Source of the DNA: an uncultured Ectothiorhodospiraceae bacterium
Lineage (GTDB): Bacteria > Pseudomonadota > Gammaproteobacteria > Nevskiales > Oceanococcaceae
DNA: 64,000 nt
NCBI GenBank assembly: GCA_937141935.1
Contig: CAKZQS010000027.1
Coordinates: forward strand, 1-64,000
Direction of reading: 5' to 3'
This document shows positions 1 to 64,000 of the stretch, piece by piece. The first letter of the stretch is position 1. Every line of letters begins with the position of its first letter. The notes below the pieces were generated by a model. It worked only from the letters and a program-made list of their open reading frames with translations. It was not told the origin of the DNA and made no database searches. The position numbers and the translations under genes are program-made.

Positions 1-920
1 AGGACATCCAGCCGCCCGTCCGGCGCGCGGTGCCGGGTACCCACCGAATGCGAGGGGTCAATGCATACCGGCATGCGGGTCAGGCGCTTGACCACCGGCA
101 CATGCGAGAAGTCGACAAAGTTGCGGTGCGGGTCGCCCATGTTGGTTTTCATGCCGCGCAGGCAGAACACCACGTGGCTGTTGCCCTCGCTGGCCAGGTA
201 TTCGGCCGCGTTCAGCGACTCCTCCAGCGTGATGCCGAAGCCGCGCTTGAGCAGCACCGGGAACTCCTGCTGCCGGCCCACGGCCTTGAGCAGCTCGAAG
301 TTCTGCGTGTTGCGGGTGCCGATCTGCAGCATCACGCCGGTGGGCTGGCCGGCCCGCTCCAGCGCCGAATAGATCTCGTCGATGTGCTTTTCGTGCGTGA
401 TTTCCATCGCCACCACGGCGATGTTGTTGCGGCCGGCCGCCTCGAAGACCCAGGGCAGGCAGTTCGCCCCGTGGCCCTGGAAGGAATAGGGGCTGGTGCG
501 CGGCTTGTAGGCGCCCATCCGCGTGCACACCTGGCCGCGCACCTTGAGCGCCGCCATCATCGCCTCGACGCTCTCGGGGCTGTCCACCGCGCACAGGCCG
601 GCGAAGACGTTCAGGTTGTCCTGGGCGAAGCGCACGCCGCGGTAGCTGAACTCGGCGGCGCGGTCGTCGTGCGTGTGCCGGCCGAGCACCTTATAGGCCT
701 CGGAGATGCGCACCACGCGCTCGACCAGCGGCAGCTCGGCCATGTCGCGGGTCGACAGCGCCTGCGTATTGCCCAGCAGGTAGATCTCGGTCAGCGTCTG
801 CTGCGCGCCTTGCACCGTGTGCGCGCGGTGCTCGATGTTCGGCAGGGCATCGAGCTGGGCCAGCAGCGCCTCATAGGCCGGGCTGTTGCGGTCGGTATCG
901 GGCTCGAGGATCAAAATCAC
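1..920 (-). CDS. 3-deoxy-7-phosphoheptulonate synthase-like protein (class I-beta), C-terminus beyond window
   Basis: Likely condenses phosphoenolpyruvate and erythrose 4-phosphate, the first step of aromatic amino acid synthesis. About 306 codons are visible and the 3' end lies off the left edge. I chose the GTG at 920 because the reading frame has no better start; no clear ribosome site is seen. Residues 1-80 look like the small N-terminal domain of class I-beta enzymes. The barrel follows, with AGLCAVDS (107-114), YKPRTSPYSFQG (138-149), an IGTRN motif and DPSHSVG near the left edge. The family usually has GPCS/A and DPSHGxG, so this copy deviates at both places but keeps the Cys and His metal ligands. 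It is divergent from the gene at 1131. Family membership is fairly sure; the exact substrate is less so. Confidence 0.8.
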   Translation of the reverse strand, partial: MILILEPDTDRNSPAYEALLAQLDALPNIEHRAHTVQGAQQTLTEIYLLGNTQALSTRDMAELPLVERVVRISEAYKVLGRHTHDDRAAEFSYRGVRFAQDNLNVFAGLCAVDSPESVEAMMAALKVRGQVCTRMGAYKPRTSPYSFQGHGANCLPWVFEAAGRNNIAVVAMEITHEKHIDEIYSALERAGQPTGVMLQIGTRNTQNFELLKAVGRQQEFPVLLKRGFGITLEESLNAAEYLASEGNSHVVFCLRGMKTNMGDPHRNFVDFSHVPVVKRLTRMPVCIDPSHSVGTRHRAPDGRLDV

Positions 921-1130
921 GGCAGGCCGCCAAGGGGCAGGGGGGCGCAAATGGTAAAGCAGGCGGCCGCGCGGGCGCCGGCCCGCAGGGCCCCCGGCCC
1001 TGCGCGCCCGAGCCCCCGGCCGCGCCCACGGGCACGCCAGCGCCCCGCCACGCCCGCTTCCCCTTCGCGACCGCGCTTCGCGGCATGGGACTTGCTCCCT
1101 GCGACGTGAATCCGTCACGGCACGTTCCCG

Positions 1131-1628
1131 ATGAGCCTGCCCCTGCAACTGACATTGAGCGAGCTGGCCCTGCTGGGCCTGGGCGCCTGCGCGTACATCG
1201 CGCTCGCCCTGTGGTTCTGCCGCCGCCCGGCCCGGCCCGGCGCAGACGCGACGGAGGCCGCAGCGGGCGACGTGGCGGCACAGCAGGCCGACTCGCCGCA
1301 GCCCGCGCCGCCGCCCGCGGGCACACCCGCCGGCCCCGCGCACGCCACCGAAATCGCACTGTGCGCCGAGATCGCCGAGTTGCGCGCCCTGGTGGCCGCG
1401 TTGGATACGCGCATGAAGGCGCTGCAGCAGCGCCAGGAAACGCAGATGCAGGTGCTGCTGGAGCAGGGCCTGGAGCCCGGCGATGCCGCCGGCTTCGCGG
1501 TGGATGATCTGATTGCGCTGGCCCGGCAGGGCTGGCCGGCGGCCAAGCTGGCGCGGGTGGCCCGCATGTCGCTGGCCGAAGCCGAGTTCCTGCAGCGCCT
1601 GCACGGCGAGGACGGCGCCCGGCACTGA
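1131..1628 (+). CDS. DUF2802-like membrane-anchored protein
   Basis: Protein of 165 residues and unknown function. One N-terminal membrane segment (about residues 9-29, LALLGLGACAYIALALWF) is followed by a Pro/Ala-rich linker, a short coiled coil (about 85-120) and a C-terminal helical segment, AVDDLIALARQGWPAAKLA then MSLAEAEFLQRLHG. This end resembles DUF2802 proteins, which in many gammaproteobacteria sit beside cheW at the edge of flagellar and chemotaxis clusters. The terminal segment reads like a degenerate helix-turn-helix. The family assignment is from memory of the pattern and has not been searched. A separate short membrane protein occurs beside cheW at 45313 in this window; the two share the TM-plus-coil layout but I see no convincing sequence identity. 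Confidence 0.6.
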   Translation: MSLPLQLTLSELALLGLGACAYIALALWFCRRPARPGADATEAAAGDVAAQQADSPQPAPPPAGTPAGPAHATEIALCAEIAELRALVAALDTRMKALQQRQETQMQVLLEQGLEPGDAAGFAVDDLIALARQGWPAAKLARVARMSLAEAEFLQRLHGEDGARH

Positions 1629-2130
1629 GCCCGCCGCGCTAAGCGGACTGCCGATCCGGGCCGCGCCATTTGCGGCGCCACCGCCACACCTCCACCACAC
1701 CTCGGCCACACCGCAGCCACTGCGCGCCTATCGCTCACCCCACGAGGCCGGGGGGTCGCCCACTTTCATCGGCCAGGCGCACGCTCCGGCGCTGTATCGC
1801 GCCCCCATGCAAGCGGGAATCGTGCGGCTGTGGCCACGCCCATGCCGCGTCGCGTCCCGCGCCCTTCAGGCGTGTCCTGTCCGCATCGGCATCGGCCTCG
1901 AAGATCGACGGCCCCTGGGGCGGCAAGCGAGTCGCGCCGCAGCCGCCGGGCTGTCGTCGTCTGCGCACGGACCAGCCGCGACCCCTGGCAAGACCACGCC
2001 AGTCCGCCCTGCCGCAGGCCGTTCGTCGCGGATACGGTGCGCAGCGACCACGCGGGGGCCGCAAGGGCGAGGTGACGCCGCGGCTGCGCTGCGCAGTAGG
2101 GGTGGAGCCGGGTGTGGCGCGGGCTTGCAA
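1629..2130. other. Non-coding stretch, no supported gene
   Basis: About 500 bases with no convincing gene. Reading frames are open on both strands only because GC is so high. Their translations are Arg/Pro-rich, without hydrophobic cores or recognisable motifs. No tRNA T-arm, rRNA or CRISPR pattern is seen. The stretch separates the gene at 1131 from the convergent flgM-flgN unit. Confidence 0.6.
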
Positions 2131-2171
2131 AGCCGGCGCTCGGAGACTCAATCCTTGAGTAGGCGCCGGCT
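2131..2171 (-). terminator. Probable terminator of the flgM-flgN unit
   Basis: Read on the minus strand, the stem AGCCGGCGC / GCGCCGGCT (9 bp, perfect) encloses a second stem ACTCAA / TTGAGT and is followed by TTTGC. It lies 70 bases downstream of the flgN stop. A stable GC-rich hairpin followed by a short T run is what an intrinsic terminator looks like, although the T run is short. Confidence 0.55.
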
Positions 2172-2190
2172 CCTTGAGTAGGCGCCGGCT
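2153..2190. repeat. Two tandem copies of a 19-bp unit
   Basis: CCTTGAGTAGGCGCCGGCT occurs twice head to tail (2153-2171 and 2172-2190) without mismatch. The first copy forms one arm of the hairpin downstream of flgN; the second is an extra arm that could compete for pairing with the partner arm at 2131-2140. Confidence 0.9.
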
Positions 2191-2241
2191 GGGCCGTGCA
2201 GGCCGCCAGTGCCTACCGGGCTGGGCGCAGGCCGCCGAGCG

Positions 2242-2643
2242 CTAGGCGCGGTGCGACAGCGAGGCCGGGCGGCGCCCCTGTAGTGCGCCATTGGCGCCAT
2301 AGGTGCCGCTGCCGTCGAGCTGCTGCATCCGGTCGCGGACCTGGGCCCGGCGGGCGGCGATGCGGGCGCCATTGTCCTGGTTGCGTTGCTGGCAGGAGCG
2401 CAGCAGCGCCTCCAGCGGGGCCAGCGCGGCCTGCTGCTCCGGCGCCAGCGCCGGGTGCCGGGCCAGGCGCTGGCACAGCGTGTCCTTGTGTTCGACCAGC
2501 CGCACCAGGCCGTCGGCGTCGTCGGCGTCGAGCAGGGCGGTTTCCTCGGCCAGCGTGGCCTCCAGCTGCTCCAGCAGCCCGCGCACCTCGTCCAGCGCCG
2601 GCGCGGGCGCGGGCGGCGGGATCGGGGTGGCCTCGGGGTTCAC
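2242..2643 (-). CDS. flgN: Flagellar type III export chaperone FlgN
   Basis: Cytoplasmic chaperone for the hook-filament junction proteins FlgK and FlgL. The 133-residue protein is mostly helical. It has the family's signature Asn-rich segment, RNQDNGARIAARR (about 86-98), followed by a Gly-rich tail containing TYGANG, and a Pro/Ala-rich N-terminus. Its ATG overlaps the flgM stop by four bases (ATGA), so the two genes are translationally coupled. It is encoded opposite to the hook operon, and expression is expected from the sigma-28 promoter ahead of flgM. Confidence 0.85.
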   Translation of the reverse strand: MNPEATPIPPPAPAPALDEVRGLLEQLEATLAEETALLDADDADGLVRLVEHKDTLCQRLARHPALAPEQQAALAPLEALLRSCQQRNQDNGARIAARRAQVRDRMQQLDGSGTYGANGALQGRRPASLSHRA

Positions 2644-2981
2644 GCCTCGTCCCCGCGCATCGCCTCTTCAAAGGCCAGCAGGCGGTCGGCGATGGCCTCG
2701 GCATCCAACGGGTAGTTGCCGGCGGCAATGGCGTCGCGCAGTCGGGCGACCTTGGCCTCGTCGAAGCCGCCGTCGGCCCGGGCCAGATCCACGGCCTGCT
2801 GGCTGAGCAGCTGCACCTTGTCCCCCGCGGCCGGCGCGTCCGCCGCGGCGACGGTGGGGCTGGGGCCCGCGGCCGCAGCCGGGGCGGTTGCCGGGCTGCG
2901 GCTGACTTCGGTCCGGGCGACGTCCGTCTGCGCGAGCGGGCGCTGGACGGCGCCGGGGATGTCGTAGCGTGTGTTCATCAT
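2640..2981 (-). CDS. flgM: Anti-sigma-28 factor FlgM
   Basis: Binds FliA (sigma-28) until the hook is complete, then is exported, which releases late gene expression. The 113-residue protein has an Ala/Pro-rich disordered N-terminal half, the usual export and disorder region. The conserved C-terminal sigma-binding helices follow, with DKVQLLSQQAVDLAR (about 54-68) and LRDAIAAGNYPLDAEAIADR (about 81-100). Two adjacent ATG codons are present and the first is used. A perfectly spaced FliA promoter lies 26 bases upstream, giving the expected feedback loop. The cognate sigma gene fliA is at 39427. Confidence 0.93.
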   Translation of the reverse strand: MMNTRYDIPGAVQRPLAQTDVARTEVSRSPATAPAAAAGPSPTVAAADAPAAGDKVQLLSQQAVDLARADGGFDEAKVARLRDAIAAGNYPLDAEAIADRLLAFEEAMRGDEA

Positions 2982-3006
2982 GCGATCCGAGACGGTGTCG
3001 ACGGGG

Positions 3007-3033
3007 GTATCGGCCGCCGGCGTACAGACTTGA
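3007..3033 (-). promoter_or_regulatory. Sigma-28 (FliA) promoter of flgM-flgN
   Basis: Minus strand reads TCAAGTCT-N11-GCCGATAC, matching the FliA consensus TAAAGTTT-N11-GCCGATAA at all -10 core positions with exact spacing. Predicted transcript start is about 2999, giving a leader of about 18 bases before flgM. Confidence 0.88.
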
Positions 3034-3090
3034 GGGCTGTGCGGAAAAAAAATGTCATGCCGGCCGCTGCGGCCCGCCGGGCGCGGATCG

Positions 3091-3786
3091 TCATGGCACC
3101 GTGATCAGGCCGGGCGCGCTGACCCGGCCTTCGACGATACGCCCGGAATAGGTGTTGCGGGCCTGCACCCAGGCGCCGACGGCGGCGTCTTCCAGCGCCT
3201 CGCCGGTGGACTCGATGCGCAGGCCGGCGCGCTCCAGCACCAGGCGCACGGCCTGGCCGCGCTGCACCGCGCGGCCGGCGCGCAGGTGGGTGGGGCGCAG
3301 CAGCGTGCCGGGGGCCAGGGCCTGGCGGGGGATGCGGCCGACCGCCTGCTCCAGCGTGCCCACGTGGCCCAGCGGCATGCGCTCGGCCGGGTGCTGCACC
3401 AGTTCCAGGTCCTCGGCGCGCAGCGCCTCGCCCGGCGTGGCCGCGCGGCGCAGCCGCACCATCGACACCATCTGGGTGATGCGCACCGGGACATAGATCG
3501 TCCAGCCGCCGGGGCAGCGCAGGCCCACGGTGCGCCGCGGGCCGCCGCGGCTGCCCGGGGCGTCGAAGGCCTCGGGCCGCTGCGCGCAGGCCGGCAGGCG
3601 CAGGCGTGCGTCGAGCGAGGGCATGGCCACGCTGCTGCCGGGCTGCTCGCCGGCCACGAAGGCACTGACGATCGTGCGCAGGCGCGCGACGTTCTCCAGC
3701 TCGCCGCCCGGCGCAGCCGCGGCGGCGGGGGCGACGGTGGCCGGCAGGGCCAGGGCCAGACAGAGCGAAATCAGCAAAGGCTTCAT
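3091..3786 (-). CDS. flgA: Flagellar P-ring assembly chaperone FlgA
   Basis: Periplasmic chaperone that promotes FlgI P-ring assembly. The 231-residue precursor begins with a clear Sec signal peptide (MKPLLISLCLALALP, cleavage near the Ala run at 20-26). An N-terminal domain follows, with paired cysteines near 57 and 81, then a C-terminal SAF-type domain (about 95-230) with GRIPRQALAPGTLLRPTHL and the ending NTYSGRIVEGRVSAPGLITV. The start is fixed by the signal peptide because no in-frame alternative lies upstream. It is divergent from cheV with only 75 bases between starts. A sigma-54-like element upstream would place the transcript start almost at the ATG. The flgM unit lies 109 bases downstream with its own promoter. 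Confidence 0.92.
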   Translation of the reverse strand: MKPLLISLCLALALPATVAPAAAAAPGGELENVARLRTIVSAFVAGEQPGSSVAMPSLDARLRLPACAQRPEAFDAPGSRGGPRRTVGLRCPGGWTIYVPVRITQMVSMVRLRRAATPGEALRAEDLELVQHPAERMPLGHVGTLEQAVGRIPRQALAPGTLLRPTHLRAGRAVQRGQAVRLVLERAGLRIESTGEALEDAAVGAWVQARNTYSGRIVEGRVSAPGLITVP

Positions 3787-3797
3787 GCCGGCCGGCG

Positions 3798-3813
3798 TGC
3801 AATGCTGATGCCG
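3798..3813 (-). promoter_or_regulatory. Possible sigma-54 element upstream of flgA
   Basis: Minus strand CGGCATCAGCATTGCA has GG-N10-GC and the full TTGCA of the -12 box, matching 9 of 12 consensus positions. The implied start point is about 3787, right at the flgA ATG, so use of this element would give a leaderless or near-leaderless mRNA. That makes it doubtful. Confidence 0.4.
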
Positions 3814-3829
3814 CGGCGCGGCGGTTGCA
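3814..3829 (+). promoter_or_regulatory. Sigma-54 promoter upstream of cheV
   Basis: CGGCGCGGCGGTTGCA has GG-N10-GC with TTGCA at -12, matching 10 of 12 consensus positions. Predicted start is about 3840, 22 bases before the cheV ATG. It is directly adjacent to the minus-strand element that may serve flgA. Confidence 0.6.
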
Positions 3830-3861
3830 TCGGCGGCGACTCCTCCTTTCGCCTGCTGCCC

Positions 3862-4827
3862 ATGGCCACGCGTTCCAGCCTGCTCTCGCGCATCGACGAC
3901 AACACCCGCCTGGCCGGCCACAACCGCCTGGCGCTGTTGCTCTTTGAACTGGGCGATGGGGTGCTCTACGGCATCAATGTCTTCAAGGTGCGCGAAGTGC
4001 TGGCCACGCCACCGCTGCGGCCCGTGCCGCGGGCTCATCCGATGGTCGAGGGCATGATCCGCGTGCGCGACCGCGATGTGCTGGTGCTCAAGCTGACCAC
4101 CGCCCTGGGCATCGGCGGCGAACACCCCAGTGGCACTGCGATTCTCAGCGAGTTCAACCGCTCGGTGCAGGGCCTGCTGGTGGCGCGGGTGGACCGCATC
4201 ATCCACACCTCGGTGGAGCAGGTGCAGCCGCCGCCCCAGCTTGATGGGCACCGCGACGGCTTTCTGACGGCCGTGACCCGGCACGAGGGCCGGCTGGTCG
4301 AAATCATCGACGTGGAGCACGTGCTGGCGCAGGTCGTGGGCAAGCCGCGCGAGCTGTCGGCCGACTGGGTCGCGACCCAGCGCGGCCGCCTGGCCGGCTG
4401 CCGACCGATCCTGGTGGCCGATGACTCGCGCGTGGCCCGCGCGCAGATCGTGCGCACGCTGGACACGCTGGGCCTGCCCAGCCTGGTGGTCAACGATGGC
4501 CGCGTGGCGCTTCGTGCCTTGCAGACGGCGGCCCAGCAGGGGCCGCTGGGCGAGAGCTTTTCGATGCTGATCTCGGACATCGAGATGCCCGACATGGACG
4601 GCTACCGGCTGACGACCGAGGTGCGCGGCGATGCCCGCCTGGCCGGCCTGCCCGTCGTACTGCACACCTCGCTGTCGGGCGTGTTCAACGCCGCGCTGGT
4701 CGAGCGCGTGGGGGCGGATCGCTTCGTGCCCAAGTTCCACGCCGAAGATTTGGCGCAGGCCGTCGTGGACATGCTCTGCGGTGGCCGTGGCACGGCGCTT
4801 GCCTCGGGGGGCTCAGGTCCCGCTTAG
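3862..4827 (+). CDS. cheV: Chemotaxis coupling protein CheV (CheW-REC)
   Basis: Couples chemoreceptors to CheA and carries a receiver domain thought to tune adaptation. 321 residues: a CheW-like domain (about 30-165) and a receiver domain (about 180-305). The receiver has acidic pair D187/D188 (LVADDSR), phospho-acceptor D239 (LISDIEMPDMDG) and conserved Lys K291 (VPKFH). The ATG at 3862 was chosen because homology begins just after it; the frame is open further upstream, but that part is the antisense of flgA. The gene ends 10 bases before flgB, yet a strong sigma-54 promoter for flgB is buried in its last 40 bases. Confidence 0.93.
   Translation: MATRSSLLSRIDDNTRLAGHNRLALLLFELGDGVLYGINVFKVREVLATPPLRPVPRAHPMVEGMIRVRDRDVLVLKLTTALGIGGEHPSGTAILSEFNRSVQGLLVARVDRIIHTSVEQVQPPPQLDGHRDGFLTAVTRHEGRLVEIIDVEHVLAQVVGKPRELSADWVATQRGRLAGCRPILVADDSRVARAQIVRTLDTLGLPSLVVNDGRVALRALQTAAQQGPLGESFSMLISDIEMPDMDGYRLTTEVRGDARLAGLPVVLHTSLSGVFNAALVERVGADRFVPKFHAEDLAQAVVDMLCGGRGTALASGGSGPA
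4788..4803 (+). promoter_or_regulatory. Sigma-54 promoter of the flgB operon
   Basis: TGGCACG-GCGC-TTGCC matches the -24/-12 consensus TGGCACG-N4-TTGCA at all but the last base. It lies inside the 3' end of cheV; predicted start is about 4815, 23 bases before flgB. Confidence 0.85.
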
Positions 4828-4837
4828 AGGTCTGCCC

Positions 4838-5230
4838 ATGCCGACCCCCGACCCTCTCTTCGGCGCACTGGCGCCCGCACTGCGCGTCCACGGCGAACGC
4901 CTGGGCGTGCTCGCCGGCAACATCGCCAACGCCGACACACCGGGCTTCAAGGCCCGCGACATCGATTTTCGCAACGTTCTGCAAGGCGTGCAGGGCGCAC
5001 AGCTGCCCGCCACGCGGACGCAGCCCGGCCACCTGGATGGCGGCGGCATCAGCAGCGTCGGAAGTCCGACGCAGTGGCGGGTACCCACGCAGCCCAGCGC
5101 CGACGGCAACACCGTCGAGACGCCGGTCGAGCAGGCCGCCTACATGGATGCCGCGCTGCGCTACCAGGCGGCGCTGCGCTTCATTGACGGCCGCATGTCC
5201 AGCTACCGCCTGGCCATCCAGGGCTCCTGA
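4838..5230 (+). CDS. flgB: Flagellar proximal rod protein FlgB
   Basis: Structural subunit of the proximal rod in the periplasm. The 130-residue length is normal for FlgB. The N-terminal rod signature is present, LAGNIANADTPGFKARDIDF (about 25-44). The C-terminal amphipathic helix, which packs into the rod core, ends MSSYRLAIQGS. The start was set at the ATG at 4838 because upstream codons belong to another frame of cheV. It opens the operon flgBCDEFGHIJK and is followed two bases later by flgC. Confidence 0.94.
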   Translation: MPTPDPLFGALAPALRVHGERLGVLAGNIANADTPGFKARDIDFRNVLQGVQGAQLPATRTQPGHLDGGGISSVGSPTQWRVPTQPSADGNTVETPVEQAAYMDAALRYQAALRFIDGRMSSYRLAIQGS

Positions 5231-5232
5231 TC

Positions 5233-5637
5233 ATGGCTTCCTATTCCACACTTGAACTGGCGGGCATGGCCCTGGCGGCCCAGTCCACGCGGCTCAACAC
5301 CACGGCCAGCAACCTGGCCAATGCCAACACCGTGGCCGGGCGGCCGGAAGACGTCTACCAGGCGCGGCACCCGGTGTTTGAAACGGTGCTGACCCAGGCC
5401 GGCCATGCCGGCGTGGCGGTGCGCGAGATCCACCAGGAGCAGGCCGAGCCGCTGGCGCGCTACCAGCCGGGCCACCCACTGGCCGACGAGCAGGGTTATG
5501 TCTACGCGCCGCGCGTCGATGTGGTCGAGGCCATGGCCGACATGCTCAGCGCCTCGCGCTCCTACCAGAGCAGCCTGGACATGATGTCCACCACCAAGGA
5601 CCTGCTGCAGCGCACGCTGGAGACCGGACGTGGCTGA
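5233..5637 (+). CDS. flgC: Flagellar proximal rod protein FlgC
   Basis: Proximal rod subunit, 134 residues as expected. It has the flagellar rod motif LNTTASNLANANTVAGRPED (about 17-36) and the C-terminal helix, where MADMLSASRSYQSSLDMM leads to the usual rod/hook ending. It starts two bases after the flgB stop, and its own last eight bases overlap the flgD GTG start. Together with FlgB, FlgF and FlgG it builds the drive shaft exported through the fli-encoded apparatus later in this window. Confidence 0.94.
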   Translation: MASYSTLELAGMALAAQSTRLNTTASNLANANTVAGRPEDVYQARHPVFETVLTQAGHAGVAVREIHQEQAEPLARYQPGHPLADEQGYVYAPRVDVVEAMADMLSASRSYQSSLDMMSTTKDLLQRTLETGRG

Positions 5638-6304
5638 TCTGAACGTCAACGCCGTCGGCGCCAACCGTGCTGCCACCGGCGCCGCCACCGGCGCCGCCGC
5701 CAGCCCGCCCGCCACCGCGCAGCAGTCGCTGGGCCAGCAGGACTTTCTGCAGCTGATGATCGCGCAGCTGCAGAACCAGGACCCCTTCAAGCCGATGGAG
5801 AACGGCGAATTCCTGGGCCAGATGGCCCAGTTCTCCACGGTCAACGGGATTACGGAGCTGCAGAGCACGGTCGAATCTCTTGCGGCCCAGTTCGGCGCCA
5901 CGCAATTGGTCGATGCCACGTCGCTTATCGGCCGCCAGGCCATGATCTTGAGCGACCGGGTTCCCGGTGGCGAGGCGCGGGCCGCCAGCGTCGACGTGCC
6001 GGCGGCCGGCCCGTTGCGCCTGCGCATCGAGGATGCCAACGGCAGCCTGGTGCAGACGCTGGATCTGGGCGAGCGCGCCCCGGGCCGGGCCGACTTCAAC
6101 CTGCCGCCGCTGCCGCCGGGCGATTACCGCCTGCGCGCCAGCCTGGGGCAGGGGCAGGGCGCGACCGCCCTGCCGGTGGCCGTGGCCGCCGACATCCGCG
6201 GGGTGGCGCTGGCCGGCGACGGCAGCGGCAATACCCAACTCGAACTCGAGCACTTCGGCAGCGTGTCGCTGAACGATGTGCGCCACATCCGACAGGAGAC
6301 CTAA
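5630..6304 (+). CDS. flgD: Flagellar hook capping protein FlgD
   Basis: Scaffold that caps the growing hook and is absent from the finished organelle. 224 residues with a GTG start overlapping flgC. An Ala-rich disordered N-terminus (1-35) precedes the conserved capping motif QDFLQLMIAQLQNQDPFKP (about 38-56). A FLGD-tudor/Ig-like C-terminal half follows, with DLGERAPGRADFNLPPLPPG and a beta-rich end. It is followed by flgE after three bases. Confidence 0.93.
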   Translation: MADLNVNAVGANRAATGAATGAAASPPATAQQSLGQQDFLQLMIAQLQNQDPFKPMENGEFLGQMAQFSTVNGITELQSTVESLAAQFGATQLVDATSLIGRQAMILSDRVPGGEARAASVDVPAAGPLRLRIEDANGSLVQTLDLGERAPGRADFNLPPLPPGDYRLRASLGQGQGATALPVAVAADIRGVALAGDGSGNTQLELEHFGSVSLNDVRHIRQET

Positions 6305-6307
6305 GCC

Positions 6308-7525
6308 ATGGCTTTTCGCATCGCGCTTTCCGGCATGAATGCCGCGACCTCCAACCTGGGGGTCATTTCCAACAACATCGCCAACGCCAACACGGTGGGC
6401 TTCAAGTCCTCGCGCTCGGAGTTCTCCGAGCTGGTGACCACCGGCAGCCAGGCGCTGGACAGCGCCGCCAACGGCGGCGGCGTGGCGCTGCGGCCCACGC
6501 GGCAGCAGCACACCCAGGGCACCATCCAGTTCACCGACAACGCGTTGGATCTGGCCATCAGCGGCTCGGGCTTTTTCACCATCGAACGCGATGGGGTGGA
6601 GCAATACACCCGCGACGGCGCCTTTCAGGTCGATGCCGACGGCTATGTGGTGACGGCGGCCGGTGCGCGCCTGCAGGGCTTCTCGCCGCTGGTCGGCGGC
6701 GGCTTCAACACGGCCGACCTGACCGATCTGCAGATCCTCTCGCAGGAAAGCGCGCCGCAGGCCACCAGCGAGGTGGATGCCACCTTCAACCTGCCGGCCA
6801 ATGCCCCGGTGACCACCGGCACGGCCTTCTCGCCGACCGACCCGGACAGCTACAACCACGCCACCTCGGTGACGGTCTACGACTCGCTGGGTGCGCCGCA
6901 CGCCGCGACGCTGTACCTGAGCCGTGACACCACCGTGAACAACTGGACGCTGAACCTGGCCATCGACGGCACCGACGTCGGCAGCCCGACGCCGCTGGAG
7001 TTCGACAGCAGCGGCGCGCTGATCAACCCGGCCGGCGGCCAGATCGCCTTCACCGGCCTGACGGTGGGCACCGGCACGGCGGCGCAGGACATCGCGCTGG
7101 ACCTGTCGGCCATCACCCAGTTCGGCAATGAGTTCGCGGTCAGCGACATCAGCCAGAACGGCTACGAGAACGGCCGCCTGAACGATGTCGAGTTCACCGC
7201 CGACGGCATCCTGCAGGCCCGCTATTCCAACGGCCAGCGGCTGGATCTGGGCCAGGTGGCCCTGTCCAACTTCCGCAACCTCGACGGCCTGCAAAGTGAC
7301 GGCGAGAACGCCTGGCGGGCCACCGCCGATGCCGGCCAGGTGCGCCGCGGCGCCCCCGACTCGGGTGACTTCGGCACCCTGCGTGCCGGGGCGCTGGAGT
7401 CCTCCAACGTCGATCTGACCGCGCAGCTGGTCGAGATGATCACGGCGCAGCGCAGCTTCCAGGCCAATGCGCAGGTCGTGACCACCGCCGACCAGATCAC
7501 GCAGTCGGCGCTGAACCTGCGTTAA
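6308..7525 (+). CDS. flgE: Flagellar hook protein FlgE
   Basis: Main subunit of the hook, the universal joint outside the cell. 405 residues, a typical FlgE length. The N-terminal D0 motif is NAATSNLGVISNNIANANT with GFKSSRSEF just after it. Central beta domains carry Thr/Asn-rich sequence. The C-terminal helix is LESSNVDLTAQLVEMITAQR followed by SFQANAQVVTTADQ. A good purine-rich site (GGAGACC) lies upstream of the ATG. Its length control partner FliK is encoded at 27901. Confidence 0.95.
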   Translation: MAFRIALSGMNAATSNLGVISNNIANANTVGFKSSRSEFSELVTTGSQALDSAANGGGVALRPTRQQHTQGTIQFTDNALDLAISGSGFFTIERDGVEQYTRDGAFQVDADGYVVTAAGARLQGFSPLVGGGFNTADLTDLQILSQESAPQATSEVDATFNLPANAPVTTGTAFSPTDPDSYNHATSVTVYDSLGAPHAATLYLSRDTTVNNWTLNLAIDGTDVGSPTPLEFDSSGALINPAGGQIAFTGLTVGTGTAAQDIALDLSAITQFGNEFAVSDISQNGYENGRLNDVEFTADGILQARYSNGQRLDLGQVALSNFRNLDGLQSDGENAWRATADAGQVRRGAPDSGDFGTLRAGALESSNVDLTAQLVEMITAQRSFQANAQVVTTADQITQSALNLR

Positions 7526-7530
7526 TCGTC

Positions 7531-8280
7531 ATGGACCGCCTGCTTTACGTCGCCATGTCCGGGGCCAGCCGCACGCTGCAGGCCCAGGCGACGATCAGCC
7601 ACAACATCGCCAACGCCAGCACGGCCGGCTTCAAGGCCGCGCTGGTGCACAGCGAGGCCGCGCCGGTGGCCGGCCCCGGGCTGCAAACCCGGGTGCATGC
7701 CCAGGCCACGGCCGGCGGTTTCGACGCCAGCGCTGGCCAGCTGCAGCACACCGGCCAGCCGCTGGATCTGGCCCTGCGGCCGGGCATGTGGCTCGCCGTG
7801 CAGGCGGCCGACGGCAGCGAGGCCTATACCCGCGCCGGCGACCTGCAGCTTGACCCGCTGGGCCAGCTGCAGACGCGCGCCGGCCAGGCCGTGCTGGGCA
7901 CCGGCGGGGCGGTCGGCGTGCCGCCGGCGCAGTCGATCGCCGTCGGCGCCGACGGCACGCTGTCGATCGTGCCGCTGGGCCTGGGCGGCGGCGTGGCGGT
8001 CGAGGTCGACACGCTGCGCGTCGTGGCCGAGCCGCCGGGCGGCCTGCAGCGCGGGCCGGATGGGCTGTTCCGCCCGGCCATCGCCGACGAGGCCGTGGCG
8101 CCGCCCGCGGGCGCCGGCGACCTGCTGCTGAGCGGGGCCCTGGAGGCCTCCAACGTCAATGTGGCCGGCGCCCTGGTCGAGATGATTGCCCAGCAACGCC
8201 AGTTTGAAACGCAGGTGCAGCTGATGAAGAAGGCCGATGAAAACGCGCAGCGCACGGCCGAGCTGCTGCGTCTGCGCTAG
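7531..8280 (+). CDS. flgF: Flagellar basal-body rod protein FlgF
   Basis: Proximal rod subunit between FlgC and FlgG. 249 residues. The N-terminal motif is QATISHNIANASTAGFKAAL (about 20-39) and the C-terminal helix carries LEASNVNVAGALVEMIAQQR. It resembles FlgG but is more divergent and shorter in the central domain, as usual for FlgF. It starts five bases after the flgE stop and is followed by flgG after a 14-base gap holding a strong ribosome site (AAAGGAGAG). Confidence 0.94.
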   Translation: MDRLLYVAMSGASRTLQAQATISHNIANASTAGFKAALVHSEAAPVAGPGLQTRVHAQATAGGFDASAGQLQHTGQPLDLALRPGMWLAVQAADGSEAYTRAGDLQLDPLGQLQTRAGQAVLGTGGAVGVPPAQSIAVGADGTLSIVPLGLGGGVAVEVDTLRVVAEPPGGLQRGPDGLFRPAIADEAVAPPAGAGDLLLSGALEASNVNVAGALVEMIAQQRQFETQVQLMKKADENAQRTAELLRLR

Positions 8281-8294
8281 TAAAGGAGAGCACG

Positions 8295-9080
8295 ATGGAC
8301 CATTCCCTGTGGGTCGCCAAGACCGGCCTGGACGCGCAACAGACGCGCATGAGCGTCATTGCCAACAACCTGGCCAACGTCAACACCACCGGCTTCAAGA
8401 AAAGCCAGGCCAGCTTTGAAGACCTGATTTACCAGAACGTGCGCGCCGCCGGCGGCCAGACCTCGCAGCAGACCCGTGCCGCGACCGGTCTGGAAGTGGG
8501 CACCGGCGCCCGGCTGGTGGCCACCGAGCGCGATTTCTCGCAGGGCACGCTGGCGCAGACCGACAATGCCCTGGACGTGGCGATCACCGGCCGCGGTTTC
8601 TTCCAGGTGCTGCGCCCGGACGGCACCACCGCCTACACCCGCGACGGCAGCTTCTCGCTAGACAGCGAGGGCAACCTGGTCACCGCCAGCGGCTACCAGA
8701 TCCTGCCCGGGCTGACCGTGCCGCCCGGCGCGCAGGGCCTGATCATCGGCCAGGACGGCAGCGTGGCCGTGCAGGTCGATGGCAGCGCGGTGCCGCAGGA
8801 GACCGGCACGCTGACGCTGGCCGACTTCGTCAACCCCGGCGGCCTGGAGGCCGCGGGCGAGAACCTCTATGTCGAAACGGCCGCCAGCGGCGCGCCGCAG
8901 ATCGGCGCCCCCAATGCCGACGGGCTGGGCGCGCTGCGCCAGGGTGCGCTGGAGTCCTCCAACGTCAATGTGGTCGAGGAGCTGGTCGCGATGATCGAGA
9001 CCCAGCGCGCCTACGAGCTGAACTCCAAGGCCATCGAGACCTCCGACCAGATGCTCGCTTATGTCAACAACAACCTGTAA
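8295..9080 (+). CDS. flgG: Flagellar distal rod protein FlgG
   Basis: Builds the distal rod that passes through the P- and L-rings. 261 residues, the family's standard length. Motifs are SVIANNLANVNTTGFKKSQA (about 17-36), DFSQGTLAQTDNALDVAITG in the middle, and the C-terminal LESSNVNVVEELVAMIETQR then AYELNSKAIETSDQML. The start has an excellent ribosome site (AAAGGAGAGCACG). Directly after its stop the operon is interrupted by a cluster of hairpins before flgH, unlike the tight spacing elsewhere. Confidence 0.96.
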   Translation: MDHSLWVAKTGLDAQQTRMSVIANNLANVNTTGFKKSQASFEDLIYQNVRAAGGQTSQQTRAATGLEVGTGARLVATERDFSQGTLAQTDNALDVAITGRGFFQVLRPDGTTAYTRDGSFSLDSEGNLVTASGYQILPGLTVPPGAQGLIIGQDGSVAVQVDGSAVPQETGTLTLADFVNPGGLEAAGENLYVETAASGAPQIGAPNADGLGALRQGALESSNVNVVEELVAMIETQRAYELNSKAIETSDQMLAYVNNNL

Positions 9081-9082
9081 GA

Positions 9083-9158
9083 AAACGCTGATTCATCAGC
9101 GTTTACGCGCGGGCCCTGGACGGCCCGCCGCGAATCCTTGGCCTAAGCCATGGATTCG
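9083..9158. repeat. Cluster of three palindromic hairpins between flgG and flgH
   Basis: Three consecutive inverted repeats. (1) AAACGCTGA / TCAGCGTTT, 9 bp with a 4-base loop (9083-9104). (2) GCGGGCC / GGCCCGC, 7 bp with a 6-base loop (9109-9128). (3) CGAATCCTTGGC / GCCATGGATTCG, 12 pairs with one mismatch and a 4-base loop (9131-9158). Such clusters resemble REP-type extragenic palindromes or a compact non-autonomous repeat. The sequence that follows to about 9240 may belong to the same element. It coincides with the place where a normal flgH start and signal peptide should be. Confidence 0.75.
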
Positions 9159-9192
9159 GCGGCGGCGAGTGCGGACATGCGCCGCGCTCGCC

Positions 9193-9882
9193 GTGCGCTG
9201 GGAAGCCCTGGATGGACGTCTTCAGCGCTGGATTCAGCACGCGTCGGCCCTGCTGGCCGCGCTGCAGCTGGCCGCCTGCGCCAGCGCGCCGGTGGAGCCG
9301 CCGCCGCTGCCCGAGCCGGTGGCGCCGCCGCCGCCAGTGCGCAGCAGCGGCTCGCTGTACGAGCCCGGCAACAGCCTGTCGCTGTTCGCCGATACCCGCG
9401 CCCGGCAGGTGGGCGACGTGCTGACGGTGGTGCTCGAAGAGCGCACGAGCGCGCGCAAGTCCGCCACGACCTCGACCAGCAAGAACCAGAGCGTGGGCTT
9501 CGATGTGCCCAGCCTGTTCGGCGCCAGCATCCCCGAGGGGCGGCTCAACGCCGAACTCTCCGGCGACCGCAGCTTCGAGGGCAGCGGCGACTCGGCCCAG
9601 TCCAACCAGCTCAACGGCGAGCTGACCGTGCGCGTGATCGAGCGGCTGCCCGGCAACACGCTGCGCATTGCCGGCGAGAAGCGGCTGCGGCTGAACCAGG
9701 GCCTTGAAACGCTGCGGCTGCAGGGGCTGGTGCGGGTCGAGGACATCGGCCCCGACAACACCGTGCCCTCGCATCGCATCGCCAATGCCGACATCAGCTA
9801 CAGCGGCCGCGGCGCGGTGGCCGATGCCAATGCCCAGGGTTGGCTGGCCCGCTTCTTCAACTCGCCCCTGTGGCCCTTCTAG
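9193..9882 (+). CDS. flgH: Flagellar L-ring lipoprotein FlgH (start uncertain)
   Basis: Forms the L-ring in the outer membrane. The mature part is unmistakable: lipobox LQLAAC with the Cys at about 9277, then [36 protein letters not shown] and the ending [14 protein letters not shown]. The N-terminus is problematic. The only in-frame start codons are an ATG at 9061 inside flgG, which would give a 72-residue leader, and GTGs at 9169 and 9193. I use 9193, which gives an export signal of 28 residues before the Cys, though with a weak charge pattern and no ribosome site. The palindromic cluster just upstream may have displaced the ancestral start. The stop overlaps the ribosome site of flgI. Confidence 0.85.
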
Positions 9883-9892
9883 GAGACGCCTG

Positions 9893-11023
9893 ATGGCCAA
9901 GCGCAACTATGGGATGGACACGCTGCGGCTGCTGCTGGGGCTGGCGCTGGCGGTGGGCCTGATGGCCGCGCCGGCGCATGCCGAGCGCATCAAGGATCTG
10001 GCCGGCGTCGAGGGCGTGCGCGGCAACCCACTGGTGGGCTATGGCCTGGTCGTGGGCCTGGACGGCAGCGGCGACCGCACCACGCAGGCGCCCTTCACCA
10101 CGCAAAGCCTGGCCAGCATGCTCGCCCGGCTCGGCGTCACGCTGCCGCCGGGCACCAACCCGCAGCTCAAGAACGTGGCCGCGGTGGCCCTGCACGCCGA
10201 ACTGCCGGCCTTCGCCAAGCCGGGGCAGAAAATCGACGTCACTGTGTCCTCCATTGGCAACGCCTCCAGCCTGCGCGGCGGCAGCCTGCTGCTGACCCCG
10301 CTGCGCGGCGCCGACGGCAATGTCTATGCGGTGGCGCAGGGCACGCTGGTGGTCGGCGGCTTTGGCGTCGAGGGCCGCGACGGCTCGCGCGTCTCGCTGA
10401 ACGTGCCCTCGGCCGGGCGCATCCCCAATGGGGCGATGGTCGAGCGGGTGGTGCCCAATGACCTGGCCAGCCGCGACGCCATCCGCCTGAATCTGCATCA
10501 GGGCGACTTTCGCACCGCGCAGAACATCGCCGGCGCCATCAATCGCACGCTGGGCAGCGGCCTGGCCGTCGCCGTGGATGCGGTCACCGTGGAGGTGCAG
10601 CCACCGCGCAACCCGTCGCAGACGGTGGCCTACATCGCCGCGCTGCAGGACATCGAGGTGCAGGCCGCCCAGGCGGCGGCCCGCGTCGTCGTCAATGCGC
10701 GCACCGGCACGGTCGTCATCGGCCAGAACGTCAAGGTGCACCCCGCGGCCGTGACCCATGGCTCGCTGTCGGTCACGATCCGCGAGCGCTTTGATGTCTC
10801 GCAGCCGCAGCCTTTCGGCGAAGGCGAGACGGTCGTCACCCCGCGCACCGACATCGCAGTGGAGCAGGGCGATGGCCGCATGTTCCTGCTGGAGGGCGGC
10901 ACGACGCTCGACGCCATCGTGCGCGCCGTCAACAGCGTGGGCGCCGCCCCCGGCGACCTGGTGGCCATACTCGAAGCCCTGAAGCAGGCCGGCGCGCTGC
11001 GTGCGGAGCTGGTGGTCATTTAA
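9893..11023 (+). CDS. flgI: Flagellar P-ring protein FlgI
   Basis: Forms the peptidoglycan-level P-ring with help from FlgA. 376 residues with a signal peptide ([19 protein letters not shown] after a short basic start; cleavage after AHA, about residue 30). The mature start [20 protein letters not shown] is typical, as is the C-terminus [20 protein letters not shown] then [10 protein letters not shown]. The ribosome site AGGAGA lies at 9881-9886, overlapping the flgH stop. An internal ATG at 9914 could also serve, shortening the basic N-region. A ten-base-pair gap separates it from flgJ. Confidence 0.95.
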
Positions 11024-11032
11024 GGCCAGCCG

Positions 11033-12001
11033 GTGAGCATCACGCCGTTGACCCCGGCCACGGCCGGCGCCATCCCGCTGGCCGAGCCGCCCGCCGGCGC
11101 TGGCCGCGCTGCCGGCCCCCAGGAGGATGCCCTGGGCAAGGCGGCGCAGGCCTTCGAGGCCCTCTTCGTCAAAACCCTGCTCGACAGCGCCTTCAAGGAT
11201 GGCTTTGCGGGCATCAGCAACAGCGGCCAGGGCGGGCAGATCAACAGCCTGTGGACGCGCCAGCTGGCCGACAGCATCGCCGCCGCGCCGGGCCTGGGCC
11301 TGGCGCAGTCGCTGCGCGGGCAGCTGGCCCCGCCGGCGGATGGCTTGGCGACGGGGGAGGGCGCAGCCAACGGCGCAGCCGGCGCCCCGCCGCCGTCGCA
11401 GGCGCTGGCGGCCTACCGCGCGGCCGCCATCGACGCCGTCGCCGCCCTGCGCCCGGCGGAACCGGTCGCGGGCGTCGCGGGCGCGGCGGACGCGGACCGG
11501 CCCTTCGCCAACCCGGCCGATTTTGTCGCCCGCTTGCGCCCGGCCGCCGAGGCCGCGGCGGCTGCCCTGGGCGTGTCGCCGCGCATCCTGCTGGCGCAGG
11601 CCGCGCTGGAAACCGGCTGGGGGCAGCACCTGCCCGGGGCCGACAGCCACAACCTTTTTGGCATCAAGGCCGACCGCGGCTGGGGCGGCGACGCCGTCAG
11701 CGCGCAGACGCGCGAATACGGCGGCGGTGTTGGCGGCGCCTGGCATGCCGAGGCGGCGCAGTTCCGCAGCTATGCCAGCTACGCCGATAGCCTGCGCGAC
11801 TATGTGCGCTTCGTGCAGGACAACCCGCGCTACGCGCCGGCGCTGGCGCATGGCGGCTCGGACAGCCGCTATATCCAGGCGCTGGCCGAGGCGGGCTATG
11901 CCACGGACCCCGAATACGCGGCACGTGTCTTGCAAGTCGCCGATTCCTCGTGGCTGGGCGCGCTGCGCCCACGGGAATCGGCGCATGACACAGCTCTTTG
12001 A
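11033..12001 (+). CDS. flgJ: Flagellar rod cap / peptidoglycan hydrolase FlgJ
   Basis: Bifunctional: the N-terminal domain caps the growing rod and the C-terminal domain opens peptidoglycan. 322 residues, GTG start. The rod-binding part is at about 35-100 (AFEALFVKTLLDSAF, then SLWTRQLADSI). An Ala/Pro linker follows. The glucosaminidase domain spans about 160-315 (ILLAQAALETGWGQHLPG with catalytic Glu near 193, then SHNLFGIKADRGWGG). The two-domain form is the gammaproteobacterial type. It overlaps the flgK start by 17 bases, implying coupled translation. Confidence 0.94.
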   Translation: MSITPLTPATAGAIPLAEPPAGAGRAAGPQEDALGKAAQAFEALFVKTLLDSAFKDGFAGISNSGQGGQINSLWTRQLADSIAAAPGLGLAQSLRGQLAPPADGLATGEGAANGAAGAPPPSQALAAYRAAAIDAVAALRPAEPVAGVAGAADADRPFANPADFVARLRPAAEAAAAALGVSPRILLAQAALETGWGQHLPGADSHNLFGIKADRGWGGDAVSAQTREYGGGVGGAWHAEAAQFRSYASYADSLRDYVRFVQDNPRYAPALAHGGSDSRYIQALAEAGYATDPEYAARVLQVADSSWLGALRPRESAHDTAL

Positions 12002-13580
12002 TATTGGCCGCTCGGCGCTGACCACCTACCAGGCGGCGCTGACGACGGTCAGTCGCAACGTTGCCAACGTCAACACCCCCGGCTATGCCCGGCAGAGCGT
12101 GCAGTTCGGCCAGCGCATCGGCGGCGGCGGCGTGGAGGTGATTCAGCTCTCGCGCGCGGCCGACAACAGTGCCCTGCAGTCGGCGCGATCGGCGATCAGC
12201 GAAAACGCCGGGGCGCAGGCCCGGGCCGATGCGCTGTCGCGCATCGACGCGCGCCTGTCCGACGATGCCACCGGCCTGGCCGAGCCGCTGCGTGCGCTGA
12301 CCACGGCCGTGTCGCAGCTCAGCGCGCGGCCCACCGACCCGGCGGCGCGCGAGGCACTGCTGCGGGCCACCGACGATTTTGCCGCGCAGGTGCAGTCGCT
12401 TGACGCCAACCTGCGCAGCGAGGCCGATCAGGCCACCAGCCAGCTCGGCAGCCTGGTGCGCGGCGCGCAGAACCAGCTCGAGGAGCTGGCGCTGGTGCAG
12501 CAAAGGCTGGAAGAGGCGCCGGTGCTCGACGCCGCCGCCGCCACGCTGGCGGACCAGCGCGATGTGCTGCTCGAGGGCCTGGCCGAAACGCTGGGCGTGC
12601 AGTCGCGCGTGAATGCCGACGGCAGCCTGCAGATCGGTCTGGCCAATGGCCAGCCGCTGCTGGAGGCCGGCCAGCCGGCGCGTCTGGGCCTGGGCACCAA
12701 TGCGCTGGGCGAGCTGGAGCTGACCGTCGGCGGCGTGGGCCAGCCGCGGCGCATCGTCGGCGGCGAGGCCGGCGGCCTGCTGCAGCTGCTCGATGAGGAC
12801 ATCCCCGCGGCGCAGGACGCGCTGGGCCGCATCGCGGCGGGCGTGGCCGATGTGGTCAATGCCAACCAGACGGCCGGCGCGGCGCTGGACGGCAGCCCCG
12901 GTCAGGCGCTCTTCGACAGCCCGCAGCCGCGCGTGCGGCCGGCCAGCGACAACGCCGGTGCCGGGACGCTCACCGCGCAACGCGTGGATCTGGGCGCGGT
13001 GCCCGATACGCGCTTCACCCTGGAATTCGATGGCGCCAACTGGAGTGCCAGCGGCGCCGACGGCCAGGCCCTGGCGCTGGCCGGCACGGGCGCCGCGGGC
13101 GACCCCCTGCGCGTCGGCGGGCTGGAGCTGACGCTCAGCGGCGGTGCGGCCGCCGGCGACCGCTTCGTGGTCGAGCCGGCCGTGGCCGGGCAGATCGCGG
13201 CGCGCCCGCTGGATGCCGACGCGCTGGCCACCGCCCCGGCCGGCAGCGCCGCCAACAGCGGCGACAACGCGCAGATCATCGCGCTGGCCGACGCGCTGGC
13301 CGGCGGCCTGTTCGACGGCGGGCGCAGCTCGCTGCAGCAGGTGACCAATACCTGGGTCAGCGCCACCGGCGAGGCGGCGGCGGCGGCGCAAAGCCGCGCC
13401 GACGTCACGGCCGCGGCGCGCGACTTCGCGGTGGATCGCCGCGACGCGATTCAGGGCGTCAACCTCGACGAGGAGGCCGCCGACCTGCTGCGCTACGAGA
13501 AGGCCTACCAGGCGGCCGCCCAGGTGCTGGCCACCGCCGGCAGCCTGTTCGACAGCGTGCTGGCGGCCGTCCGGAGATAA
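11985..13580 (+). CDS. flgK: Hook-filament junction protein FlgK (HAP1)
   Basis: First junction protein between hook and filament; exported with FlgN as chaperone. 531 residues. N-terminal D0 motif RNVANVNTPGYARQSVQF (about 25-42). An Ala-rich central region follows, then the C-terminal coiled-coil NLDEEAADLLRYEKAYQAAA with the ending LFDSVLAAVRR. The start at 11985 was chosen because MTQLFDIGRSAL is the classical FlgK N-terminus; the long open frame before it is the shadow of flgJ. Together with flgL it closes the flg operon. Confidence 0.95.
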   Translation: MTQLFDIGRSALTTYQAALTTVSRNVANVNTPGYARQSVQFGQRIGGGGVEVIQLSRAADNSALQSARSAISENAGAQARADALSRIDARLSDDATGLAEPLRALTTAVSQLSARPTDPAAREALLRATDDFAAQVQSLDANLRSEADQATSQLGSLVRGAQNQLEELALVQQRLEEAPVLDAAAATLADQRDVLLEGLAETLGVQSRVNADGSLQIGLANGQPLLEAGQPARLGLGTNALGELELTVGGVGQPRRIVGGEAGGLLQLLDEDIPAAQDALGRIAAGVADVVNANQTAGAALDGSPGQALFDSPQPRVRPASDNAGAGTLTAQRVDLGAVPDTRFTLEFDGANWSASGADGQALALAGTGAAGDPLRVGGLELTLSGGAAAGDRFVVEPAVAGQIAARPLDADALATAPAGSAANSGDNAQIIALADALAGGLFDGGRSSLQQVTNTWVSATGEAAAAAQSRADVTAAARDFAVDRRDAIQGVNLDEEAADLLRYEKAYQAAAQVLATAGSLFDSVLAAVRR

Positions 13581-13583
13581 GCC

Positions 13584-14501
13584 GTGCGCATCGCCAACAG
13601 CATGCTTTACCGCCAGGTTCTGGACGCGCTGCAGCAGCAGACGCGCGGCCAGTTTGAGGCCCAGCAGGCGATCTCCAGCGGCCTGCGCTTCGAGCGTGCG
13701 GGTGAAGACCCGGTCGCCATGGCCGGCGTGCTGCGCCAGCAGGATGCCAATGCCCGCCTGGCGGCCTACGCCAGTAATGCCGTCGTGGTCGAATCGCGAC
13801 TGCGGCAGAGCGAGCTGGGGCTGGATGCGCTGAACGACACGCTGCAGGCCGCACGCGAAACCTTGCTGCGTGCCCAAAGCGACGCGCTGAATTCCGCCGA
13901 CCGCGCCACGCTGGCCGCCGAGCTGCGCAGCGCCGCGGCCGAGGTGGCGGCGATCGCCAACCGGCAAAGCGAGGATGGCCGCCCGCTCTATGGCGGCAGC
14001 ACCCCGCAGGCCCTGTTTACCGGTGCCGCCGGCGCCTGGGTCCTCAACCCGCCCAGCGCGCCCGCGCGCGTGGCGGTGGCCGAGGGGCGGCAGCTCGATC
14101 TGGGTCTGGATGCCCGCGGCCTGTTCACGACGCCGGGCGGCAGCGACCTGCCGACGGCCCTGGAGGCGATGGCCGACCAGGTGGCGCTGGCGCCCGCCGA
14201 CGCTCCCGGCCGTGCCGCGCGTGCGGCGGCCCTGGATGCCGCCATCGGCGAACTCGACGGGGGCCTGGAGCGGGTCAGTGCCGGCCGCAGCCGCGTGGGC
14301 CTGGATCTGGCCACGCTGGACGGCCTGGCCGACAGCCGCGAGGCCCAGCGCATCGCCGGCGAGCAGGAGCTGTCGCGCCTGCGCGATGCCGACCTCGCCG
14401 CCGAGATCAGCCGCCTGGCGCAGCACAGCGCCAGCCTGGAGGCCGCCCGCGCGGTGTTCCAGCGCCTGGAATCGCAGTCGCTGTTCAACTACCTGCGCTA
14501 G
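13584..14501 (+). CDS. flgL: Hook-filament junction protein FlgL (HAP3)
   Basis: Second junction protein, the adaptor between FlgK and the flagellin filament. 305 residues with a GTG start three bases after flgK. The N-terminus MRIANSMLYRQVLDALQQQ, ISSGLRFERAGEDPVAMAG and the C-terminus LEAARAVFQRLESQSLFNYL are diagnostic. It is a little shorter than the enterobacterial form, mainly in the variable centre. The gene ends about 130 bases before fliC, and an AT-containing palindrome (14516-14533, GGGC-A5-T4-C-GCCC) lies between its stop and the fliC promoter. Confidence 0.93.
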   Translation: MRIANSMLYRQVLDALQQQTRGQFEAQQAISSGLRFERAGEDPVAMAGVLRQQDANARLAAYASNAVVVESRLRQSELGLDALNDTLQAARETLLRAQSDALNSADRATLAAELRSAAAEVAAIANRQSEDGRPLYGGSTPQALFTGAAGAWVLNPPSAPARVAVAEGRQLDLGLDARGLFTTPGGSDLPTALEAMADQVALAPADAPGRAARAAALDAAIGELDGGLERVSAGRSRVGLDLATLDGLADSREAQRIAGEQELSRLRDADLAAEISRLAQHSASLEAARAVFQRLESQSLFNYLR

Positions 14502-14538
14502 CGCCCGCGGGCCCCGGGCAAAAATTTTCGCCCAGGCC

Positions 14539-14565
14539 TCAAGTCTGAGAGCGCGCCGCCGATAC
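14539..14565 (+). promoter_or_regulatory. Sigma-28 (FliA) promoter of fliC
   Basis: TCAAGTCT-N11-GCCGATAC, the same two boxes and spacing as the flgM promoter. Predicted start is about 14573, leaving a leader of about 60 bases before the flagellin ATG. Confidence 0.9.
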
Positions 14566-14632
14566 CCCTCATGGAAGGCGAGACCGCGGCGCGGTTGACG
14601 CCTCCAGGATCAACCTTCCAGAGGAATCGACA

Positions 14633-15784
14633 ATGCAAGTCATCAACACCAACGCGATGTCGCTCAACGTCCAGCGCAACCTGGCCGAGTCGAGCAACAA
14701 CCTCGCCACCTCCATCGAGCGCCTGTCCACGGGCCTGCGCATCAACAGCGCCAAGGACGACGCGGCCGGTCTGGCCATCGCCGAGCGCTTCACCACCCAG
14801 ATTCGGGGCCAGAACCAGGCCATCCGCAACGCCAACGACGGCATCTCCCTGGCGCAGACCGCCGAAGGCGCGCTGGACGAGGTGACCAACAACCTGCAGC
14901 GCATCCGCGAGCTGGCCGTGCAGTCCTCGAACGCGACCAACTCCAACAGCGACCGCGCCGCGCTGCAACTCGAAGTGGCTGAGCTGCTGTCCGAGATCAA
15001 CCGGGTTGCCGACCAGACGACCTTCAACGGCGTCAAGCTGCTCGACGGCTCCTTCACCGGCGCGGTGTTCCAGATCGGCGCCAACGCCGGCGAGAACATC
15101 ACGATGTCCACGATCACCGACGCCAACACCGCGGCGCTGGGCAGCGTGACGCAGAACAGCTCGGCCGGCCTGTCGGTCGCCGCCAGCGGCATCACCGGCT
15201 TCGCCACCGCCATCTCGGCGGGCGACGTGACCATCAACGGTGTGGACATCGGCGCCATCGCCAGTGCTTCCAGCGCCGCCGAGCGTGCCGGCCAGCTGGC
15301 CGACGCGATCAACGAGGTCAGCCAGCAAACCGGCGTGGGCGCCAGCTACGACGCCGCCACCGGCCAGCTGTCGCTGAACGCCGAGGGCGCGATCACCGTC
15401 GCCGGCGCGGCCAACGACGCCACCATCGCGGGCTACGCCAACGGCGCGCTGTCCACGCTGACGTCCTCCACCGGCATCGACACGCTGACCATCGGCAACT
15501 ACGCCGGTGCGCAGACGGCGATCAAGCTGGTCGACTCGGCGCTGGACACGATCAACCAGTCGCGCGCTTCGCTGGGTGCCCAGCAGAGCCGCTTCGAGAG
15601 TGTCGTGGCCAACCTGCAGAGCTCGGTCGAGAACCTGTCGGCCTCGCGCTCGCGGATCCAGGATGCGGACTTCGCCGTCGAGACGGCCGAGCTGTCCCGC
15701 ACCCAGATCCTGCAGCAGGCCGGGACCGCGATGCTGGCCCAGGCCAACGCCGCCCCGCAGAACGTCCTGAGCCTGCTCCGCTAA
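14633..15784 (+). CDS. fliC: Flagellin (filament subunit)
   Basis: Forms the external filament. 383 residues. Conserved N-terminal D0/D1 (1-140: [39 protein letters not shown]). A modest variable domain (about 165-285) contains repeated Ala/Thr/Gly sequence. C-terminal D1/D0 (about 290-383) ends [20 protein letters not shown]. The protein contains no Cys. It is the only flagellin gene in the window. A good ribosome site (GAGGAATC) precedes the ATG. A sigma-28 promoter precedes it and a strong terminator follows, so it is a monocistronic late gene. Confidence 0.97.
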
Positions 15785-15807
15785 GCAGCCCAGGGCCCAT
15801 GACCCAC

Positions 15808-15837
15808 GGCGTCCCGGCCTCGTGCCGGGACGCCTCT
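15808..15837 (+). terminator. Intrinsic terminator of fliC
   Basis: Perfect 11-bp stem GGCGTCCCGGC / GCCGGGACGCC with loop CTCGT, followed by TCTT, 23 bases after the fliC stop. It is the clearest terminator in the window and fits a highly expressed monocistronic gene. Confidence 0.85.
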
Positions 15838-15853
15838 TGCCCAGGAGGCCGTC

Positions 15854-16192
15854 ATGGAATTTCATAACGTCAGTAACCATCTCCCGCATGCCTCGCCCAG
15901 TGCCGAGGCGCTGCGCCAGACCCGCCCCGTACGCCCGGTCGAGCCTGTGGCCCGCGTGCGTAACGACAGCGACCGGCCCGAAGCCGAGCGCCCGCGCGTG
16001 GACCTGAGCCGGCTCGCCAGCGGCGACATGGAATTTCGCATCGACAAGGACACCGATCAGCTGATCGTGTCCATCTACGACAGCGAGGGCGAACTGCTGC
16101 GGCAGATCCCCGCCGATGTCGTGCTCGAGCTGGCCCGGCGCATCGACGAAGTGCTGGCCCGCAACAGCTTCGGCCTGAACACCGAGGCCTGA
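15854..16192 (+). CDS. flaG: FlaG family protein
   Basis: Small protein commonly encoded between flagellin and fliD; in polar flagellates its loss affects filament length. 112 residues. The N-terminal half is Pro/Arg-rich and disordered. The C-terminal FlaG domain (about 50-110) has MEFRIDKDTDQLIVSIYDSE, LLRQIPADVVLELARRIDEV and a short tail. A good ribosome site (CAGGAGG) precedes the ATG. It sits after the fliC terminator with no obvious promoter of its own in the 70-base gap, so it may depend on readthrough. Confidence 0.88.
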   Translation: MEFHNVSNHLPHASPSAEALRQTRPVRPVEPVARVRNDSDRPEAERPRVDLSRLASGDMEFRIDKDTDQLIVSIYDSEGELLRQIPADVVLELARRIDEVLARNSFGLNTEA

Positions 16193-16270
16193 AGCCTGCA
16201 TAGGCCCCGCCATGCACACGATCAATCCCCACCTCTCGCCCCGGCAGCCGCTCCCGCAGGCGCCGCGCAC

Positions 16271-17614
16271 ATGAGCGGCACGCTCAGTTCGGCCGGTGTC
16301 GGCTCGGGCCTGGACATCGCCAGCCTGGTCAACCAGCTGGTGGCCGCCGAGCGCGCCCCCACGGCGCAGCGCCTGGCCCGCCAGGAGTCGACCGCCCGGG
16401 TCGAGATCAGCGCCTATGGCCTGCTGCGCAGCGCGCTGGCCGACCTGCAGAGCAGCCTGACCGGCGCCACCGGCGATGCGCAGACCGAAGGCCGCACCGC
16501 CAGTGCCTCGCGCGAGGACCTGCTGGAGGTCAGCGCCGCCAGCGGCGCCGCGCTGGGCCGCTTCGACATCGTCGTCGAGCGTCTGGCCAGCAGCGGCCGC
16601 GCCGCCACGCTGACGCCGCGTGACCCGGCCGCCGATGTCGGCGACGGCACGCTGAGCCTGAGCCTGGGCAGTGACAGCTTCGACGTCGCGACGACGGCCG
16701 GCATGGACCTGGCCGCATTGCGCGATGCCATCAACGACGCGGCCGACAACCCCGGCATCAATGCCACCATCATCAATGTCGACGGCGGCAGCGTGCTGTC
16801 GCTGGGCTCGGATGTTTCGGGCCTGGACAGCGCCATCAGCGCCAGCGGCAGCGGCGACATCGCCACTCTGGCCGCCGACATCGGCGAGACCCGCCCGGCG
16901 CAGGATGCGCTGCTGCAGATTGATGGCCTGCCGCGCAGTTCGGCGGAGAACAGCATCAGCGACGCCATCGACGGCGTGACGCTGAACCTGCTCGCCGCCG
17001 ACGTTGGCGCCACGACCACCATCACCATCGGCCGCGACGACGGCGCCCTGCAGCAGGGGCTGGAGGACTTCGTTGAGGCCTGGAACAGCTTTGCCAGCAA
17101 CGCCGACACGCTGGGCGCCTACAACGCCAGCACCGGCGATGCCGGCGCGCTGAACGGCGATGCGCTGCTGCGCGGCATCGAAAACCAGTTGCGCCAGATC
17201 GTCAGCGCGGGGCAGGGCACCGATGACCTGCTGCGTGGTGCCGAGTTTGGCCTGCGCTTTGACACCCAGGGCAAGCTGGAGCTGGACAGCGCCGCGCTGG
17301 CCGAGTCGCTCAGCACGCGCCGCGACGACGTCGCCGCCTGGTGGAACGGCCCCGATGGGCTGGCGAGCGCGCTGGATGGCGTGCTGAGCCAGCAGTTGGG
17401 CGACGACGCCAGCCTGAAGTCGCGCGAGGACGCGCTGAGTGCCCGCCTGGAGCGCATCGACCAGCGCGAGGAACGCCTGGATCTGCGCATGGAGAGCGTG
17501 CGGGCGCGTTACCTGGCCCAGTTCACCGCGCTCGACGTCGCCCTGGCGCAGCTGCAGACCACCTCCAGCTTCCTCTCGCAGCAACTGGCCGGCCTCAACA
17601 GCGGCAGCACCTAA
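16271..17614 (+). CDS. fliD: Flagellar filament cap protein FliD (HAP2)
   Basis: Caps the filament tip and folds incoming flagellin. 447 residues. The N-terminus GVGSGLDIASLVNQLVAAER is characteristic. A FliD_N domain spans about 5-100, a central variable region contains many Asp/Ala-rich beta segments, and the FliD_C domain (about 215-435) ends in the coiled-coil RYLAQFTALDVALAQLQTTS followed by FLSQQLAGL. No Cys is present. Weak ribosome site. It is followed by about 340 bases without a gene before the fliS promoter. Confidence 0.94.
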   Translation: MSGTLSSAGVGSGLDIASLVNQLVAAERAPTAQRLARQESTARVEISAYGLLRSALADLQSSLTGATGDAQTEGRTASASREDLLEVSAASGAALGRFDIVVERLASSGRAATLTPRDPAADVGDGTLSLSLGSDSFDVATTAGMDLAALRDAINDAADNPGINATIINVDGGSVLSLGSDVSGLDSAISASGSGDIATLAADIGETRPAQDALLQIDGLPRSSAENSISDAIDGVTLNLLAADVGATTTITIGRDDGALQQGLEDFVEAWNSFASNADTLGAYNASTGDAGALNGDALLRGIENQLRQIVSAGQGTDDLLRGAEFGLRFDTQGKLELDSAALAESLSTRRDDVAAWWNGPDGLASALDGVLSQQLGDDASLKSREDALSARLERIDQREERLDLRMESVRARYLAQFTALDVALAQLQTTSSFLSQQLAGLNSGST

Positions 17615-17953
17615 GCGCGTCCGATCGGGCCCACGCCTGCGCGGTTGCCGGCCCGGTGTCCGCTTCAGCCGCCGGCCCAGTATTCGGCCCAGTATCCGGC
17701 CCGGTCGTCAGCCCGTTTCCCGGGCCCCGGAACAGTCCGATAGCCGGTCCCGTCATCGCCGCAGTCGCAGTCCGTCGGGCCTCATGCGCCAAGCGGCTTC
17801 GACGTCGACGCTCTGCAGGCCGCGATGGGCGCCCCGGGCCTCGCGGCGGCGCCCGGAACGGGCCCCTTGCCGCGCGGCGGGCCGGCAGTACGCGACCGGA
17901 GCGGCGGCATGAACTCCGGCGTCCCGAGGCAAAAAAAAATCGCCTGCCGCGAC
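17615..17953. other. Non-coding stretch between fliD and the fliS promoter, with short degenerate repeats
   Basis: No supported gene. At 17672-17707 a 12-base unit recurs three times (CCGGCCCAGTAT, TCGGCCCAGTAT, CCGGCCCGGTCG), and weaker GGCCC-GT echoes continue to about 17750. An A9 run lies at 17931-17939, just upstream of the sigma-28 promoter. Frames across the repeat are open on both strands but encode only low-complexity Gly-Pro runs. Confidence 0.6.
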
Positions 17954-17980
17954 TCAAGTTTTTCCGCCCGCGGCCGATAG
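17954..17980 (+). promoter_or_regulatory. Sigma-28 (FliA) promoter of fliS
   Basis: TCAAGTTT-N11-GCCGATAG, exact FliA spacing and -10 core. Predicted start is about 17988, 23 bases before fliS. Confidence 0.88.
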
Positions 17981-18010
17981 CTATTGTGAGTTTCACAAGG
18001 ATGCCTGCCG

Positions 18011-18430
18011 ATGTACGGCCCCGCCCAAAGCTATCCCCAAGCCGCCCAGTCCTACCAGCAGGTCGGCGTGCAAACCGCGTCGCCGGCCCGCCTGGTCGCG
18101 ATGCTCTTTTCCGCCTTCGATGCCCGCCTGGCGCAGGTGCAGCAGGCCGCCGCGCAGGCCTCCTCGGCCTCGCCGGTGGCCGACGCCGCCCTGCAGCGGG
18201 CCCTGGCCATCCTGGGCGAGCTGGAGGCCAGCCTGGATCTGGAGCAGGGCGGCAGCCTGGCCGCGAACCTGCTGGCGCTGTATCGCTACATGCGTGAGCG
18301 CCTGCGCGCAAGCGATCGGCAGGCCGCGCTGGCCGAGGTCCGCCGCCTGGTTGCCCCGCTCAATGCCGCCTGGGCCGAACTGGCCGACAGCGCGCCGGCC
18401 GCCAGCGGCATGACGGCCGCGGTGGCCTGA
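18011..18430 (+). CDS. fliS: Flagellin export chaperone FliS
   Basis: Cytoplasmic chaperone that binds the flagellin C-terminus before export. 139 residues, four-helix type, with MYGPAQSYPQAAQSYQQVGV at the N-terminus and ASPARLVAMLFSAFDARLAQ (about 24-43) as the conserved first helix; LLALYRYMRERL near 90-101. An ATG ten bases earlier is in another frame. It is co-transcribed with the PilZ-like gene seven bases downstream. Confidence 0.92.
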   Translation: MYGPAQSYPQAAQSYQQVGVQTASPARLVAMLFSAFDARLAQVQQAAAQASSASPVADAALQRALAILGELEASLDLEQGGSLAANLLALYRYMRERLRASDRQAALAEVRRLVAPLNAAWAELADSAPAASGMTAAVA

Positions 18431-18437
18431 GGCCGTC

Positions 18438-18962
18438 ATGCACGAGGGTCCTGGCTTTCACGCCCGCCGGCCGCTGCGCTGGCGGGCCGGGGCAGCGCCG
18501 CCGGCCGTCGAAGACCAGCTGCGCGTGCTGGCCGCGGTCGCCACGCTGGAAACGCAGGAGGCGATCCGCAGCGAACCCGGCGAGGCGCCGGCCCCGGAAT
18601 TGCAGGCCATCCAGAACCGGCTGGACCTGCTGATTACGCTGGTGACGCAGCTCACGCTGCGCGAGCTGGGCGGCGAGCGCCCGCCGGCGGCGGACCTGCA
18701 GATCGGTGTGGATCGGCTGCACTGGCCGGCCGATGGCGGGCTGGAAGCGGGCCCGGGCGTGCTGGAACTGCACTTGCAGGCGGCCTATCCCGAGCCGCTG
18801 CTGCTGGCCGGCGAACTGACGCTGGAGGACGGCGGCGCCGGGCTGCGTCTGGCCGCGCTGGAAGAGCCAGTTTCGGACGCCTGGCAGAAGTATGTCTTTC
18901 GCCATCATCGGCGCGAATTGGCCCGCCGCCAGGCGGCAAACGAGGAGGCGCCAAGCTCTTGA
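18438..18962 (+). CDS. Atypical PilZ-like protein
   Basis: 174 residues. Probably an atypical PilZ-type domain: an N-terminal helical part (20-70) containing NRLDLLITLVTQLTLREL, then a beta-rich part (75-150), ending EKYVFRHHRR-like (WQKYVFRHHRRELARRQ). The gene position between fliS and rpoN matches the place of atypical PilZ genes in xanthomonad flagellar clusters. The canonical c-di-GMP motifs RxxxR and DxSxxG are not obvious, so nucleotide binding cannot be claimed. It could link c-di-GMP to flagellar assembly, but that is inference. Confidence 0.55.
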   Translation: MHEGPGFHARRPLRWRAGAAPPAVEDQLRVLAAVATLETQEAIRSEPGEAPAPELQAIQNRLDLLITLVTQLTLRELGGERPPAADLQIGVDRLHWPADGGLEAGPGVLELHLQAAYPEPLLLAGELTLEDGGAGLRLAALEEPVSDAWQKYVFRHHRRELARRQAANEEAPSS

Positions 18963-19061
18963 CGTTTCGATGACGGCCCCTTCGTAGAGTGACAAACGTC
19001 CGGCGGCAAAGAGGAGACCTCGCGCACCGGGCGCCTTGCAGATCGCTCAACGGAGATCACG

Positions 19062-20489
19062 ATGCGTCAGAACCTCGCCGTCGGCATGAGCCAGCAGCTC
19101 GGGATGACCCCGCAGCTGGCCCAATCCATCCGGCTGCTGCAGCTCTCCTCGCTGGAACTCTCCTGCGAGCTGCGCCAGGCCCTGGATTCCAACCTCTTGC
19201 TGGAGGCCGAAGACGACGAGGCCGAGCTGGATGTGTACAGCTCCGAGGACCTGGTCGAAGGCAGCCCCATGGACCCCTACGCCGGCAGCGGCAGCCGTCG
19301 CGACTCGGCCGAGGACGACGACAGCAGCCGGCTGGCGGTGGCCGACCAGCGCGATGTGCACATGCGCATTATGGAGCAGGCCGAACTGGCCTTCTCCGAT
19401 CCGGTCGACCGCTACATCGCATGCGAGATCTGTGCCGCCACCGACGACGCCGGTTATCTGGGCGCCACGGTGGCCGAGCTGGCCGCCCGCTGCCAGGTCA
19501 TTGGCAAGATCGATGCCGCCCGCGTCGAATCGGTGCTGGCCCGCATCCAGCGCATGGAGCCGGTGGGCTATGCCGCGCGCAGCCTGGCCGAGTGCCTGCT
19601 GCTGCAACTGGCCGAGCGCGACGGGCAGGGCCTGGAGGCGGTGCTGCTGGATGTGGCCCGGCGCCTGGTGGGCGAGCACCTGGAAGACATCGCGGCCAAG
19701 CGCTGGACGGCGCTGGCCAGCAGCCTGAGCGTCGGCCGCGACCTGGTGCTGCGCGCCGTCGGCCTGATCCGCGGGCTGAACCCCAAGCCGGCCGCCGAAG
19801 GCAGCGCCACCCAGTACGTCACCCCGGATGTGCGCGTCGAGCGCACCGACGCCGGCTGGCGCGTGCGGCTGAACGAGCGCGCGCTGCCGCGGGTGCGGGT
19901 CAATGCCGATTACGCCCGGGCCGTGGAGTCCGACAAGGGCGCCCGCGCCCTGCGCGGCCAGCTGCAGGAGGCCCGCTGGCTGCTGCGCAGCGTGCAGGTC
20001 CGCCAGGACACGCTGCTGGCGGCGACCGAGGCGATCTTCCGCCGCCAGGCCGCCTTCCTGTCGCGGGGCGAGGTGGGCCTGTCGCCGCTGACCCTGAAGG
20101 ACATCGCCGACGAGATCGGCGTGCACGAATCCACGCTGTCGCGCATCACCACGTCGAAGTACGTGCAGACGCCGCGCGGCACCTATTCGCTGAAGCATTT
20201 CTTCCCCAGCCAGCTGACGGCCGCCGAGGGCGTGTCGGCCTCCGGCGCCTCGGTCAAGGCGCTGATCCGCCGGCTGGTGGATGCCGAGCCGGCCGAGGCC
20301 CCGCTGCGCGATGTCGACATCGCCGCGATCCTGGCCCGCCGCGGCATCTCCATCGCCCGCCGCACCATCGCCAAGTACCGCGAGGCGATGGGGATCGGCT
20401 CGTCAAAAGAACGACTCGCGGCCCGGCGCATGTCCGGCCGTGACCTGGGCCGCCGGCCCGAACTGGCGGCTGGCGCCGCCGTCAACTGA
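19062..20489 (+). CDS. rpoN: RNA polymerase sigma-54 factor RpoN
   Basis: Recognises -24/-12 promoters and needs an AAA+ activator such as the FleQ encoded just downstream. 475 residues. N-terminal activator-interacting region MSQQLGMTPQLAQSIRLLQL (about 9-28), an acidic spacer (about 45-100), core-binding domain, helix-turn-helix and the C-terminal RpoN box ARRTIAKYREAMGI (about 428-441). Good ribosome site (GGAGATCACG). Location inside the flagellar island suggests the flagellum-dedicated copy, as in xanthomonads where a second rpoN is elsewhere; this cannot be tested here. A poor sigma-70-like TTGACG lies at 18959, but its spacing to any -10 is bad. Confidence 0.95.
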   Translation: MRQNLAVGMSQQLGMTPQLAQSIRLLQLSSLELSCELRQALDSNLLLEAEDDEAELDVYSSEDLVEGSPMDPYAGSGSRRDSAEDDDSSRLAVADQRDVHMRIMEQAELAFSDPVDRYIACEICAATDDAGYLGATVAELAARCQVIGKIDAARVESVLARIQRMEPVGYAARSLAECLLLQLAERDGQGLEAVLLDVARRLVGEHLEDIAAKRWTALASSLSVGRDLVLRAVGLIRGLNPKPAAEGSATQYVTPDVRVERTDAGWRVRLNERALPRVRVNADYARAVESDKGARALRGQLQEARWLLRSVQVRQDTLLAATEAIFRRQAAFLSRGEVGLSPLTLKDIADEIGVHESTLSRITTSKYVQTPRGTYSLKHFFPSQLTAAEGVSASGASVKALIRRLVDAEPAEAPLRDVDIAAILARRGISIARRTIAKYREAMGIGSSKERLAARRMSGRDLGRRPELAAGAAVN

Positions 20490-20497
20490 GGTTCGTC

Positions 20498-20870
20498 ATG
20501 GCCCGTATCCGCACCATTCTGGTCGACGATCACGCCGACTTTCGCCGCCTGGCCCAGGTTCTGCTCAGCGAGCTCGACAGCATCGAGCTGATCGCGCTGG
20601 GTGAGAACGGCGAGGACGCCATTCGCCTGTGCGAGCAGCACCGGCCCGAGCTGCTGCTGTGCGACATCGCGATGCCGCGCATGGGCGGCATCGAGGCCAC
20701 GCGGCTGATCAAGGCCCAGGAGCAGCCGCCGGTGGTGGCGCTGGTCAGCATCTACGGCGACGAGGAGCACCGCCAGCACGCCCGCAGCGCCGGTGCCGAA
20801 CACTTCATCAACAAGGTCGACTTCCTGCCCGCGGTCGCCGACCTGGCCCAGGAACTGACGGAGACGCCCC

Positions 20871-20878
<8 letters not shown>
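20498..20878 (+). CDS. Single-domain response regulator
   Basis: 126 residues, receiver domain only. Acidic pocket D10/D11 (ILVDDH), phospho-acceptor D56 ([12 protein letters not shown]), Ser in place of Thr in [11 protein letters not shown], and Lys in HFINKVDF. No output domain and no dedicated histidine kinase nearby. It is wedged between rpoN (eight-base gap) and fleQ (eight-base overlap), so it is likely co-expressed with both. It may supply the phosphorylation input that the adjacent FleQ-like protein has lost in its own receiver domain. That role is inferred from position only. Confidence 0.85.
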
Positions 20879-22274
<1,396 letters not shown>

Positions 22275-22298
22275 TGTCGGGCCCCGCCGTGCCCCCGG

Positions 22299-22314
22299 TG
22301 GCACGGTTCCCGCA
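22299..22314 (+). promoter_or_regulatory. Sigma-54 promoter of the fliE operon
   Basis: TGGCACG-GTTC-CCGCA keeps a perfect -24 box and GG-N10-GC spacing; the -12 box has CCGC in place of TTGC. Predicted start is about 22326, 49 bases before fliE. Confidence 0.78.
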
Positions 22315-22374
22315 TCGCCGGAATTCCGACGCCCGCGGCCTGGCCCGGGTCCGCCCTTTCAACGGTAGAGCAAG

Positions 22375-22704
22375 ATGAGCGTACAAGGTGTCGACAGCGT
22401 GCTGTCCCAGCTGCGCGCATTGCAGGCGCGCAGCGCCGACCTCGCCCCGCAGCCGGCCGCCGCCGGCGAGGGCGTGGAGAAGGGCGGCTTCGCCGCCGCG
22501 CTGGGCCAGGCCCTGGATTCGGTGAACGGCGCGCAGCAAAGCGCGCGCTCCGTCAGCACCGCCTTCGTGCAGGGCGAAGAGAACGTGGAGCTGGCCGACG
22601 TGATGCTGGCCCTGAACAAGGCCGATGTGTCCTTTCGAACGCTGGCCGAAGTCCGCAACCGCATGGTGTCCGCCTACAAGGACATCATGAACATGCCCGT
22701 CTAG
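22375..22704 (+). CDS. fliE: Flagellar MS-ring/rod junction protein FliE
   Basis: Joins the MS-ring to the proximal rod and is the first exported substrate. 109 residues, with the family C-terminus NVELADVMLALNKADVSFRT followed by VRNRMVSAYKDIMNMPV. It opens the long fliEFGHIJK operon behind a sigma-54 promoter. fliF begins ten bases after its stop. Confidence 0.94.
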   Translation: MSVQGVDSVLSQLRALQARSADLAPQPAAAGEGVEKGGFAAALGQALDSVNGAQQSARSVSTAFVQGEENVELADVMLALNKADVSFRTLAEVRNRMVSAYKDIMNMPV

Positions 22705-22714
22705 GGGCTAGGCC

Positions 22715-24454
22715 ATGAGTGCTGCGCAGCGCCCCGCCGACCCGGCCGGCGCCCCCCCATCCGATTCCGCCGGCGCGGCCCCGCTGGCCGCGACGCTGCG
22801 CCGGCTCGCGGCGCACCCGGGTTTTCGCCAGCTGCTGGGCCTGGCCGGCGTGGCGGCGGCCATCGCGGTCGGCCTGACGATCTGGTTCTGGTCCCAGAGC
22901 AGCGGCATGGTGCCGCTGTTCACCGGCATGTCGCCCGGGGACGAGATGGCCGTGCTGGACACGCTGCGCGCGCAGCAGGTGCCCTTCGAGCAGGCCCCGG
23001 GCAGCGGCAGCGTGCTGGTGCCCGCCGAGCGCGTGCACGAACTGCGCCTGGCGCTGGCCGCCGAGGGCCTGCCGCGTGGCTCCGGCGTGGGCTTCGAGCT
23101 GATCCGCGACGGCGGCGGCCTCGGCAGCAGCCCCTTCATGGAGTCGGCCCGTTACCAGCATGTGCTGGAAACCGAGCTGGCCCGCACCATCGGCACGATG
23201 CACCCGGTGCGCAGCGCCCGCGTGCACCTGGCGATGCCGCGCCGTTCCGCCTTCGTGCGCCCCAAGCAACAGGCCTCGGCCGCGGTGATGGTCAGCCTGC
23301 ACCCCGGCCGCACGCTGGAGCCGGGGCAGGTCGCCGCCATCGTGCACCTGGTGTCTTCGGCCGTGCCGGCGCTGGGTCAGGACAGCGTGTCCGTGGTTGA
23401 CCAGCGCGGCGGCTTGCTCAGCCGCCCGCGCGGCGAGGGCCAGGGTCTGGATGCCGAGCAGCTGGCCTACCAGGCGCGGCTGGAAGAGCGCTACCTGCAG
23501 CGCGTGCTGCAACTGCTGGCGCCGCTGACCGGCGCCGAGCGGGTCAGCGCGCAGGTCACGGTGGATCTGGACTTCTCCCGCGCCGAACAGACCCGCGAAT
23601 CCTATGACCCCGACTCGCGCACGCTGCGCAGCGAGCAGCTGGCCGAGCAGCGCGATGGCGCCGGCGCCGCGGCCGGCGTGCCCGGCGCGCTGAGCAACCG
23701 CCCGCCCACGGCCGCCGAAACCGCGGCCGGCGAGGGCGAGGCCGGCGGCCGCCGCTCGCTGCAAAGCACCCGCAACTACGAGATCAACCGCACCATCGAG
23801 CAGACCTGGCAGCAGCCCGGCCGGCTGCGGCGCATCAGCGCGGCGGTGGTGGTCGACCACCTGCCGGACGCGCAGGGCGCGGCCCAGCCGCTGGATGCCG
23901 AGCAGATGCAGCGCATCGAATCGCTGGTGCGCGAGGCCATTGGCTTCGACGAGGCCCGCGGCGACTCGGTCAATGTGCAAAACCTGCGCTTCCAGACCCC
24001 GGCGCCGCTGGAGCCGGACAGCCCGCCGATCTGGGAGCAGGCCTGGGCGCAGGATCTGGCCCGCCAGCTCCTCGGCCTGGCCGTGCTGCTGCTGGTGGCC
24101 TTCCGTTTGTTCCGCCCGGCCGTGCGCGCCGTGCTGCAGGCGCCGCCGGCGCCGCCCGCCCTGAGTCAATCCGGGGCCGCCGGTGCCCAGGCCGGTCGCG
24201 GCGGCGCGCCGCTGGCGGTCGAGGGCTCGGACCCGCAGGCCCTGGAGGGTGCCGGGCTGGATGCCGACGGCCGCCCGATCGTGCGCCGCGGCAGCCTGGA
24301 TACCGGCGAGCCGCTTGAGGGCTACACGCCGGACGCCCAGCGCGTGCGCAATGCGGCGCTGTTCGAAGACAAGCTGGTGATGGCCCGCGAGGCCGTCGAG
24401 CAGGACCCGGCCCGCGTGGCCAACGTCGTGCGCGGGTGGATCGCCAATGAGTGA
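22715..24454 (+). CDS. fliF: Flagellar MS-ring protein FliF
   Basis: Forms the MS-ring in the inner membrane, the base of rotor and export gate. 579 residues. First membrane segment at about 43-62 (LLGLAGVAAAIAVGLTIWFW). Periplasmic ring-building motifs (about 65-430) include GLPRGSGVGFELI and FMESARYQHVLETELARTI. Second membrane segment at about 447-466 (ARQLLGLAVLLLVAFRLF). The cytoplasmic C-terminal FliG-binding tail ends ARVANVVRGWIANE. It overlaps fliG by eight bases. Confidence 0.96.
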   Translation: MSAAQRPADPAGAPPSDSAGAAPLAATLRRLAAHPGFRQLLGLAGVAAAIAVGLTIWFWSQSSGMVPLFTGMSPGDEMAVLDTLRAQQVPFEQAPGSGSVLVPAERVHELRLALAAEGLPRGSGVGFELIRDGGGLGSSPFMESARYQHVLETELARTIGTMHPVRSARVHLAMPRRSAFVRPKQQASAAVMVSLHPGRTLEPGQVAAIVHLVSSAVPALGQDSVSVVDQRGGLLSRPRGEGQGLDAEQLAYQARLEERYLQRVLQLLAPLTGAERVSAQVTVDLDFSRAEQTRESYDPDSRTLRSEQLAEQRDGAGAAAGVPGALSNRPPTAAETAAGEGEAGGRRSLQSTRNYEINRTIEQTWQQPGRLRRISAAVVVDHLPDAQGAAQPLDAEQMQRIESLVREAIGFDEARGDSVNVQNLRFQTPAPLEPDSPPIWEQAWAQDLARQLLGLAVLLLVAFRLFRPAVRAVLQAPPAPPALSQSGAAGAQAGRGGAPLAVEGSDPQALEGAGLDADGRPIVRRGSLDTGEPLEGYTPDAQRVRNAALFEDKLVMAREAVEQDPARVANVVRGWIANE

Positions 24455-25457
24455 GGTCGCCGAAAAGGACGTCACCGGCTCCGAGCGCGCCGCCATCCTG
24501 CTGCTGTCGCTGGGCGAAGAGCAGGCGGCCTCGGTGCTGCAGCACATGGATGCCAAGGAGGTGCAGAAACTGGGCACCGCCATGGCCTCGCTGCAGGCCG
24601 TGTCGCGCGAGCGCGCCGAGTCGGTCATCGAGGAGTTCATCACCTCGCTGCATTCGCAGACCTCGCTGGGCGTGGGCACCGACGACTACATCCGCAAGGT
24701 GCTGGTCAGCGCGCTGGGCGAGGACAAGGCCGGCCGCGTCATCGACCGCGTGCTGATCGGCCGCAACAGCAAGGGCCTAGAATCGCTGAAGTGGATGGAC
24801 GCGCGCGGCATCGCCGACCTGATTCGCGGCGAGCACCCGCAGATCGTGGCCATCGTGCTGTCCTATCTGGACCCGGACCAGAGCGCGGCCGTGCTGCCGC
24901 TGTTGCCGGAGCGCGACCGCCCCGACATCGTCATGCGCATCGCCTCGCTGGATGGCATCCAGGCCCGTGCGCTGGTCGAGCTGGACGAGATCATCGAGCG
25001 CCAGTTCAGCGGCAGCAACGGCTCCAAGGCCTCCAGCGTCGGCGGCGTGAAGTCGGCCGCCAGCATCATGAACTGCCTGGACTCGACCACCGAACAGGCG
25101 CTGATGGAGCAGATCCGCGAGCAGGATGACCTGCTGGGCAACCGCATCGAGGAGCTGATGTTCGTCTTTGACAACCTCGGCGACCTCGACGACCGCGCCA
25201 TCCAGGTGCTGCTGCGCGAGGTCAAGAACGAGCACCTCGTGGTGGCGCTGCGTGGCGCCGCCGACGAGCTGGCCGAGAAGTTCTTCCGCAATATGTCCTC
25301 GCGGGCCGCCGAGATGGTGCGCGAGGACATGGACGCCCGCGGCCCGGTGCGCGTGGCCGATGTGGACGCCGCGCAGAAGGAAATCCTGGCCGTGGCCCGC
25401 AAGCTCAGTGAGACCGGCCAGATCCAGCTCACGGCGCAAAGCGAGGACTTCGTATGA
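24447..25457 (+). CDS. fliG: Flagellar motor switch protein FliG
   Basis: Rotor protein that meets the stator and transmits torque. 336 residues in three armadillo-like domains. N-terminal SERAAILLLSLGEEQAASVL (FliF binding), middle EHPQIVAIVLSYLDPDQSAAVLP, and C-terminal LREVKNEHLVVALRGA with MVREDMDARGPVRVADVDAA, which carries the charged stator-contact residues. It overlaps fliF upstream and fliH downstream by a few bases, so the whole block is translationally coupled. Confidence 0.96.
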   Translation: MSEVAEKDVTGSERAAILLLSLGEEQAASVLQHMDAKEVQKLGTAMASLQAVSRERAESVIEEFITSLHSQTSLGVGTDDYIRKVLVSALGEDKAGRVIDRVLIGRNSKGLESLKWMDARGIADLIRGEHPQIVAIVLSYLDPDQSAAVLPLLPERDRPDIVMRIASLDGIQARALVELDEIIERQFSGSNGSKASSVGGVKSAASIMNCLDSTTEQALMEQIREQDDLLGNRIEELMFVFDNLGDLDDRAIQVLLREVKNEHLVVALRGAADELAEKFFRNMSSRAAEMVREDMDARGPVRVADVDAAQKEILAVARKLSETGQIQLTAQSEDFV

Positions 25458-26095
25458 GCGCCGCCGCCGGCGAGCGCGGCCGCGCCGGCATCTGGCACGA
25501 CGCCCACGGCGCGCAGCGCTGGGAGGTGCCCGAGCTGGATGGCAGCGCCACCGGCCCGACGCGCAGCAGCGCGGCGCCCCCGCCGGCCGCGCCGCCCACC
25601 GCCGCCGAGCTGGAGGCGATTCACGCCGCCGCCCGCGAGGCCGGCTTTGCCGAAGGCCGCGAGGCCGGGCTGGCCGCCGCCACCGAGGAGCTGGCCGCGG
25701 CGCGCATGCAGTTGCAGGTGCTGGCGGCGCAAATGGCGGCGCCGCTGGCCGAGCTGGACCAGGAGGTCGAGCGCGCGCTGGCCAATCTGGCGCTGAGCCT
25801 GGCCCGGCGCATCGTCGGCCAGTGCGTCGAGGCCCAGGCCGAGGCGCTGCGGCAGCTGGTGCACCGGGTGGTCAGCCACCTGGGCCCGCTGCAATGCGTG
25901 GTGCAGGTGCAGCTCTGCCCGCAGGACCTGAGCCGGCTGCGCGAGCTGGAGGGCCTGGACGCGCAGTGGGAGCTGCAACCCAATGCCGAACTCGCGCCGG
26001 GCGACGTCCTCGTCGTGCACGGCGATACCCAGGTCGACGGCCGGCTGGCCCAGCGCATCGAGCGCCTGGCCGCCGACATGCTCGACGGCGGCTGA
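25454..26095 (+). CDS. fliH: Flagellar export ATPase regulator FliH
   Basis: Links the FliI ATPase to the C-ring and restrains it before docking. 213 residues. The N-terminal part is Pro/Ala-rich. The central stretch FAEGREAGLAAATEELAAAR carries short Gly-spaced helical repeats typical of FliH. The C-terminal domain (about 100-210) has LANLALSLARRIVGQCVEA and QPNAELAPGDVLVVHGDTQV. ATGA overlap with fliG. It ends 16 bases before fliI. Confidence 0.9.
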   Translation: MSAAAGERGRAGIWHDAHGAQRWEVPELDGSATGPTRSSAAPPPAAPPTAAELEAIHAAAREAGFAEGREAGLAAATEELAAARMQLQVLAAQMAAPLAELDQEVERALANLALSLARRIVGQCVEAQAEALRQLVHRVVSHLGPLQCVVQVQLCPQDLSRLRELEGLDAQWELQPNAELAPGDVLVVHGDTQVDGRLAQRIERLAADMLDGG

Positions 26096-26111
26096 GGCCG
26101 CGCCCGCGCCC

Positions 26112-27485
26112 ATGTCTGCCGCCGCCGCCCGCAATGCCCGCCTGGCCGATGGTCTGGCCGCCCGCGGGGCGCGCACCGGGTCCTCCAGCGGGCTGGTGGC
26201 CTCGGGCACGCTGGAGCGCGTGGTCGGGCTGACGCTGGAAGCCAGCGGCTGCCCGGTGCCCATCGGCACGCCCTGCCGGGTCGAGTCCGACACCGGCCCG
26301 GTGGATGCCGAGGTGGTGGGCTTTGCCTCCCGCCGCACCTATTTGATGCCGCGCGGCACCATTGGCGCGCTGCGCCCCGGTGCCCGGGTCACGCCGGCGC
26401 TGCGCCGGGCCGAGGTGCCGCAGGGCGAGGGGCTGCTGGGCCGGGTGCTGGATGCCGACGGCCAGCCCCTGGACGGCCGTGGGCGGCTGCGCGTGGCCCG
26501 TTGGGGCAACCTGCGCCAGCCGCCGATCAACCCGCTGTTGCGGGCGCCCGTTAGCCAGCCGCTGGATGTGGGCGTGCGCTCGATCAACGGCGTGCTCAGC
26601 CTGGCCCGCGGCCAGCGCATCGGCCTGTTCGCCGGCGCCGGCGTGGGCAAATCCAGCCTGCTGGGCATGATGACCCGCCACACCGCCGCCGAAGTCACCG
26701 TGGTGGCGCTGATCGGCGAACGGGGGCGGGAGGTGCGCGAGTTCGTGCAGGACACGCTGGGCGAGCGCGGGCTGAAGCGCGCGGTCGTCGTGGCCGCGCC
26801 GGCCGACGCGCCGCCGCTCACCCGGGTCCGCGCCGCCTACATGGCCACGGCGATTGCCGAGGGCTTTCGCGATGCCGGCCGCGACGTGCTGCTGCTGATG
26901 GATTCGCTGACCCGCTTCGCCCAGGCGCAGCGCGAGATCGGCCTGGCCGTCGGCGAGCCGCCGGCCACCCGGGGCTACCCGCCCTCGGTTTTCACCCAGC
27001 TGCCGCAGCTGATCGAGCGCGCCGGCAACGCCGAGCAGGGGCAGGGCTCCATCAGCGCGATCTACACGGTGCTGGTCGAGGGCGACGACATGAACGACCC
27101 CGTGGGTGACCATGCCCGCGCGATCCTGGATGGGCACATCGTGCTCAGCCGCGAGGTGGCCGAGTCCGGCATTTACCCGGCCGTGGACCTGGAGCGCTCG
27201 GTCAGCCGCCTGGCCCAGGTGGTGCAGACGCCCACCCAGCAGCTCCAGGCGCGCGAGCTGCGCGCGCTGATTGCCGCCTGGCGGCGCAACCAGGACCTGA
27301 TCGCCATCGGCGCCTACAAGCGCGGCGCCGATGCGCGCACCGACCGGGCGCTGGATCGCTGGGGCCGCATCGAGGCCTTTTTGCGCCAGGCGCCGGGCGA
27401 GCGCTGCGCGCTCAGCGATGCCCGCGAGGCGCTGGCCGGCCTGCTCGAGGATGCCGTGGACCGGGAGTTGCAGCCGCGGGCCTAG
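26112..27485 (+). CDS. fliI: Flagellum-specific export ATPase FliI
   Basis: ATPase of the flagellar type III secretion apparatus. 457 residues. Walker A GAGVGKSS (175-182), GERGREVREFVQDTLGE after it, Walker B region DVLLLMDSLTRFAQAQREIG (about 257-276) and the family signature GEPPATRGYPPSVFTQLPQL. The ATG at 26112 was chosen because the upstream open frame runs through fliH. The closest homologues are F1-ATPase beta subunits, but neighbours and the ERVVGLTLEASG N-terminus mark it as FliI. Confidence 0.96.
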   Translation: MSAAAARNARLADGLAARGARTGSSSGLVASGTLERVVGLTLEASGCPVPIGTPCRVESDTGPVDAEVVGFASRRTYLMPRGTIGALRPGARVTPALRRAEVPQGEGLLGRVLDADGQPLDGRGRLRVARWGNLRQPPINPLLRAPVSQPLDVGVRSINGVLSLARGQRIGLFAGAGVGKSSLLGMMTRHTAAEVTVVALIGERGREVREFVQDTLGERGLKRAVVVAAPADAPPLTRVRAAYMATAIAEGFRDAGRDVLLLMDSLTRFAQAQREIGLAVGEPPATRGYPPSVFTQLPQLIERAGNAEQGQGSISAIYTVLVEGDDMNDPVGDHARAILDGHIVLSREVAESGIYPAVDLERSVSRLAQVVQTPTQQLQARELRALIAAWRRNQDLIAIGAYKRGADARTDRALDRWGRIEAFLRQAPGERCALSDAREALAGLLEDAVDRELQPRA

Positions 27486-27503
27486 ACTTGAGCCTTCGCA
27501 CCG

Positions 27504-27911
27504 ATGAAGCAGCGAACCATCGACGCGCTGCGGCGGCAACGCCGTAGCCTGGAGGACGCCGCGCGCCAGGACTGGGCGGCTCGTGAGGCCCACAGCGAGA
27601 AGCTGGCCAGCCTGCGCGCCCAGATCGAAGCGGCCCAGCCCACCCGCCCGCCGGCCACCAATGCCTGGCAGCTGCGGCTGGGGCAGGGCTTTCAGGCCCG
27701 GTTGCACGGCGTGCTGGAGCAGGCCCGCAGCCAGGAGGCCCAGGCCCAGGCGCATGCCCAGGCCGGCCAGCAGCTCTACGCCGACCGTCGCCGCGACCTG
27801 CTGGCCGTCGAGCGCATGCAGGAGCGGCTGGAGGCGCGCCGGCGCGAGGACCGGCAGCGCCAGGAACAACACCTGCTCGACGACTACAGCGGCTACCGCC
27901 ATGGCCGTTAG
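27504..27911 (+). CDS. fliJ: Flagellar export protein FliJ
   Basis: Small coiled-coil protein of the export ATPase complex, comparable to the F1 gamma stalk. 135 residues, almost entirely charged and helical, with many Arg/Gln/Glu and no hydrophobic core, ending RRREDRQRQEQHLLDDYSGY. Sequence similarity in this family is low; the call rests on length, coiled-coil character and the position between fliI and fliK. It overlaps fliK by 11 bases. Confidence 0.85.
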   Translation: MKQRTIDALRRQRRSLEDAARQDWAAREAHSEKLASLRAQIEAAQPTRPPATNAWQLRLGQGFQARLHGVLEQARSQEAQAQAHAQAGQQLYADRRRDLLAVERMQERLEARRREDRQRQEQHLLDDYSGYRHGR

Positions 27912-29706
27912 CGCCACGGGCAGCCCTGGGCTGACGCCGACTTCGCGCGGTGGCGCGGGCATGGCGCCGCCCGGCCGCGCCGCGGCGGGGAGCGCGGACA
28001 ACACGCCCTTCGCCAACTTCCTGCGCGCCGGCGCCGCGGGCACGCAAGCGCCGGGCGGGAGCACGCAGTCAGGGCCCGGCGAAAGCGCCACCACGGACGC
28101 ATCGACACGGCCTGGGGACAACGGCAATTCCCAGGCCGACGGCACGGCTGCGCTGCCTGCCGCCAGCGCAGCCGCAGCCGCGACAGACCCCGCGCCTCCC
28201 GGCGCGCCCAAGGGCGGCCTGGGACCAAACTCTTCGGCACAGACGACGTCGGCGAAGGCGGCCGCAAACAGCGGCACGAGTGCTTCCGACCAGGCGGCGA
28301 CTGCGCCGTCGGCCGGCTCCGCCTCCGCCACGCACAGCGCCTCCGCCGGCGCCGCCACCGGGGTTGCCGGGGCCCAGCCGAAGCCGCATCCCCAAGCAGA
28401 GCCCGGCCTCGCCCAGCCGCGTGCCCACACGCAGATCGCTCAGGCCGTAGCCGGGCCGGGTGCCGCGGGCTCGGGCACGGCGGGCTCGGCGGCTGCGACC
28501 GCCGCCACGAGCGCTGGCCTGGGTGGGTCCAGCGCCGCGACCAGCCCGGCCGTTACCGCGCCAGCGTCGGCCAGTTCGACCGCCGCGCACATCCCGCCCG
28601 CCTCGGCGGCCCATGCCGGTGGTCCCGGCCCGTCGGCGCCGGGGCAGGGCGCGGGACCCGCGCCCGCGGATCCGGCCGCCGCCGGCAGCGCGGCAGCCAG
28701 CGCCCTGGGCAGCGCGGCCGGCCAGGCCGGCGCGAGTCCCGCTACGACTTCGGGCGCGAACGCGGCCGCGCCCACCACCACCGCGAGCGCCACCGTGCCC
28801 ACGACCGCGCCCGCAACCTCGACCACGGCCGCGACCGCCACCTCGACCGCGGCCGCGATGGCCACCGGGAGCCCGGCCGCGACGAATCCACAGACGCCGC
28901 CGCAGGTCACACCGCCCATACAGGCCCCGACCCATGCCGCCGCGCCCGCGACGCGCAACTCCGCCGGTGCCGGCAGCGGCGACGGCGGCGCGCGCGCGGT
29001 GCTGTCCGCCGCCTACGCCACCGCCGAGGCGGCATCGCCGGGGCGGCCGCAGGCGGCGCCCCAGGCGGCCGCCCAAACGACCATGGCAGCCGGTGGCGGC
29101 AATGCGCTGGCGGCCAGCCTGGCCCTGGAAACAATGCTCGGTCCGCAGGCCGCAATGGCCGAATTGCCGGGCCTGGAACTCGCCCGTGCGGATAACGCCG
29201 CGGGCCTGGGCGGGCTGAGCGCCGCGGCCGGCCCTGGCGGGCTGGTACCCCTGCGCCTGGACGCCGCCGCGCCGGGGCTGTGGCAGGGCCCGCCGCTGGA
29301 TACCACGCAGGCCGGCTGGGCCGAGGGCCTGGCGGAGGATGTCATCGAGCTGCGCCAGCTGGGCGATGGCCGCCTGCGCCTGCAGCTCGCGCCCGAGGGG
29401 CTGGGTCAGCTCGACATCATGCTCAGCGGGGGTAGCGAAGGCGTGGAGCTGCGCGTGCTCAGCGACTCGGCCGCCGCGCGCGAACTGCTGCAGAGCCAGG
29501 TCGAGACGTTGCGTAGCCGGCTCGCCGAGGCCGGCCTGGATCTGCTGGGTCTGCACACCGATGCGCCGCAGGCCGATGGCCGGCGTCGGGATTCCGACGC
29601 GATGCCAACTGCCGTGAACGCCGGGCCTGAGGAGGCCGTCGAAAATCCGACGCATGCGCCTGCCGTGTCGCATGCCAGCGCTGGCCGGCTCGATCTTTAC
29701 GCCTGA
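27901..29706 (+). CDS. fliK: Flagellar hook-length control protein FliK
   Basis: Molecular ruler that switches export from hook to filament substrates. 601 residues. Residues 1 to about 400 are very low in complexity (Ala, Gly, Thr, Ser, Pro), a flexible ruler. The conserved Flg_hook domain lies at about 473-565, with VIELRQLGDGRLRLQLAPEG, LGQLDIMLSGG and LLQSQVETLRSRLAEAGLDL. The ATG at 27901 overlaps the end of fliJ; the frame remains open further upstream only as a shadow of fliJ. The length exceeds that of E. coli FliK (about 375), which might imply a longer hook or a different ruler geometry. Confidence 0.9.
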   Translation: MAVSATGSPGLTPTSRGGAGMAPPGRAAAGSADNTPFANFLRAGAAGTQAPGGSTQSGPGESATTDASTRPGDNGNSQADGTAALPAASAAAAATDPAPPGAPKGGLGPNSSAQTTSAKAAANSGTSASDQAATAPSAGSASATHSASAGAATGVAGAQPKPHPQAEPGLAQPRAHTQIAQAVAGPGAAGSGTAGSAAATAATSAGLGGSSAATSPAVTAPASASSTAAHIPPASAAHAGGPGPSAPGQGAGPAPADPAAAGSAAASALGSAAGQAGASPATTSGANAAAPTTTASATVPTTAPATSTTAATATSTAAAMATGSPAATNPQTPPQVTPPIQAPTHAAAPATRNSAGAGSGDGGARAVLSAAYATAEAASPGRPQAAPQAAAQTTMAAGGGNALAASLALETMLGPQAAMAELPGLELARADNAAGLGGLSAAAGPGGLVPLRLDAAAPGLWQGPPLDTTQAGWAEGLAEDVIELRQLGDGRLRLQLAPEGLGQLDIMLSGGSEGVELRVLSDSAAARELLQSQVETLRSRLAEAGLDLLGLHTDAPQADGRRRDSDAMPTAVNAGPEEAVENPTHAPAVSHASAGRLDLYA

Positions 29707-29737
29707 AAACAGCCGCTTGCGCGCATAGCCGCGCGCG

Positions 29738-29753
29738 CGGCATGCGCTTTGCC
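29738..29753 (+). promoter_or_regulatory. Sigma-54 promoter of the fliL operon
   Basis: CGGCATG-CGCT-TTGCC matches 9 or 10 of 12 consensus positions with exact GG-N10-GC spacing, in the gap after fliK. Predicted start is about 29765, 20 bases before fliL. Confidence 0.7.
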
Positions 29754-29784
29754 TCTGGCCGGGTAGTTTGATCCGGAGCCGGCC

Positions 29785-30297
29785 GTGGCCGACAACGACA
29801 CCAATACCGAAACCGCGCCGGCCGCCCCGGCACCCGCCAAGTCCGGCGGCAAGGGCAAGTTTTTGCTGCTGCTCGTCTTGCTGCTGGCCGCCGCGGCCGG
29901 TGGCGGCGCCGGCTACAAGTTCTTCGTGCTCGACCCGGCGGCGCTGGCCTCCGGCGCCGTGGAGCCGCCCAAGCCCGACCCGGTCTACGTCGAGCTGCGC
30001 CCGGCCTTCGTGGTCAACCTGGCGGACATCGAGGTGCTGCGCTTCGTGCAGGCCGAAATCGACCTGATGAGCCGCGACCCCGATGTGGCGCTGCTGATCG
30101 AGCAGCACATGCCGGCGATCCGCCACCAGCTGGTGCTGACGCTGTCGATGCAGAACTTCGCCGACCTGCTTGCGCCGGGCGGCAAGGACGCGCTGCTGGA
30201 GGCGATTCGCGCGCGTATCAACACCCTGCTGGCCGAGTTCAGCGAGCAGGAGGAGGCGATTGAGGAGGTCTACTTCTCCGCCTTTGTGATGCAATGA
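29785..30297 (+). CDS. fliL: Flagellar basal-body protein FliL
   Basis: Inner-membrane protein that stabilises the stator around the rotor. 170 residues with a GTG start. Lys-rich cytoplasmic N-terminus, one membrane segment (about 31-50, [19 protein letters not shown]), and a periplasmic domain with YVELRPAFVVNLADIEVLRF and the ending EEAIEEVYFSAFVMQ. It opens fliLMNOPQR-flhB behind a probable sigma-54 promoter and overlaps fliM by four bases. Confidence 0.92.
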   Translation: MADNDTNTETAPAAPAPAKSGGKGKFLLLLVLLLAAAAGGGAGYKFFVLDPAALASGAVEPPKPDPVYVELRPAFVVNLADIEVLRFVQAEIDLMSRDPDVALLIEQHMPAIRHQLVLTLSMQNFADLLAPGGKDALLEAIRARINTLLAEFSEQEEAIEEVYFSAFVMQ

Positions 30298-31295
30298 GCC
30301 ACGATCTGCTCAGCCAGGACGAAATCGACGCCCTGCTGGATGGCGTCGGTAACGGCGAGGTCGAAACCCAGGACGAGCCGCCGGAGAAAGGCGCCGTACG
30401 CAACTGGAACTTCGGCTCGCAGGATCGCATCGTGCGCGGCCGGCTGCCCTCGCTGGAAATGGTCGGCGAGCGTTTCGCCCGCCAGTTCCGGGTCACGCTG
30501 TTCAACATCCTGCGGCGCAATCCCGAGATCGCCTTTGCCGGGCTGGAGACGCTGAAGTACAGCGACTACATGCACCGGCTCTATGTGCCGACCAACCTGA
30601 ATCTGATTCGGGCCAAGCCGCTGCGCGGCACCGCGCTGCTGCTGATCGAACCCAAGCTGGTCTTTGGCGTGGTCGACCGCTTTTTTGGCGGCGATGGTCG
30701 CTTCAACGCACGCATCGAAGGCCGCGAGTTCACGCCCACCGAGATGCGCGTGATCCGCATCCTGATCGACGCCGCCTTCGGCGACCTGAAGGAGGCCTGG
30801 TCGCCGGTGATGGACCTGGACTTCGAATACGTCCAGTCCGAGCTGAACCCGCACCTGGCGACCATCGTCAGCCCCTCCGAAATCGTGGTCGTGTCGCGCT
30901 TTACGGTCGACCTGGAGGGCGCCGGCGGCGAGATCCACCTGACGCTGCCCTACGCGATGATCGAGCCGATCCGCGAGCAGCTGTCGAACGGCATCCAGAG
31001 CGACCGCACCGACCGTGACGAGCGCTGGATCCACAACCTGCGCGACCACGTCAGCGCCTCCGAGGTGGAGCTGCGCGGCGTGCTGGCCGAGCCTCGCATC
31101 ACGCTGGCCGAGCTGCTGTCGCTGAGCGCCGAGGACGTCATCCCCATCGCCTGGCCGCCCAAGGTCGAGCTGCGGGTCGAGAACGTGACCCGCTTCGCCG
31201 GCCAGTTCGGCGTATCGGGCGGCCGTAACGCTGTCCGCATCAATCGCATTGTCGGCCCGGACACCGAGCCGAAAACCCCACGGAGTGCCGCATGA
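30294..31295 (+). CDS. fliM: Flagellar motor switch protein FliM
   Basis: C-ring protein that binds phosphorylated CheY. 333 residues. The N-terminal CheY-binding peptide LLSQDEIDALLDGV is intact (about 4-17). The middle CheC-like domain contains GTALLLIEPKLVFGVVDRFF followed by GGDGR. The C-terminal SpoA domain ends ENVTRFAGQFGVSGGRNAVR. ATGA overlaps join it to fliL and fliN. Two CheY proteins in this window could compete for its N-terminus. Confidence 0.96.
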   Translation: MSHDLLSQDEIDALLDGVGNGEVETQDEPPEKGAVRNWNFGSQDRIVRGRLPSLEMVGERFARQFRVTLFNILRRNPEIAFAGLETLKYSDYMHRLYVPTNLNLIRAKPLRGTALLLIEPKLVFGVVDRFFGGDGRFNARIEGREFTPTEMRVIRILIDAAFGDLKEAWSPVMDLDFEYVQSELNPHLATIVSPSEIVVVSRFTVDLEGAGGEIHLTLPYAMIEPIREQLSNGIQSDRTDRDERWIHNLRDHVSASEVELRGVLAEPRITLAELLSLSAEDVIPIAWPPKVELRVENVTRFAGQFGVSGGRNAVRINRIVGPDTEPKTPRSAA

Positions 31296-31720
31296 GCAAC
31301 GACGCCAGCCCCCAAACCCCGGCCAGCGCCGAGTCCGCCCCGGCGACGAGCCAAGCCGCGGCTCAGGCCCAGTACGCGCCGCCCGAGTTCCCCAGCGTTG
31401 GCGAACCCGAGGAGCCGGCCGCGGCCGCCGCCACGCCGGCGCCGGCCGGCGACGGCAACGTCAATCTGGATCTGATTCTGGACGTCCCGATCACGCTGTC
31501 CATGGAGGTCGGCCGGACCCGGGTGCCGATCCGCAACCTGCTGCAGCTGAACCCCGGCTCGGTGGTCGAGCTGGACCGCATCGCCGGCCAGCCGCTGGAC
31601 GTGTACGTCAACGGCACTCTGATCGCGCATGGCGAGGTCGTGGTGGTCAACGAAAAATTCGGCGTGCGCCTGATCGACGTGGTCAGCCCGGCCGAGCGCA
31701 TCCGCAAGCTGCAGGCATGA
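31292..31720 (+). CDS. fliN: Flagellar motor switch protein FliN
   Basis: C-ring base protein and docking site for FliH. 142 residues. The N-terminal 50 residues are Ala/Pro-rich and disordered. The SpoA domain (about 62-140) has DVPITLSMEVGRTRVPIRNL, NPGSVVELDRIAGQPLDVYV and EKFGVRLIDVVSPAERIRKL. It is joined by overlap to fliM and fliO. Confidence 0.95.
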   Translation: MSNDASPQTPASAESAPATSQAAAQAQYAPPEFPSVGEPEEPAAAAATPAPAGDGNVNLDLILDVPITLSMEVGRTRVPIRNLLQLNPGSVVELDRIAGQPLDVYVNGTLIAHGEVVVVNEKFGVRLIDVVSPAERIRKLQA

Positions 31721-32028
31721 GCGGCGGCGGCGCGATGCTGAACCTGATCTTCGGCCTCGCCGTCGTGCTGGGCATGTTGTGGCTGCTGCTGGCGGGTTTG
31801 CGCCGGGTGCCGGCGCTGCGCGGGCTGATGCCGGCCAGCCGCGGCCGCGTGCACGCCAGCCTGGCCGTCGGCCCGCGCGAGCGCGTGGTGCTGGTGGAGT
31901 TCGCGGGCGAGGCCCTGGTTCTGGGCGTGGCGCCCGGCCGGGTGAGCCTGCTCAAGGAGCTGCCGGCCGCGCACTTGCAGGCGCTGGCCGCACAGGACGG
32001 CGCCCCGCAGCGCACGCCCGCGCCGTGA
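31717..32028 (+). CDS. fliO: Flagellar export assembly protein FliO
   Basis: Membrane protein that assists assembly of the FliP export-gate ring. 103 residues, short and poorly conserved as usual. One membrane segment (about 8-26, NLIFGLAVVLGMLWLLLAGL) and a cytoplasmic beta-rich domain with RVHASLAVGPRERVVLVEFA, typical of FliO. ATGA overlap with fliN; its stop overlaps the fliP GTG. Confidence 0.85.
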   Translation: MSGGGAMLNLIFGLAVVLGMLWLLLAGLRRVPALRGLMPASRGRVHASLAVGPRERVVLVEFAGEALVLGVAPGRVSLLKELPAAHLQALAAQDGAPQRTPAP

Positions 32029-32846
32029 CCCGCGCCTGGCGTCGCCTGCGGGCCGGGCTGCTGCTGTGCCTGTGCCTGCCGGCGCTGGCGCTGGCGCAGC
32101 CGGCCGATACGTCGCCGCCGCCGCCCGCCAACCCGCCCGCGCTGACGGCCGAGCCGCTGGCCCTGGCCGGGCCCGGGCTGCCGGCGGTGACCGTGGTGGA
32201 AAGCGCCGATGGCGGCGAGACCTACACGCTGACGCTGCAGCTGCTGATCGCGCTGACGCTGCTGACGATGCTGCCGGCGGTGGTGCTGCTGACCACGGCC
32301 TTCACCCGCATCATCGTCGTGCTGGGCCTGCTGCGGCATGCGCTGGGCACCGGCCAGACGCCCTCGAACCAGGTCCTGCTGGGGCTGGCCCTGATGCTGG
32401 CCGCCTTCGTGATGCGTCCGGTGCTCGATCAGATCCACAGCGAGGCCTGGCAGCCCTACAGTGAGGGCCGCATGTCCGCCGGGGATGCGGTGCAAACGGC
32501 GCTGGTGCCACTGCGCGGCTTCATGCTGGCGCAAACCCGCGAGTCCAGCCTGCAAAGCCTGGCCGAGATCGCCGGCGATGGCCCCTATGCCGGGCCCGAG
32601 GCCGTGCCACTCACGGTGCTGGTGCCGGCCTTCGTGCTCAGCGAGCTGACCACGGCCTTTCAGATCGGATTCATGCTTTTCATTCCCTTCGTCGTCATCG
32701 ACCTGGTCGTGGCCTCGGTGCTGATGTCGATGGGGATGATGATGCTCTCGCCCATGCTGGTCTCCCTGCCGATGAAGATCATGCTGTTCGTCCTGGTGGA
32801 CGGCTGGGCCCTGCTCGTCGGCAGCCTCGCGGAGAGCTTCCGATGA
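32025..32846 (+). CDS. fliP: Flagellar export gate protein FliP
   Basis: Core of the FliPQR export channel. 273 residues, GTG start overlapping the fliO stop. Cleavable signal peptide (LLLCLCLPALALAQP, about 11-25), then membrane helices with LLTMLPAVVLLTTAFTRIIV, the signature FTRIIVVLGLLRHALGT, and FVVIDLVVASVLMSMGMMML near the C-terminus. GTG was chosen because it overlaps the previous stop and gives a complete signal peptide. Confidence 0.95.
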   Translation: MTRAWRRLRAGLLLCLCLPALALAQPADTSPPPPANPPALTAEPLALAGPGLPAVTVVESADGGETYTLTLQLLIALTLLTMLPAVVLLTTAFTRIIVVLGLLRHALGTGQTPSNQVLLGLALMLAAFVMRPVLDQIHSEAWQPYSEGRMSAGDAVQTALVPLRGFMLAQTRESSLQSLAEIAGDGPYAGPEAVPLTVLVPAFVLSELTTAFQIGFMLFIPFVVIDLVVASVLMSMGMMMLSPMLVSLPMKIMLFVLVDGWALLVGSLAESFR

Positions 32847-33112
32847 CGATTGCCGACGTGACCGATTTGATGCGCCAGGCGCTGACGCTGACCACGCTGG
32901 TCTCGGCACCGCTGCTGATCGTGGCGCTGGCGGTGGGCCTGATTGTCGGCCTGTTCCAGGCCGCCACCCAGGTCAACGAGATGACGCTGAGCTTCATCCC
33001 CAAGCTGTTGGCGATGGGCGCGGTGATGCTGGTGGCCGGCGGCTGGATGCTGGCCCACATGGTCGGCTTCACCCGCCAGCTGATTCTCGACCTGCCCATC
33101 CTGATCGGCTGA
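32843..33112 (+). CDS. fliQ: Flagellar export gate protein FliQ
   Basis: Small export-gate subunit, 89 residues with two membrane helices (about 15-39 and 52-75). Family motifs: LTTLVSAPLLIVALAVGLIV, FQAATQVNEMTLSFIPKLL. ATGA overlap with fliP and one base before fliR. The tight packing is typical of the conserved fliPQR-flhB block. Confidence 0.95.
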   Translation: MTIADVTDLMRQALTLTTLVSAPLLIVALAVGLIVGLFQAATQVNEMTLSFIPKLLAMGAVMLVAGGWMLAHMVGFTRQLILDLPILIG

Positions 33113-33113
33113 T

Positions 33114-33884
33114 ATGCCGGCGGCGCCGCTGCTGCTGGGCTTCGAGGAGCTGCTGACGGCGCTGTGGCTGTCGCTGCGCGTGGGCGGCATGTGGGTGGCG
33201 ATCCCGGTCTTTGGCAGCGCGGTGCTGCCGGCGCGGCTGCGCGTGCTGCTGATCGTGGCCACGACCGTGTTGCTGGCCATCACGCTGCACGAGCGGCTGC
33301 CCATCCCCGAGCCCAGCACGCCGGCCTTCTGGGTCGGCGCGGTGCGCGAGATTCTGATTGGCCTGATGCTGGGTTTCACGCTGCGGCTGGCCTTCGAGGC
33401 CATGCTGCTGGCGGCCGAGCTGATCAGCCTGGCGATGGGCCTGGGCTTCGCCCAGCTCAACGACCCGCTGCGCGGCACCTCGGCCCCGGTGCTGGGGCAG
33501 CTCTTCTCGGTGGCGACCACGCTGGTGTTCCTGACACTGGAGGGCCACCTGCGGCTGCTGGAGTGGCTGCTGTGGAGCTACGTCGGCCCCGATCAGTCCG
33601 GGCTGGCCGACGACCTGCTCGGCGGCACGCTGGCCTGGTCGGGCTTTGTCTTCACCCATGCCGTGCAGGTGGCCATGCCGGCCCTGTTCGCGCTGCTGCT
33701 GGTGAACCTGGGCTTTGGCGTCATCAGCCGCTCGGCGCCCAGCCTGAACCTGCTGGCCGTGGGTTTCCCCGCGGCGCTCCTGATCGGCATCCTGCTGCTA
33801 TTGCTGCTGGTGCCGGCCATCGTCGAGGGCGCCGAGCTGGCCATCGCGGCCGGCCTGGCGCTGGTCGAGTCGGTGCTGGGCTAG
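33114..33884 (+). CDS. fliR: Flagellar export gate protein FliR
   Basis: Export-gate subunit, 256 residues with about six membrane helices. Characteristic stretches are REILIGLMLGFTLRLAFEAM and ISLAMGLGFAQLNDPLRGTS, followed by a long hydrophobic C-terminal part (LLAVGFPAALLIGILLLLLL). It begins one base after the fliQ stop and is followed by flhB after nine bases. Confidence 0.95.
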   Translation: MPAAPLLLGFEELLTALWLSLRVGGMWVAIPVFGSAVLPARLRVLLIVATTVLLAITLHERLPIPEPSTPAFWVGAVREILIGLMLGFTLRLAFEAMLLAAELISLAMGLGFAQLNDPLRGTSAPVLGQLFSVATTLVFLTLEGHLRLLEWLLWSYVGPDQSGLADDLLGGTLAWSGFVFTHAVQVAMPALFALLLVNLGFGVISRSAPSLNLLAVGFPAALLIGILLLLLLVPAIVEGAELAIAAGLALVESVLG

Positions 33885-33893
33885 GGCGGGGCG

Positions 33894-35042
33894 ATGAGCG
33901 GCAAGGACGACAGCGCCCAGAAAACCGAAGACCCCACCCCGCGACGCATACGCGAACAACGGGAGAAGGGGCAGGTTCCGCGCTCGCGCGAGCTGGGCAG
34001 CTTCGCGGTGACCGGGGCCAGCGTGCTGGGGCTGCTGCTGGCCGGCGCCGGCATGCTGCGGGCCCTGACCGAGGATCTGCGCGCCGCGCTGCGCTTTGAT
34101 GCCGATGACCTACAGCGCGCCAACCTGGGCCTGGAACTGGGCCGCGGGCTGGCCGAGGGGCTGACCTGGATGCTGCCGCTGCTGATCGCCACGATCATCG
34201 GGGCCATTGTCGGCACGCTGGGCGTCGGCGGCTGGAACTTCTCGACCAAGGCCTGGGTGCCGGACTTCAGCCGCCTGAACCCGCTGGAAGGCTTCAAGCG
34301 CATGGTGTCCTGGCAGGGCCTGTCGGAGCTGCTCAAGGGCCTGGCCAAGTTCGGCCTGCTGGGCGCCCTGCTGTGTGCGGTGCTGTGGACCAGCCGCGAC
34401 GAAATTCTGGCGCTGGGGCGCATGAGCTGGCCGACCGCCACCGGCTTCGGGGCGCGCGTCATTTTGCTGACGCTGGCGCTGCTGACCCTGGGCCTGCTGG
34501 TCATCGCGCTGATCGATGCGCCCTTCCAGATGTGGCAGTACCGCGAGCGGCTGAAGATGAGCCTGCACGAGGTGCGCGAAGAGCTCAAGGACAGCGAGGG
34601 CCGGCCCGAGGTCAAGCAGCAGATTCGCGCCCAGCAGCAGGCGCTGTCGCGGCGGCGTTTGCGCGAGGCGGTGCCGCAGGCCGATGTGGTCATCACCAAC
34701 CCGCGGCATTACGCGGTAGCACTGCGCTACGAGGCCGACAGCATGGCCGCGCCGGTGCTGCTGGCCAAGGGCACCGGGCCCGAGGCTGCGCTGATCCGCG
34801 AACTGGCGACGGAGCACCAGATTCCGCTGGTCGAGGCGCCGCCGCTGGCGCGGGCGCTGTACCGCCACGTGGCCGAAACCGCCGCCGTGCCGGCCGCGCT
34901 GTACCTGGCCGTGGCCCAGGTGCTCAGCTATGTCTACCAGCTGCGCCAGCTGGCCGAGGCGCCGCCGCAGGCGAGCCTGGCCACGCCCACGCCGCCCAGC
35001 CCCGACGTGCCGGAAGACTGGCGCTGGGACCCGGCTGACTAG
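33894..35042 (+). CDS. flhB: Flagellar export switch protein FlhB
   Basis: Controls the substrate-specificity switch of the export apparatus. 382 residues. The N-terminus has KTEDPTPRRIREQREKGQVP, four membrane helices follow, then a cytoplasmic domain with the autocleavage site. That site reads NPRH (N269-P270-R271-H272, in VVITNPRHYAVAL) rather than the standard NPTH. Asn, Pro and His needed for cleavage are present; Thr is replaced by Arg. A Pro-rich C-terminal tail extends to residue 382. The FliK partner is in the same island. Confidence 0.95.
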   Translation: MSGKDDSAQKTEDPTPRRIREQREKGQVPRSRELGSFAVTGASVLGLLLAGAGMLRALTEDLRAALRFDADDLQRANLGLELGRGLAEGLTWMLPLLIATIIGAIVGTLGVGGWNFSTKAWVPDFSRLNPLEGFKRMVSWQGLSELLKGLAKFGLLGALLCAVLWTSRDEILALGRMSWPTATGFGARVILLTLALLTLGLLVIALIDAPFQMWQYRERLKMSLHEVREELKDSEGRPEVKQQIRAQQQALSRRRLREAVPQADVVITNPRHYAVALRYEADSMAAPVLLAKGTGPEAALIRELATEHQIPLVEAPPLARALYRHVAETAAVPAALYLAVAQVLSYVYQLRQLAEAPPQASLATPTPPSPDVPEDWRWDPAD

Positions 35043-35069
35043 CGGCGGTATTGGTCGCGGGATCGGCCG

Positions 35070-35085
35070 CGGTATCGCACTTGCA
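35070..35085 (+). promoter_or_regulatory. Sigma-54 promoter of flhA
   Basis: CGGTATC-GCAC-TTGCA has GG-N10-GC and a perfect TTGCA -12 box, in the 80-base gap after flhB. Predicted start is about 35097, 26 bases before flhA. Confidence 0.68.
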
Positions 35086-35122
35086 GTTTGCGGCGCACGC
35101 ACTGCCATTCAGACCCACCGCG

Positions 35123-37195
35123 ATGCCCACGACTGCTGCCCTGCGCCCCGGCGCCGCCCAAGCCCTGTGGCAGGGCCTGGCCCGCGGCAACCTCGGCGCG
35201 CCGCTGCTGCTGCTGCTGATCATCGGAATGATGGTGGTGCCACTGGCCCCGGTGGCGCTGGACCTGTTGTTCACCTTCAACATCGCGCTGTCGGTCGCGA
35301 TCCTGCTGGCGGTGGTTTACGCGCTGCGGCCGCTGGACCTCACCGCCTTCCCGACAATCCTGCTGGTGGTCACGCTGCTGCGCCTGGCGCTGAACGTGGC
35401 CAGTACGCGGGTAGTGCTGCTGAACGGCCACGAGGGCGGCGACGCGGCCGGCAAGGTCATCGAGGCCTTCGGCGCCTTCGTGATCGGCGGCAACTACGCC
35501 GTGGGCATCGTGGTCTTCGTGATCCTGACGATCATCAATTTCGTCGTGGTCACCAAGGGCGCCGAGCGGATCTCCGAGGTCAGCGCGCGCTTCACCCTCG
35601 ACGCCATGCCCGGCAAGCAGATGGCCATTGATGCCGACCTCGGCGCGGGCCTGATGGATGCCGACGCCGCCCGTGCCAAGCGGGCCGAGGTGTCGCAGGA
35701 GGCCGACTTCTACGGCTCGATGGACGGCGCCTCGAAGTTCGTGCGCGGCGACGCCATTGCCGGCCTGCTGATCCTGTTCATCAACCTGATCGGCGGGCTG
35801 TGCATCGGCATGCTGCAGCACGGGCTGGATGCCGGCACCGCCGCCGCCAATTATTCGCTGCTGACCATCGGCGATGGCCTGGTGGCGCAGATCCCGGCGC
35901 TGCTGCTGTCGATCGCCGTGGCCATCCTGGTCACGCGCATGTCCAGCTCGCAGGACATGAGCCGCACCGTGGCCAGCCAGCTCTTCGCCGCGCCGCAGGC
36001 GCTGGCCGTCACCGCCGGCATCCTCGGCATCATCGGCATGATCCCGGGCATGCCCAACCTGGCCTTTCTGCTGCTGGCGGGCCTGGCCGGCTTTGGCGCC
36101 TGGTGGCTGCGTGGCAAGCAGCAGCGCGCCGCCGCGGCCCCGGAGGAGGACAGCGCCCCGGCGCCGACGCCGGTGGCCGAACTGGGCTGGGACGACGTGC
36201 CGGTGGACGAGCCGCTGGCGCTGGAGCTGGGCTACCGCCTGATTCCCATCGTCGACGAAGGGCAGGGCGGGCAGCTGCTGGGCCGGGTCAAGGGCATCCG
36301 CCGCAAGCTGACCCAGGAGCTGGGCTTTCTGATCCCGGCGGTGCACATCCGCGACGACCTGGAGCTGGCGCCCACGGCCTATCGCATCCGCATCTTCGGC
36401 ACCACGGTGGGCGAGGGCGAGGTGCGCCCGGGCATGGAGCTGGCGCTGGCCAGCGGCGAAACCACGCAGCGCCTGCCGGGCACGCCCACGCGCGACCCGG
36501 TCTTTGGCCTGGATGCCTGGTGGGTGCTGCCCGAGCAGCGCGACACGGCGATGAGCAGCGGCCACACCGTCGTGGATGTGGCCACGATCATCGCCACGCA
36601 TCTGTCGCATGCGGTATCGGCGCACGCGCCGGAGCTGCTCGGCCACGAGGAGGTCGAGCGCCTGGTCGAAAGGCTGGCGCAGCAGGCGCCCCGCCTTGTC
36701 GAAGGCTTGACGCCCAAGCCGCTGCCCACGGCGGTACTGGTGCGCGTGCTGCGCAACCTGCTGGCCGAAAACGTGCCGCTGCGCAACATGCGCTCGATTG
36801 CCGAAAGCCTGGCCGCCGCGGCGCCGCACACGCAGGACCCGGAGGCCCTCACGGCCCACCTGCGCCGCGACCTGGGTCGCCAGATCACGCAATCGGTGCG
36901 CGGCGCCACCGAGGAATTGCCGGTCATCACGCTGGACCCGGGCCTCGAGCGCACGCTGCTCGAAGCCAGCCAGTCGGATGCCGTCGACCCCGGCCTGATG
37001 TCTTCGCTGCAGCAGCGTTTGCTTGCTGAGGCACGCAATCTGCAAAGCCGGGGAGAGCCCGTGGCCCTGCTCGTGCAAGGCCGCTTGCGGCGACTGCTGG
37101 CGCGACTGCTGCGCAGCGGCGTTCCCGGGCTGCAGGTGTTGGCCTATGACGAGATTCCGGACAACCAGAGACTGCGGGTGGTGACCACGCTATGA
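35123..37195 (+). CDS. flhA: Flagellar export gate protein FlhA
   Basis: Export-gate protein with a large cytoplasmic ring that receives chaperone-substrate complexes. 690 residues. Eight membrane helices in residues 25-320, with the FHIPEP-family signature around RLALNVASTRVVLLNGHEGG and RFTLDAMPGKQMAIDADLGA. The cytoplasmic domain (about 345-690) has LTQELGFLIPAVHIRDDLEL. The ATG at 35123 was preferred over the open frame starting at 35051, which would run across the sigma-54 element. It overlaps flhF by four bases. Confidence 0.96.
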   Translation: MPTTAALRPGAAQALWQGLARGNLGAPLLLLLIIGMMVVPLAPVALDLLFTFNIALSVAILLAVVYALRPLDLTAFPTILLVVTLLRLALNVASTRVVLLNGHEGGDAAGKVIEAFGAFVIGGNYAVGIVVFVILTIINFVVVTKGAERISEVSARFTLDAMPGKQMAIDADLGAGLMDADAARAKRAEVSQEADFYGSMDGASKFVRGDAIAGLLILFINLIGGLCIGMLQHGLDAGTAAANYSLLTIGDGLVAQIPALLLSIAVAILVTRMSSSQDMSRTVASQLFAAPQALAVTAGILGIIGMIPGMPNLAFLLLAGLAGFGAWWLRGKQQRAAAAPEEDSAPAPTPVAELGWDDVPVDEPLALELGYRLIPIVDEGQGGQLLGRVKGIRRKLTQELGFLIPAVHIRDDLELAPTAYRIRIFGTTVGEGEVRPGMELALASGETTQRLPGTPTRDPVFGLDAWWVLPEQRDTAMSSGHTVVDVATIIATHLSHAVSAHAPELLGHEEVERLVERLAQQAPRLVEGLTPKPLPTAVLVRVLRNLLAENVPLRNMRSIAESLAAAAPHTQDPEALTAHLRRDLGRQITQSVRGATEELPVITLDPGLERTLLEASQSDAVDPGLMSSLQQRLLAEARNLQSRGEPVALLVQGRLRRLLARLLRSGVPGLQVLAYDEIPDNQRLRVVTTL

Positions 37196-38532
37196 AGATC
37201 AAGCGATTCGAGGCCGCCGACATGCGCTCCGCGCTGCGCGAGGTGCAGGCCGACTTGGGCCCCGAGGCGGTCATCCTGTCGACGCAGACGGAGGCGGCCG
37301 GCGTGTGCGTCATCGCCGCGCTGGACTACGACGCCGCGCTGCTGGGCCCCAGCCGCGAAGGCCCGCCGGAAACCGCGAAGCCGGCGTCCCGCGCGGCCGA
37401 TACGGCCTGGCCCGCAGCCGCCGCGCCTGCGCCAGCTGCCGCGCCTGCCTCAGCCGCGCCACAATCCCGCCCCGAGAGTCGCAGCGAGTCGGCCCCGACG
37501 CGCGCCAGCGAGCCGGCGCCGTCCTCCGCCGCAAGCGCGCCGCGCCACGGCGCGGCAACGGCGGCGGCTTTCGCACCCACGGCCACGTCGCCCGCGGCCC
37601 ATGCGAGCATTTTCGACGAGCAGCGCATCGCCGGCCTGGAGCGCGAGCTGGCCGCCGTGCACCGCCTGCTGGCCGAGCGTCTGCCCGCCAAGCTGGGCAA
37701 GCAGCTTGGCCAGGGCCCGCAAAAACCCACGCTGCTGCGCGAGATCGGGCTGGAAGAGGCCCTGATCACGCGGCTGCGCGCCCATTGCCCCGAGGGCAGT
37801 GGCAACCCCGATGGCCGCATGCTGGCCGAGCTGTCCCGGCGCCTGGATGCGCTGGCCCGGCCGCAAACGCCACGCTGCCTGGCCCTGGTCGGGCCGACCG
37901 GCGCCGGCAAGACCACCACGGCGGCCAAGCTGGCCGCCCAGCACCTGATGGCGCATCGCGGCAGCCGCGTGCGCCTGATCTGCACCGACACCTACCGCAT
38001 CGGCGGCCGCGAGCAGCTGCAAAGCTACGCCCGCCTGATGGGCCTGAGCGTCGAGCTGGCCGACGACCCCGAACATCTGGCCGCCTGCGTGGCCGAGACC
38101 GGCCCGCAGGATCTGCTGCTGGTCGACACCCCCGGCATCGGCCCGCGCGACGCCGAGTTGGCCCAGCAGCTGCCACGCCTGGCCGGCATCGAGGGCCTGA
38201 GCGTGCTGCTCTGCCTGCCGGCGCCGACGCCGCTGGCCGAGCTGCGGCGCATCGTGACCCGCTACGCGCCAGCCGCGCCGCAGGCCGCGATTCTGACCAA
38301 GGTCGACGAGAGCACCTTGCTCGGGACGGCCCTGTCGGTGGCCCTGGACGCGGCGCTGGCGCCGCTGTGGATCACCGACGGCCAGCGCGTGCCGCAGGAC
38401 CTCGCACGCCTCGCCGGCCGCGAGCTGGTGGCGCGGGCGCTGGCCCAGCGCGAACAAACACCGCCGATCGAGCCCACCGCGGCCGCGCAGCCCACCACCC
38501 CCGCAGCGGAGACCGCCGATGCTTGTGCCTAG
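37192..38532 (+). CDS. flhF: Polar flagellar placement GTPase FlhF
   Basis: SRP-type GTPase that marks the pole for flagellar assembly. 446 residues. N-terminal B domain (MKIKRFEAADMRSALREVQA), a long Ala/Pro/Ser-rich linker (about 60-145), an N-domain, and the G domain (about 220-420) with P-loop GPTGAGKTTT (234-243), LICTDTYRIGGREQL and LLVDTPGIGPRD. The C-terminal tail is Ala/Thr/Pro-rich. It overlaps flhA and flhG. Its presence with FlhG argues for polar flagella. Confidence 0.94.
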   Translation: MKIKRFEAADMRSALREVQADLGPEAVILSTQTEAAGVCVIAALDYDAALLGPSREGPPETAKPASRAADTAWPAAAAPAPAAAPASAAPQSRPESRSESAPTRASEPAPSSAASAPRHGAATAAAFAPTATSPAAHASIFDEQRIAGLERELAAVHRLLAERLPAKLGKQLGQGPQKPTLLREIGLEEALITRLRAHCPEGSGNPDGRMLAELSRRLDALARPQTPRCLALVGPTGAGKTTTAAKLAAQHLMAHRGSRVRLICTDTYRIGGREQLQSYARLMGLSVELADDPEHLAACVAETGPQDLLLVDTPGIGPRDAELAQQLPRLAGIEGLSVLLCLPAPTPLAELRRIVTRYAPAAPQAAILTKVDESTLLGTALSVALDAALAPLWITDGQRVPQDLARLAGRELVARALAQREQTPPIEPTAAAQPTTPAAETADACA

Positions 38533-39430
38533 GGGCGCACACCAGGCCTCCCAGCTCGTGGGCATGCTGCCGCCGCACCGTGCGCGCGTCATCGCCATTG
38601 CCAGCGGCAAGGGCGGGGTGGGCAAGACCACCGTATCCATCAACCTGTCCACGGCGCTGCAGATGGCCGGCCAGCGCGTGCTGCTGTTCGATGCCGACTT
38701 CGGCCTGGCCAATGTCGACGTGCTGCTGGGGCTGCAGCCGCGCCTGCACCTGGGCCATGTGCTCGAGGGCAAGGCCCGGCTGGCCGACACGCTGCTGACG
38801 ACCTCCACCGGCCTGCGCATCGTTCCGTCCGCCTCGGGCAGCCGCTGGCTGGCGGAGATGGACGACACGATGCGTACTGGCCTGATTCACGGTTTTTCCG
38901 AGCTGGCCAGCGATGTTGATTGCCTGATCATCGATACCGCCGCCGGCATTGGCGGCAATGTGCTGTCGCTGGCCCAGGCGGCGCAGAGCGTGCTGCTGGT
39001 GGTGTGCGACGAGCCGGCCGCGATCACGGATGCCTATGCGCTGATCAAGGTGCTGTCCACCGACCACCGCGTGCGCAACTTCGAGGTGGTGTCGAACATG
39101 ACCCGCAGCGTCAGCGAGGGCCGGCTGCTGTTCGAAAAGCTGCAGCGGGTCACCGACCGCTTCCTCGACGTGCAGCTCGACTATGCCGGCAACGTGCCGC
39201 ACGACGAGCAGATGCGGCTGGCCATCCAGCAGCAGCGCCCGCTGGTGGAATGGCGCCCCGGCGCGCCGGCCGCGCGGGCCATTACCGAGCTGGCCCAGCG
39301 CGTGCTGTCCTGGCCGCAGCCGGAGGTGCCGCGCGGGCATATCGAATTCTTTGTCGAAAGCCTGGCGGCCGGGCAGGGCGCGGCCCCCGCGGGCCATGCC
39401 GGCGCGGCGCTGGCGACGGCGCGGCCGTGA
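38519..39430 (+). CDS. flhG: Flagellar number regulator FlhG (MinD/ParA-type ATPase)
   Basis: Limits flagellar number, stimulates the FlhF GTPase and in some species binds FleQ. 303 residues. Deviant Walker A SGKGGVGKTT (29-38), DADFGLANVDVLLGL, IIDTAAGIGGNVLSLA. The N-terminal activator peptide normally reads DQAxxLR; here it is HQASQLVGML (8-17), so the Asp is replaced by His and the Arg is missing. It overlaps the flhF end by 14 bases and the fliA GTG by four. Confidence 0.93.
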   Translation: MLVPRGAHQASQLVGMLPPHRARVIAIASGKGGVGKTTVSINLSTALQMAGQRVLLFDADFGLANVDVLLGLQPRLHLGHVLEGKARLADTLLTTSTGLRIVPSASGSRWLAEMDDTMRTGLIHGFSELASDVDCLIIDTAAGIGGNVLSLAQAAQSVLLVVCDEPAAITDAYALIKVLSTDHRVRNFEVVSNMTRSVSEGRLLFEKLQRVTDRFLDVQLDYAGNVPHDEQMRLAIQQQRPLVEWRPGAPAARAITELAQRVLSWPQPEVPRGHIEFFVESLAAGQGAAPAGHAGAALATARP

Positions 39431-40209
39431 ATAGCGCGATGCGCTGGGAGGCCCCCGCGGCGCCAAGCCCGGAGCAGCGCGTGCGCGAGCACGCGCCTCT
39501 GGTGCGGCGCATCGCCCTGCATTTGGCCGCCCGCCTGCCCGCCGGCGTCGAGCTGGATGATTTGATCCAGGCCGGCACGCTGGGGCTGCTGGAGGCCGCG
39601 CACAAATTCGAGGCCGGCCATGCCGCCAGCTTCGAGACCTATGCCGGCCATCGCATTCGCGGCGCGATACTCGACGAGCTGCGTCGCGGCGACTGGGCCC
39701 CGCGCTCGGTGCATCGCAGCGGGCGCGAGATCGCCGAGGCCCGCCGCCGCCTGGAGCAGCAGCTGGGGCGCCCGCCGAGTGAGGCCGAGGTGGCCGCGGC
39801 GCTGGACATGGACCCGGCCGACTACCGCCAGGCGGCGGACGACGCGGCCCTGACCCAGCTCGACCGGCTGGAAGGCGAGGGCGAGGATGACCTCGCGCCG
39901 CTGCGCTCGCTGGTCAGCCCGCTGCTCGGCCCCGAGCAGCAGCACGAGCGCGGCGCGCTGCGCGCCGGGCTGGCCGCGGCGATCCGCGAGCTGCCCGAGC
40001 GCGACCAGCTGGTGCTGTCGCTCTATTACCGCGAAGAACTGCATCAAAAAGAAATCGGCGCCGTGCTTGGCGTTACCGAATCCCGCGTCTGCCAGCTGCA
40101 CGCCCGTGCGCTGAAGGCGCTGCGCGCCGCGCTGTCCGACTGGCAGGCCAGCGCCGCGGCACCTGCTCCCACCCGCGACGCCGCGACCGCCGGCGCCGCC
40201 CCCGCCTAG
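39427..40209 (+). CDS. fliA: Flagellar sigma-28 factor FliA
   Basis: Transcribes late flagellar and chemotaxis genes from TCAAGTyT-N11-GCCGATAs promoters, four of which occur in this window. 260 residues with a GTG start overlapping the flhG stop; an ATG at 39439 is a possible alternative. Region 2 is PLVRRIALHLAARLPAGVEL then DDLIQAGTLGLLEAAHKFEA. Region 4 helix-turn-helix is HQKEIGAVLGVTESRVCQLH. A Pro/Ala-rich tail of about 25 residues follows. It is antagonised by FlgM, encoded at 2640-2981. Confidence 0.95.
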   Translation: MNSAMRWEAPAAPSPEQRVREHAPLVRRIALHLAARLPAGVELDDLIQAGTLGLLEAAHKFEAGHAASFETYAGHRIRGAILDELRRGDWAPRSVHRSGREIAEARRRLEQQLGRPPSEAEVAAALDMDPADYRQAADDAALTQLDRLEGEGEDDLAPLRSLVSPLLGPEQQHERGALRAGLAAAIRELPERDQLVLSLYYREELHQKEIGAVLGVTESRVCQLHARALKALRAALSDWQASAAAPAPTRDAATAGAAPA

Positions 40210-40225
40210 TTCGCCGGAGGAACCG

Positions 40226-40618
40226 ATGAGCCCCCACGCCCGCATCCTCGTGGTCGACGACTTCCCCACGATGCGCCGTATCGTGCGCAACCTGCTCGGG
40301 GAGCTCGGCTACACCCAGATCACCGAAGCCGACGACGGCGAAACGGCGCTGCCCCTGCTGCAGTCGCAGGACTTCGATTTTTTGGTGACCGACTGGAACA
40401 TGCCCGGCATGAGCGGCATCGAGCTGCTGCGCGCCGTGCGCGCCGACGCCAAGCTGGCCAAGCTGCCGGTGCTGATGGTGACGGCCGAGGCCAGCCGCGA
40501 GCAGATCGTCGAGGCGGCGCAGGCCGGCGTGTCCGGCTACATCATCAAGCCCTTCACGGCGGCCACGCTGGCCGAGAAGATCGAGCGCATCTCGCAGCGC
40601 ATGCAGGCGGCGGCCTGA
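40226..40618 (+). CDS. cheY: Chemotaxis response regulator CheY (first system)
   Basis: Phosphorylated by CheA, then binds FliM to change motor direction. 130 residues. D11/D12 pocket, phospho-acceptor D56 (FLVTDWNMPGMSG), Thr in MVTAEAS and Lys in GYIIKPFTA. An excellent ribosome site (GGAGGAACCG) precedes the ATG. It heads the block cheY-cheZ-cheA, directly after fliA as in polar-flagellated gammaproteobacteria, and is the best candidate for the motor-binding CheY. Confidence 0.95.
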   Translation: MSPHARILVVDDFPTMRRIVRNLLGELGYTQITEADDGETALPLLQSQDFDFLVTDWNMPGMSGIELLRAVRADAKLAKLPVLMVTAEASREQIVEAAQAGVSGYIIKPFTAATLAEKIERISQRMQAAA

Positions 40619-40621
40619 GCC

Positions 40622-41179
40622 ATGGGCGGCGCCAGCGCGCAACGCGCGACGCCGGCAGCCGAGGATCGCGAAACGCTGCTGGCCGATGGCCTGGCGGCGC
40701 TCGCGGCGCGGCTGGCCGAGCAGCTTCAGGGGTTGGATGGCGACGGCGCGCTGCGCCGGGCGGTGGCCGACCTGCCGGATGCCCGTGACCGCTTGCAGGC
40801 CGTCGTGCGCCTGACCGAGGACGCGGCCAACCGCACGCTGGATCTGGTCGAGCAGGCTCAGGGCCGTTTGCGCCGCCTCGAGGCGCATGCGGACCCCGAG
40901 GTCCAGGCCGAGGCGCAGGCGCTGCGCCAGACCTGCCTGCTGCTCGCCGAGGCGCAGGGCTTTCAGGACCTCTCCGGCCAGATCATCGGGCGGGTGCACC
41001 ACATCCTGGAGACCACCCAGACCGGCTTTGAGAGCCTGCTGGCGCAGGCCGGGCTGGCGCCCTTGCCCTCCTGCCAGGCGCCGCCAACGCTGGCCGGTCC
41101 GGCCGTGCACAACCTGCGCCAGGCCGACAGCGCCACGCAGGACGATGCCGATGCGCTGATGCGCGACCTGGGGCTGTGA
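40622..41179 (+). CDS. cheZ: Protein phosphatase CheZ
   Basis: Dephosphorylates CheY-P. 185 residues, a long helical hairpin. The catalytic motif is QGFQDLSGQIIGRVHHILE (Gln in QDLSGQ, about residues 102-107). The C-terminal CheY-binding peptide is QDDADALMRDLGL at the very end. It starts three bases after cheY. Its presence fits the gamma/beta flagellar chemotaxis class rather than CheC/CheX systems. Confidence 0.93.
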   Translation: MGGASAQRATPAAEDRETLLADGLAALAARLAEQLQGLDGDGALRRAVADLPDARDRLQAVVRLTEDAANRTLDLVEQAQGRLRRLEAHADPEVQAEAQALRQTCLLLAEAQGFQDLSGQIIGRVHHILETTQTGFESLLAQAGLAPLPSCQAPPTLAGPAVHNLRQADSATQDDADALMRDLGL

Positions 41180-41246
41180 GCCCGCGCGCCCGCCGCCCGT
41201 CCGCGTGCCCGCCGCGGGCGCTGTCTCCGCGGCCCGGGGGGAGGCG

Positions 41247-43211
41247 ATGACCGAAGACGCCGAACTGCTGGCCGACTTTCTGACCGAGGCCAGCGAACTG
41301 ACGGCCGGCCTGGGCCCGGCGCTGATGGCGCTGGCGCAGGCGCCGCAGGACAGCCCCGAGATCCACGCGCTGTTTCGCACCTTCCACACGCTCAAGGGCA
41401 GTGCGGGCTTTCTGGCGCTGGACCCGCTGGTGGGCCTGTGCCACCGGGCCGAGGACCTGTGCGCGCTGCTGCGCGGCGGCGCCCCCGCGCTGGCCGAAGA
41501 CATCGACGCGCTGTCGGCGGCCATCGACACCCTGGAAGCGCAGCTCGATGCGCTGCAGGCCGGCCAGGCCGCGCCGCCCCCCGCGCCGGCGCTGCTGCAG
41601 GCGCTGGCGCAGCGCATCGAGGCCCCGCGCAACGCCGCGATCGGCATGGACGGCGCGGCCAGTGCAGACGCCTGCGAGGCCGAGAGCGTGCCGGCGGATG
41701 AGGATTTCGAGGCGCTGCTGGACGCCGCGCATGGCGTCAGTGCGCCCGCGGCGAGCGCCGAGGACGACTTCGAGGCCCTGCTGGACGCCGCGCACGGCAT
41801 GCCAGAACCTTCGGACGGCAGCGGGGCCATCGGGGCCAGCCGGGCCGCCGCAGCACCGGACCCTGCCGTCGCGAAGGCCACGAGCCCCGAGGCGGCGGCT
41901 GACGTTTCGTCCGCCTGCGGCTCGACGGCGCAGAACCCGGCGGCAGCCGGTGGCGGCCCCGTGGCGCCCGCGTCGATCCCGCCCGCGACGCCGCCGGCGG
42001 CCGAGAGCAGCGTTCGGGTGGAGACCGCCCGGCTGGATGCGGTGATGGATCTGGTCGGCGAGCTGGTGCTGGCGCGCAATGCGCTGCTGGCGCGGCAGGC
42101 GCAGGCCGCCGGGCCGGGGCGTGGGGGCCGTCGCGACAAGACCATAGCCACGCTGGACCGGGTCACGGCCGATTTGCAGTCGGCGGTGATGCGCATCCGC
42201 ATGCAGCCGCTGCACAAGCTCTTCGGGCGCTTCCCGCGCATCGTGCGCGACCTGGCGCGCAGCCTGGGGCGCGAGGTGATGCTGGAGCTGGAGGGCGCCC
42301 AGACCGAACTGGACAAGAACGTGGTCGAGGCGCTGTCCGAGCCGCTGGTGCACCTGGTGCGCAACGCGGTGGACCACGGCATCGAGGCACCGGAGGCCCG
42401 CGAGGCTGCCGGCAAGCCGCGCGCCGGGCGGGTGCGCCTGAGCGCGCGAGCGCAGGGCGACCATGTGCTGATCCGCCTGGAAGACGACGGCGCCGGCATG
42501 GATGCGAACGCGCTGCGCGCCAAGGCCATCCAGCGCGGCCTGATCGGTGGCGACGCCGCGGCCACGCTGGATGCCGGCGCCTGCCTGCAACTGATCTTCC
42601 TGCCCGGCTTTTCCACCCGCGACGCGGTATCGGATGTATCGGGCCGGGGCGTGGGCATGGATGTGGTGAAGACCCGCATCGATGCGCTGGGCGGCGAGAT
42701 CGAGCTGCACAGCGAGCCGGGGCGCGGCTCGGAGGTCACGCTGCGGCTGCCGCTGACGCTGGCCATTCTGGGCACGCTGATGGTGGTGGTGGGCGAGCGC
42801 ATCTTTGCGCTGCCGCTGGCCGCCGTCGACGAGGTGCGTCGGCTGGATACGGCCACCTTGGGCCAGCTCGACGGCCGCCCGGTGCTGATGCTGGACGAGG
42901 AGCCGCTGCCGGTCTTCGACCTGGGGCTGTGGCTGCCCGGCAATGCGCCCTACGGCCAGGGCAGCGACCGCAGCCATGCGGTGATTCTGCGCAGCGGCAG
43001 CCAGCGTTTCGCGCTGGTGGGCGCACGCGTCAGCGGCCGCGAGGAGGTGGTGATCAAGCCACTGGATGAGTCCTTGGCGCAGGCCGCGGCCTTCTCCGGG
43101 GCCACGGTCACCGGCGACGGGCGCATCGCGCTGGTGGTGGACCCGGCCGGGCTGCTCAAGTCTGGGCCGTTGCCGCCGATACCCCCTGCAGGCCCCCACG
43201 TCGCGAACTGA
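41247..43211 (+). CDS. cheA: Chemotaxis histidine kinase CheA (first system)
   Basis: Central kinase of the first chemosensory system. 654 residues. HPt domain with H47 (HTLKGSAGF), a long linker (about 120-255) without a recognisable P2 domain but with a duplicated peptide DFEALLDAAHG (153-163, 174-184). Then dimerisation (ETARLDAVMDLVGELVLARN), ATP-binding domain ([28 protein letters not shown]) and a CheW-like domain (to about 640). Very strong ribosome site (GGGGGGAGG). Its last 60 bases contain the sigma-28 promoter of motC. Confidence 0.94.
   Translation: MTEDAELLADFLTEASELTAGLGPALMALAQAPQDSPEIHALFRTFHTLKGSAGFLALDPLVGLCHRAEDLCALLRGGAPALAEDIDALSAAIDTLEAQLDALQAGQAAPPPAPALLQALAQRIEAPRNAAIGMDGAASADACEAESVPADEDFEALLDAAHGVSAPAASAEDDFEALLDAAHGMPEPSDGSGAIGASRAAAAPDPAVAKATSPEAAADVSSACGSTAQNPAAAGGGPVAPASIPPATPPAAESSVRVETARLDAVMDLVGELVLARNALLARQAQAAGPGRGGRRDKTIATLDRVTADLQSAVMRIRMQPLHKLFGRFPRIVRDLARSLGREVMLELEGAQTELDKNVVEALSEPLVHLVRNAVDHGIEAPEAREAAGKPRAGRVRLSARAQGDHVLIRLEDDGAGMDANALRAKAIQRGLIGGDAAATLDAGACLQLIFLPGFSTRDAVSDVSGRGVGMDVVKTRIDALGGEIELHSEPGRGSEVTLRLPLTLAILGTLMVVVGERIFALPLAAVDEVRRLDTATLGQLDGRPVLMLDEEPLPVFDLGLWLPGNAPYGQGSDRSHAVILRSGSQRFALVGARVSGREEVVIKPLDESLAQAAAFSGATVTGDGRIALVVDPAGLLKSGPLPPIPPAGPHVAN
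43156..43182 (+). promoter_or_regulatory. Sigma-28 (FliA) promoter of motC-motD
   Basis: TCAAGTCT-N11-GCCGATAC, identical boxes to the flgM and fliC promoters, located inside the 3' end of cheA. Predicted start is about 43190, 31 bases before motC. Confidence 0.88.
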
Positions 43212-43220
43212 CGCCCATCC

Positions 43221-43967
43221 ATGGACAAGCTCACCGTCACCGGACTCTGCCTCGCCCTGGTCGCCGTACTCGGCGGCAGCATGCTCAAGGGCAGCGGCGT
43301 CGGCGCGCTGCTGTCGCCGGCGGCCTTCGTCATCGTGCTGGTCGGCACCGTGGCGGCAATTTTTGTGCAGACCCCGATGGATACCTTCCGCCGGGCGATG
43401 AAGATCTTCCGCTGGACCATGCGCCCGCCGGAGGAAGACCCGCACGGCGCCGTGAAGCAGGTGCTGGAATGGAGCCAGAAGGCGCGCAAGGAGGGCCTGC
43501 TGGGCCTGGAGCCGCTGATCGAGCAGCAGCCAGACGGCTTTACCAAGAAGGGCTTGCAGTTTCTGGTCGACGGCATCGAGCCGGACGTGCTGCGCAACAT
43601 CCTGGAAACCGACATCGGCACCCACGAGCACACCTACAACGACGCGGCCAAGGTCTACGAGGGCCTGGGCATCTACGCGCCGACGCTGGGCATCATCGGC
43701 GCGGTGATGGGCCTGATGGCGGTGATGCAGAACCTGGCCGACCCCTCGAAGCTGGGCACCGGCATCGCCGCGGCCTTCGTCGCCACCATCTACGGCATCG
43801 GCGCGGCCAACCTGTTCTTTTTGCCCGTGGCTTCCAAGCTCAAGGGCGTCGTGGCCCGCCAGGTGCGCTACCGCGAGATTCTGGTCGAGGGCTTCATCGC
43901 GATTGCCGAGGGCGAAAACCCGCGGCACATCGAGTCGAAGCTGGAGGCCTTCCTGCATGCCGCGTAA
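43221..43967 (+). CDS. motC: Flagellar stator protein MotC (MotA family)
   Basis: Forms the proton-driven stator with MotD. 248 residues with four membrane segments (about 5-25, 34-52, 148-168, 181-203). The cytoplasmic loop carries charged residues that contact FliG. Motifs are PAAFVIVLVGTVAAIFVQTP and GIYAPTLGIIGAVMGLMAVM, the latter with the Pro-containing TM3. MotC is used because of the position after cheA and pairing with a MotD-like partner, the second stator type of Pseudomonas and Xanthomonas. It overlaps motD by 11 bases. Confidence 0.92.
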   Translation: MDKLTVTGLCLALVAVLGGSMLKGSGVGALLSPAAFVIVLVGTVAAIFVQTPMDTFRRAMKIFRWTMRPPEEDPHGAVKQVLEWSQKARKEGLLGLEPLIEQQPDGFTKKGLQFLVDGIEPDVLRNILETDIGTHEHTYNDAAKVYEGLGIYAPTLGIIGAVMGLMAVMQNLADPSKLGTGIAAAFVATIYGIGAANLFFLPVASKLKGVVARQVRYREILVEGFIAIAEGENPRHIESKLEAFLHAA

Positions 43968-44763
43968 GAAGGCCCACGAAGACCACGTCAACCACGAGGC
44001 CTGGGCCATCCCCTATGGCGATCTGATCACGCTGCTGCTGGCCTTCTTCGTCGTCATGTACGCGACCAGCTCGCTGAACGAGGGCAAGTTTCGCGTGCTC
44101 TCGAACTCGATGGTGGCGGCCTTTGGCGGCCCGCCGCGGGCGGTGATGCCGATCCAGGTGGGCATGAACAAGGCGCGCGAGGACACCTCGATGCGCACCA
44201 TCCGCACGCTGCCGCTGGACAGCGTGCAGCAGAACCTGATTCGCCGGCAGCATGTGTCGCTGCCCCTGCCGCTGGCCATGCAGGGCGCCCGCGGCGCCGG
44301 CGGCAACACCGAGCTGGCGCGCCTGGCCGAGCAGCTGGGCGAAGCCCTGCGCGAGCTGGAGGCGCAAGGCCAGGTGCGCATCACCCGCTATTTCGACCGC
44401 ATCGAAATCGCCATCGGCACCGATGTGCTGTTCCCCAGCGGCAGCGCCGAGGTCACCGCGCAGGCGCGCGCCATCCTGTTGCGCATCGCCGGGCTGCTGG
44501 GCGCGGTGGCGCACCCGGTCGTGGTCGAGGGCCACACCGACGACGTTCCCATCCGCAACGCCCGCTTTCCCTCCAACTGGGAGCTGTCGGCCGGCCGGGC
44601 CGGTCGCGTGATCCGCCTGTTTTCCGACAGCGGCATCGACGATGCGCGCATGAGCCTGCGCGCCTTCGGCGAGCAGCGCCCCGAGGTGCCCAACACCGAC
44701 GCGGCCGCGCGCAACCGCAACCGCCGCGTGCTGGTCATCGTGCACGCCCGCGCGCGGGCCTGA
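43957..44763 (+). CDS. motD: Flagellar stator protein MotD (MotB family)
   Basis: Peptidoglycan-anchored stator partner of MotC. 268 residues. One membrane segment (about 20-40) with the proton-binding Asp in YGDLITLLLAFFVVMYATSS. Plug/linker region, then OmpA-like domain (about 140-260) with VVEGHTDDVPIRNARFPSNW and LRAFGEQRPEVPNTDAAARN. The start overlaps motC. A small hairpin (44805-44813 with 44834-44842) follows before cheW. Confidence 0.93.
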   Translation: MPRKKAHEDHVNHEAWAIPYGDLITLLLAFFVVMYATSSLNEGKFRVLSNSMVAAFGGPPRAVMPIQVGMNKAREDTSMRTIRTLPLDSVQQNLIRRQHVSLPLPLAMQGARGAGGNTELARLAEQLGEALRELEAQGQVRITRYFDRIEIAIGTDVLFPSGSAEVTAQARAILLRIAGLLGAVAHPVVVEGHTDDVPIRNARFPSNWELSAGRAGRVIRLFSDSGIDDARMSLRAFGEQRPEVPNTDAAARNRNRRVLVIVHARARA

Positions 44764-44804
44764 TTCGCCCGCCGCGCGCTGGCCCCAGGCGGGCCGTACG
44801 CGCC

Positions 44805-44842
44805 CAAGGGGCGCGAAGGTCGGCGCTGCGGAACGCCCCTTG
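44805..44842. other. Inverted repeat between motD and cheW
   Basis: CAAGGGGCG (44805-44813) pairs perfectly with CGCCCCTTG (44834-44842), 9 bp with a 20-base loop, 41 bases after motD and 33 before cheW. It lacks a T run; it could attenuate readthrough or act as an operator. Function is unknown. Confidence 0.4.
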
Positions 44843-44875
44843 CAGGCGCCCGGCCATCGTCCCGTCCGCATCCCC

Positions 44876-45316
44876 ATGAGCGCCAGCCCCGTCGCCGACA
44901 CCTCCATACGCTGCGTCAGCTTTGCGCTGGCCGGCGAGCGCTTTGGCGTGGATGTGCTGCGCGTGCGCGAGGTGCTGCCGTTGCCGGCGATCACCAGCGT
45001 GCCCGGTGCGCCGAGCAGCTGCCTGGGGGTGTTGAACCTGCGCGGCCGGATTCTGAGCGTGCTGGATACGCGGGCCCTGCTGGGCCTGGCCACCGCCGCC
45101 CCGGGCCCCAGCGCCCACCTGCTGGTGGTCGAAAGCGCGGGCCGCTGGTTGGGTCTGGTCATCGACGCCATCGGCGAGGTGCTGGCGCTGCCGGAGGCAT
45201 CCACCGACGACCGGGACGCCGCCGGCCACGCCAGCGCGGCGGTGCGCCTGTGCCACCACGAGCGTGGCTATGTCGGCCTGCTGACGCTGCCGATTCTGCT
45301 GGAGGAACTTGCATGA
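44876..45316 (+). CDS. cheW: Chemotaxis adaptor CheW (first system)
   Basis: Couples CheA to receptors. 146 residues, single CheW domain: CVSFALAGERFGVDVLRVRE, LPAITSVPGAPSSCLGVLNL, RGRILSVLDTRALLGL. The ATG at 44876 is preferred; the frame is open from a TTG at 44840 but homology begins after the ATG. Position after motD matches the adaptor of the flagellar chemotaxis system. The next gene starts inside its stop region (four-base overlap). Confidence 0.9.
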   Translation: MSASPVADTSIRCVSFALAGERFGVDVLRVREVLPLPAITSVPGAPSSCLGVLNLRGRILSVLDTRALLGLATAAPGPSAHLLVVESAGRWLGLVIDAIGEVLALPEASTDDRDAAGHASAAVRLCHHERGYVGLLTLPILLEELA

Positions 45317-45810
45317 ACACCTGGTACCTGGCTCTGGGCCTGGGCTATGTGCTGCTGAGCGGCGCCGCGATGTGTGCGCTGGCCCTGGCGCTGCGGCGCA
45401 TGCAGCAACGCCAGGCGCGCTGGTGGCGGCAACTTGACGCCGCGCACGCCACCCAGGGCGCCTATGCCGAAGCCACCGAGATGGCGCTGTCGCACCTGCG
45501 CGATGGCCTGCAGACGCTGACCACCGTCAGCGCCAACCACGACATGAAGCTCTACGCGCTGGAGCTGCGCCAGCGGCACCGGCAGCGCAGCGAGGCCCAG
45601 GCCCGCACGGTGGCGCCGGCTGCCGGTCTCGCCGTCGGCCCCGCCCCCGCGGGCATGACGCCGCCGCCCGCCGCGGCCCCGATGCCGCCGGCGACTGCGC
45701 GCGAGGCCCCGGGGCCCGATGCGGCGCGCCTGCGGCCGGCCGAGGCGCAGCTGGCGGCCGCGCTGGGTCGCACTCCGGCAGCGCCGGACGCCGGCGGCCC
45801 GGCGCCATGA
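45313..45810 (+). CDS. Membrane-anchored coiled-coil protein of unknown function
   Basis: 165 residues; I do not recognise a family with confidence. One N-terminal membrane segment (about 4-26, LALGLGYVLLSGAAMCALAL), an Arg/Gln-rich helix (27-50), a predicted coiled coil to about 100 (LRDGLQTLTTVSANHDMKLY), then a Pro/Ala-rich tail. It overlaps cheW at its start and the STAS gene at its end, so it is translationally coupled to both. In related clusters the gene after cheW is DUF2802; this protein lacks the clear C-terminal DUF2802 segment seen in the protein at 1131. It could be a degenerate relative or a membrane tether for a signalling component. Confidence 0.7.
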   Translation: MNTWYLALGLGYVLLSGAAMCALALALRRMQQRQARWWRQLDAAHATQGAYAEATEMALSHLRDGLQTLTTVSANHDMKLYALELRQRHRQRSEAQARTVAPAAGLAVGPAPAGMTPPPAAAPMPPATAREAPGPDAARLRPAEAQLAAALGRTPAAPDAGGPAP

Positions 45811-46115
45811 GGCTGGAACTGCCGGCGCAACTGATCATCAACCACGTCGCCACCCTGCAGGCGCAATGGCTGGAGCAGCTGGCGCAACCCGATGCGCGCC
45901 AACAGCTGTGGGAACTGGGGGGCGAGGTCGAGCGCGTGGATGCCACCGGGCTGGCGCTGCTGCTGGCGCTGCTGCGCAGCCTGCGCGAATCCGACTGCGG
46001 CTGGGCCTGGCCGCAGGGCGTGCCCCCGACTCTGGACCAGGCGGCCGGGGACCTCGGCGTGGCCTGCGAATTGCACGCCGGTGCTGTCGAACCGTGCCCC
46101 CAAGCCACAGCCTGA
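45807..46115 (+). CDS. STAS domain protein
   Basis: 102 residues, a stand-alone STAS domain like anti-anti-sigma factors. It has MRLELPAQLIINHVATLQAQ at the N-terminus and VDATGLALLLALLRSLRESD at the centre. The usual phosphorylated Ser of D-x-S-G is a Thr in DATG, which may still be phosphorylated. No Ser/Thr kinase of the RsbW type is nearby. Such STAS genes often open chemosensory operons of the CheY-CheA-CheW-MCP-CheR-CheD-CheB type, as here. ATGA overlap upstream; the cheY gene follows after ten bases with a good ribosome site (GAGAGGA). Confidence 0.82.
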   Translation: MRLELPAQLIINHVATLQAQWLEQLAQPDARQQLWELGGEVERVDATGLALLLALLRSLRESDCGWAWPQGVPPTLDQAAGDLGVACELHAGAVEPCPQATA

Positions 46116-46125
46116 GAGGACCCTG

Positions 46126-46488
46126 ATGGCCCGCATACTTGCCGTAGACGATTCCCGTTCCATGCGTCAGATGGTGGCCTTCACGCTGTCATCGGCCGGG
46201 CATGAGATCGCCGAGGCCGAGGACGGCCAGCAGGCCCTGAATCTGGCCCAGAGCGGCGCTTATGACCTGGTGCTGGCCGACGTCAACATGCCGGTGATGG
46301 ATGGCATCTCGCTGGTGCGCAAGCTGCGCGAGCTGCCCAGCTACCGCTTTACCCCGGTGCTGATGCTGACCACCGAGGCCGGCGACGACAAGAAGTCGGA
46401 GGGCCGCAGCGCCGGCGCCACCGGCTGGATCGTCAAGCCCTTCAACCCCGAACAACTGCTGTCGACGATCTCGCGCGTGCTGAGCTAG
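46126..46488 (+). CDS. cheY: Chemotaxis response regulator CheY (second system)
   Basis: 120 residues, receiver domain only. D8/D9 pocket, phospho-acceptor D52 (LVLADVNMPVMDG), Thr in MLTTEAGDDKKSEGR and Lys in GWIVKPFNPEQL. It belongs to the STAS-cheY-cheA-cheW-MCP-cheR-cheD-cheB block and is clearly different from the cheY at 40226. It may act as motor signal, phosphate sink or regulator of another output; the sequence alone does not decide. It ends 19 bases before the second cheA. Confidence 0.92.
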   Translation: MARILAVDDSRSMRQMVAFTLSSAGHEIAEAEDGQQALNLAQSGAYDLVLADVNMPVMDGISLVRKLRELPSYRFTPVLMLTTEAGDDKKSEGRSAGATGWIVKPFNPEQLLSTISRVLS

Positions 46489-46507
46489 GGACGCTCGCCA
46501 CGCCGCC

Positions 46508-48592
46508 ATGAATGTCGATCTGAGCCAATTCCACCAGACCTTCTTCGACGAAAGTTTCGAGGGTCTGGACGCGATGGAGGCCGGCCTGCTCGGGCTGGAT
46601 CCGGCGCAGCCGGTGGATCCCGAGACGGTCAATGCCATCTTCCGCGCCGCGCACTCGATCAAGGGCGGTGCCGGCACCTTTGGCTTCGTCGAGATCGGTG
46701 GCTTTACCCACTTGCTGGAAACGCTGCTGGATGAGCTGCGTGCCGGCCAGCGCGCCTGGGATGCCAGTCTTGTTGAGCTGCTGCTGCAATGCGTGGACAG
46801 CACGCGCGGCATGTTGCAGGCCGCCCAGCAGGGCGAGCCGGGTGGCGCCGACGCGGCGTTGGAGGCCCAGCTGCAGCAGGTGCTGGCCAGTGCCGCACCG
46901 GCCACCGGCGCGGAGCACAGCCCCGCGGCCGCGGACCCGGCGTGCACGGCGGGATGGCATATCGATTTTCGCCCCGAGCCCGACATCGCCCAGCAGGGCA
47001 ACGACCCCCTGCGCCTGCTGCGCGCCCTGGCCGAGCTCGGGCCGCTTGACGTCGAGTGCGACACCGCGGCCCTGCGGCCGCTGGCCGAACACGACGCCGA
47101 ATGCTGCCCCCTGGGCTGGCGTATCCGCTTGCAGGCTCCCGTCGAGGAGGCAGCGATTCGAGAAGTTTTTGCCTGGGTCGATGACGCCTGCGAGCTGCAG
47201 ATTCGGCCCTCGGTCGACACCGCGGACGGCCCCGGCAGCGCCAGCCCCGGCACTGCCAGCTCCGGCACCGCCCACCCCGGTACCGCCAAACTCGGCGACG
47301 ACGTCGCCGCCGCGACGGAGGCGCCGGCCTCGGGTGCGCCGGCGAACGCTGCACCGACGGCATCGCCCGTAGCCGCGCCAGCGCCCACGCCGCGCGAGGG
47401 CGGCGGCTCGATCCGTGTGGGTGTGGACAAGATCGATGCGCTGATCAACCTGGTTGGCGAGCTGGTCATCACACAGGCCATGTTGCGCCAGCGCGTGCAG
47501 GGGCTGGACCCGGTCGAACACGAATCGCTGCTCGGCGGCATCGGCCAGCTGGAGCAGAACACCCGCCACCTGCAGGAGGCCGTGATGGCCACCCGCATGC
47601 TGCCGGTGGATGTGGTTTTCAGCCGCTTCCCGCGGGTGGTGCGCGATGTGGCGGTGCAGCTTGGCAAGCAGGTGCGCCTGCAGACCTCGGGCGAGGGCGC
47701 CGAGCTGGACAAGGGCGTGATCGAAAAGATTGTCGATCCGCTGAACCACATCGTGCGCAACGCCATCGACCACGGCATCGAGCCGGCCGCCGAGCGCACT
47801 GCCGCCGGCAAAGCGGCGGAAGCCACGCTGCGGCTCTCGGCCTGGCACCAGGGCGGCCATATCCTGATCCAAGTGGCCGACGACGGCCGCGGGCTGGATC
47901 GCGAGAAGATCCTGGCCACCGCGCAGGCGCGCGGGCTCGAGGTCGAACCGGACCTGCCCGATGCCGCCGTCTGGGATCTGATCTTTGCCCCCGGCTTTTC
48001 CACGGCGCAGGCCGTCACCGATCTCTCCGGTCGCGGCGTGGGCATGGATGTCGTGCGCCGCAACATCAGCAGCCTGGGCGGGCAGGTCGATATCGCCTCC
48101 GAGCGTGGCCAGGGCACCCGGGTCACGATCCGCCTGCCGCTGACGCTGGCCATTCTGGACGGGATGACCGTGCGGGTGGGCCAGGAAATCCTGGTCGTGC
48201 CCATCGCCGCGGTCATCGAGTCGCTGCAGATCGAGCCGGCGGCGCTGCGCAGCCTGGCCGGCGAGCAGGGCCTGCTGCAGGTGCGCGATGAATACCTGCC
48301 GCTGCTCCGCCTGGACGCCGTGCTCGGCTATGGCGCATCGGCGGGCAGCACGGCCGCCGATGCGGATGCTGCGCCCCGCCTGGCCGTGGTGGTGGAGTCC
48401 CAGCGCGAGAAGCTGGCGCTGGTCGTCGACGAGCTGCTGGGTCAGCAGCAGGTCGTGGTCAAGAACCTCGAAACGCATTACCGCCCCGTGCCCGGCGTGG
48501 CCGGGGCAACCATCCTCGGCGACGGCCGTGTCGCCCTGATTCTTGATGTCGGCGGCGTGCCCCGCCGGCCACCCGTTTCCACCGCCGCCTGA
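46508..48592 (+). CDS. cheA: Chemotaxis histidine kinase CheA (second system)
   Basis: 694 residues with full CheA layout. HPt with H49 ([10 protein letters not shown]), a P2-like domain at about 155-238 ([20 protein letters not shown]), a linker containing a fourfold 15-bp repeat, dimerisation ([20 protein letters not shown]), ATP-binding domain ([29 protein letters not shown]) and a CheW-like domain ending near 690. It differs from the first CheA by having a P2 domain. Co-directional with cheW 24 bases downstream. Confidence 0.94.
47231..47290 (+). repeat. Four tandem 15-bp units inside the second cheA
   Basis: Codes for four five-residue units of the form P/S-G-S/T-A-x ([20 protein letters not shown]) in the linker between the P2-like and dimerisation domains. 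In-frame unit length means copy-number change would alter linker length without breaking the gene. Confidence 0.8.
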
Positions 48593-48616
48593 GGCCCATC
48601 GATCCAAGGAGGGACG

Positions 48617-49174
48617 ATGACCGCAACAGCCAACCCCCCACCCGCCGCGCCAGCCGCCACGCCGGTCGCGCCGGCTGCGACGCCCGCCGTCGGCGAGGCC
48701 GCCGAAGGGCACACGCAGGAATACCTGACCTTTTGCCTGGGCGAGGAGGAATACGGCGTGGACATCCTGAAGGTGCAGGAGATCCGCAGCTACGACACGG
48801 TGACCCGTCTGCCGGCCGCGCCCAGCTACATCAAGGGCGTTATCAACCTGCGCGGCACCATCGTGCCCATCGTCGACATGCGGCTGCGCTTTGCGATGGC
48901 CGAGGCGCGCTACGACGAATTCACCGTGATGATCGTGCTCAGCGTGGCGGGGCGCATCGTCGGCCTGGTAGTCGACGGCGTATCCGATGTGATCACGCTG
49001 GCCGATACGCAGATCCGGCCCGCGCCGGAGATGTCCAGCAAGGCCCTGGACGGCCGCTTCATTACCGGATTGGGGGCGCTCGAGGAGCGCCTGCTGATTC
49101 TCATCGACATCGAGGCCCTCATCTCCGGAGAGGCGCTGGGCCTGGTGGCGGATGCCGCCGCCGAAACCCATTGA
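48617..49174 (+). CDS. cheW: Chemotaxis adaptor CheW (second system)
   Basis: 185 residues: an N-terminal Ala/Pro-rich extension of about 35 residues, then a full CheW domain with [40 protein letters not shown] and [20 protein letters not shown]. Closer to the E. coli-type CheW than the one at 44876. Ribosome site AAGGAGGGACG. It precedes the PAS-containing receptor by 14 bases, so the two are probably made in proportion. Confidence 0.94.
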
Positions 49175-49188
49175 AGGGACACACCGCC

Positions 49189-52100
49189 ATGAACTTTCTT
49201 CGCCCCCAAGCCAAGCTTTCCCCCCAGGTCGTCGAGGCCAGCCGTCAGCTCGAGGCCATCCTGGCCGGCTCCGGCGCCACCGAGGTCCAGCTGGAGCAGG
49301 CCAGCGCCGAGCTGCAGCCGCTGCTAGTCCAGCTGAACACCGTGCTGGCGCGCGCCATCGAACACAAGGCGCGCCGCGGGGAATGCGAGGCCAGCCGCGC
49401 GGAGCTGGAGTCGCGCCTGCAGGCGCTGACCCGCTCGCAGGCCGTCATCGAATTCGACCTGCAGGGCAACATCCGCGAGGCCAACGACGCCTTCCTGGCG
49501 ACCATGGGCTACACGCTCGACGAAATTCGCGGCCAGCACCACCGCATCTTCTGCGACCCGGCCGATGCCGCCCGGCCCGAGTACCAGGCCTTCTGGGCCA
49601 AGCTCGGCCGCGGCGAAGCCGACAGCGGCCGCTACCGCCGCCTGGCGAAGGGCGGCCGTAGCGTGTGGATCGAGGCCAGCTACAACCCGGTACTGGATGC
49701 GCAGGGCCAGCCCATCGGCGTGGTGAAGGTGGCGACCGACATCACCGCGCACATGCGCGAGGCCGCCAGCAATGAAGGCCAGATGGCGGCCATCGACAAG
49801 GCCATGGCGGTGATCGAGTTCAACCTTGACGGCACCGTCATCCGCGCCAACGACAACTTCCTGGCCACGGTCGGCTACGGTGCCGACGAAGTCGTGGGCC
49901 ACCACCACCGCATGTTCGTCGAGCCCGAGGAGGCCCGCTCGGCCGAGTACGAGCGCTTCTGGGAAAAGCTGGGCCGTGGCGAGTTCGACGCCGGCCGCTA
50001 CTGCCGCGTGCACAAGGACGGCCACACGATCTGGATCGAGGCCAGCTACAACCCGATTTTCGACGCCGACGGCAAACCCTACAAGGTGGTCAAGTACGCC
50101 ACCGACATCACCCGGCAGGTGCATGAGGCCGCCGACTACTCCGGCCAGATCATGGCCATTGGCAAGTCCCAGGCGGTGATCGAGTTCGAGCTGGACGGCA
50201 CCATCATCACCGCCAACGAGAACTTTCTGGCGGCGGTGGGCTATTCGCTGGCCGAGGTGCGCGGCCAGCACCATCGCATGTTCGTGCAGCCCGAAGAGGC
50301 GGCCTCACCCGAGTACGCTCGCTTCTGGGAGAAGCTGGGCCGCGGTGAGTTCGACTCGGGCCGCTACATGCGGGTGGGCAAGGGCGGCCGCGAACTGTGG
50401 ATCGAGGCCAGCTACAACCCGATCCTCGACCCGCGCGGCAAGCCCTACAAGGTGGTGAAGTTCGCCACCGACGTCACCGAAGACGTGCTGCGCAACGCCG
50501 ATTACCAGGGCCAGATCGCGGCGATCAGCAAGGCCCAGGCGGTGATCGAGTTCGACCTGGACGGCACTATCCGCACGGCCAATGAGAACTTCCTGTCGAC
50601 CGTCGGTTACACCCTGGACGAGGTACAGGGGCAGCACCACCGCATGTTCATGCCGCCCGAGGATGCCTCGCGCCCGGCTTACCAGAAGTTCTGGGACAAG
50701 CTGGGCCAGGGCCATTACGACAGCGGGCAATACAAACGCATCGGGCGCGATGGCCGCGAGATCTGGATTCAGGCGGCCTACAACCCGATTTTCGATGCCG
50801 CCGGCAAGCCCTTCAAGGTGGTCAAGTACGCCACCGAAATCACCGAGGAGAAGCTGCGCACCGCGGACCACGAGGGCCAGCTTTCGGCCATCAGCAAGGC
50901 CCAAGCGGTGATCGAGTTCAACCTGGACGGCACCATCCTCGGTGCCAATGACAATTTCCTGAAAACGCTGGGTTATACGCTGTCCGAGGTGCGCGGCCAG
51001 CACCACCGCATGTTTGTCGACCCGAGCGAAGCCGGCAGCGCCAACTACGCCGAGTTCTGGCGCAAGCTGGGGCAGGGCACCTACGACGCGGGCCAGTACA
51101 AGCGCCTGCACAAGGACGGCAGCGAGGTCTGGATCCAGGCCACCTACAACCCGATCTTCGATCTCAACGGCAAGCCCTACAAGGTGGTCAAGTACGCCAC
51201 CAACATCACCGAGCAGGTCAAGACCAACCAGGCCATGCGCAAGGCCGTGGAGCAGACCCAGGTGGTCATCGACGGGGCGCAGCGCGGCGAGCTGACGGCG
51301 CGGATCCCGATGGACGGCAAGACCGGCCTGGTCGAATCGCTGTGCGTGGGCATCAACCAGATGCTCGACGGTCTGGAGCAGAACCAGACCCGGCAGATGC
51401 AGATCGCCCAGGAGAACCTGCGCATTCGTAATGCGCTGGACAACGTGACCACCAACGTGATGATCGCCGATGGCGACCGCGTGATCCGCTACGCGAACAA
51501 GTCGCTGATCGAGATGCTCACGGCGGCGCAGAACAAGATCCGCGAGCAGCTGCCGCAGTTCGATGTCAGCAAGGTCGTGGGCACCAACATCGACATCTTC
51601 CACAAGAACCCCGTTCACCAGCAGCGCATGCTGGAGCAGCTGCAGGGCACCCACAAGGCGACCATTCGCGTCGGCGAGAAGATCTTCAACCTCACGGTGA
51701 ACCCCATCATCGACGGTGAAGGCGAGCGCGTGGGTACCGTGGTGGAATGGCTGGACCGCAATGCCGAGGTCGAGGTCGAGGAGCAGATCGAGCGCATCGT
51801 CAGCCAGGCGGCCGCGGGGGACTTCTCGCTGCGGCTGTCCTCCGAGGGCAAGATCGGCTTCATGCGCAGCCTGGCCGAGGGCCTGAACCAGCTGCTGGAT
51901 GTCAGCGAGGCGGCCTTCCGCGAGATGAGCAAGCTGATGTCGGCACTGTCCAAGGGCGACCTGACGGCCCAGGTGCACATCGACGGCGAGGGCCTGTTCG
52001 CGCAGTTGCGGGAAGAATCGCAATCGACCATCGGCACGCTGACCGACATGGTGACCCGCATTCGCGAGTCGGCCGACGCCATCAACACCGCCTCACGCGA

Positions 52101-52968
52101 GATCGCGATGGGCAATGCCGACCTGTCCAGCCGCACCGAGCAGCAGGCCGCCAGCCTGGAGGAAACCGCCTCCTCGATGGAGGAACTGACCACCACCGTG
52201 CGGCAGAACGCCGACAACGCGCAGCAGGCCAATCAGCTGGCGATGGGCGCCTCGGAGGTGGCCGGCAAGGGCGGCGACGTGGTCGGCGAGGTGGTCAGCA
52301 CCATGTCCGCCATCAGCGATTCCAGCAAGAAGATCGCCGACATCATCAGCGTCATCGACGGCATCGCCTTCCAGACCAACATCCTGGCACTGAATGCGGC
52401 CGTGGAGGCGGCGCGGGCCGGCGAGCAGGGCCGCGGCTTTGCCGTGGTGGCCGCCGAGGTGCGCTCGCTGGCGCAGCGCAGCGCCGGGGCTGCCAAGGAG
52501 ATCAAGACGCTCATTTCCGACAGCGTCGAGCGGGTCAAGAGCGGCACCGAGCTGGTGGACCGGGCCGGCGAGACGATGGCGGAAATCGTGCAAAGCGTGC
52601 AGCGGGTCACCGACATCATGGGTGAGATCACCGCCGCCAGCCAGGAACAGAGCGCCGGCATCGGCCAGGTCAACCAGACCGTGACCCAGCTTGACGAGGT
52701 CACCCAGCAGAACGCCGCGCTGGTCGAGGAATCGGCCGCGTCGGCCAAGTCGCTGGAGGATCAGGCCGAAACGCTGGTGGAGTCGGTGCAGATCTTCAAG
52801 CTGCACAGCAGCCAAGGTGGCGCCAGTGTGGAGGCGCCGGCCCGCCGCGCCCCCAAGCGCGATAACGGCCAGGCTCAGGCGCTGCCGGCCCCGGCCCTCA
52901 ATGGCAAGCACGGCGCCCCCAACGGCCGCAGCAACGGGGTGGATAACGGCCAGTGGACCGAGTTCTAA
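49189..52968 (+). CDS. Soluble methyl-accepting chemotaxis protein with five tandem PAS repeats
   Basis: 1259 residues, no membrane segment, so a cytoplasmic receptor. An N-terminal helix (1-80) leads to five PAS units of exactly 122 residues (beginning near 83, 205, 327, 449, 571), each with AVIEFxLxGxIxxANxxFL, a GQHHRMF-type turn and IW-Q/E-A-x-YNP-I. A different sixth PAS (about 745-860, with HAMP-like flanks) and a signalling domain with [20 protein letters not shown] and [20 protein letters not shown] follow. The C-terminus NGQWTEF matches the xWxxF tether used by CheR/CheB. PAS ligands (haem, FAD or other) cannot be told from sequence; several His pairs recur. The cheR start overlaps its end. 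Confidence 0.93.
49435..51264 (+). repeat. Five direct repeats of exactly 366 bp coding for PAS domains
   Basis: Equivalent codons of AVIEF recur at about 49441, 49807, 50173, 50539 and 50905, each step exactly 366 bp with no indels. Copies three to five are the most alike at the DNA level. Confidence 0.92.
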
Positions 52969-53879
52969 GCGCCGCGCCCGCCGCGGCGGCGGTGGACGTT
53001 GTGCAGCGCGGCGGCGGCAGTGCGCCGCCGCCATCGCCATTGTCCGCGCGTGCCGTCGGTGCCCCCGGGGCCCTGAGCCTGAGCCCGGCGGACTTTCGCA
53101 CGCTGGCGAAGCTGATCCACGACGAGGCGGGCATCGTGCTGGGCGCGCAGAAGCAGGACATGGTGCTGCGCCGCCTGTCGCGGCGCATGCACAGCCTGGG
53201 GCTGCGCAGCTTTCGCGAGTACGCCAAGCGCCTGCAGGTCGATGACGGTGGCGAGCGCGAGCACTTCCGCAATGCGCTGACCACCAACCTGACCGCCTTC
53301 TTTCGCGAGTCGCATCACTTCGACCGGCTGAACGCGCTGTTCGCCCAGCGCGGCCCCACGCGTCGGCTGCGGGTGTGGAGCGCCGCCTGCTCGACCGGCG
53401 AGGAGCCCTACAGCATCGCGATCTGCGCCTGCGAGCACTACGGTGGCGGCACGCCGCCGGTCCAGATCCTCGCCACGGATGTCGACACCCAGGTGCTGGC
53501 CACGGCCCGAGCCGGTGTGTACCCGCTGGAGCGCCTCAAGGGCATCAGCGAGCCGCGGCGGCGGGCCTATTTTGACCGCGGCACCGGGCCGAATGAGGGC
53601 CTGGCGCGGGTGCGCGAGCCGCTGCGCCGCATAGTGCAGTGGCAGCCGCAAAACCTGATGGCCGCCGATTACGCGGTGGAGGGTGGGCTGGATGCGATTT
53701 TCCTGCGCAATGTGCTGATCTATTTCGACCGGCCGACCCAGCGCACCATCCTGGCGCGGATGCGCCGTTTGCTGCGGCCCGACGGGTGGCTCTTCGTTGG
53801 CCATTCGGAGAACCTATTCCACTGCGCCGACCTGTTCCGCTCGCTGGGCCAGACCGTCTATGCGCCGCTGCCACCATGA
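52953..53879 (+). CDS. cheR: Chemoreceptor glutamate methyltransferase CheR
   Basis: Methylates receptor glutamates with S-adenosylmethionine. 308 residues with a GTG start that overlaps the receptor stop by 16 bases. A 40-residue Ala/Pro extension precedes the helical N-domain ([20 protein letters not shown]). Signature [19 protein letters not shown]-binding [17 protein letters not shown] and C-terminal [19 protein letters not shown]. It is the only cheR in the window and so may serve both systems. Start codon choice is supported by overlap only; a later GTG or ATG near the conserved domain is possible. Confidence 0.92.
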
Positions 53880-54531
53880 GCGGCCCGGCCGGCCCAAAGC
53901 CGGCGCCCATGGGGCCTTCGGGCGAGCCGCCGCGATCGCCCGGGGACATGGGGGGCCTCAGCGTCGCCCGGTTGCAGTACGACCGGGCGCTGGAATGCGA
54001 GGTGTACAAGCTGCTGCCGGGCGAGTTTCTGGCCACCGGCCTGGACCTGGCCATCAGTACCGTGCTGGGTTCTTGCGTCGCCGTGTGCCTGCATGACCCG
54101 GTGGTCGCCGTGGGCGGCATGAACCACTTCTTGTTGCCCGGCGGTGACCGCGGGCAGGGCGGGCGCTACGGCGCGCATGCGATGGAGCTGCTCATCAACG
54201 AGCTGCTGCGCCGCGGGGCGCAGCGCGAGCGGCTGGCGGCCAAGGTGGCCGGCGGCGCCCGCGTGCTCGATGGCGGCACCGTCTTCGATGTGGGCAGCCG
54301 CAACGCCGATTTTGTCGAGGCCTATCTGGCTGCCGAGCGCATCCCGGTGCTGGCCTCCGAGTTGCGTGGCCAACGGCCGCGCAAGCTGCTGTTCTTCCCG
54401 CACCGTGGACTGGCCCTGCTACGGGCGGTGGGCGATGCCCGCGACCGGGCCGACTGGCAGGCCGAGCAGCGCTACGTGCAGCAGCTGGTCAACCGCGCGC
54501 CGCCGCCCGGTGGCGGGGTCGAGCTGTTCTG

Positions 54532-54532
<1 letters not shown>
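53876..54532 (+). CDS. cheD: Chemoreceptor glutamine deamidase CheD
   Basis: Deamidates receptor Gln residues. 218 residues. The catalytic Cys is C67 in [20 protein letters not shown] and the His is H84 in [28 protein letters not shown] follows. The C-terminus ends GGGVELF, the same VELF as the receptor at 55620. The ATG overlaps the cheR stop; a 25-residue Pro-rich extension precedes the conserved part. It is followed directly by cheB, sharing one base (TGATG). Confidence 0.92.
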
Positions 54533-55619
<1,087 letters not shown>

Positions 55620-55623
<4 letters not shown>

Positions 55624-56810
55624 ACGCGGTCGCCATCAAGATGCTGCTGCCCCCGCTCCTGGTCTCCGGCCTGGTGGTTGGCCTGTTGCTGGCGCGCGTG
55701 CCGGGCCCCTGGGCCTGGGGCGCGAGCCTGGTGCTGGCCGGCCTGTGGGCCAGCCTGCTGGGCGCGGTGTGGCGCGGCCGGGTCATTCTGGATGTGCCGG
55801 CGCGCGACGCGGCCGAGCGGCAGCGCTGCGATGAGCTGGTGCAGCAGTGGCGGCAGCAGGCCGGCACCGAACTCAACGGCCTGCGCGCCGACCTGGAGCG
55901 GCTGCGCCAGCTGGTCAGCGATGCCATCGAAACGCTGACCAGCAGCTTCGACCGCATCCAGGCCGAGTCGCATGCCCAGCAGCAGGAGGTGCAGCGCATC
56001 GTGGATGGCGGCGACGCCAATGCCGTGGATGTGGGCGCCTTCGCCGACAGCGCCGGGCAAATGATGCAGCAGCTGGTGGCGGTGCTGGCCGAGGAAAGCC
56101 GCAACTCGGCCCTCACGGTGCAGCACATCGACACCATGGCCGAGCACCTGGACGCGATCTTCGCGCTGCTCGAGGACGTCGAGTCGATTGCCGACCAGAC
56201 CAACCTGCTGGCGCTGAACGCGGCCATCGAGGCCGCCCGCGCCGGCGAGGCCGGCCGCGGCTTCGCGGTGGTGGCCGAAGAGGTGCGCACGCTGTCCGAG
56301 CGCTCGGGCAGCTTCAACGACCAGATCCGCAAGCGGGTGCATGAGTCCCGCGCGGCGATGGCCACCGTGCGCGGCACGGTCAAGGACATGGCCGCCCGCG
56401 ACCAGCAGGCGAGCGAAGAGGCCGAAACCCGCGTCGGCGGCATGCTGCAGCAGGCCCAGTCGCTGCAGCAGACCCTGGATGCCAGCATCGCCCGCGTGGG
56501 GGCCTGTGGCGAAGCCATCCGGGCGGCCACGGCCGAGGCGGTGCGCTCGCTGCAGTTTGGCGACATCGCCACGCAGGTGGTTGGCGCCACCGAGGGCCAT
56601 GTGCAGCGGGTGGCCGACATCCACGAAGAACTGGTGGCGCTGCAGGGCGCGCTGGGCAAGGCCCTGGCCCGGCCGCTGGAGCCCGGCGCCGAGCAGGCCG
56701 TGCCGCAGGCCGGCGCCCGGCTGCGCGAGCGGCAAAGCGCCTGGACGGCGCCGCCACACAAGCCCGCCCAGCAGGAGAGCCTGCAGGCCGGCAACGTCGA
56801 GTTGTTCTAG
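55620..56810 (+). CDS. Small membrane-bound methyl-accepting chemotaxis protein
   Basis: 396 residues. Two hydrophobic segments close together (about 7-25 and 30-50) with almost no periplasmic part, so it is unlikely to sense external ligand directly. Long helical stretch (60-180), then the receptor hairpin tip [20 protein letters not shown] followed by [20 protein letters not shown], then a long return helix with [19 protein letters not shown]. The signalling region is short and the C-terminus is NVELF, shared with CheD. Overlaps cheB by four bases. A hairpin follows 12 bases after the stop. Confidence 0.9.
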
Positions 56811-56821
56811 GCGGCTGGTTA

Positions 56822-56840
56822 CGCCGCGAGTCTCGCGGCG
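56822..56840 (+). terminator. Hairpin at the end of the chemotaxis block
   Basis: CGCCGCG-AGTCT-CGCGGCG, a 7-bp perfect stem (extendable to 9 bp with a tight loop) starting 12 bases after the receptor stop. No T run follows, so it may need Rho or only protect the 3' end. The rest of the gap to 56936 holds loosely repeated GCGGCCAA/GTCC and GTGGTCAG words. Confidence 0.4.
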
Positions 56841-56936
56841 GAGCTCGCGGCCAAATCCCCGACTCATTCCGCGGCCAAGTCCGCAGCGAGCTTCGTGGTC
56901 AGGCTCGTGGTCAGCCTGGGGCGTTAGGCCCGCGAT

Positions 56937-57299
56937 TCAGTCGCTGCATTCCAGGCAGCGGCTGGCGGTGGGGTCCACCTGCATGCGCCGGGGGTCGATG
57001 GCCTCGGCGCACTGCGTGCACAGCCCCCATTCGCCACGGGCCAGGCGGCGCCGCGCGCCGCCGATACGGGCCAGCTGCAGCTGCCGGCGGCGCTGCGCCT
57101 CCAGCGCCATTTGCTGCTGCTGCAGCGCATCCATGCGCGACAGCCGGCCCTGCCGGGTCTGGTCCAGCGCCACCGGGTCGGCCGTGCCGGCCGCCGCGGC
57201 GGTCTCGGCCTGCAGCGCGGCCTCCAGGGCATCCAGGCGGGCCAGGGCCTGCTTCGCATCGAGCCCCGCGCCAGCCGCGTTGTCAAAGTCTGTCGCCAT
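56937..57299 (-). CDS. DksA/TraR-type C4 zinc-finger protein
   Basis: 120 residues. A helical N-terminal coil (about 15-75, LDALEAALQAETAAAAG) and a C-terminal four-Cys zinc finger, GLCTQCAEAIDPRRM then ASRCLECSD (C-x2-C-x17-C-x2-C). DksA-family proteins bind the RNA polymerase secondary channel and, with ppGpp, alter promoter choice. This is a short member, nearer TraR/DksA-like than DksA itself. The ATG at 57299 was chosen; the open frame continues upstream but without homology. Convergent with the chemotaxis block and divergent from the EAL gene. Confidence 0.85.
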   Translation of the reverse strand: MATDFDNAAGAGLDAKQALARLDALEAALQAETAAAAGTADPVALDQTRQGRLSRMDALQQQQMALEAQRRRQLQLARIGGARRRLARGEWGLCTQCAEAIDPRRMQVDPTASRCLECSD

Positions 57300-57426
57300 G
57301 CTGTGTCCTCCCGTCCCGGTGGGCGCCTGGCGTGTTGCGGCCTGCGCGATCCCATCCGGTCGAACACCATAGTCGTGCCGCCGCCGCACTGCCATACTGC
57401 AGGCGACCGAGACCGCGGGAGGCGCG

Positions 57427-59412
57427 ATGCTCGCAACCCTGGCCCTGGCCGCCGCGACCTGCGTGGCGGCGCCGCTGCCCGAGCCGGCGGGCGGTTGGGC
57501 CGTGGCCAGCCCCCTGCTGGCCGCACAGCAGCCGCACCAGGCCACCCCCTTGAGCCGACCGCCGCCCTGCAGCGTCTATGCGCCGCTGGATGGCGAGGCC
57601 AATTACGGCATTGGCGCCGAGGAGGGCTGGCTGCGCCTGCGCCTGCCGCCGACGCTGGACGAACCCCGACTGCTGCTGCGCTTTGCCGGGCTGGAGCAGG
57701 TCTGCGTGTACTGGCCGCGGCGCCAGGCCGCGCCGCTGCGCGACTGCCGCCAGCGCGCCACGCCCGCGGGCCTGGGCGGCAGCGACATCGGCTGGCTGCT
57801 GCGGCCGCCCGCCGACTTTGACCCGGCCGGCGAGATCCAGCTGGGCGCCATTGCCCCGCTGTGGCTGAAGCTGCCGCTGGAATACGGCAGCGCCGAGGGC
57901 CTGGCCCGCGCCAGCCACCGCCGCCAGTACTACTGGGGCCTGTATTACGGCCTGCTGCTGGCCAGCGCCGTCATGGGCCTGGTCACCTTCGCCGCCCAGC
58001 GCGAGAAGATGTACCTGACCTTCGCCGCCCATGTCGCCGCCCTGGGCGTGGCCGTGGCGCTGTGGCAGGGCCGCTTCGTGGCCTGGGAGTTCGCCGGCAT
58101 CAGCAGCGTGGGGCTGGCGCCGATGCTGATGGGCCTCGCCGTGGCGGCCGGGGCCTTGTTCCACCGCGACTTCATGGCCACGGCACGCACGGCGCCGCGG
58201 GCCTCACGCGGTTTCGGGCTGGTGGCTGCGGCGGCCGTGGGCAGTGCGCTGCTGGTGCCGCTGGCGCCGGCCAGCGCCTCCAGCGCCATCGGCGGGCTGG
58301 CGCTGCTGTGGGTGGGGCTGACTCTGGGCACCGCCATGTTGCGCGCCAAGGGCGGGGCGCAGTCCGCACGCTATGTGCTGGCCGGCACCTCCGTGCTGCT
58401 GGCGGCCATCGTCATCAATGCCCTGCAGGCGCTGGGCCTGCCGCTGGCCAGCCCCCAGGCCACGAACCTGTGGCTGTACGTGGGGGTGTTGTCCTCGACG
58501 CTGTTCCTGGTGGTGGCGATGACGCGGCGCGTGCGCACCATGACGCTGGAACGCGACGCCGCCCTGCAGGTGCTGGGGCGCCAGGGCGCGCAGGCCAGCG
58601 GCATCAGCGCCGAGCGCCAGGCGCGGCTGGCACCCAAGCTGCAAGGCGCGTTGTCCCGCGGCCTGCTGGAGCTGCACTACCAGCCCATATTGCGTGGCCG
58701 CAGCGGCCAGCTGGTGGCGCTGGAGGGGCTGCTGCGGTGGCCGCGCGGGCCCGAGCTGGAGCCCGTGGGCAGCGCCGAAACCGTGGCGCTGGCCCAGGCC
58801 AGCGGCATCGGCGGCAAGCTCAGCGACTTCGTGCTGCAGCGCGCGCTGGCCGACATGGCCGCCTGGCGTGGGCTGGGCTATGCCGTGCCGGCGGTGGCCA
58901 TCAACCTGCGCGCCGAGGATTTGTCCGTCGAGCTGCCAAGGCGCGTCTTCCGCGCGCTGGCCGCCTGGCGTTTGCCGCCCAGCGCGCTGCAGCTCGAAAT
59001 CACCGAGCAGGCGCTGGTGCGCAACCTGGAGCGGGCCGGCAAGGTGGTGGAGGCGCTGTGCGACGGCGGTGTGGAGGTGTGGGTGGACGACTTCGGCAGC
59101 GGCTATTCCGCGCTGAACTACCTGCGCTCGTTGCCGGCTACCGGCGTCAAGCTGGATCGCGCCTTTTTGCAGGATTACCCCGCCCACCCGCGCGCACGGC
59201 AACTGGTCGAGGCCGTATTGGGCCTGGCCCGCGACCTGGGCCTGAAGGTGATTGTGGAGGGCGTGGAGACGGCCGAGCAGCAGCAGCGCCTGAACAGCGA
59301 GGGCGATTTGCTGCTGCAGGGCTTTCACTACGCCGAGCCGCTGGACGCCCCCGCGCTGCGCGGCTGGCTGCAGCAGCGCCGCCAGCAGGCCACCCAGGCC
59401 AACGCCGCTTAG
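57427..59412 (+). CDS. 7TM sensor EAL-domain c-di-GMP phosphodiesterase
   Basis: 661 residues. Signal peptide-like start, a beta-rich extracytoplasmic 7TMR-DISM-like domain (about 40-160), seven hydrophobic helices (about 168-375), and a cytoplasmic EAL domain (about 400-650). No GGDEF domain. The signature reads EGL (LEGLLRW) instead of EAL. The other catalytic residues appear intact: Asn in AINLRAEDL, Glu in LEITEQ, Asp pair in WVDDFGSGYS, Lys in GVKLDRAF, Glu in VIVEGVET and Gln in LQGFHYAEP. So it is probably active and lowers c-di-GMP. A good ribosome site (CGGGAGG) precedes the start. Its neighbours suggest a motility role. Confidence 0.88.
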   Translation: MLATLALAAATCVAAPLPEPAGGWAVASPLLAAQQPHQATPLSRPPPCSVYAPLDGEANYGIGAEEGWLRLRLPPTLDEPRLLLRFAGLEQVCVYWPRRQAAPLRDCRQRATPAGLGGSDIGWLLRPPADFDPAGEIQLGAIAPLWLKLPLEYGSAEGLARASHRRQYYWGLYYGLLLASAVMGLVTFAAQREKMYLTFAAHVAALGVAVALWQGRFVAWEFAGISSVGLAPMLMGLAVAAGALFHRDFMATARTAPRASRGFGLVAAAAVGSALLVPLAPASASSAIGGLALLWVGLTLGTAMLRAKGGAQSARYVLAGTSVLLAAIVINALQALGLPLASPQATNLWLYVGVLSSTLFLVVAMTRRVRTMTLERDAALQVLGRQGAQASGISAERQARLAPKLQGALSRGLLELHYQPILRGRSGQLVALEGLLRWPRGPELEPVGSAETVALAQASGIGGKLSDFVLQRALADMAAWRGLGYAVPAVAINLRAEDLSVELPRRVFRALAAWRLPPSALQLEITEQALVRNLERAGKVVEALCDGGVEVWVDDFGSGYSALNYLRSLPATGVKLDRAFLQDYPAHPRARQLVEAVLGLARDLGLKVIVEGVETAEQQQRLNSEGDLLLQGFHYAEPLDAPALRGWLQQRRQQATQANAA

Positions 59413-60290
59413 CCGGCCTGGCGCTCGCCCTGGCTGGCGATGCGGGCCACGGCGTCGGCGATGGCCGGCGCCTGGTCTTCCTGCAAAAAATGCTTGCCCG
59501 GCACGGTGTGCAGCGGCGCGCCGGTGATGTCGGCGGCGATGCGGCCGTAGACATCCAGCCGCAGGGCCGGGTCCTGCGCGCCCCAGAGCAGCTGCACTGG
59601 GTAGGGCACGTTGCGCACCGTGCTGATGTAGCGCGCCTCCTTTTCGGGCGTGGTCTCGAAGCTGCGCATGATGCGCAAAAAGGCGCGGCCGCCATCGCCG
59701 TGCTTGAGCAGCGCCACATGGGCGTCGATCTCGCTGGGCGGCACCGCGCGCACATCGCCTATGCCCTGCCAGGCCATCAGCAGGCGAAAGGCCGGCTTGA
59801 CCATCGAGGCCAGCCAGGCCTCGCCGAGCAGCGGCACCTCGAAGGGCCGCATTACCCAGGGCTTGCGAAAGCGCGACACCGCCAGCAGCGTGTTCAGCAG
59901 CGTGATCGAGCGCACCCGGCCGCGCAGCGCGGCGGCCAGCTCAAAGCCCACCGGCCCGCCAATGTCGTGCACCACCAGGTGGAAGTCGTCGAGCCCCAGC
60001 GCATCCACCGCCTGCACGGCGAAGCGGCCCAGGCCCGTCCAGGAGTAATCGAAATCGGCCGGCCGCTCGGCCAGCCCCAGGCCCGGCAGGTCGAAGGCCA
60101 CACCGCGCAGGCCGCGCTCGGCCAGCGCCGGCACCAGGCGCCGGTACACAAAGCTGGAGACCGGCACGCCATGCATGCACAGCACCGGCACACCGCTGCC
60201 GGCATCCAGGGCAAAGCTTTCGACCCCGCCGGCGCTGAAACGGCGGCCGGCCGCGGCGTGTTGCTGGAGGACCTCGCGGGTCGATGCCAT
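59409..60290 (-). CDS. Alpha/beta hydrolase (haloalkane dehalogenase/epoxide hydrolase-like)
   Basis: 293 residues. HGVP oxyanion motif (40-43), nucleophile Asp109 in LVVHDIGGPVG, acid Asp at about 240 (GAQDPAL), His at about 267 (GKHFLQED). An Asp nucleophile points to haloalkane dehalogenases or epoxide hydrolases rather than Ser esterases, but many such proteins have unknown substrates. No signal peptide, so cytoplasmic. Convergent with the EAL gene, with stop codons overlapping. No link to motility is evident. Confidence 0.82.
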   Translation of the reverse strand: MASTREVLQQHAAAGRRFSAGGVESFALDAGSGVPVLCMHGVPVSSFVYRRLVPALAERGLRGVAFDLPGLGLAERPADFDYSWTGLGRFAVQAVDALGLDDFHLVVHDIGGPVGFELAAALRGRVRSITLLNTLLAVSRFRKPWVMRPFEVPLLGEAWLASMVKPAFRLLMAWQGIGDVRAVPPSEIDAHVALLKHGDGGRAFLRIMRSFETTPEKEARYISTVRNVPYPVQLLWGAQDPALRLDVYGRIAADITGAPLHTVPGKHFLQEDQAPAIADAVARIASQGERQAG

Positions 60291-60357
60291 GGCGATACTC
60301 GGGCGGGGCGGGGGTCAGCGGCGGACTATGCCGGGCCGCCCCGGCCGACTCAAGCGG

Positions 60358-61311
60358 CTATGGGGCGGGGGCCGGGCCTGGGTCGGGGTTAGGGGCGGGG
60401 TCAGGGTCAGGGTCAGGGTCAGGGGCAGGGGCGCCACGGCCAACGCCGCCACCGCGGGTGGACAGAGCGCCCTCCCGCACACCGCTGGCCGAGTCGATGG
60501 TGCGCGCACCACAATCCTCGCCACGGTTGTGCAGCCACTTGGTCAGCCAGGTCTCGGCCTCCAGCCCGCGCATGCAGCGGGTCTGATCCGCATTGCTGGC
60601 CAGCACCTCGTAGCGCTTCTTCCAGCCGCGCAGGCTGTGCGGCGTTTTTTCGTAGATCACCAGCGCGGCGGACAGCGGCTCGGAACTCCAGTCCAGCACC
60701 GCCATGTAGGGCTTTTGCACCGCTACCGACCAGCCAAAGTTGCTGCCGAGCGGCGGCTGGCCGCGCACCATGCTGCCGTCGTACAGCCACTCGCTGGAGG
60801 TCGGGTCGTGGCGGTACATGATGCGCACCGCCGGCCGGCGGGCGCTGCCCACCACCCGGTGGTGATCGTCCTCGTACAGCACCTTCTCGCGCGGGTCGCC
60901 ATCCAGAATCATCTGCCCCAGCCGCCGGCGCTGCTCGATGTCGCCCTCAATCAGCAGGCCCATGTCGGCGGCATCCTGCGGCGCATCCGGGGGCGCGATA
61001 CGGCTTGAGCGGCGGGATGGGCGGGGCTGCCCCGCCGGCTGACCATAGTCGAAGCCCGGCATGGCGTTACTGGCATCGCTGGCCATGCCGCGGTCGGCGG
61101 GGGGCGGCGTTTCCGCCCCGGATTTTTGACCTGCGCCGACGTTGTCGCTGTCGGCGGCTGCGGGTAGGGCCGGGGCCAGGCTCAGGGCGAAGGCCACGAC
61201 AAAGGCCAGGAGCCTGGCCAGGCCGGCTTGCCTGCGCGGGCGGCCGAGCGGCGGCTGGACGGTAGGCGGGGGGAAGGGCCTGGGGGCGGTGCGCATGGTC
61301 AATCGTCTCAC
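60358..61311 (-). CDS. Secreted protein of unknown function with Asp-Pro-rich tail
   Basis: 317 residues if the first ATG is used; a second ATG five codons in (61296) is equally good. A long basic N-region precedes a hydrophobic segment (about 31-48, LARLLAFVVAFALSLAPALP), a probable signal peptide. A soluble domain (about 95-270) has Trp and Tyr motifs such as VLYEDDHHRVVGSARRPAVR and SEWLYDGSM, with paired Cys near 249 and 273. The last 30 residues are nearly all Pro/Asp/Ala (PDPDPDPDP). I do not recognise the family. Downstream of it lies a short gap and the hydrolase gene. Confidence 0.72.
   Translation of the reverse strand: MRRLTMRTAPRPFPPPTVQPPLGRPRRQAGLARLLAFVVAFALSLAPALPAAADSDNVGAGQKSGAETPPPADRGMASDASNAMPGFDYGQPAGQPRPSRRSSRIAPPDAPQDAADMGLLIEGDIEQRRRLGQMILDGDPREKVLYEDDHHRVVGSARRPAVRIMYRHDPTSSEWLYDGSMVRGQPPLGSNFGWSVAVQKPYMAVLDWSSEPLSAALVIYEKTPHSLRGWKKRYEVLASNADQTRCMRGLEAETWLTKWLHNRGEDCGARTIDSASGVREGALSTRGGGVGRGAPAPDPDPDPDPAPNPDPGPAPAP
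60395..60424. repeat. Hexanucleotide tandem repeat (GGGTCA)n in the tail of the secreted protein gene
   Basis: About four copies of GGGTCA, flanked by imperfect GGGGTT and GGGGCA units, coding Asp-Pro on the minus strand. Unit length is in frame, so copy-number variation would lengthen the tail without frameshift. Confidence 0.8.
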
Positions 61312-61459
61312 TGCGTGCTGATCAACCCGGACGGAGATGGTCTGGCCGGCGAGGGACTAGGAACGGCCGGCGGCCTGCAAGTTCCTGGCCCCATCGGGGT
61401 GGGCCCGCGGCGCGAACAGCTTGCGCCCTTGGCCCATACCAGCCCCTCCGGCGCGGCGG

Positions 61460-64000
61460 CTACATGTTGCGCCGGTACGCCCCGCCAACCTCATAGAGCG
61501 CGTGGCTGATCTGGCCCAGCGAGTAGTGGCGCACGGCTTCGAGCAGGGCTTCGAAGCTGTTATCGCGGGCCTGGGCGGTCTGTTGCAGCCGTTTGAGCGC
61601 GTCCGGGGCCTGCGGGTTGCGGGCCTGCTGGAAGGCGCGCACGTTGTCGATCTGCTGGCGCTTTTCGTCCTCGCTGGAGCGGATCAGCTCGATGGTGGTG
61701 GTGATCTCGCCGCCGGCATCGGGGGCCAGGAAGGTGTTCACGCCGATCAGCGGCAGCGAGCCGTCGTACTTCTTGGTTTCGTAGTACAGCGATTCGTCCT
61801 GGATCTTGCCGCGCTGGTACATGGTGTCCATGGCGCCCAGCACGCCGCCGCGCTCGCTGAGCGACTCGAATTCCTTGTACACGGCCTCCTCGACCAAATC
61901 GGTCAGGTAGTCGATGGCAAAGCTGCCCTGCCAGGGGTTTTCGATCTGGTTCAGGCCCAGCTCGCGGTTAATGATGAGCTGGATGGCCACGGCCCGGCGC
62001 ACCGAATCCTCGGTGGGGGTGGTGATGGCCTCGTCGAAGGCATTGGTGTGCAGGCTGTTGCAGTTGTCGAACAGCGCGTACAGCGCCTGCAGCGTGGTGC
62101 GAATGTCGTTGAACTGGATCTCCTGGGCGTGCAGCGACCGGCCCGAGGTCTGGATGTGGTACTTGAGCATCTGGCTGCGCGCGCTGGCGCCGTAGCGCTC
62201 GCGCATCGCGCGGGCCCAGATGCGCCGCGCCACGCGGCCAATCACCGCGTATTCCGGGTCCATGCCGTTGGAGAAGAAGAAGGACAGGTTCGGCGCGAAG
62301 GCGTCGATGTCCATGCCGCGGGCCAGGTAGTACTCGACGATGGTGAAGCCGTTGGCCAGCGTGAAGGCGAGCTGCGAAATCGGGTTCGCCCCGGCCTCGG
62401 CGATGTGGTAGCCGGAGATGGACACCGAGTAGAAGTTGCGCACGCCGCGCTCGACAAAGCTCTGCTGGATGTCGCCCATCATCCGCAGCGCGAACTCGGT
62501 GGAGAAGATGCAGGTGTTCTGGGCCTGGTCCTCCTTCAGGATGTCGGCCTGCACGGTGCCGCGCACCACCTTGACGGTGTCGGCGGCGATGCGGGCGTAG
62601 GTCTGGGCATCCACCACATCGGCGCCGGACACGCCCAGCAGCCCCAGGCCCAGGCCGTCGTTGCCCTCCGGCAGCTCGCCGGCGTATTGCGGGCGCGCCG
62701 CGTCGCCGTACATCGCCGCGATTTTTTGCTGCGCCGTCTGCCAGCGGGCCTCGTCTTCGCGCAAATGCTTCTCGACCTGCTGGTCGATGGCGGTGTTCAT
62801 GAACATCGCCAGGATGATGGGCGCCGGGCCGTTGATCGTCATCGACACGGAGGTGGTCGGCGCGCAGAGGTCAAAGCCCGAATAGAGCTTTTTCATGTCG
62901 TCCAGCGTGGCGATGGACACGCCGGAGTTGCCCACCTTGCCGTAGATGTCCGGGCGCTCGGCCGGGTCCTCGCCGTAGAGCGTGACCGAGTCAAAGGCGG
63001 TGGACAGCCGCGTGGCCGGCTGGCCCAGCGACAGGTAATGAAAGCGGCGGTTGGTGCGCTCGGGCGTGCCCTCGCCGGCAAACATGCGAATGGGGTCTTC
63101 GCCGCTGCGGCGGTAGGGGTAGATGCCGGCCGTGTAGGGGTAGCCGCCGGGTAGGTTTTCCTTAAGCGCAAAGCGCAGCCGCTCGCCCCAGGCCTCGTAG
63201 GCCGGCGCGGCCACCTTGGGGATGGGCTGGTGGCTCAGGCTCTGCGTGTAGTTGTCGCCGCTGATCTCGCGCTCGCGCACCGTGTAGCGGAACTGCTCGG
63301 CGGTCACGCCCTGCACCTTGGCCTCCCACTCGCGCAGGGTGCTGATGGCATCCGGGTCCAGCGCATCCAGCGTGGCGTTGTAGCGCTGGCGCAGCAGCGT
63401 GCGCGAGCGGTCGCCCTCGTCCGTCAATGCCTCGGCGGGGTAGGGGTCCAGCGGCGCCGGGCGGGCCGGGTCCTCGATTTCGCCCAGGGCTTCGTACAGC
63501 GCCTGCAGGCGGTTGGCGGCCTCGTGCTGGCTTTCGATGTGCCGGTTGATGCGCCGGCCGCCCTCGGCAATTTCGGCCAGGTAGCGGTTGCGCGCAGGCG
63601 GGATCAGCACCGTGGCGCGCGGCTCCTTGACCGTGGTGTCGGCCTGCGGCGTCCACTCGGCCTCCGGCAGCTCCAGCTTTGCGCGCAGCAGCCGGCACAG
63701 GTTCACGAACATCCAGGTCAAGCCCGGGTCGTTGAACTGGCTGGCAATGGTGGGGTAAACCGGCAGCTCGGCATCCGGCGTGTCGAAGGCCAGCCGGTTG
63801 CGCTTGACCTGCTTGCGCACGTCGCGCAGCGCGTCGTCGGCGCCGCGGCGGTCGAACTTGTTCAGCACGATCAGCTCGGCAAAGTCGAGCATGTCGATCT
63901 TCTCGAGCTGGCTGGCGGCGCCAAAGTCCGAGGTCATCACATACAGCGGGAAGTCGACCAGGTCGACAATCTCCGAATCGCTCTGGCCGATGCCGGCCGT
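61460..64000 (-). CDS. icmF: IcmF-type fused acyl-CoA mutase (B12-dependent), N-terminus beyond window
   Basis: About 846 residues visible; the 5' end lies off the right edge. Family order is B12-binding domain, MeaB-like GTPase, linker, mutase large domain. Visible are the end of the GTPase ([24 protein letters not shown] guanine motif), a linker, and the mutase barrel with [40 protein letters not shown] and the C-terminus [15 protein letters not shown]. Catalyses isobutyryl-CoA/butyryl-CoA rearrangement or a related branched acyl-CoA (pivalyl-CoA has been described for this family). Substrate cannot be set from sequence alone. Not related to motility; it marks the right border of the island. 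Confidence 0.93.

Follow-up and report, generated by a model that had tools for sequence, protein, structure and literature searches.

A probable IS5-type MITE of five hairpins at the overlapping flgG-flgH junction and a predicted element-coded extension of FlgH

In the 64,000-nt stretch of DNA analyzed here (the window), an IS5-type MITE has probably inserted at the stop codon of flgG, within an overlapping flgH, and would now supply FlgH with an element-coded N-terminal extension. Insertion of such an element at the overlapping flgG-flgH junction is well supported, and it accounts for an FlgH that lacks an ordinary start in the window. The block of hairpins between flgG and flgH is a copy of a repeat that is dispersed in the genome and absent from relatives, the ends of the repeat are IS5-like, its copies abut stop codons, and the flgH reading frame is open through it. 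From these observations we infer the order of events, translation of the element and the start codon used.

A dispersed repeat of five hairpins

The flgG gene (8295-9080, forward strand; TIGR02488, E 6e-114) ends in a TAA stop codon that adjoins the left end of the element, and five successive hairpins on the same strand occupy positions 9083-9228, so that the block reaches from the stop codon (9080) to about position 9229. Most of the neighboring flg genes are tightly packed; an earlier note on this DNA had said as much of all the others. The three hairpins named in that note are present. H1 (9083-9104) has perfect 10-bp arms, the 5' one of which serves as the left terminal inverted repeat (GAAAACGCTGA, with the consensus GGAARCGCTGA); H2 (9109-9128) has the loop CTGGAC where the family usually has ANGGAN; and H3 (9131-9158) has 12-nt arms (92%). 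The block is nevertheless longer than the earlier note had it, as it also includes H4 (9162-9194) and H5 (9195-9228). The 3' arm of H5, TTCAGCGCT, is the right terminal repeat, and the usual TTCC-YTAR is missing from the right end of H5 in the flgH copy. A 201-nt stretch covering the hairpins has a predicted folding energy of -102.1 kcal/mol (z = -4.4), which none of 200 shuffled sequences equaled. No intrinsic terminator was called within 9080-9230. The hairpin stretch of the window had no Rfam match over the gathering score, and six other loci of the repeat matched only neighboring tRNAs.

The segment is not unique in its genome, the point on which the earlier note had proposed a blastn search. 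With positions 9078-9260 as the query, blastn against the window's own genome (G000) returned about 12 strong places, with matches of up to 152 nt and 75-84% identity. A covariance model (R1) built from eight copies gave 36 matches at a cut-off of E <= 0.01, which correspond to about 30 places once partial reverse-strand matches are removed. The flgH copy (9081-9229, forward strand) is the top-scoring match at 165 bits, being itself a member of the training set. The element is about 150 nt long, and thus shorter than 500 bp, and contains no transposase gene; like MITEs in general, it occurs in multiple dispersed copies with a lineage-specific distribution. The same model found zero copies in the sister species (G001), in another genus of the same family (G002), and in G003. 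The G001 orthologs of two further insertion sites, one following ssb and the other a gene for a SPOR-domain protein, are likewise empty. Shortened copies form tandem clusters at two places in G000, one with a spacing of about 100 nt (C5:32617-33226; L083, L009) and the other with a spacing of about 130 nt (C52:51931-52314). A minimal palindrome, TTAA-GGAAACGCTGATTTATCAGCGCTTCC-TTAA, is found at C46:19251-19282 (L062) and consists of the terminal repeats with the core absent.

IS5-like ends and their position at stop codons

The best copies begin with YTAR-GGAARCGCTGA and end with TCAGCGCTTCC-YTAR, and YTAR is the reported target duplication of IS5 (PMC10359306). Intact duplications flank two copies (CTAG/CTAG at L074 and CTAA/CTAA at L076). 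YTAR is present at 12 of 21 right ends and 5 of 21 left ends, compared with 1.1% of background positions. The flgH copy has no clean target duplication, as its left flank is GTAA and its right end has neither YTAR nor TTCC, and we assume that the duplication was lost by decay or a small deletion. Old MITE copies are described in an excerpt of the review PMC10969869 as frequently lacking their target duplications.

A search with the end of the repeat found a complete 1,232-nt IS in a different genome of the same order (G028). This IS has ends GGAAACACTGATCAAGTCC with TTAA on both sides, and its transposase belongs to the IS5 family (NF033581, E 1.6e-94). The element end GGAAGCGCTGAACAAGTCC matches that of the IS at 16 of 19 bases. 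A transposase in the same genome is usual for MITEs, although not strictly required, and the IS5-family transposase domain PF01609 has no match in G000; the element is therefore not obviously mobile at present. Two other sources of the ends were considered and set aside: the single PF01609 locus of the sister species (L166) has ends that do not match, and a plasmid search for similar ends gave chance-level matches only. The sister species has MITE-like elements of its own (L061, L063, L065, L067), which share the end type YTAR-GGAAGCGCTGAAGAAATCC and differ in their interiors. Judged by its sequence, the dispersed repeat, including the flgH copy, is very probably a non-autonomous IS5-type MITE with five hairpins. 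The mobile extragenic palindrome proposed in the earlier note is thus retained as a mobile palindrome, of this type rather than a REP.

An end of the element lies no more than 4 nt from the stop codon of a neighboring gene in 15 of the 21 copies with flanks, in either orientation (in G000, 5 ends at stops are in sense and 12 in antisense). The GC content of the genome is 71%, and of the 33 YTAR sites in the 64-kb window, to which this census is confined, 20 are at gene stops, 8 are in coding sequence and 5 are elsewhere, i.e., 20 of the 25 non-coding sites are stops. The copies abut stop codons because most non-coding YTAR sites in such a genome are stop codons, and given this choice of target together with the loss of insertions within genes, the pattern in G000 needs no special mechanism. 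Only the flgH copy, 1 of the 21, lies inside a gene. Related elements in three other genomes (G038, G048 and G026) have TGA flanks, and 9 of 14 such copies are exactly on a stop codon compared with 11 of 40 non-coding TNA sites (p ~0.004), a modest excess given the few sites and the simple gene predictor. The TGA-type ends may belong to another IS5-family subgroup. Ends of the form TGA-GAGCTTGTGAA...TTCACAGGCTC-TGA were seen in G038 (L208, L209, L216, L222, L226-L228, L230), G048 (L210) and G026 (L224), and these five-hairpin elements are mostly exactly on TGA stops in sense orientation.

The element resembles IS5-family MITEs (IS5 group, YTAR target) in its shortness, its many copies, the absence of a transposase gene, the YTAR duplications, and terminal inverted repeats that resemble those of an intact IS5-family IS. 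It differs from them in having no parental transposase in its genome, in its regular, covarying five-hairpin core, and in its ends at stop codons; no direct precedent for stop-codon-targeting MITEs was found in the literature library searched. Rickettsia palindromic elements (RPE) are likewise palindromic, about 150 bp long, and inserted in frame within protein genes, but according to the excerpt of PMC10969869 close to half of the RPE in the first set lay within genes, whereas such insertion is infrequent here (1 of 21) and precedes a signal peptide that is removed. QMITE2 of Coxiella burnetii is also a MITE and is found mainly in 3' untranslated regions; its duplications are 7-9 bp, and the excerpt of PMC10969869 does not mention abutment to stop codons.

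The flgH reading frame and the junction in relatives

The flgH reading frame (9061-9882, forward strand) is uninterrupted from an ATG within flgG, across the whole hairpin block, to position 9882, and places 72 residues before the lipobox Cys. The hydrophobic core and lipobox of the lipoprotein signal peptide lie at 9235-9279 (Cys codon 9277-9279), and mature FlgH (9277-9882) is intact, as the earlier note had stated (NF001304, 256 bits with a cut-off of 247; PF02107, 194 bits). The in-frame ATG, GTG or TTG codons before the hydrophobic segment are limited to those that the earlier note had listed, namely the ATG at 9061 in flgG and the GTGs at 9169 and 9193 (9193-9195, inside the element). 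None has a clear Shine-Dalgarno sequence, in agreement with what had been said of the GTGs. The duplex energies are 0.4 kcal/mol for ATG 9061, -5.6 for GTG 9169, which stems from GGCGGCGG, and -3.0 for GTG 9193, where random positions have a median of -2.7 and a 5th percentile of -7.7, and flgG and flgE have -8.7 and -7.4 kcal/mol.

Since all the usual starts for FlgH are in flgG or in the element, the FlgH precursor should carry element-coded residues, and since no usual in-frame start occurs between 9193 and the hydrophobic core, these should number at least 12 if an ordinary start is used. The earlier note had the element supply the N-terminus of FlgH; the frame through the element is indeed open, and translation of these residues is predicted from that frame, with more than one candidate start codon. 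Codon usage is coding-like at 9229-9276 (score 0.52) and not at 9082-9192 (-0.28), i.e., the element-derived codons are not coding-like. Several other copies of the element also have this frame open, and for this reason we do not take its openness at flgH as evidence of selection.

In the sister species, represented by one genome whose mature FlgH is 65% identical, the flgG-flgH junction has no element, and 70 nt separate the flgG stop from the lipobox Cys codon compared with 196 nt in the window, a net difference of +126 nt or 42 codons. A full-length copy with a 4-nt duplication would amount to 156 nt, likewise a multiple of three, and the flgH copy may since have lost about 30 nt at its right end. 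In G001 flgH has a single plausible start, an ATG located 20 nt upstream of the flgG end, from which the protein would read MSTTTSDNSKPDRGIWLPVLYLGTLWLFGGC; by inspection this ATG has no Shine-Dalgarno sequence, which fits translational coupling to flgG. The equivalent ATG in the window is that at 9061, which is therefore likely ancestral. The 72-residue leader given for it in the earlier note is correct, but this ATG, whose leader had been called non-signal, is likely the original start rather than a spurious one. Comparison of the sequences suggests that the flgG-flgH overlap is likely ancestral in the genus, and so the element would have landed within flgH. The G002 junction also lacks the element; there an ATG preceded by GGAGG follows the flgG stop at a distance of 13 nt. 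The junction is short in most other relatives as well. The segment is thus not conserved at this site, and the comparison of junctions that the earlier note had suggested favors its proposal of a mobile palindrome at the 5' end of flgH, as does the presence of other copies in the genome.

These findings are consistent with the following course of events. An IS5-type element would insert at YTAR, which outside coding sequence in a GC-rich genome is mostly a TAA or TAG stop codon, and the target duplication would re-create the stop codon of the upstream gene, which would therefore be unharmed. As the start of flgH in this genus lies within the 3' end of flgG, an element landing on the flgG stop would also land inside flgH, between its start and the hydrophobic part of the signal peptide. 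The frame may have remained open, or loss of the right end may have restored it. FlgH would then be made with an element-coded extension, from ATG 9061 (a leader of 72 residues) or GTG 9193 (28 residues), and the extension would be removed along with the signal peptide to leave mature FlgH unchanged. Overlapping genes, in which one stop codon lies inside the next gene, may in this way offer a route for an element that is harmless at stops to become protein-coding.

Hairpin conservation and alternative explanations

The covariance model identified related elements beyond G000. Among 85 genomes of the order, G053 had 21 matches and G038 had 12; G048, G026 and G010 had a single strong match apiece, and weaker matches came from G044, G012, G015 and G072. 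At least five genomes of the order other than G000 contain related elements with five hairpins. In an alignment from six genomes with four modeled hairpins, 93.4% of the cells are paired, and two-sided changes are found in 33 of 42 pairs; none of the 500 shuffles or of the slid controls reached this covariation, with figures somewhat inflated by fitting the alignment to the structure of the model. Conservation between genomes is higher in the H2 loop (0.69) and H5 loop (0.74) than in the stems (0.51). The H2 loop has the form CNNGGANG in 30 of 32 copies, GGA is present in 30 of 32 copies for H2 and likewise for H5, and a GCAA tetraloop is frequent in H3. The hairpin architecture and GGA loops are kept while the arms and ends change, from YTAR ends in G000 and G053 to TGA-flanked ends in G038. 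In one alignment (A4), the GGA-containing H2 and H5 loops (CANGGANG) are kept while the stems covary, and they resemble CsrA/RsmA sites, which an excerpt of PMC4894983 describes as GGA motifs. With a family that occurs in several genera, covaries strongly and is absent from Rfam, the question of why hairpins are retained in some MITEs becomes testable.

Could the element instead be kept between flgG and flgH as a structured RNA, with the frame through it incidental? The earlier note had raised hairpin-mediated coupling or processing between the two genes as a further possibility. The very strong covariation across genera and the well-conserved GGA loops argue for a role of this kind, such as a processing site, a 3'-end stabilizer, or a candidate CsrA/RsmA-type binding site. 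We consider it unlikely, however, as translation of FlgH would even then require a start codon ahead of the signal core, and the H2 loop of the flgH copy is CTGGAC and not ANGGAN. Copies also abut stops in both orientations, which argues against a strand-specific RNA role, and we do not accept the covariation as proof of one. A broader proposal is similarly doubtful, namely that the elements are an undescribed mobile five-hairpin family, patchy in the order, that settles at stops as a portable 3'-end RNA regulator (e.g., a candidate CsrA/RsmA site) and at flgG-flgH acts as an operon regulator while also being coding sequence.

Another explanation, to which we give somewhat less weight still, is that a one-base sequencing error at about 9212-9245 shifts the frame, and that FlgH starts at the ATG at 9212 in the last hairpin with most of the element untranslated. 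This ATG (9212-9214), which is out of the flgH frame, follows a GGGAAG-like stretch (-4.2 kcal/mol), and the first residues would form an ordinary n-region. Against this, the frame from 9061 is entirely open, and as ATG 9212 itself lies within the element, the element would supply the FlgH start even so. The least probable reading, and a very improbable one, is a REP/BIME moved by a RAYT (REP-associated tyrosine transposase). The element shares with REP/BIME its extragenic palindromes, its dispersal, its position at gene ends and, in part, its tandem clusters, but no Y1_Tnp domain (PF01797) was found in G000, and the ends instead carry inverted repeats of the IS5 type, with duplications of 4 nt. 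With the insertion of an IS5-type MITE as the preferred reading, one further feature of the wider family may be recorded: in genomes other than G000, two copies of the element have a tRNA gene close by (L208:781-853 and L225:745-817).
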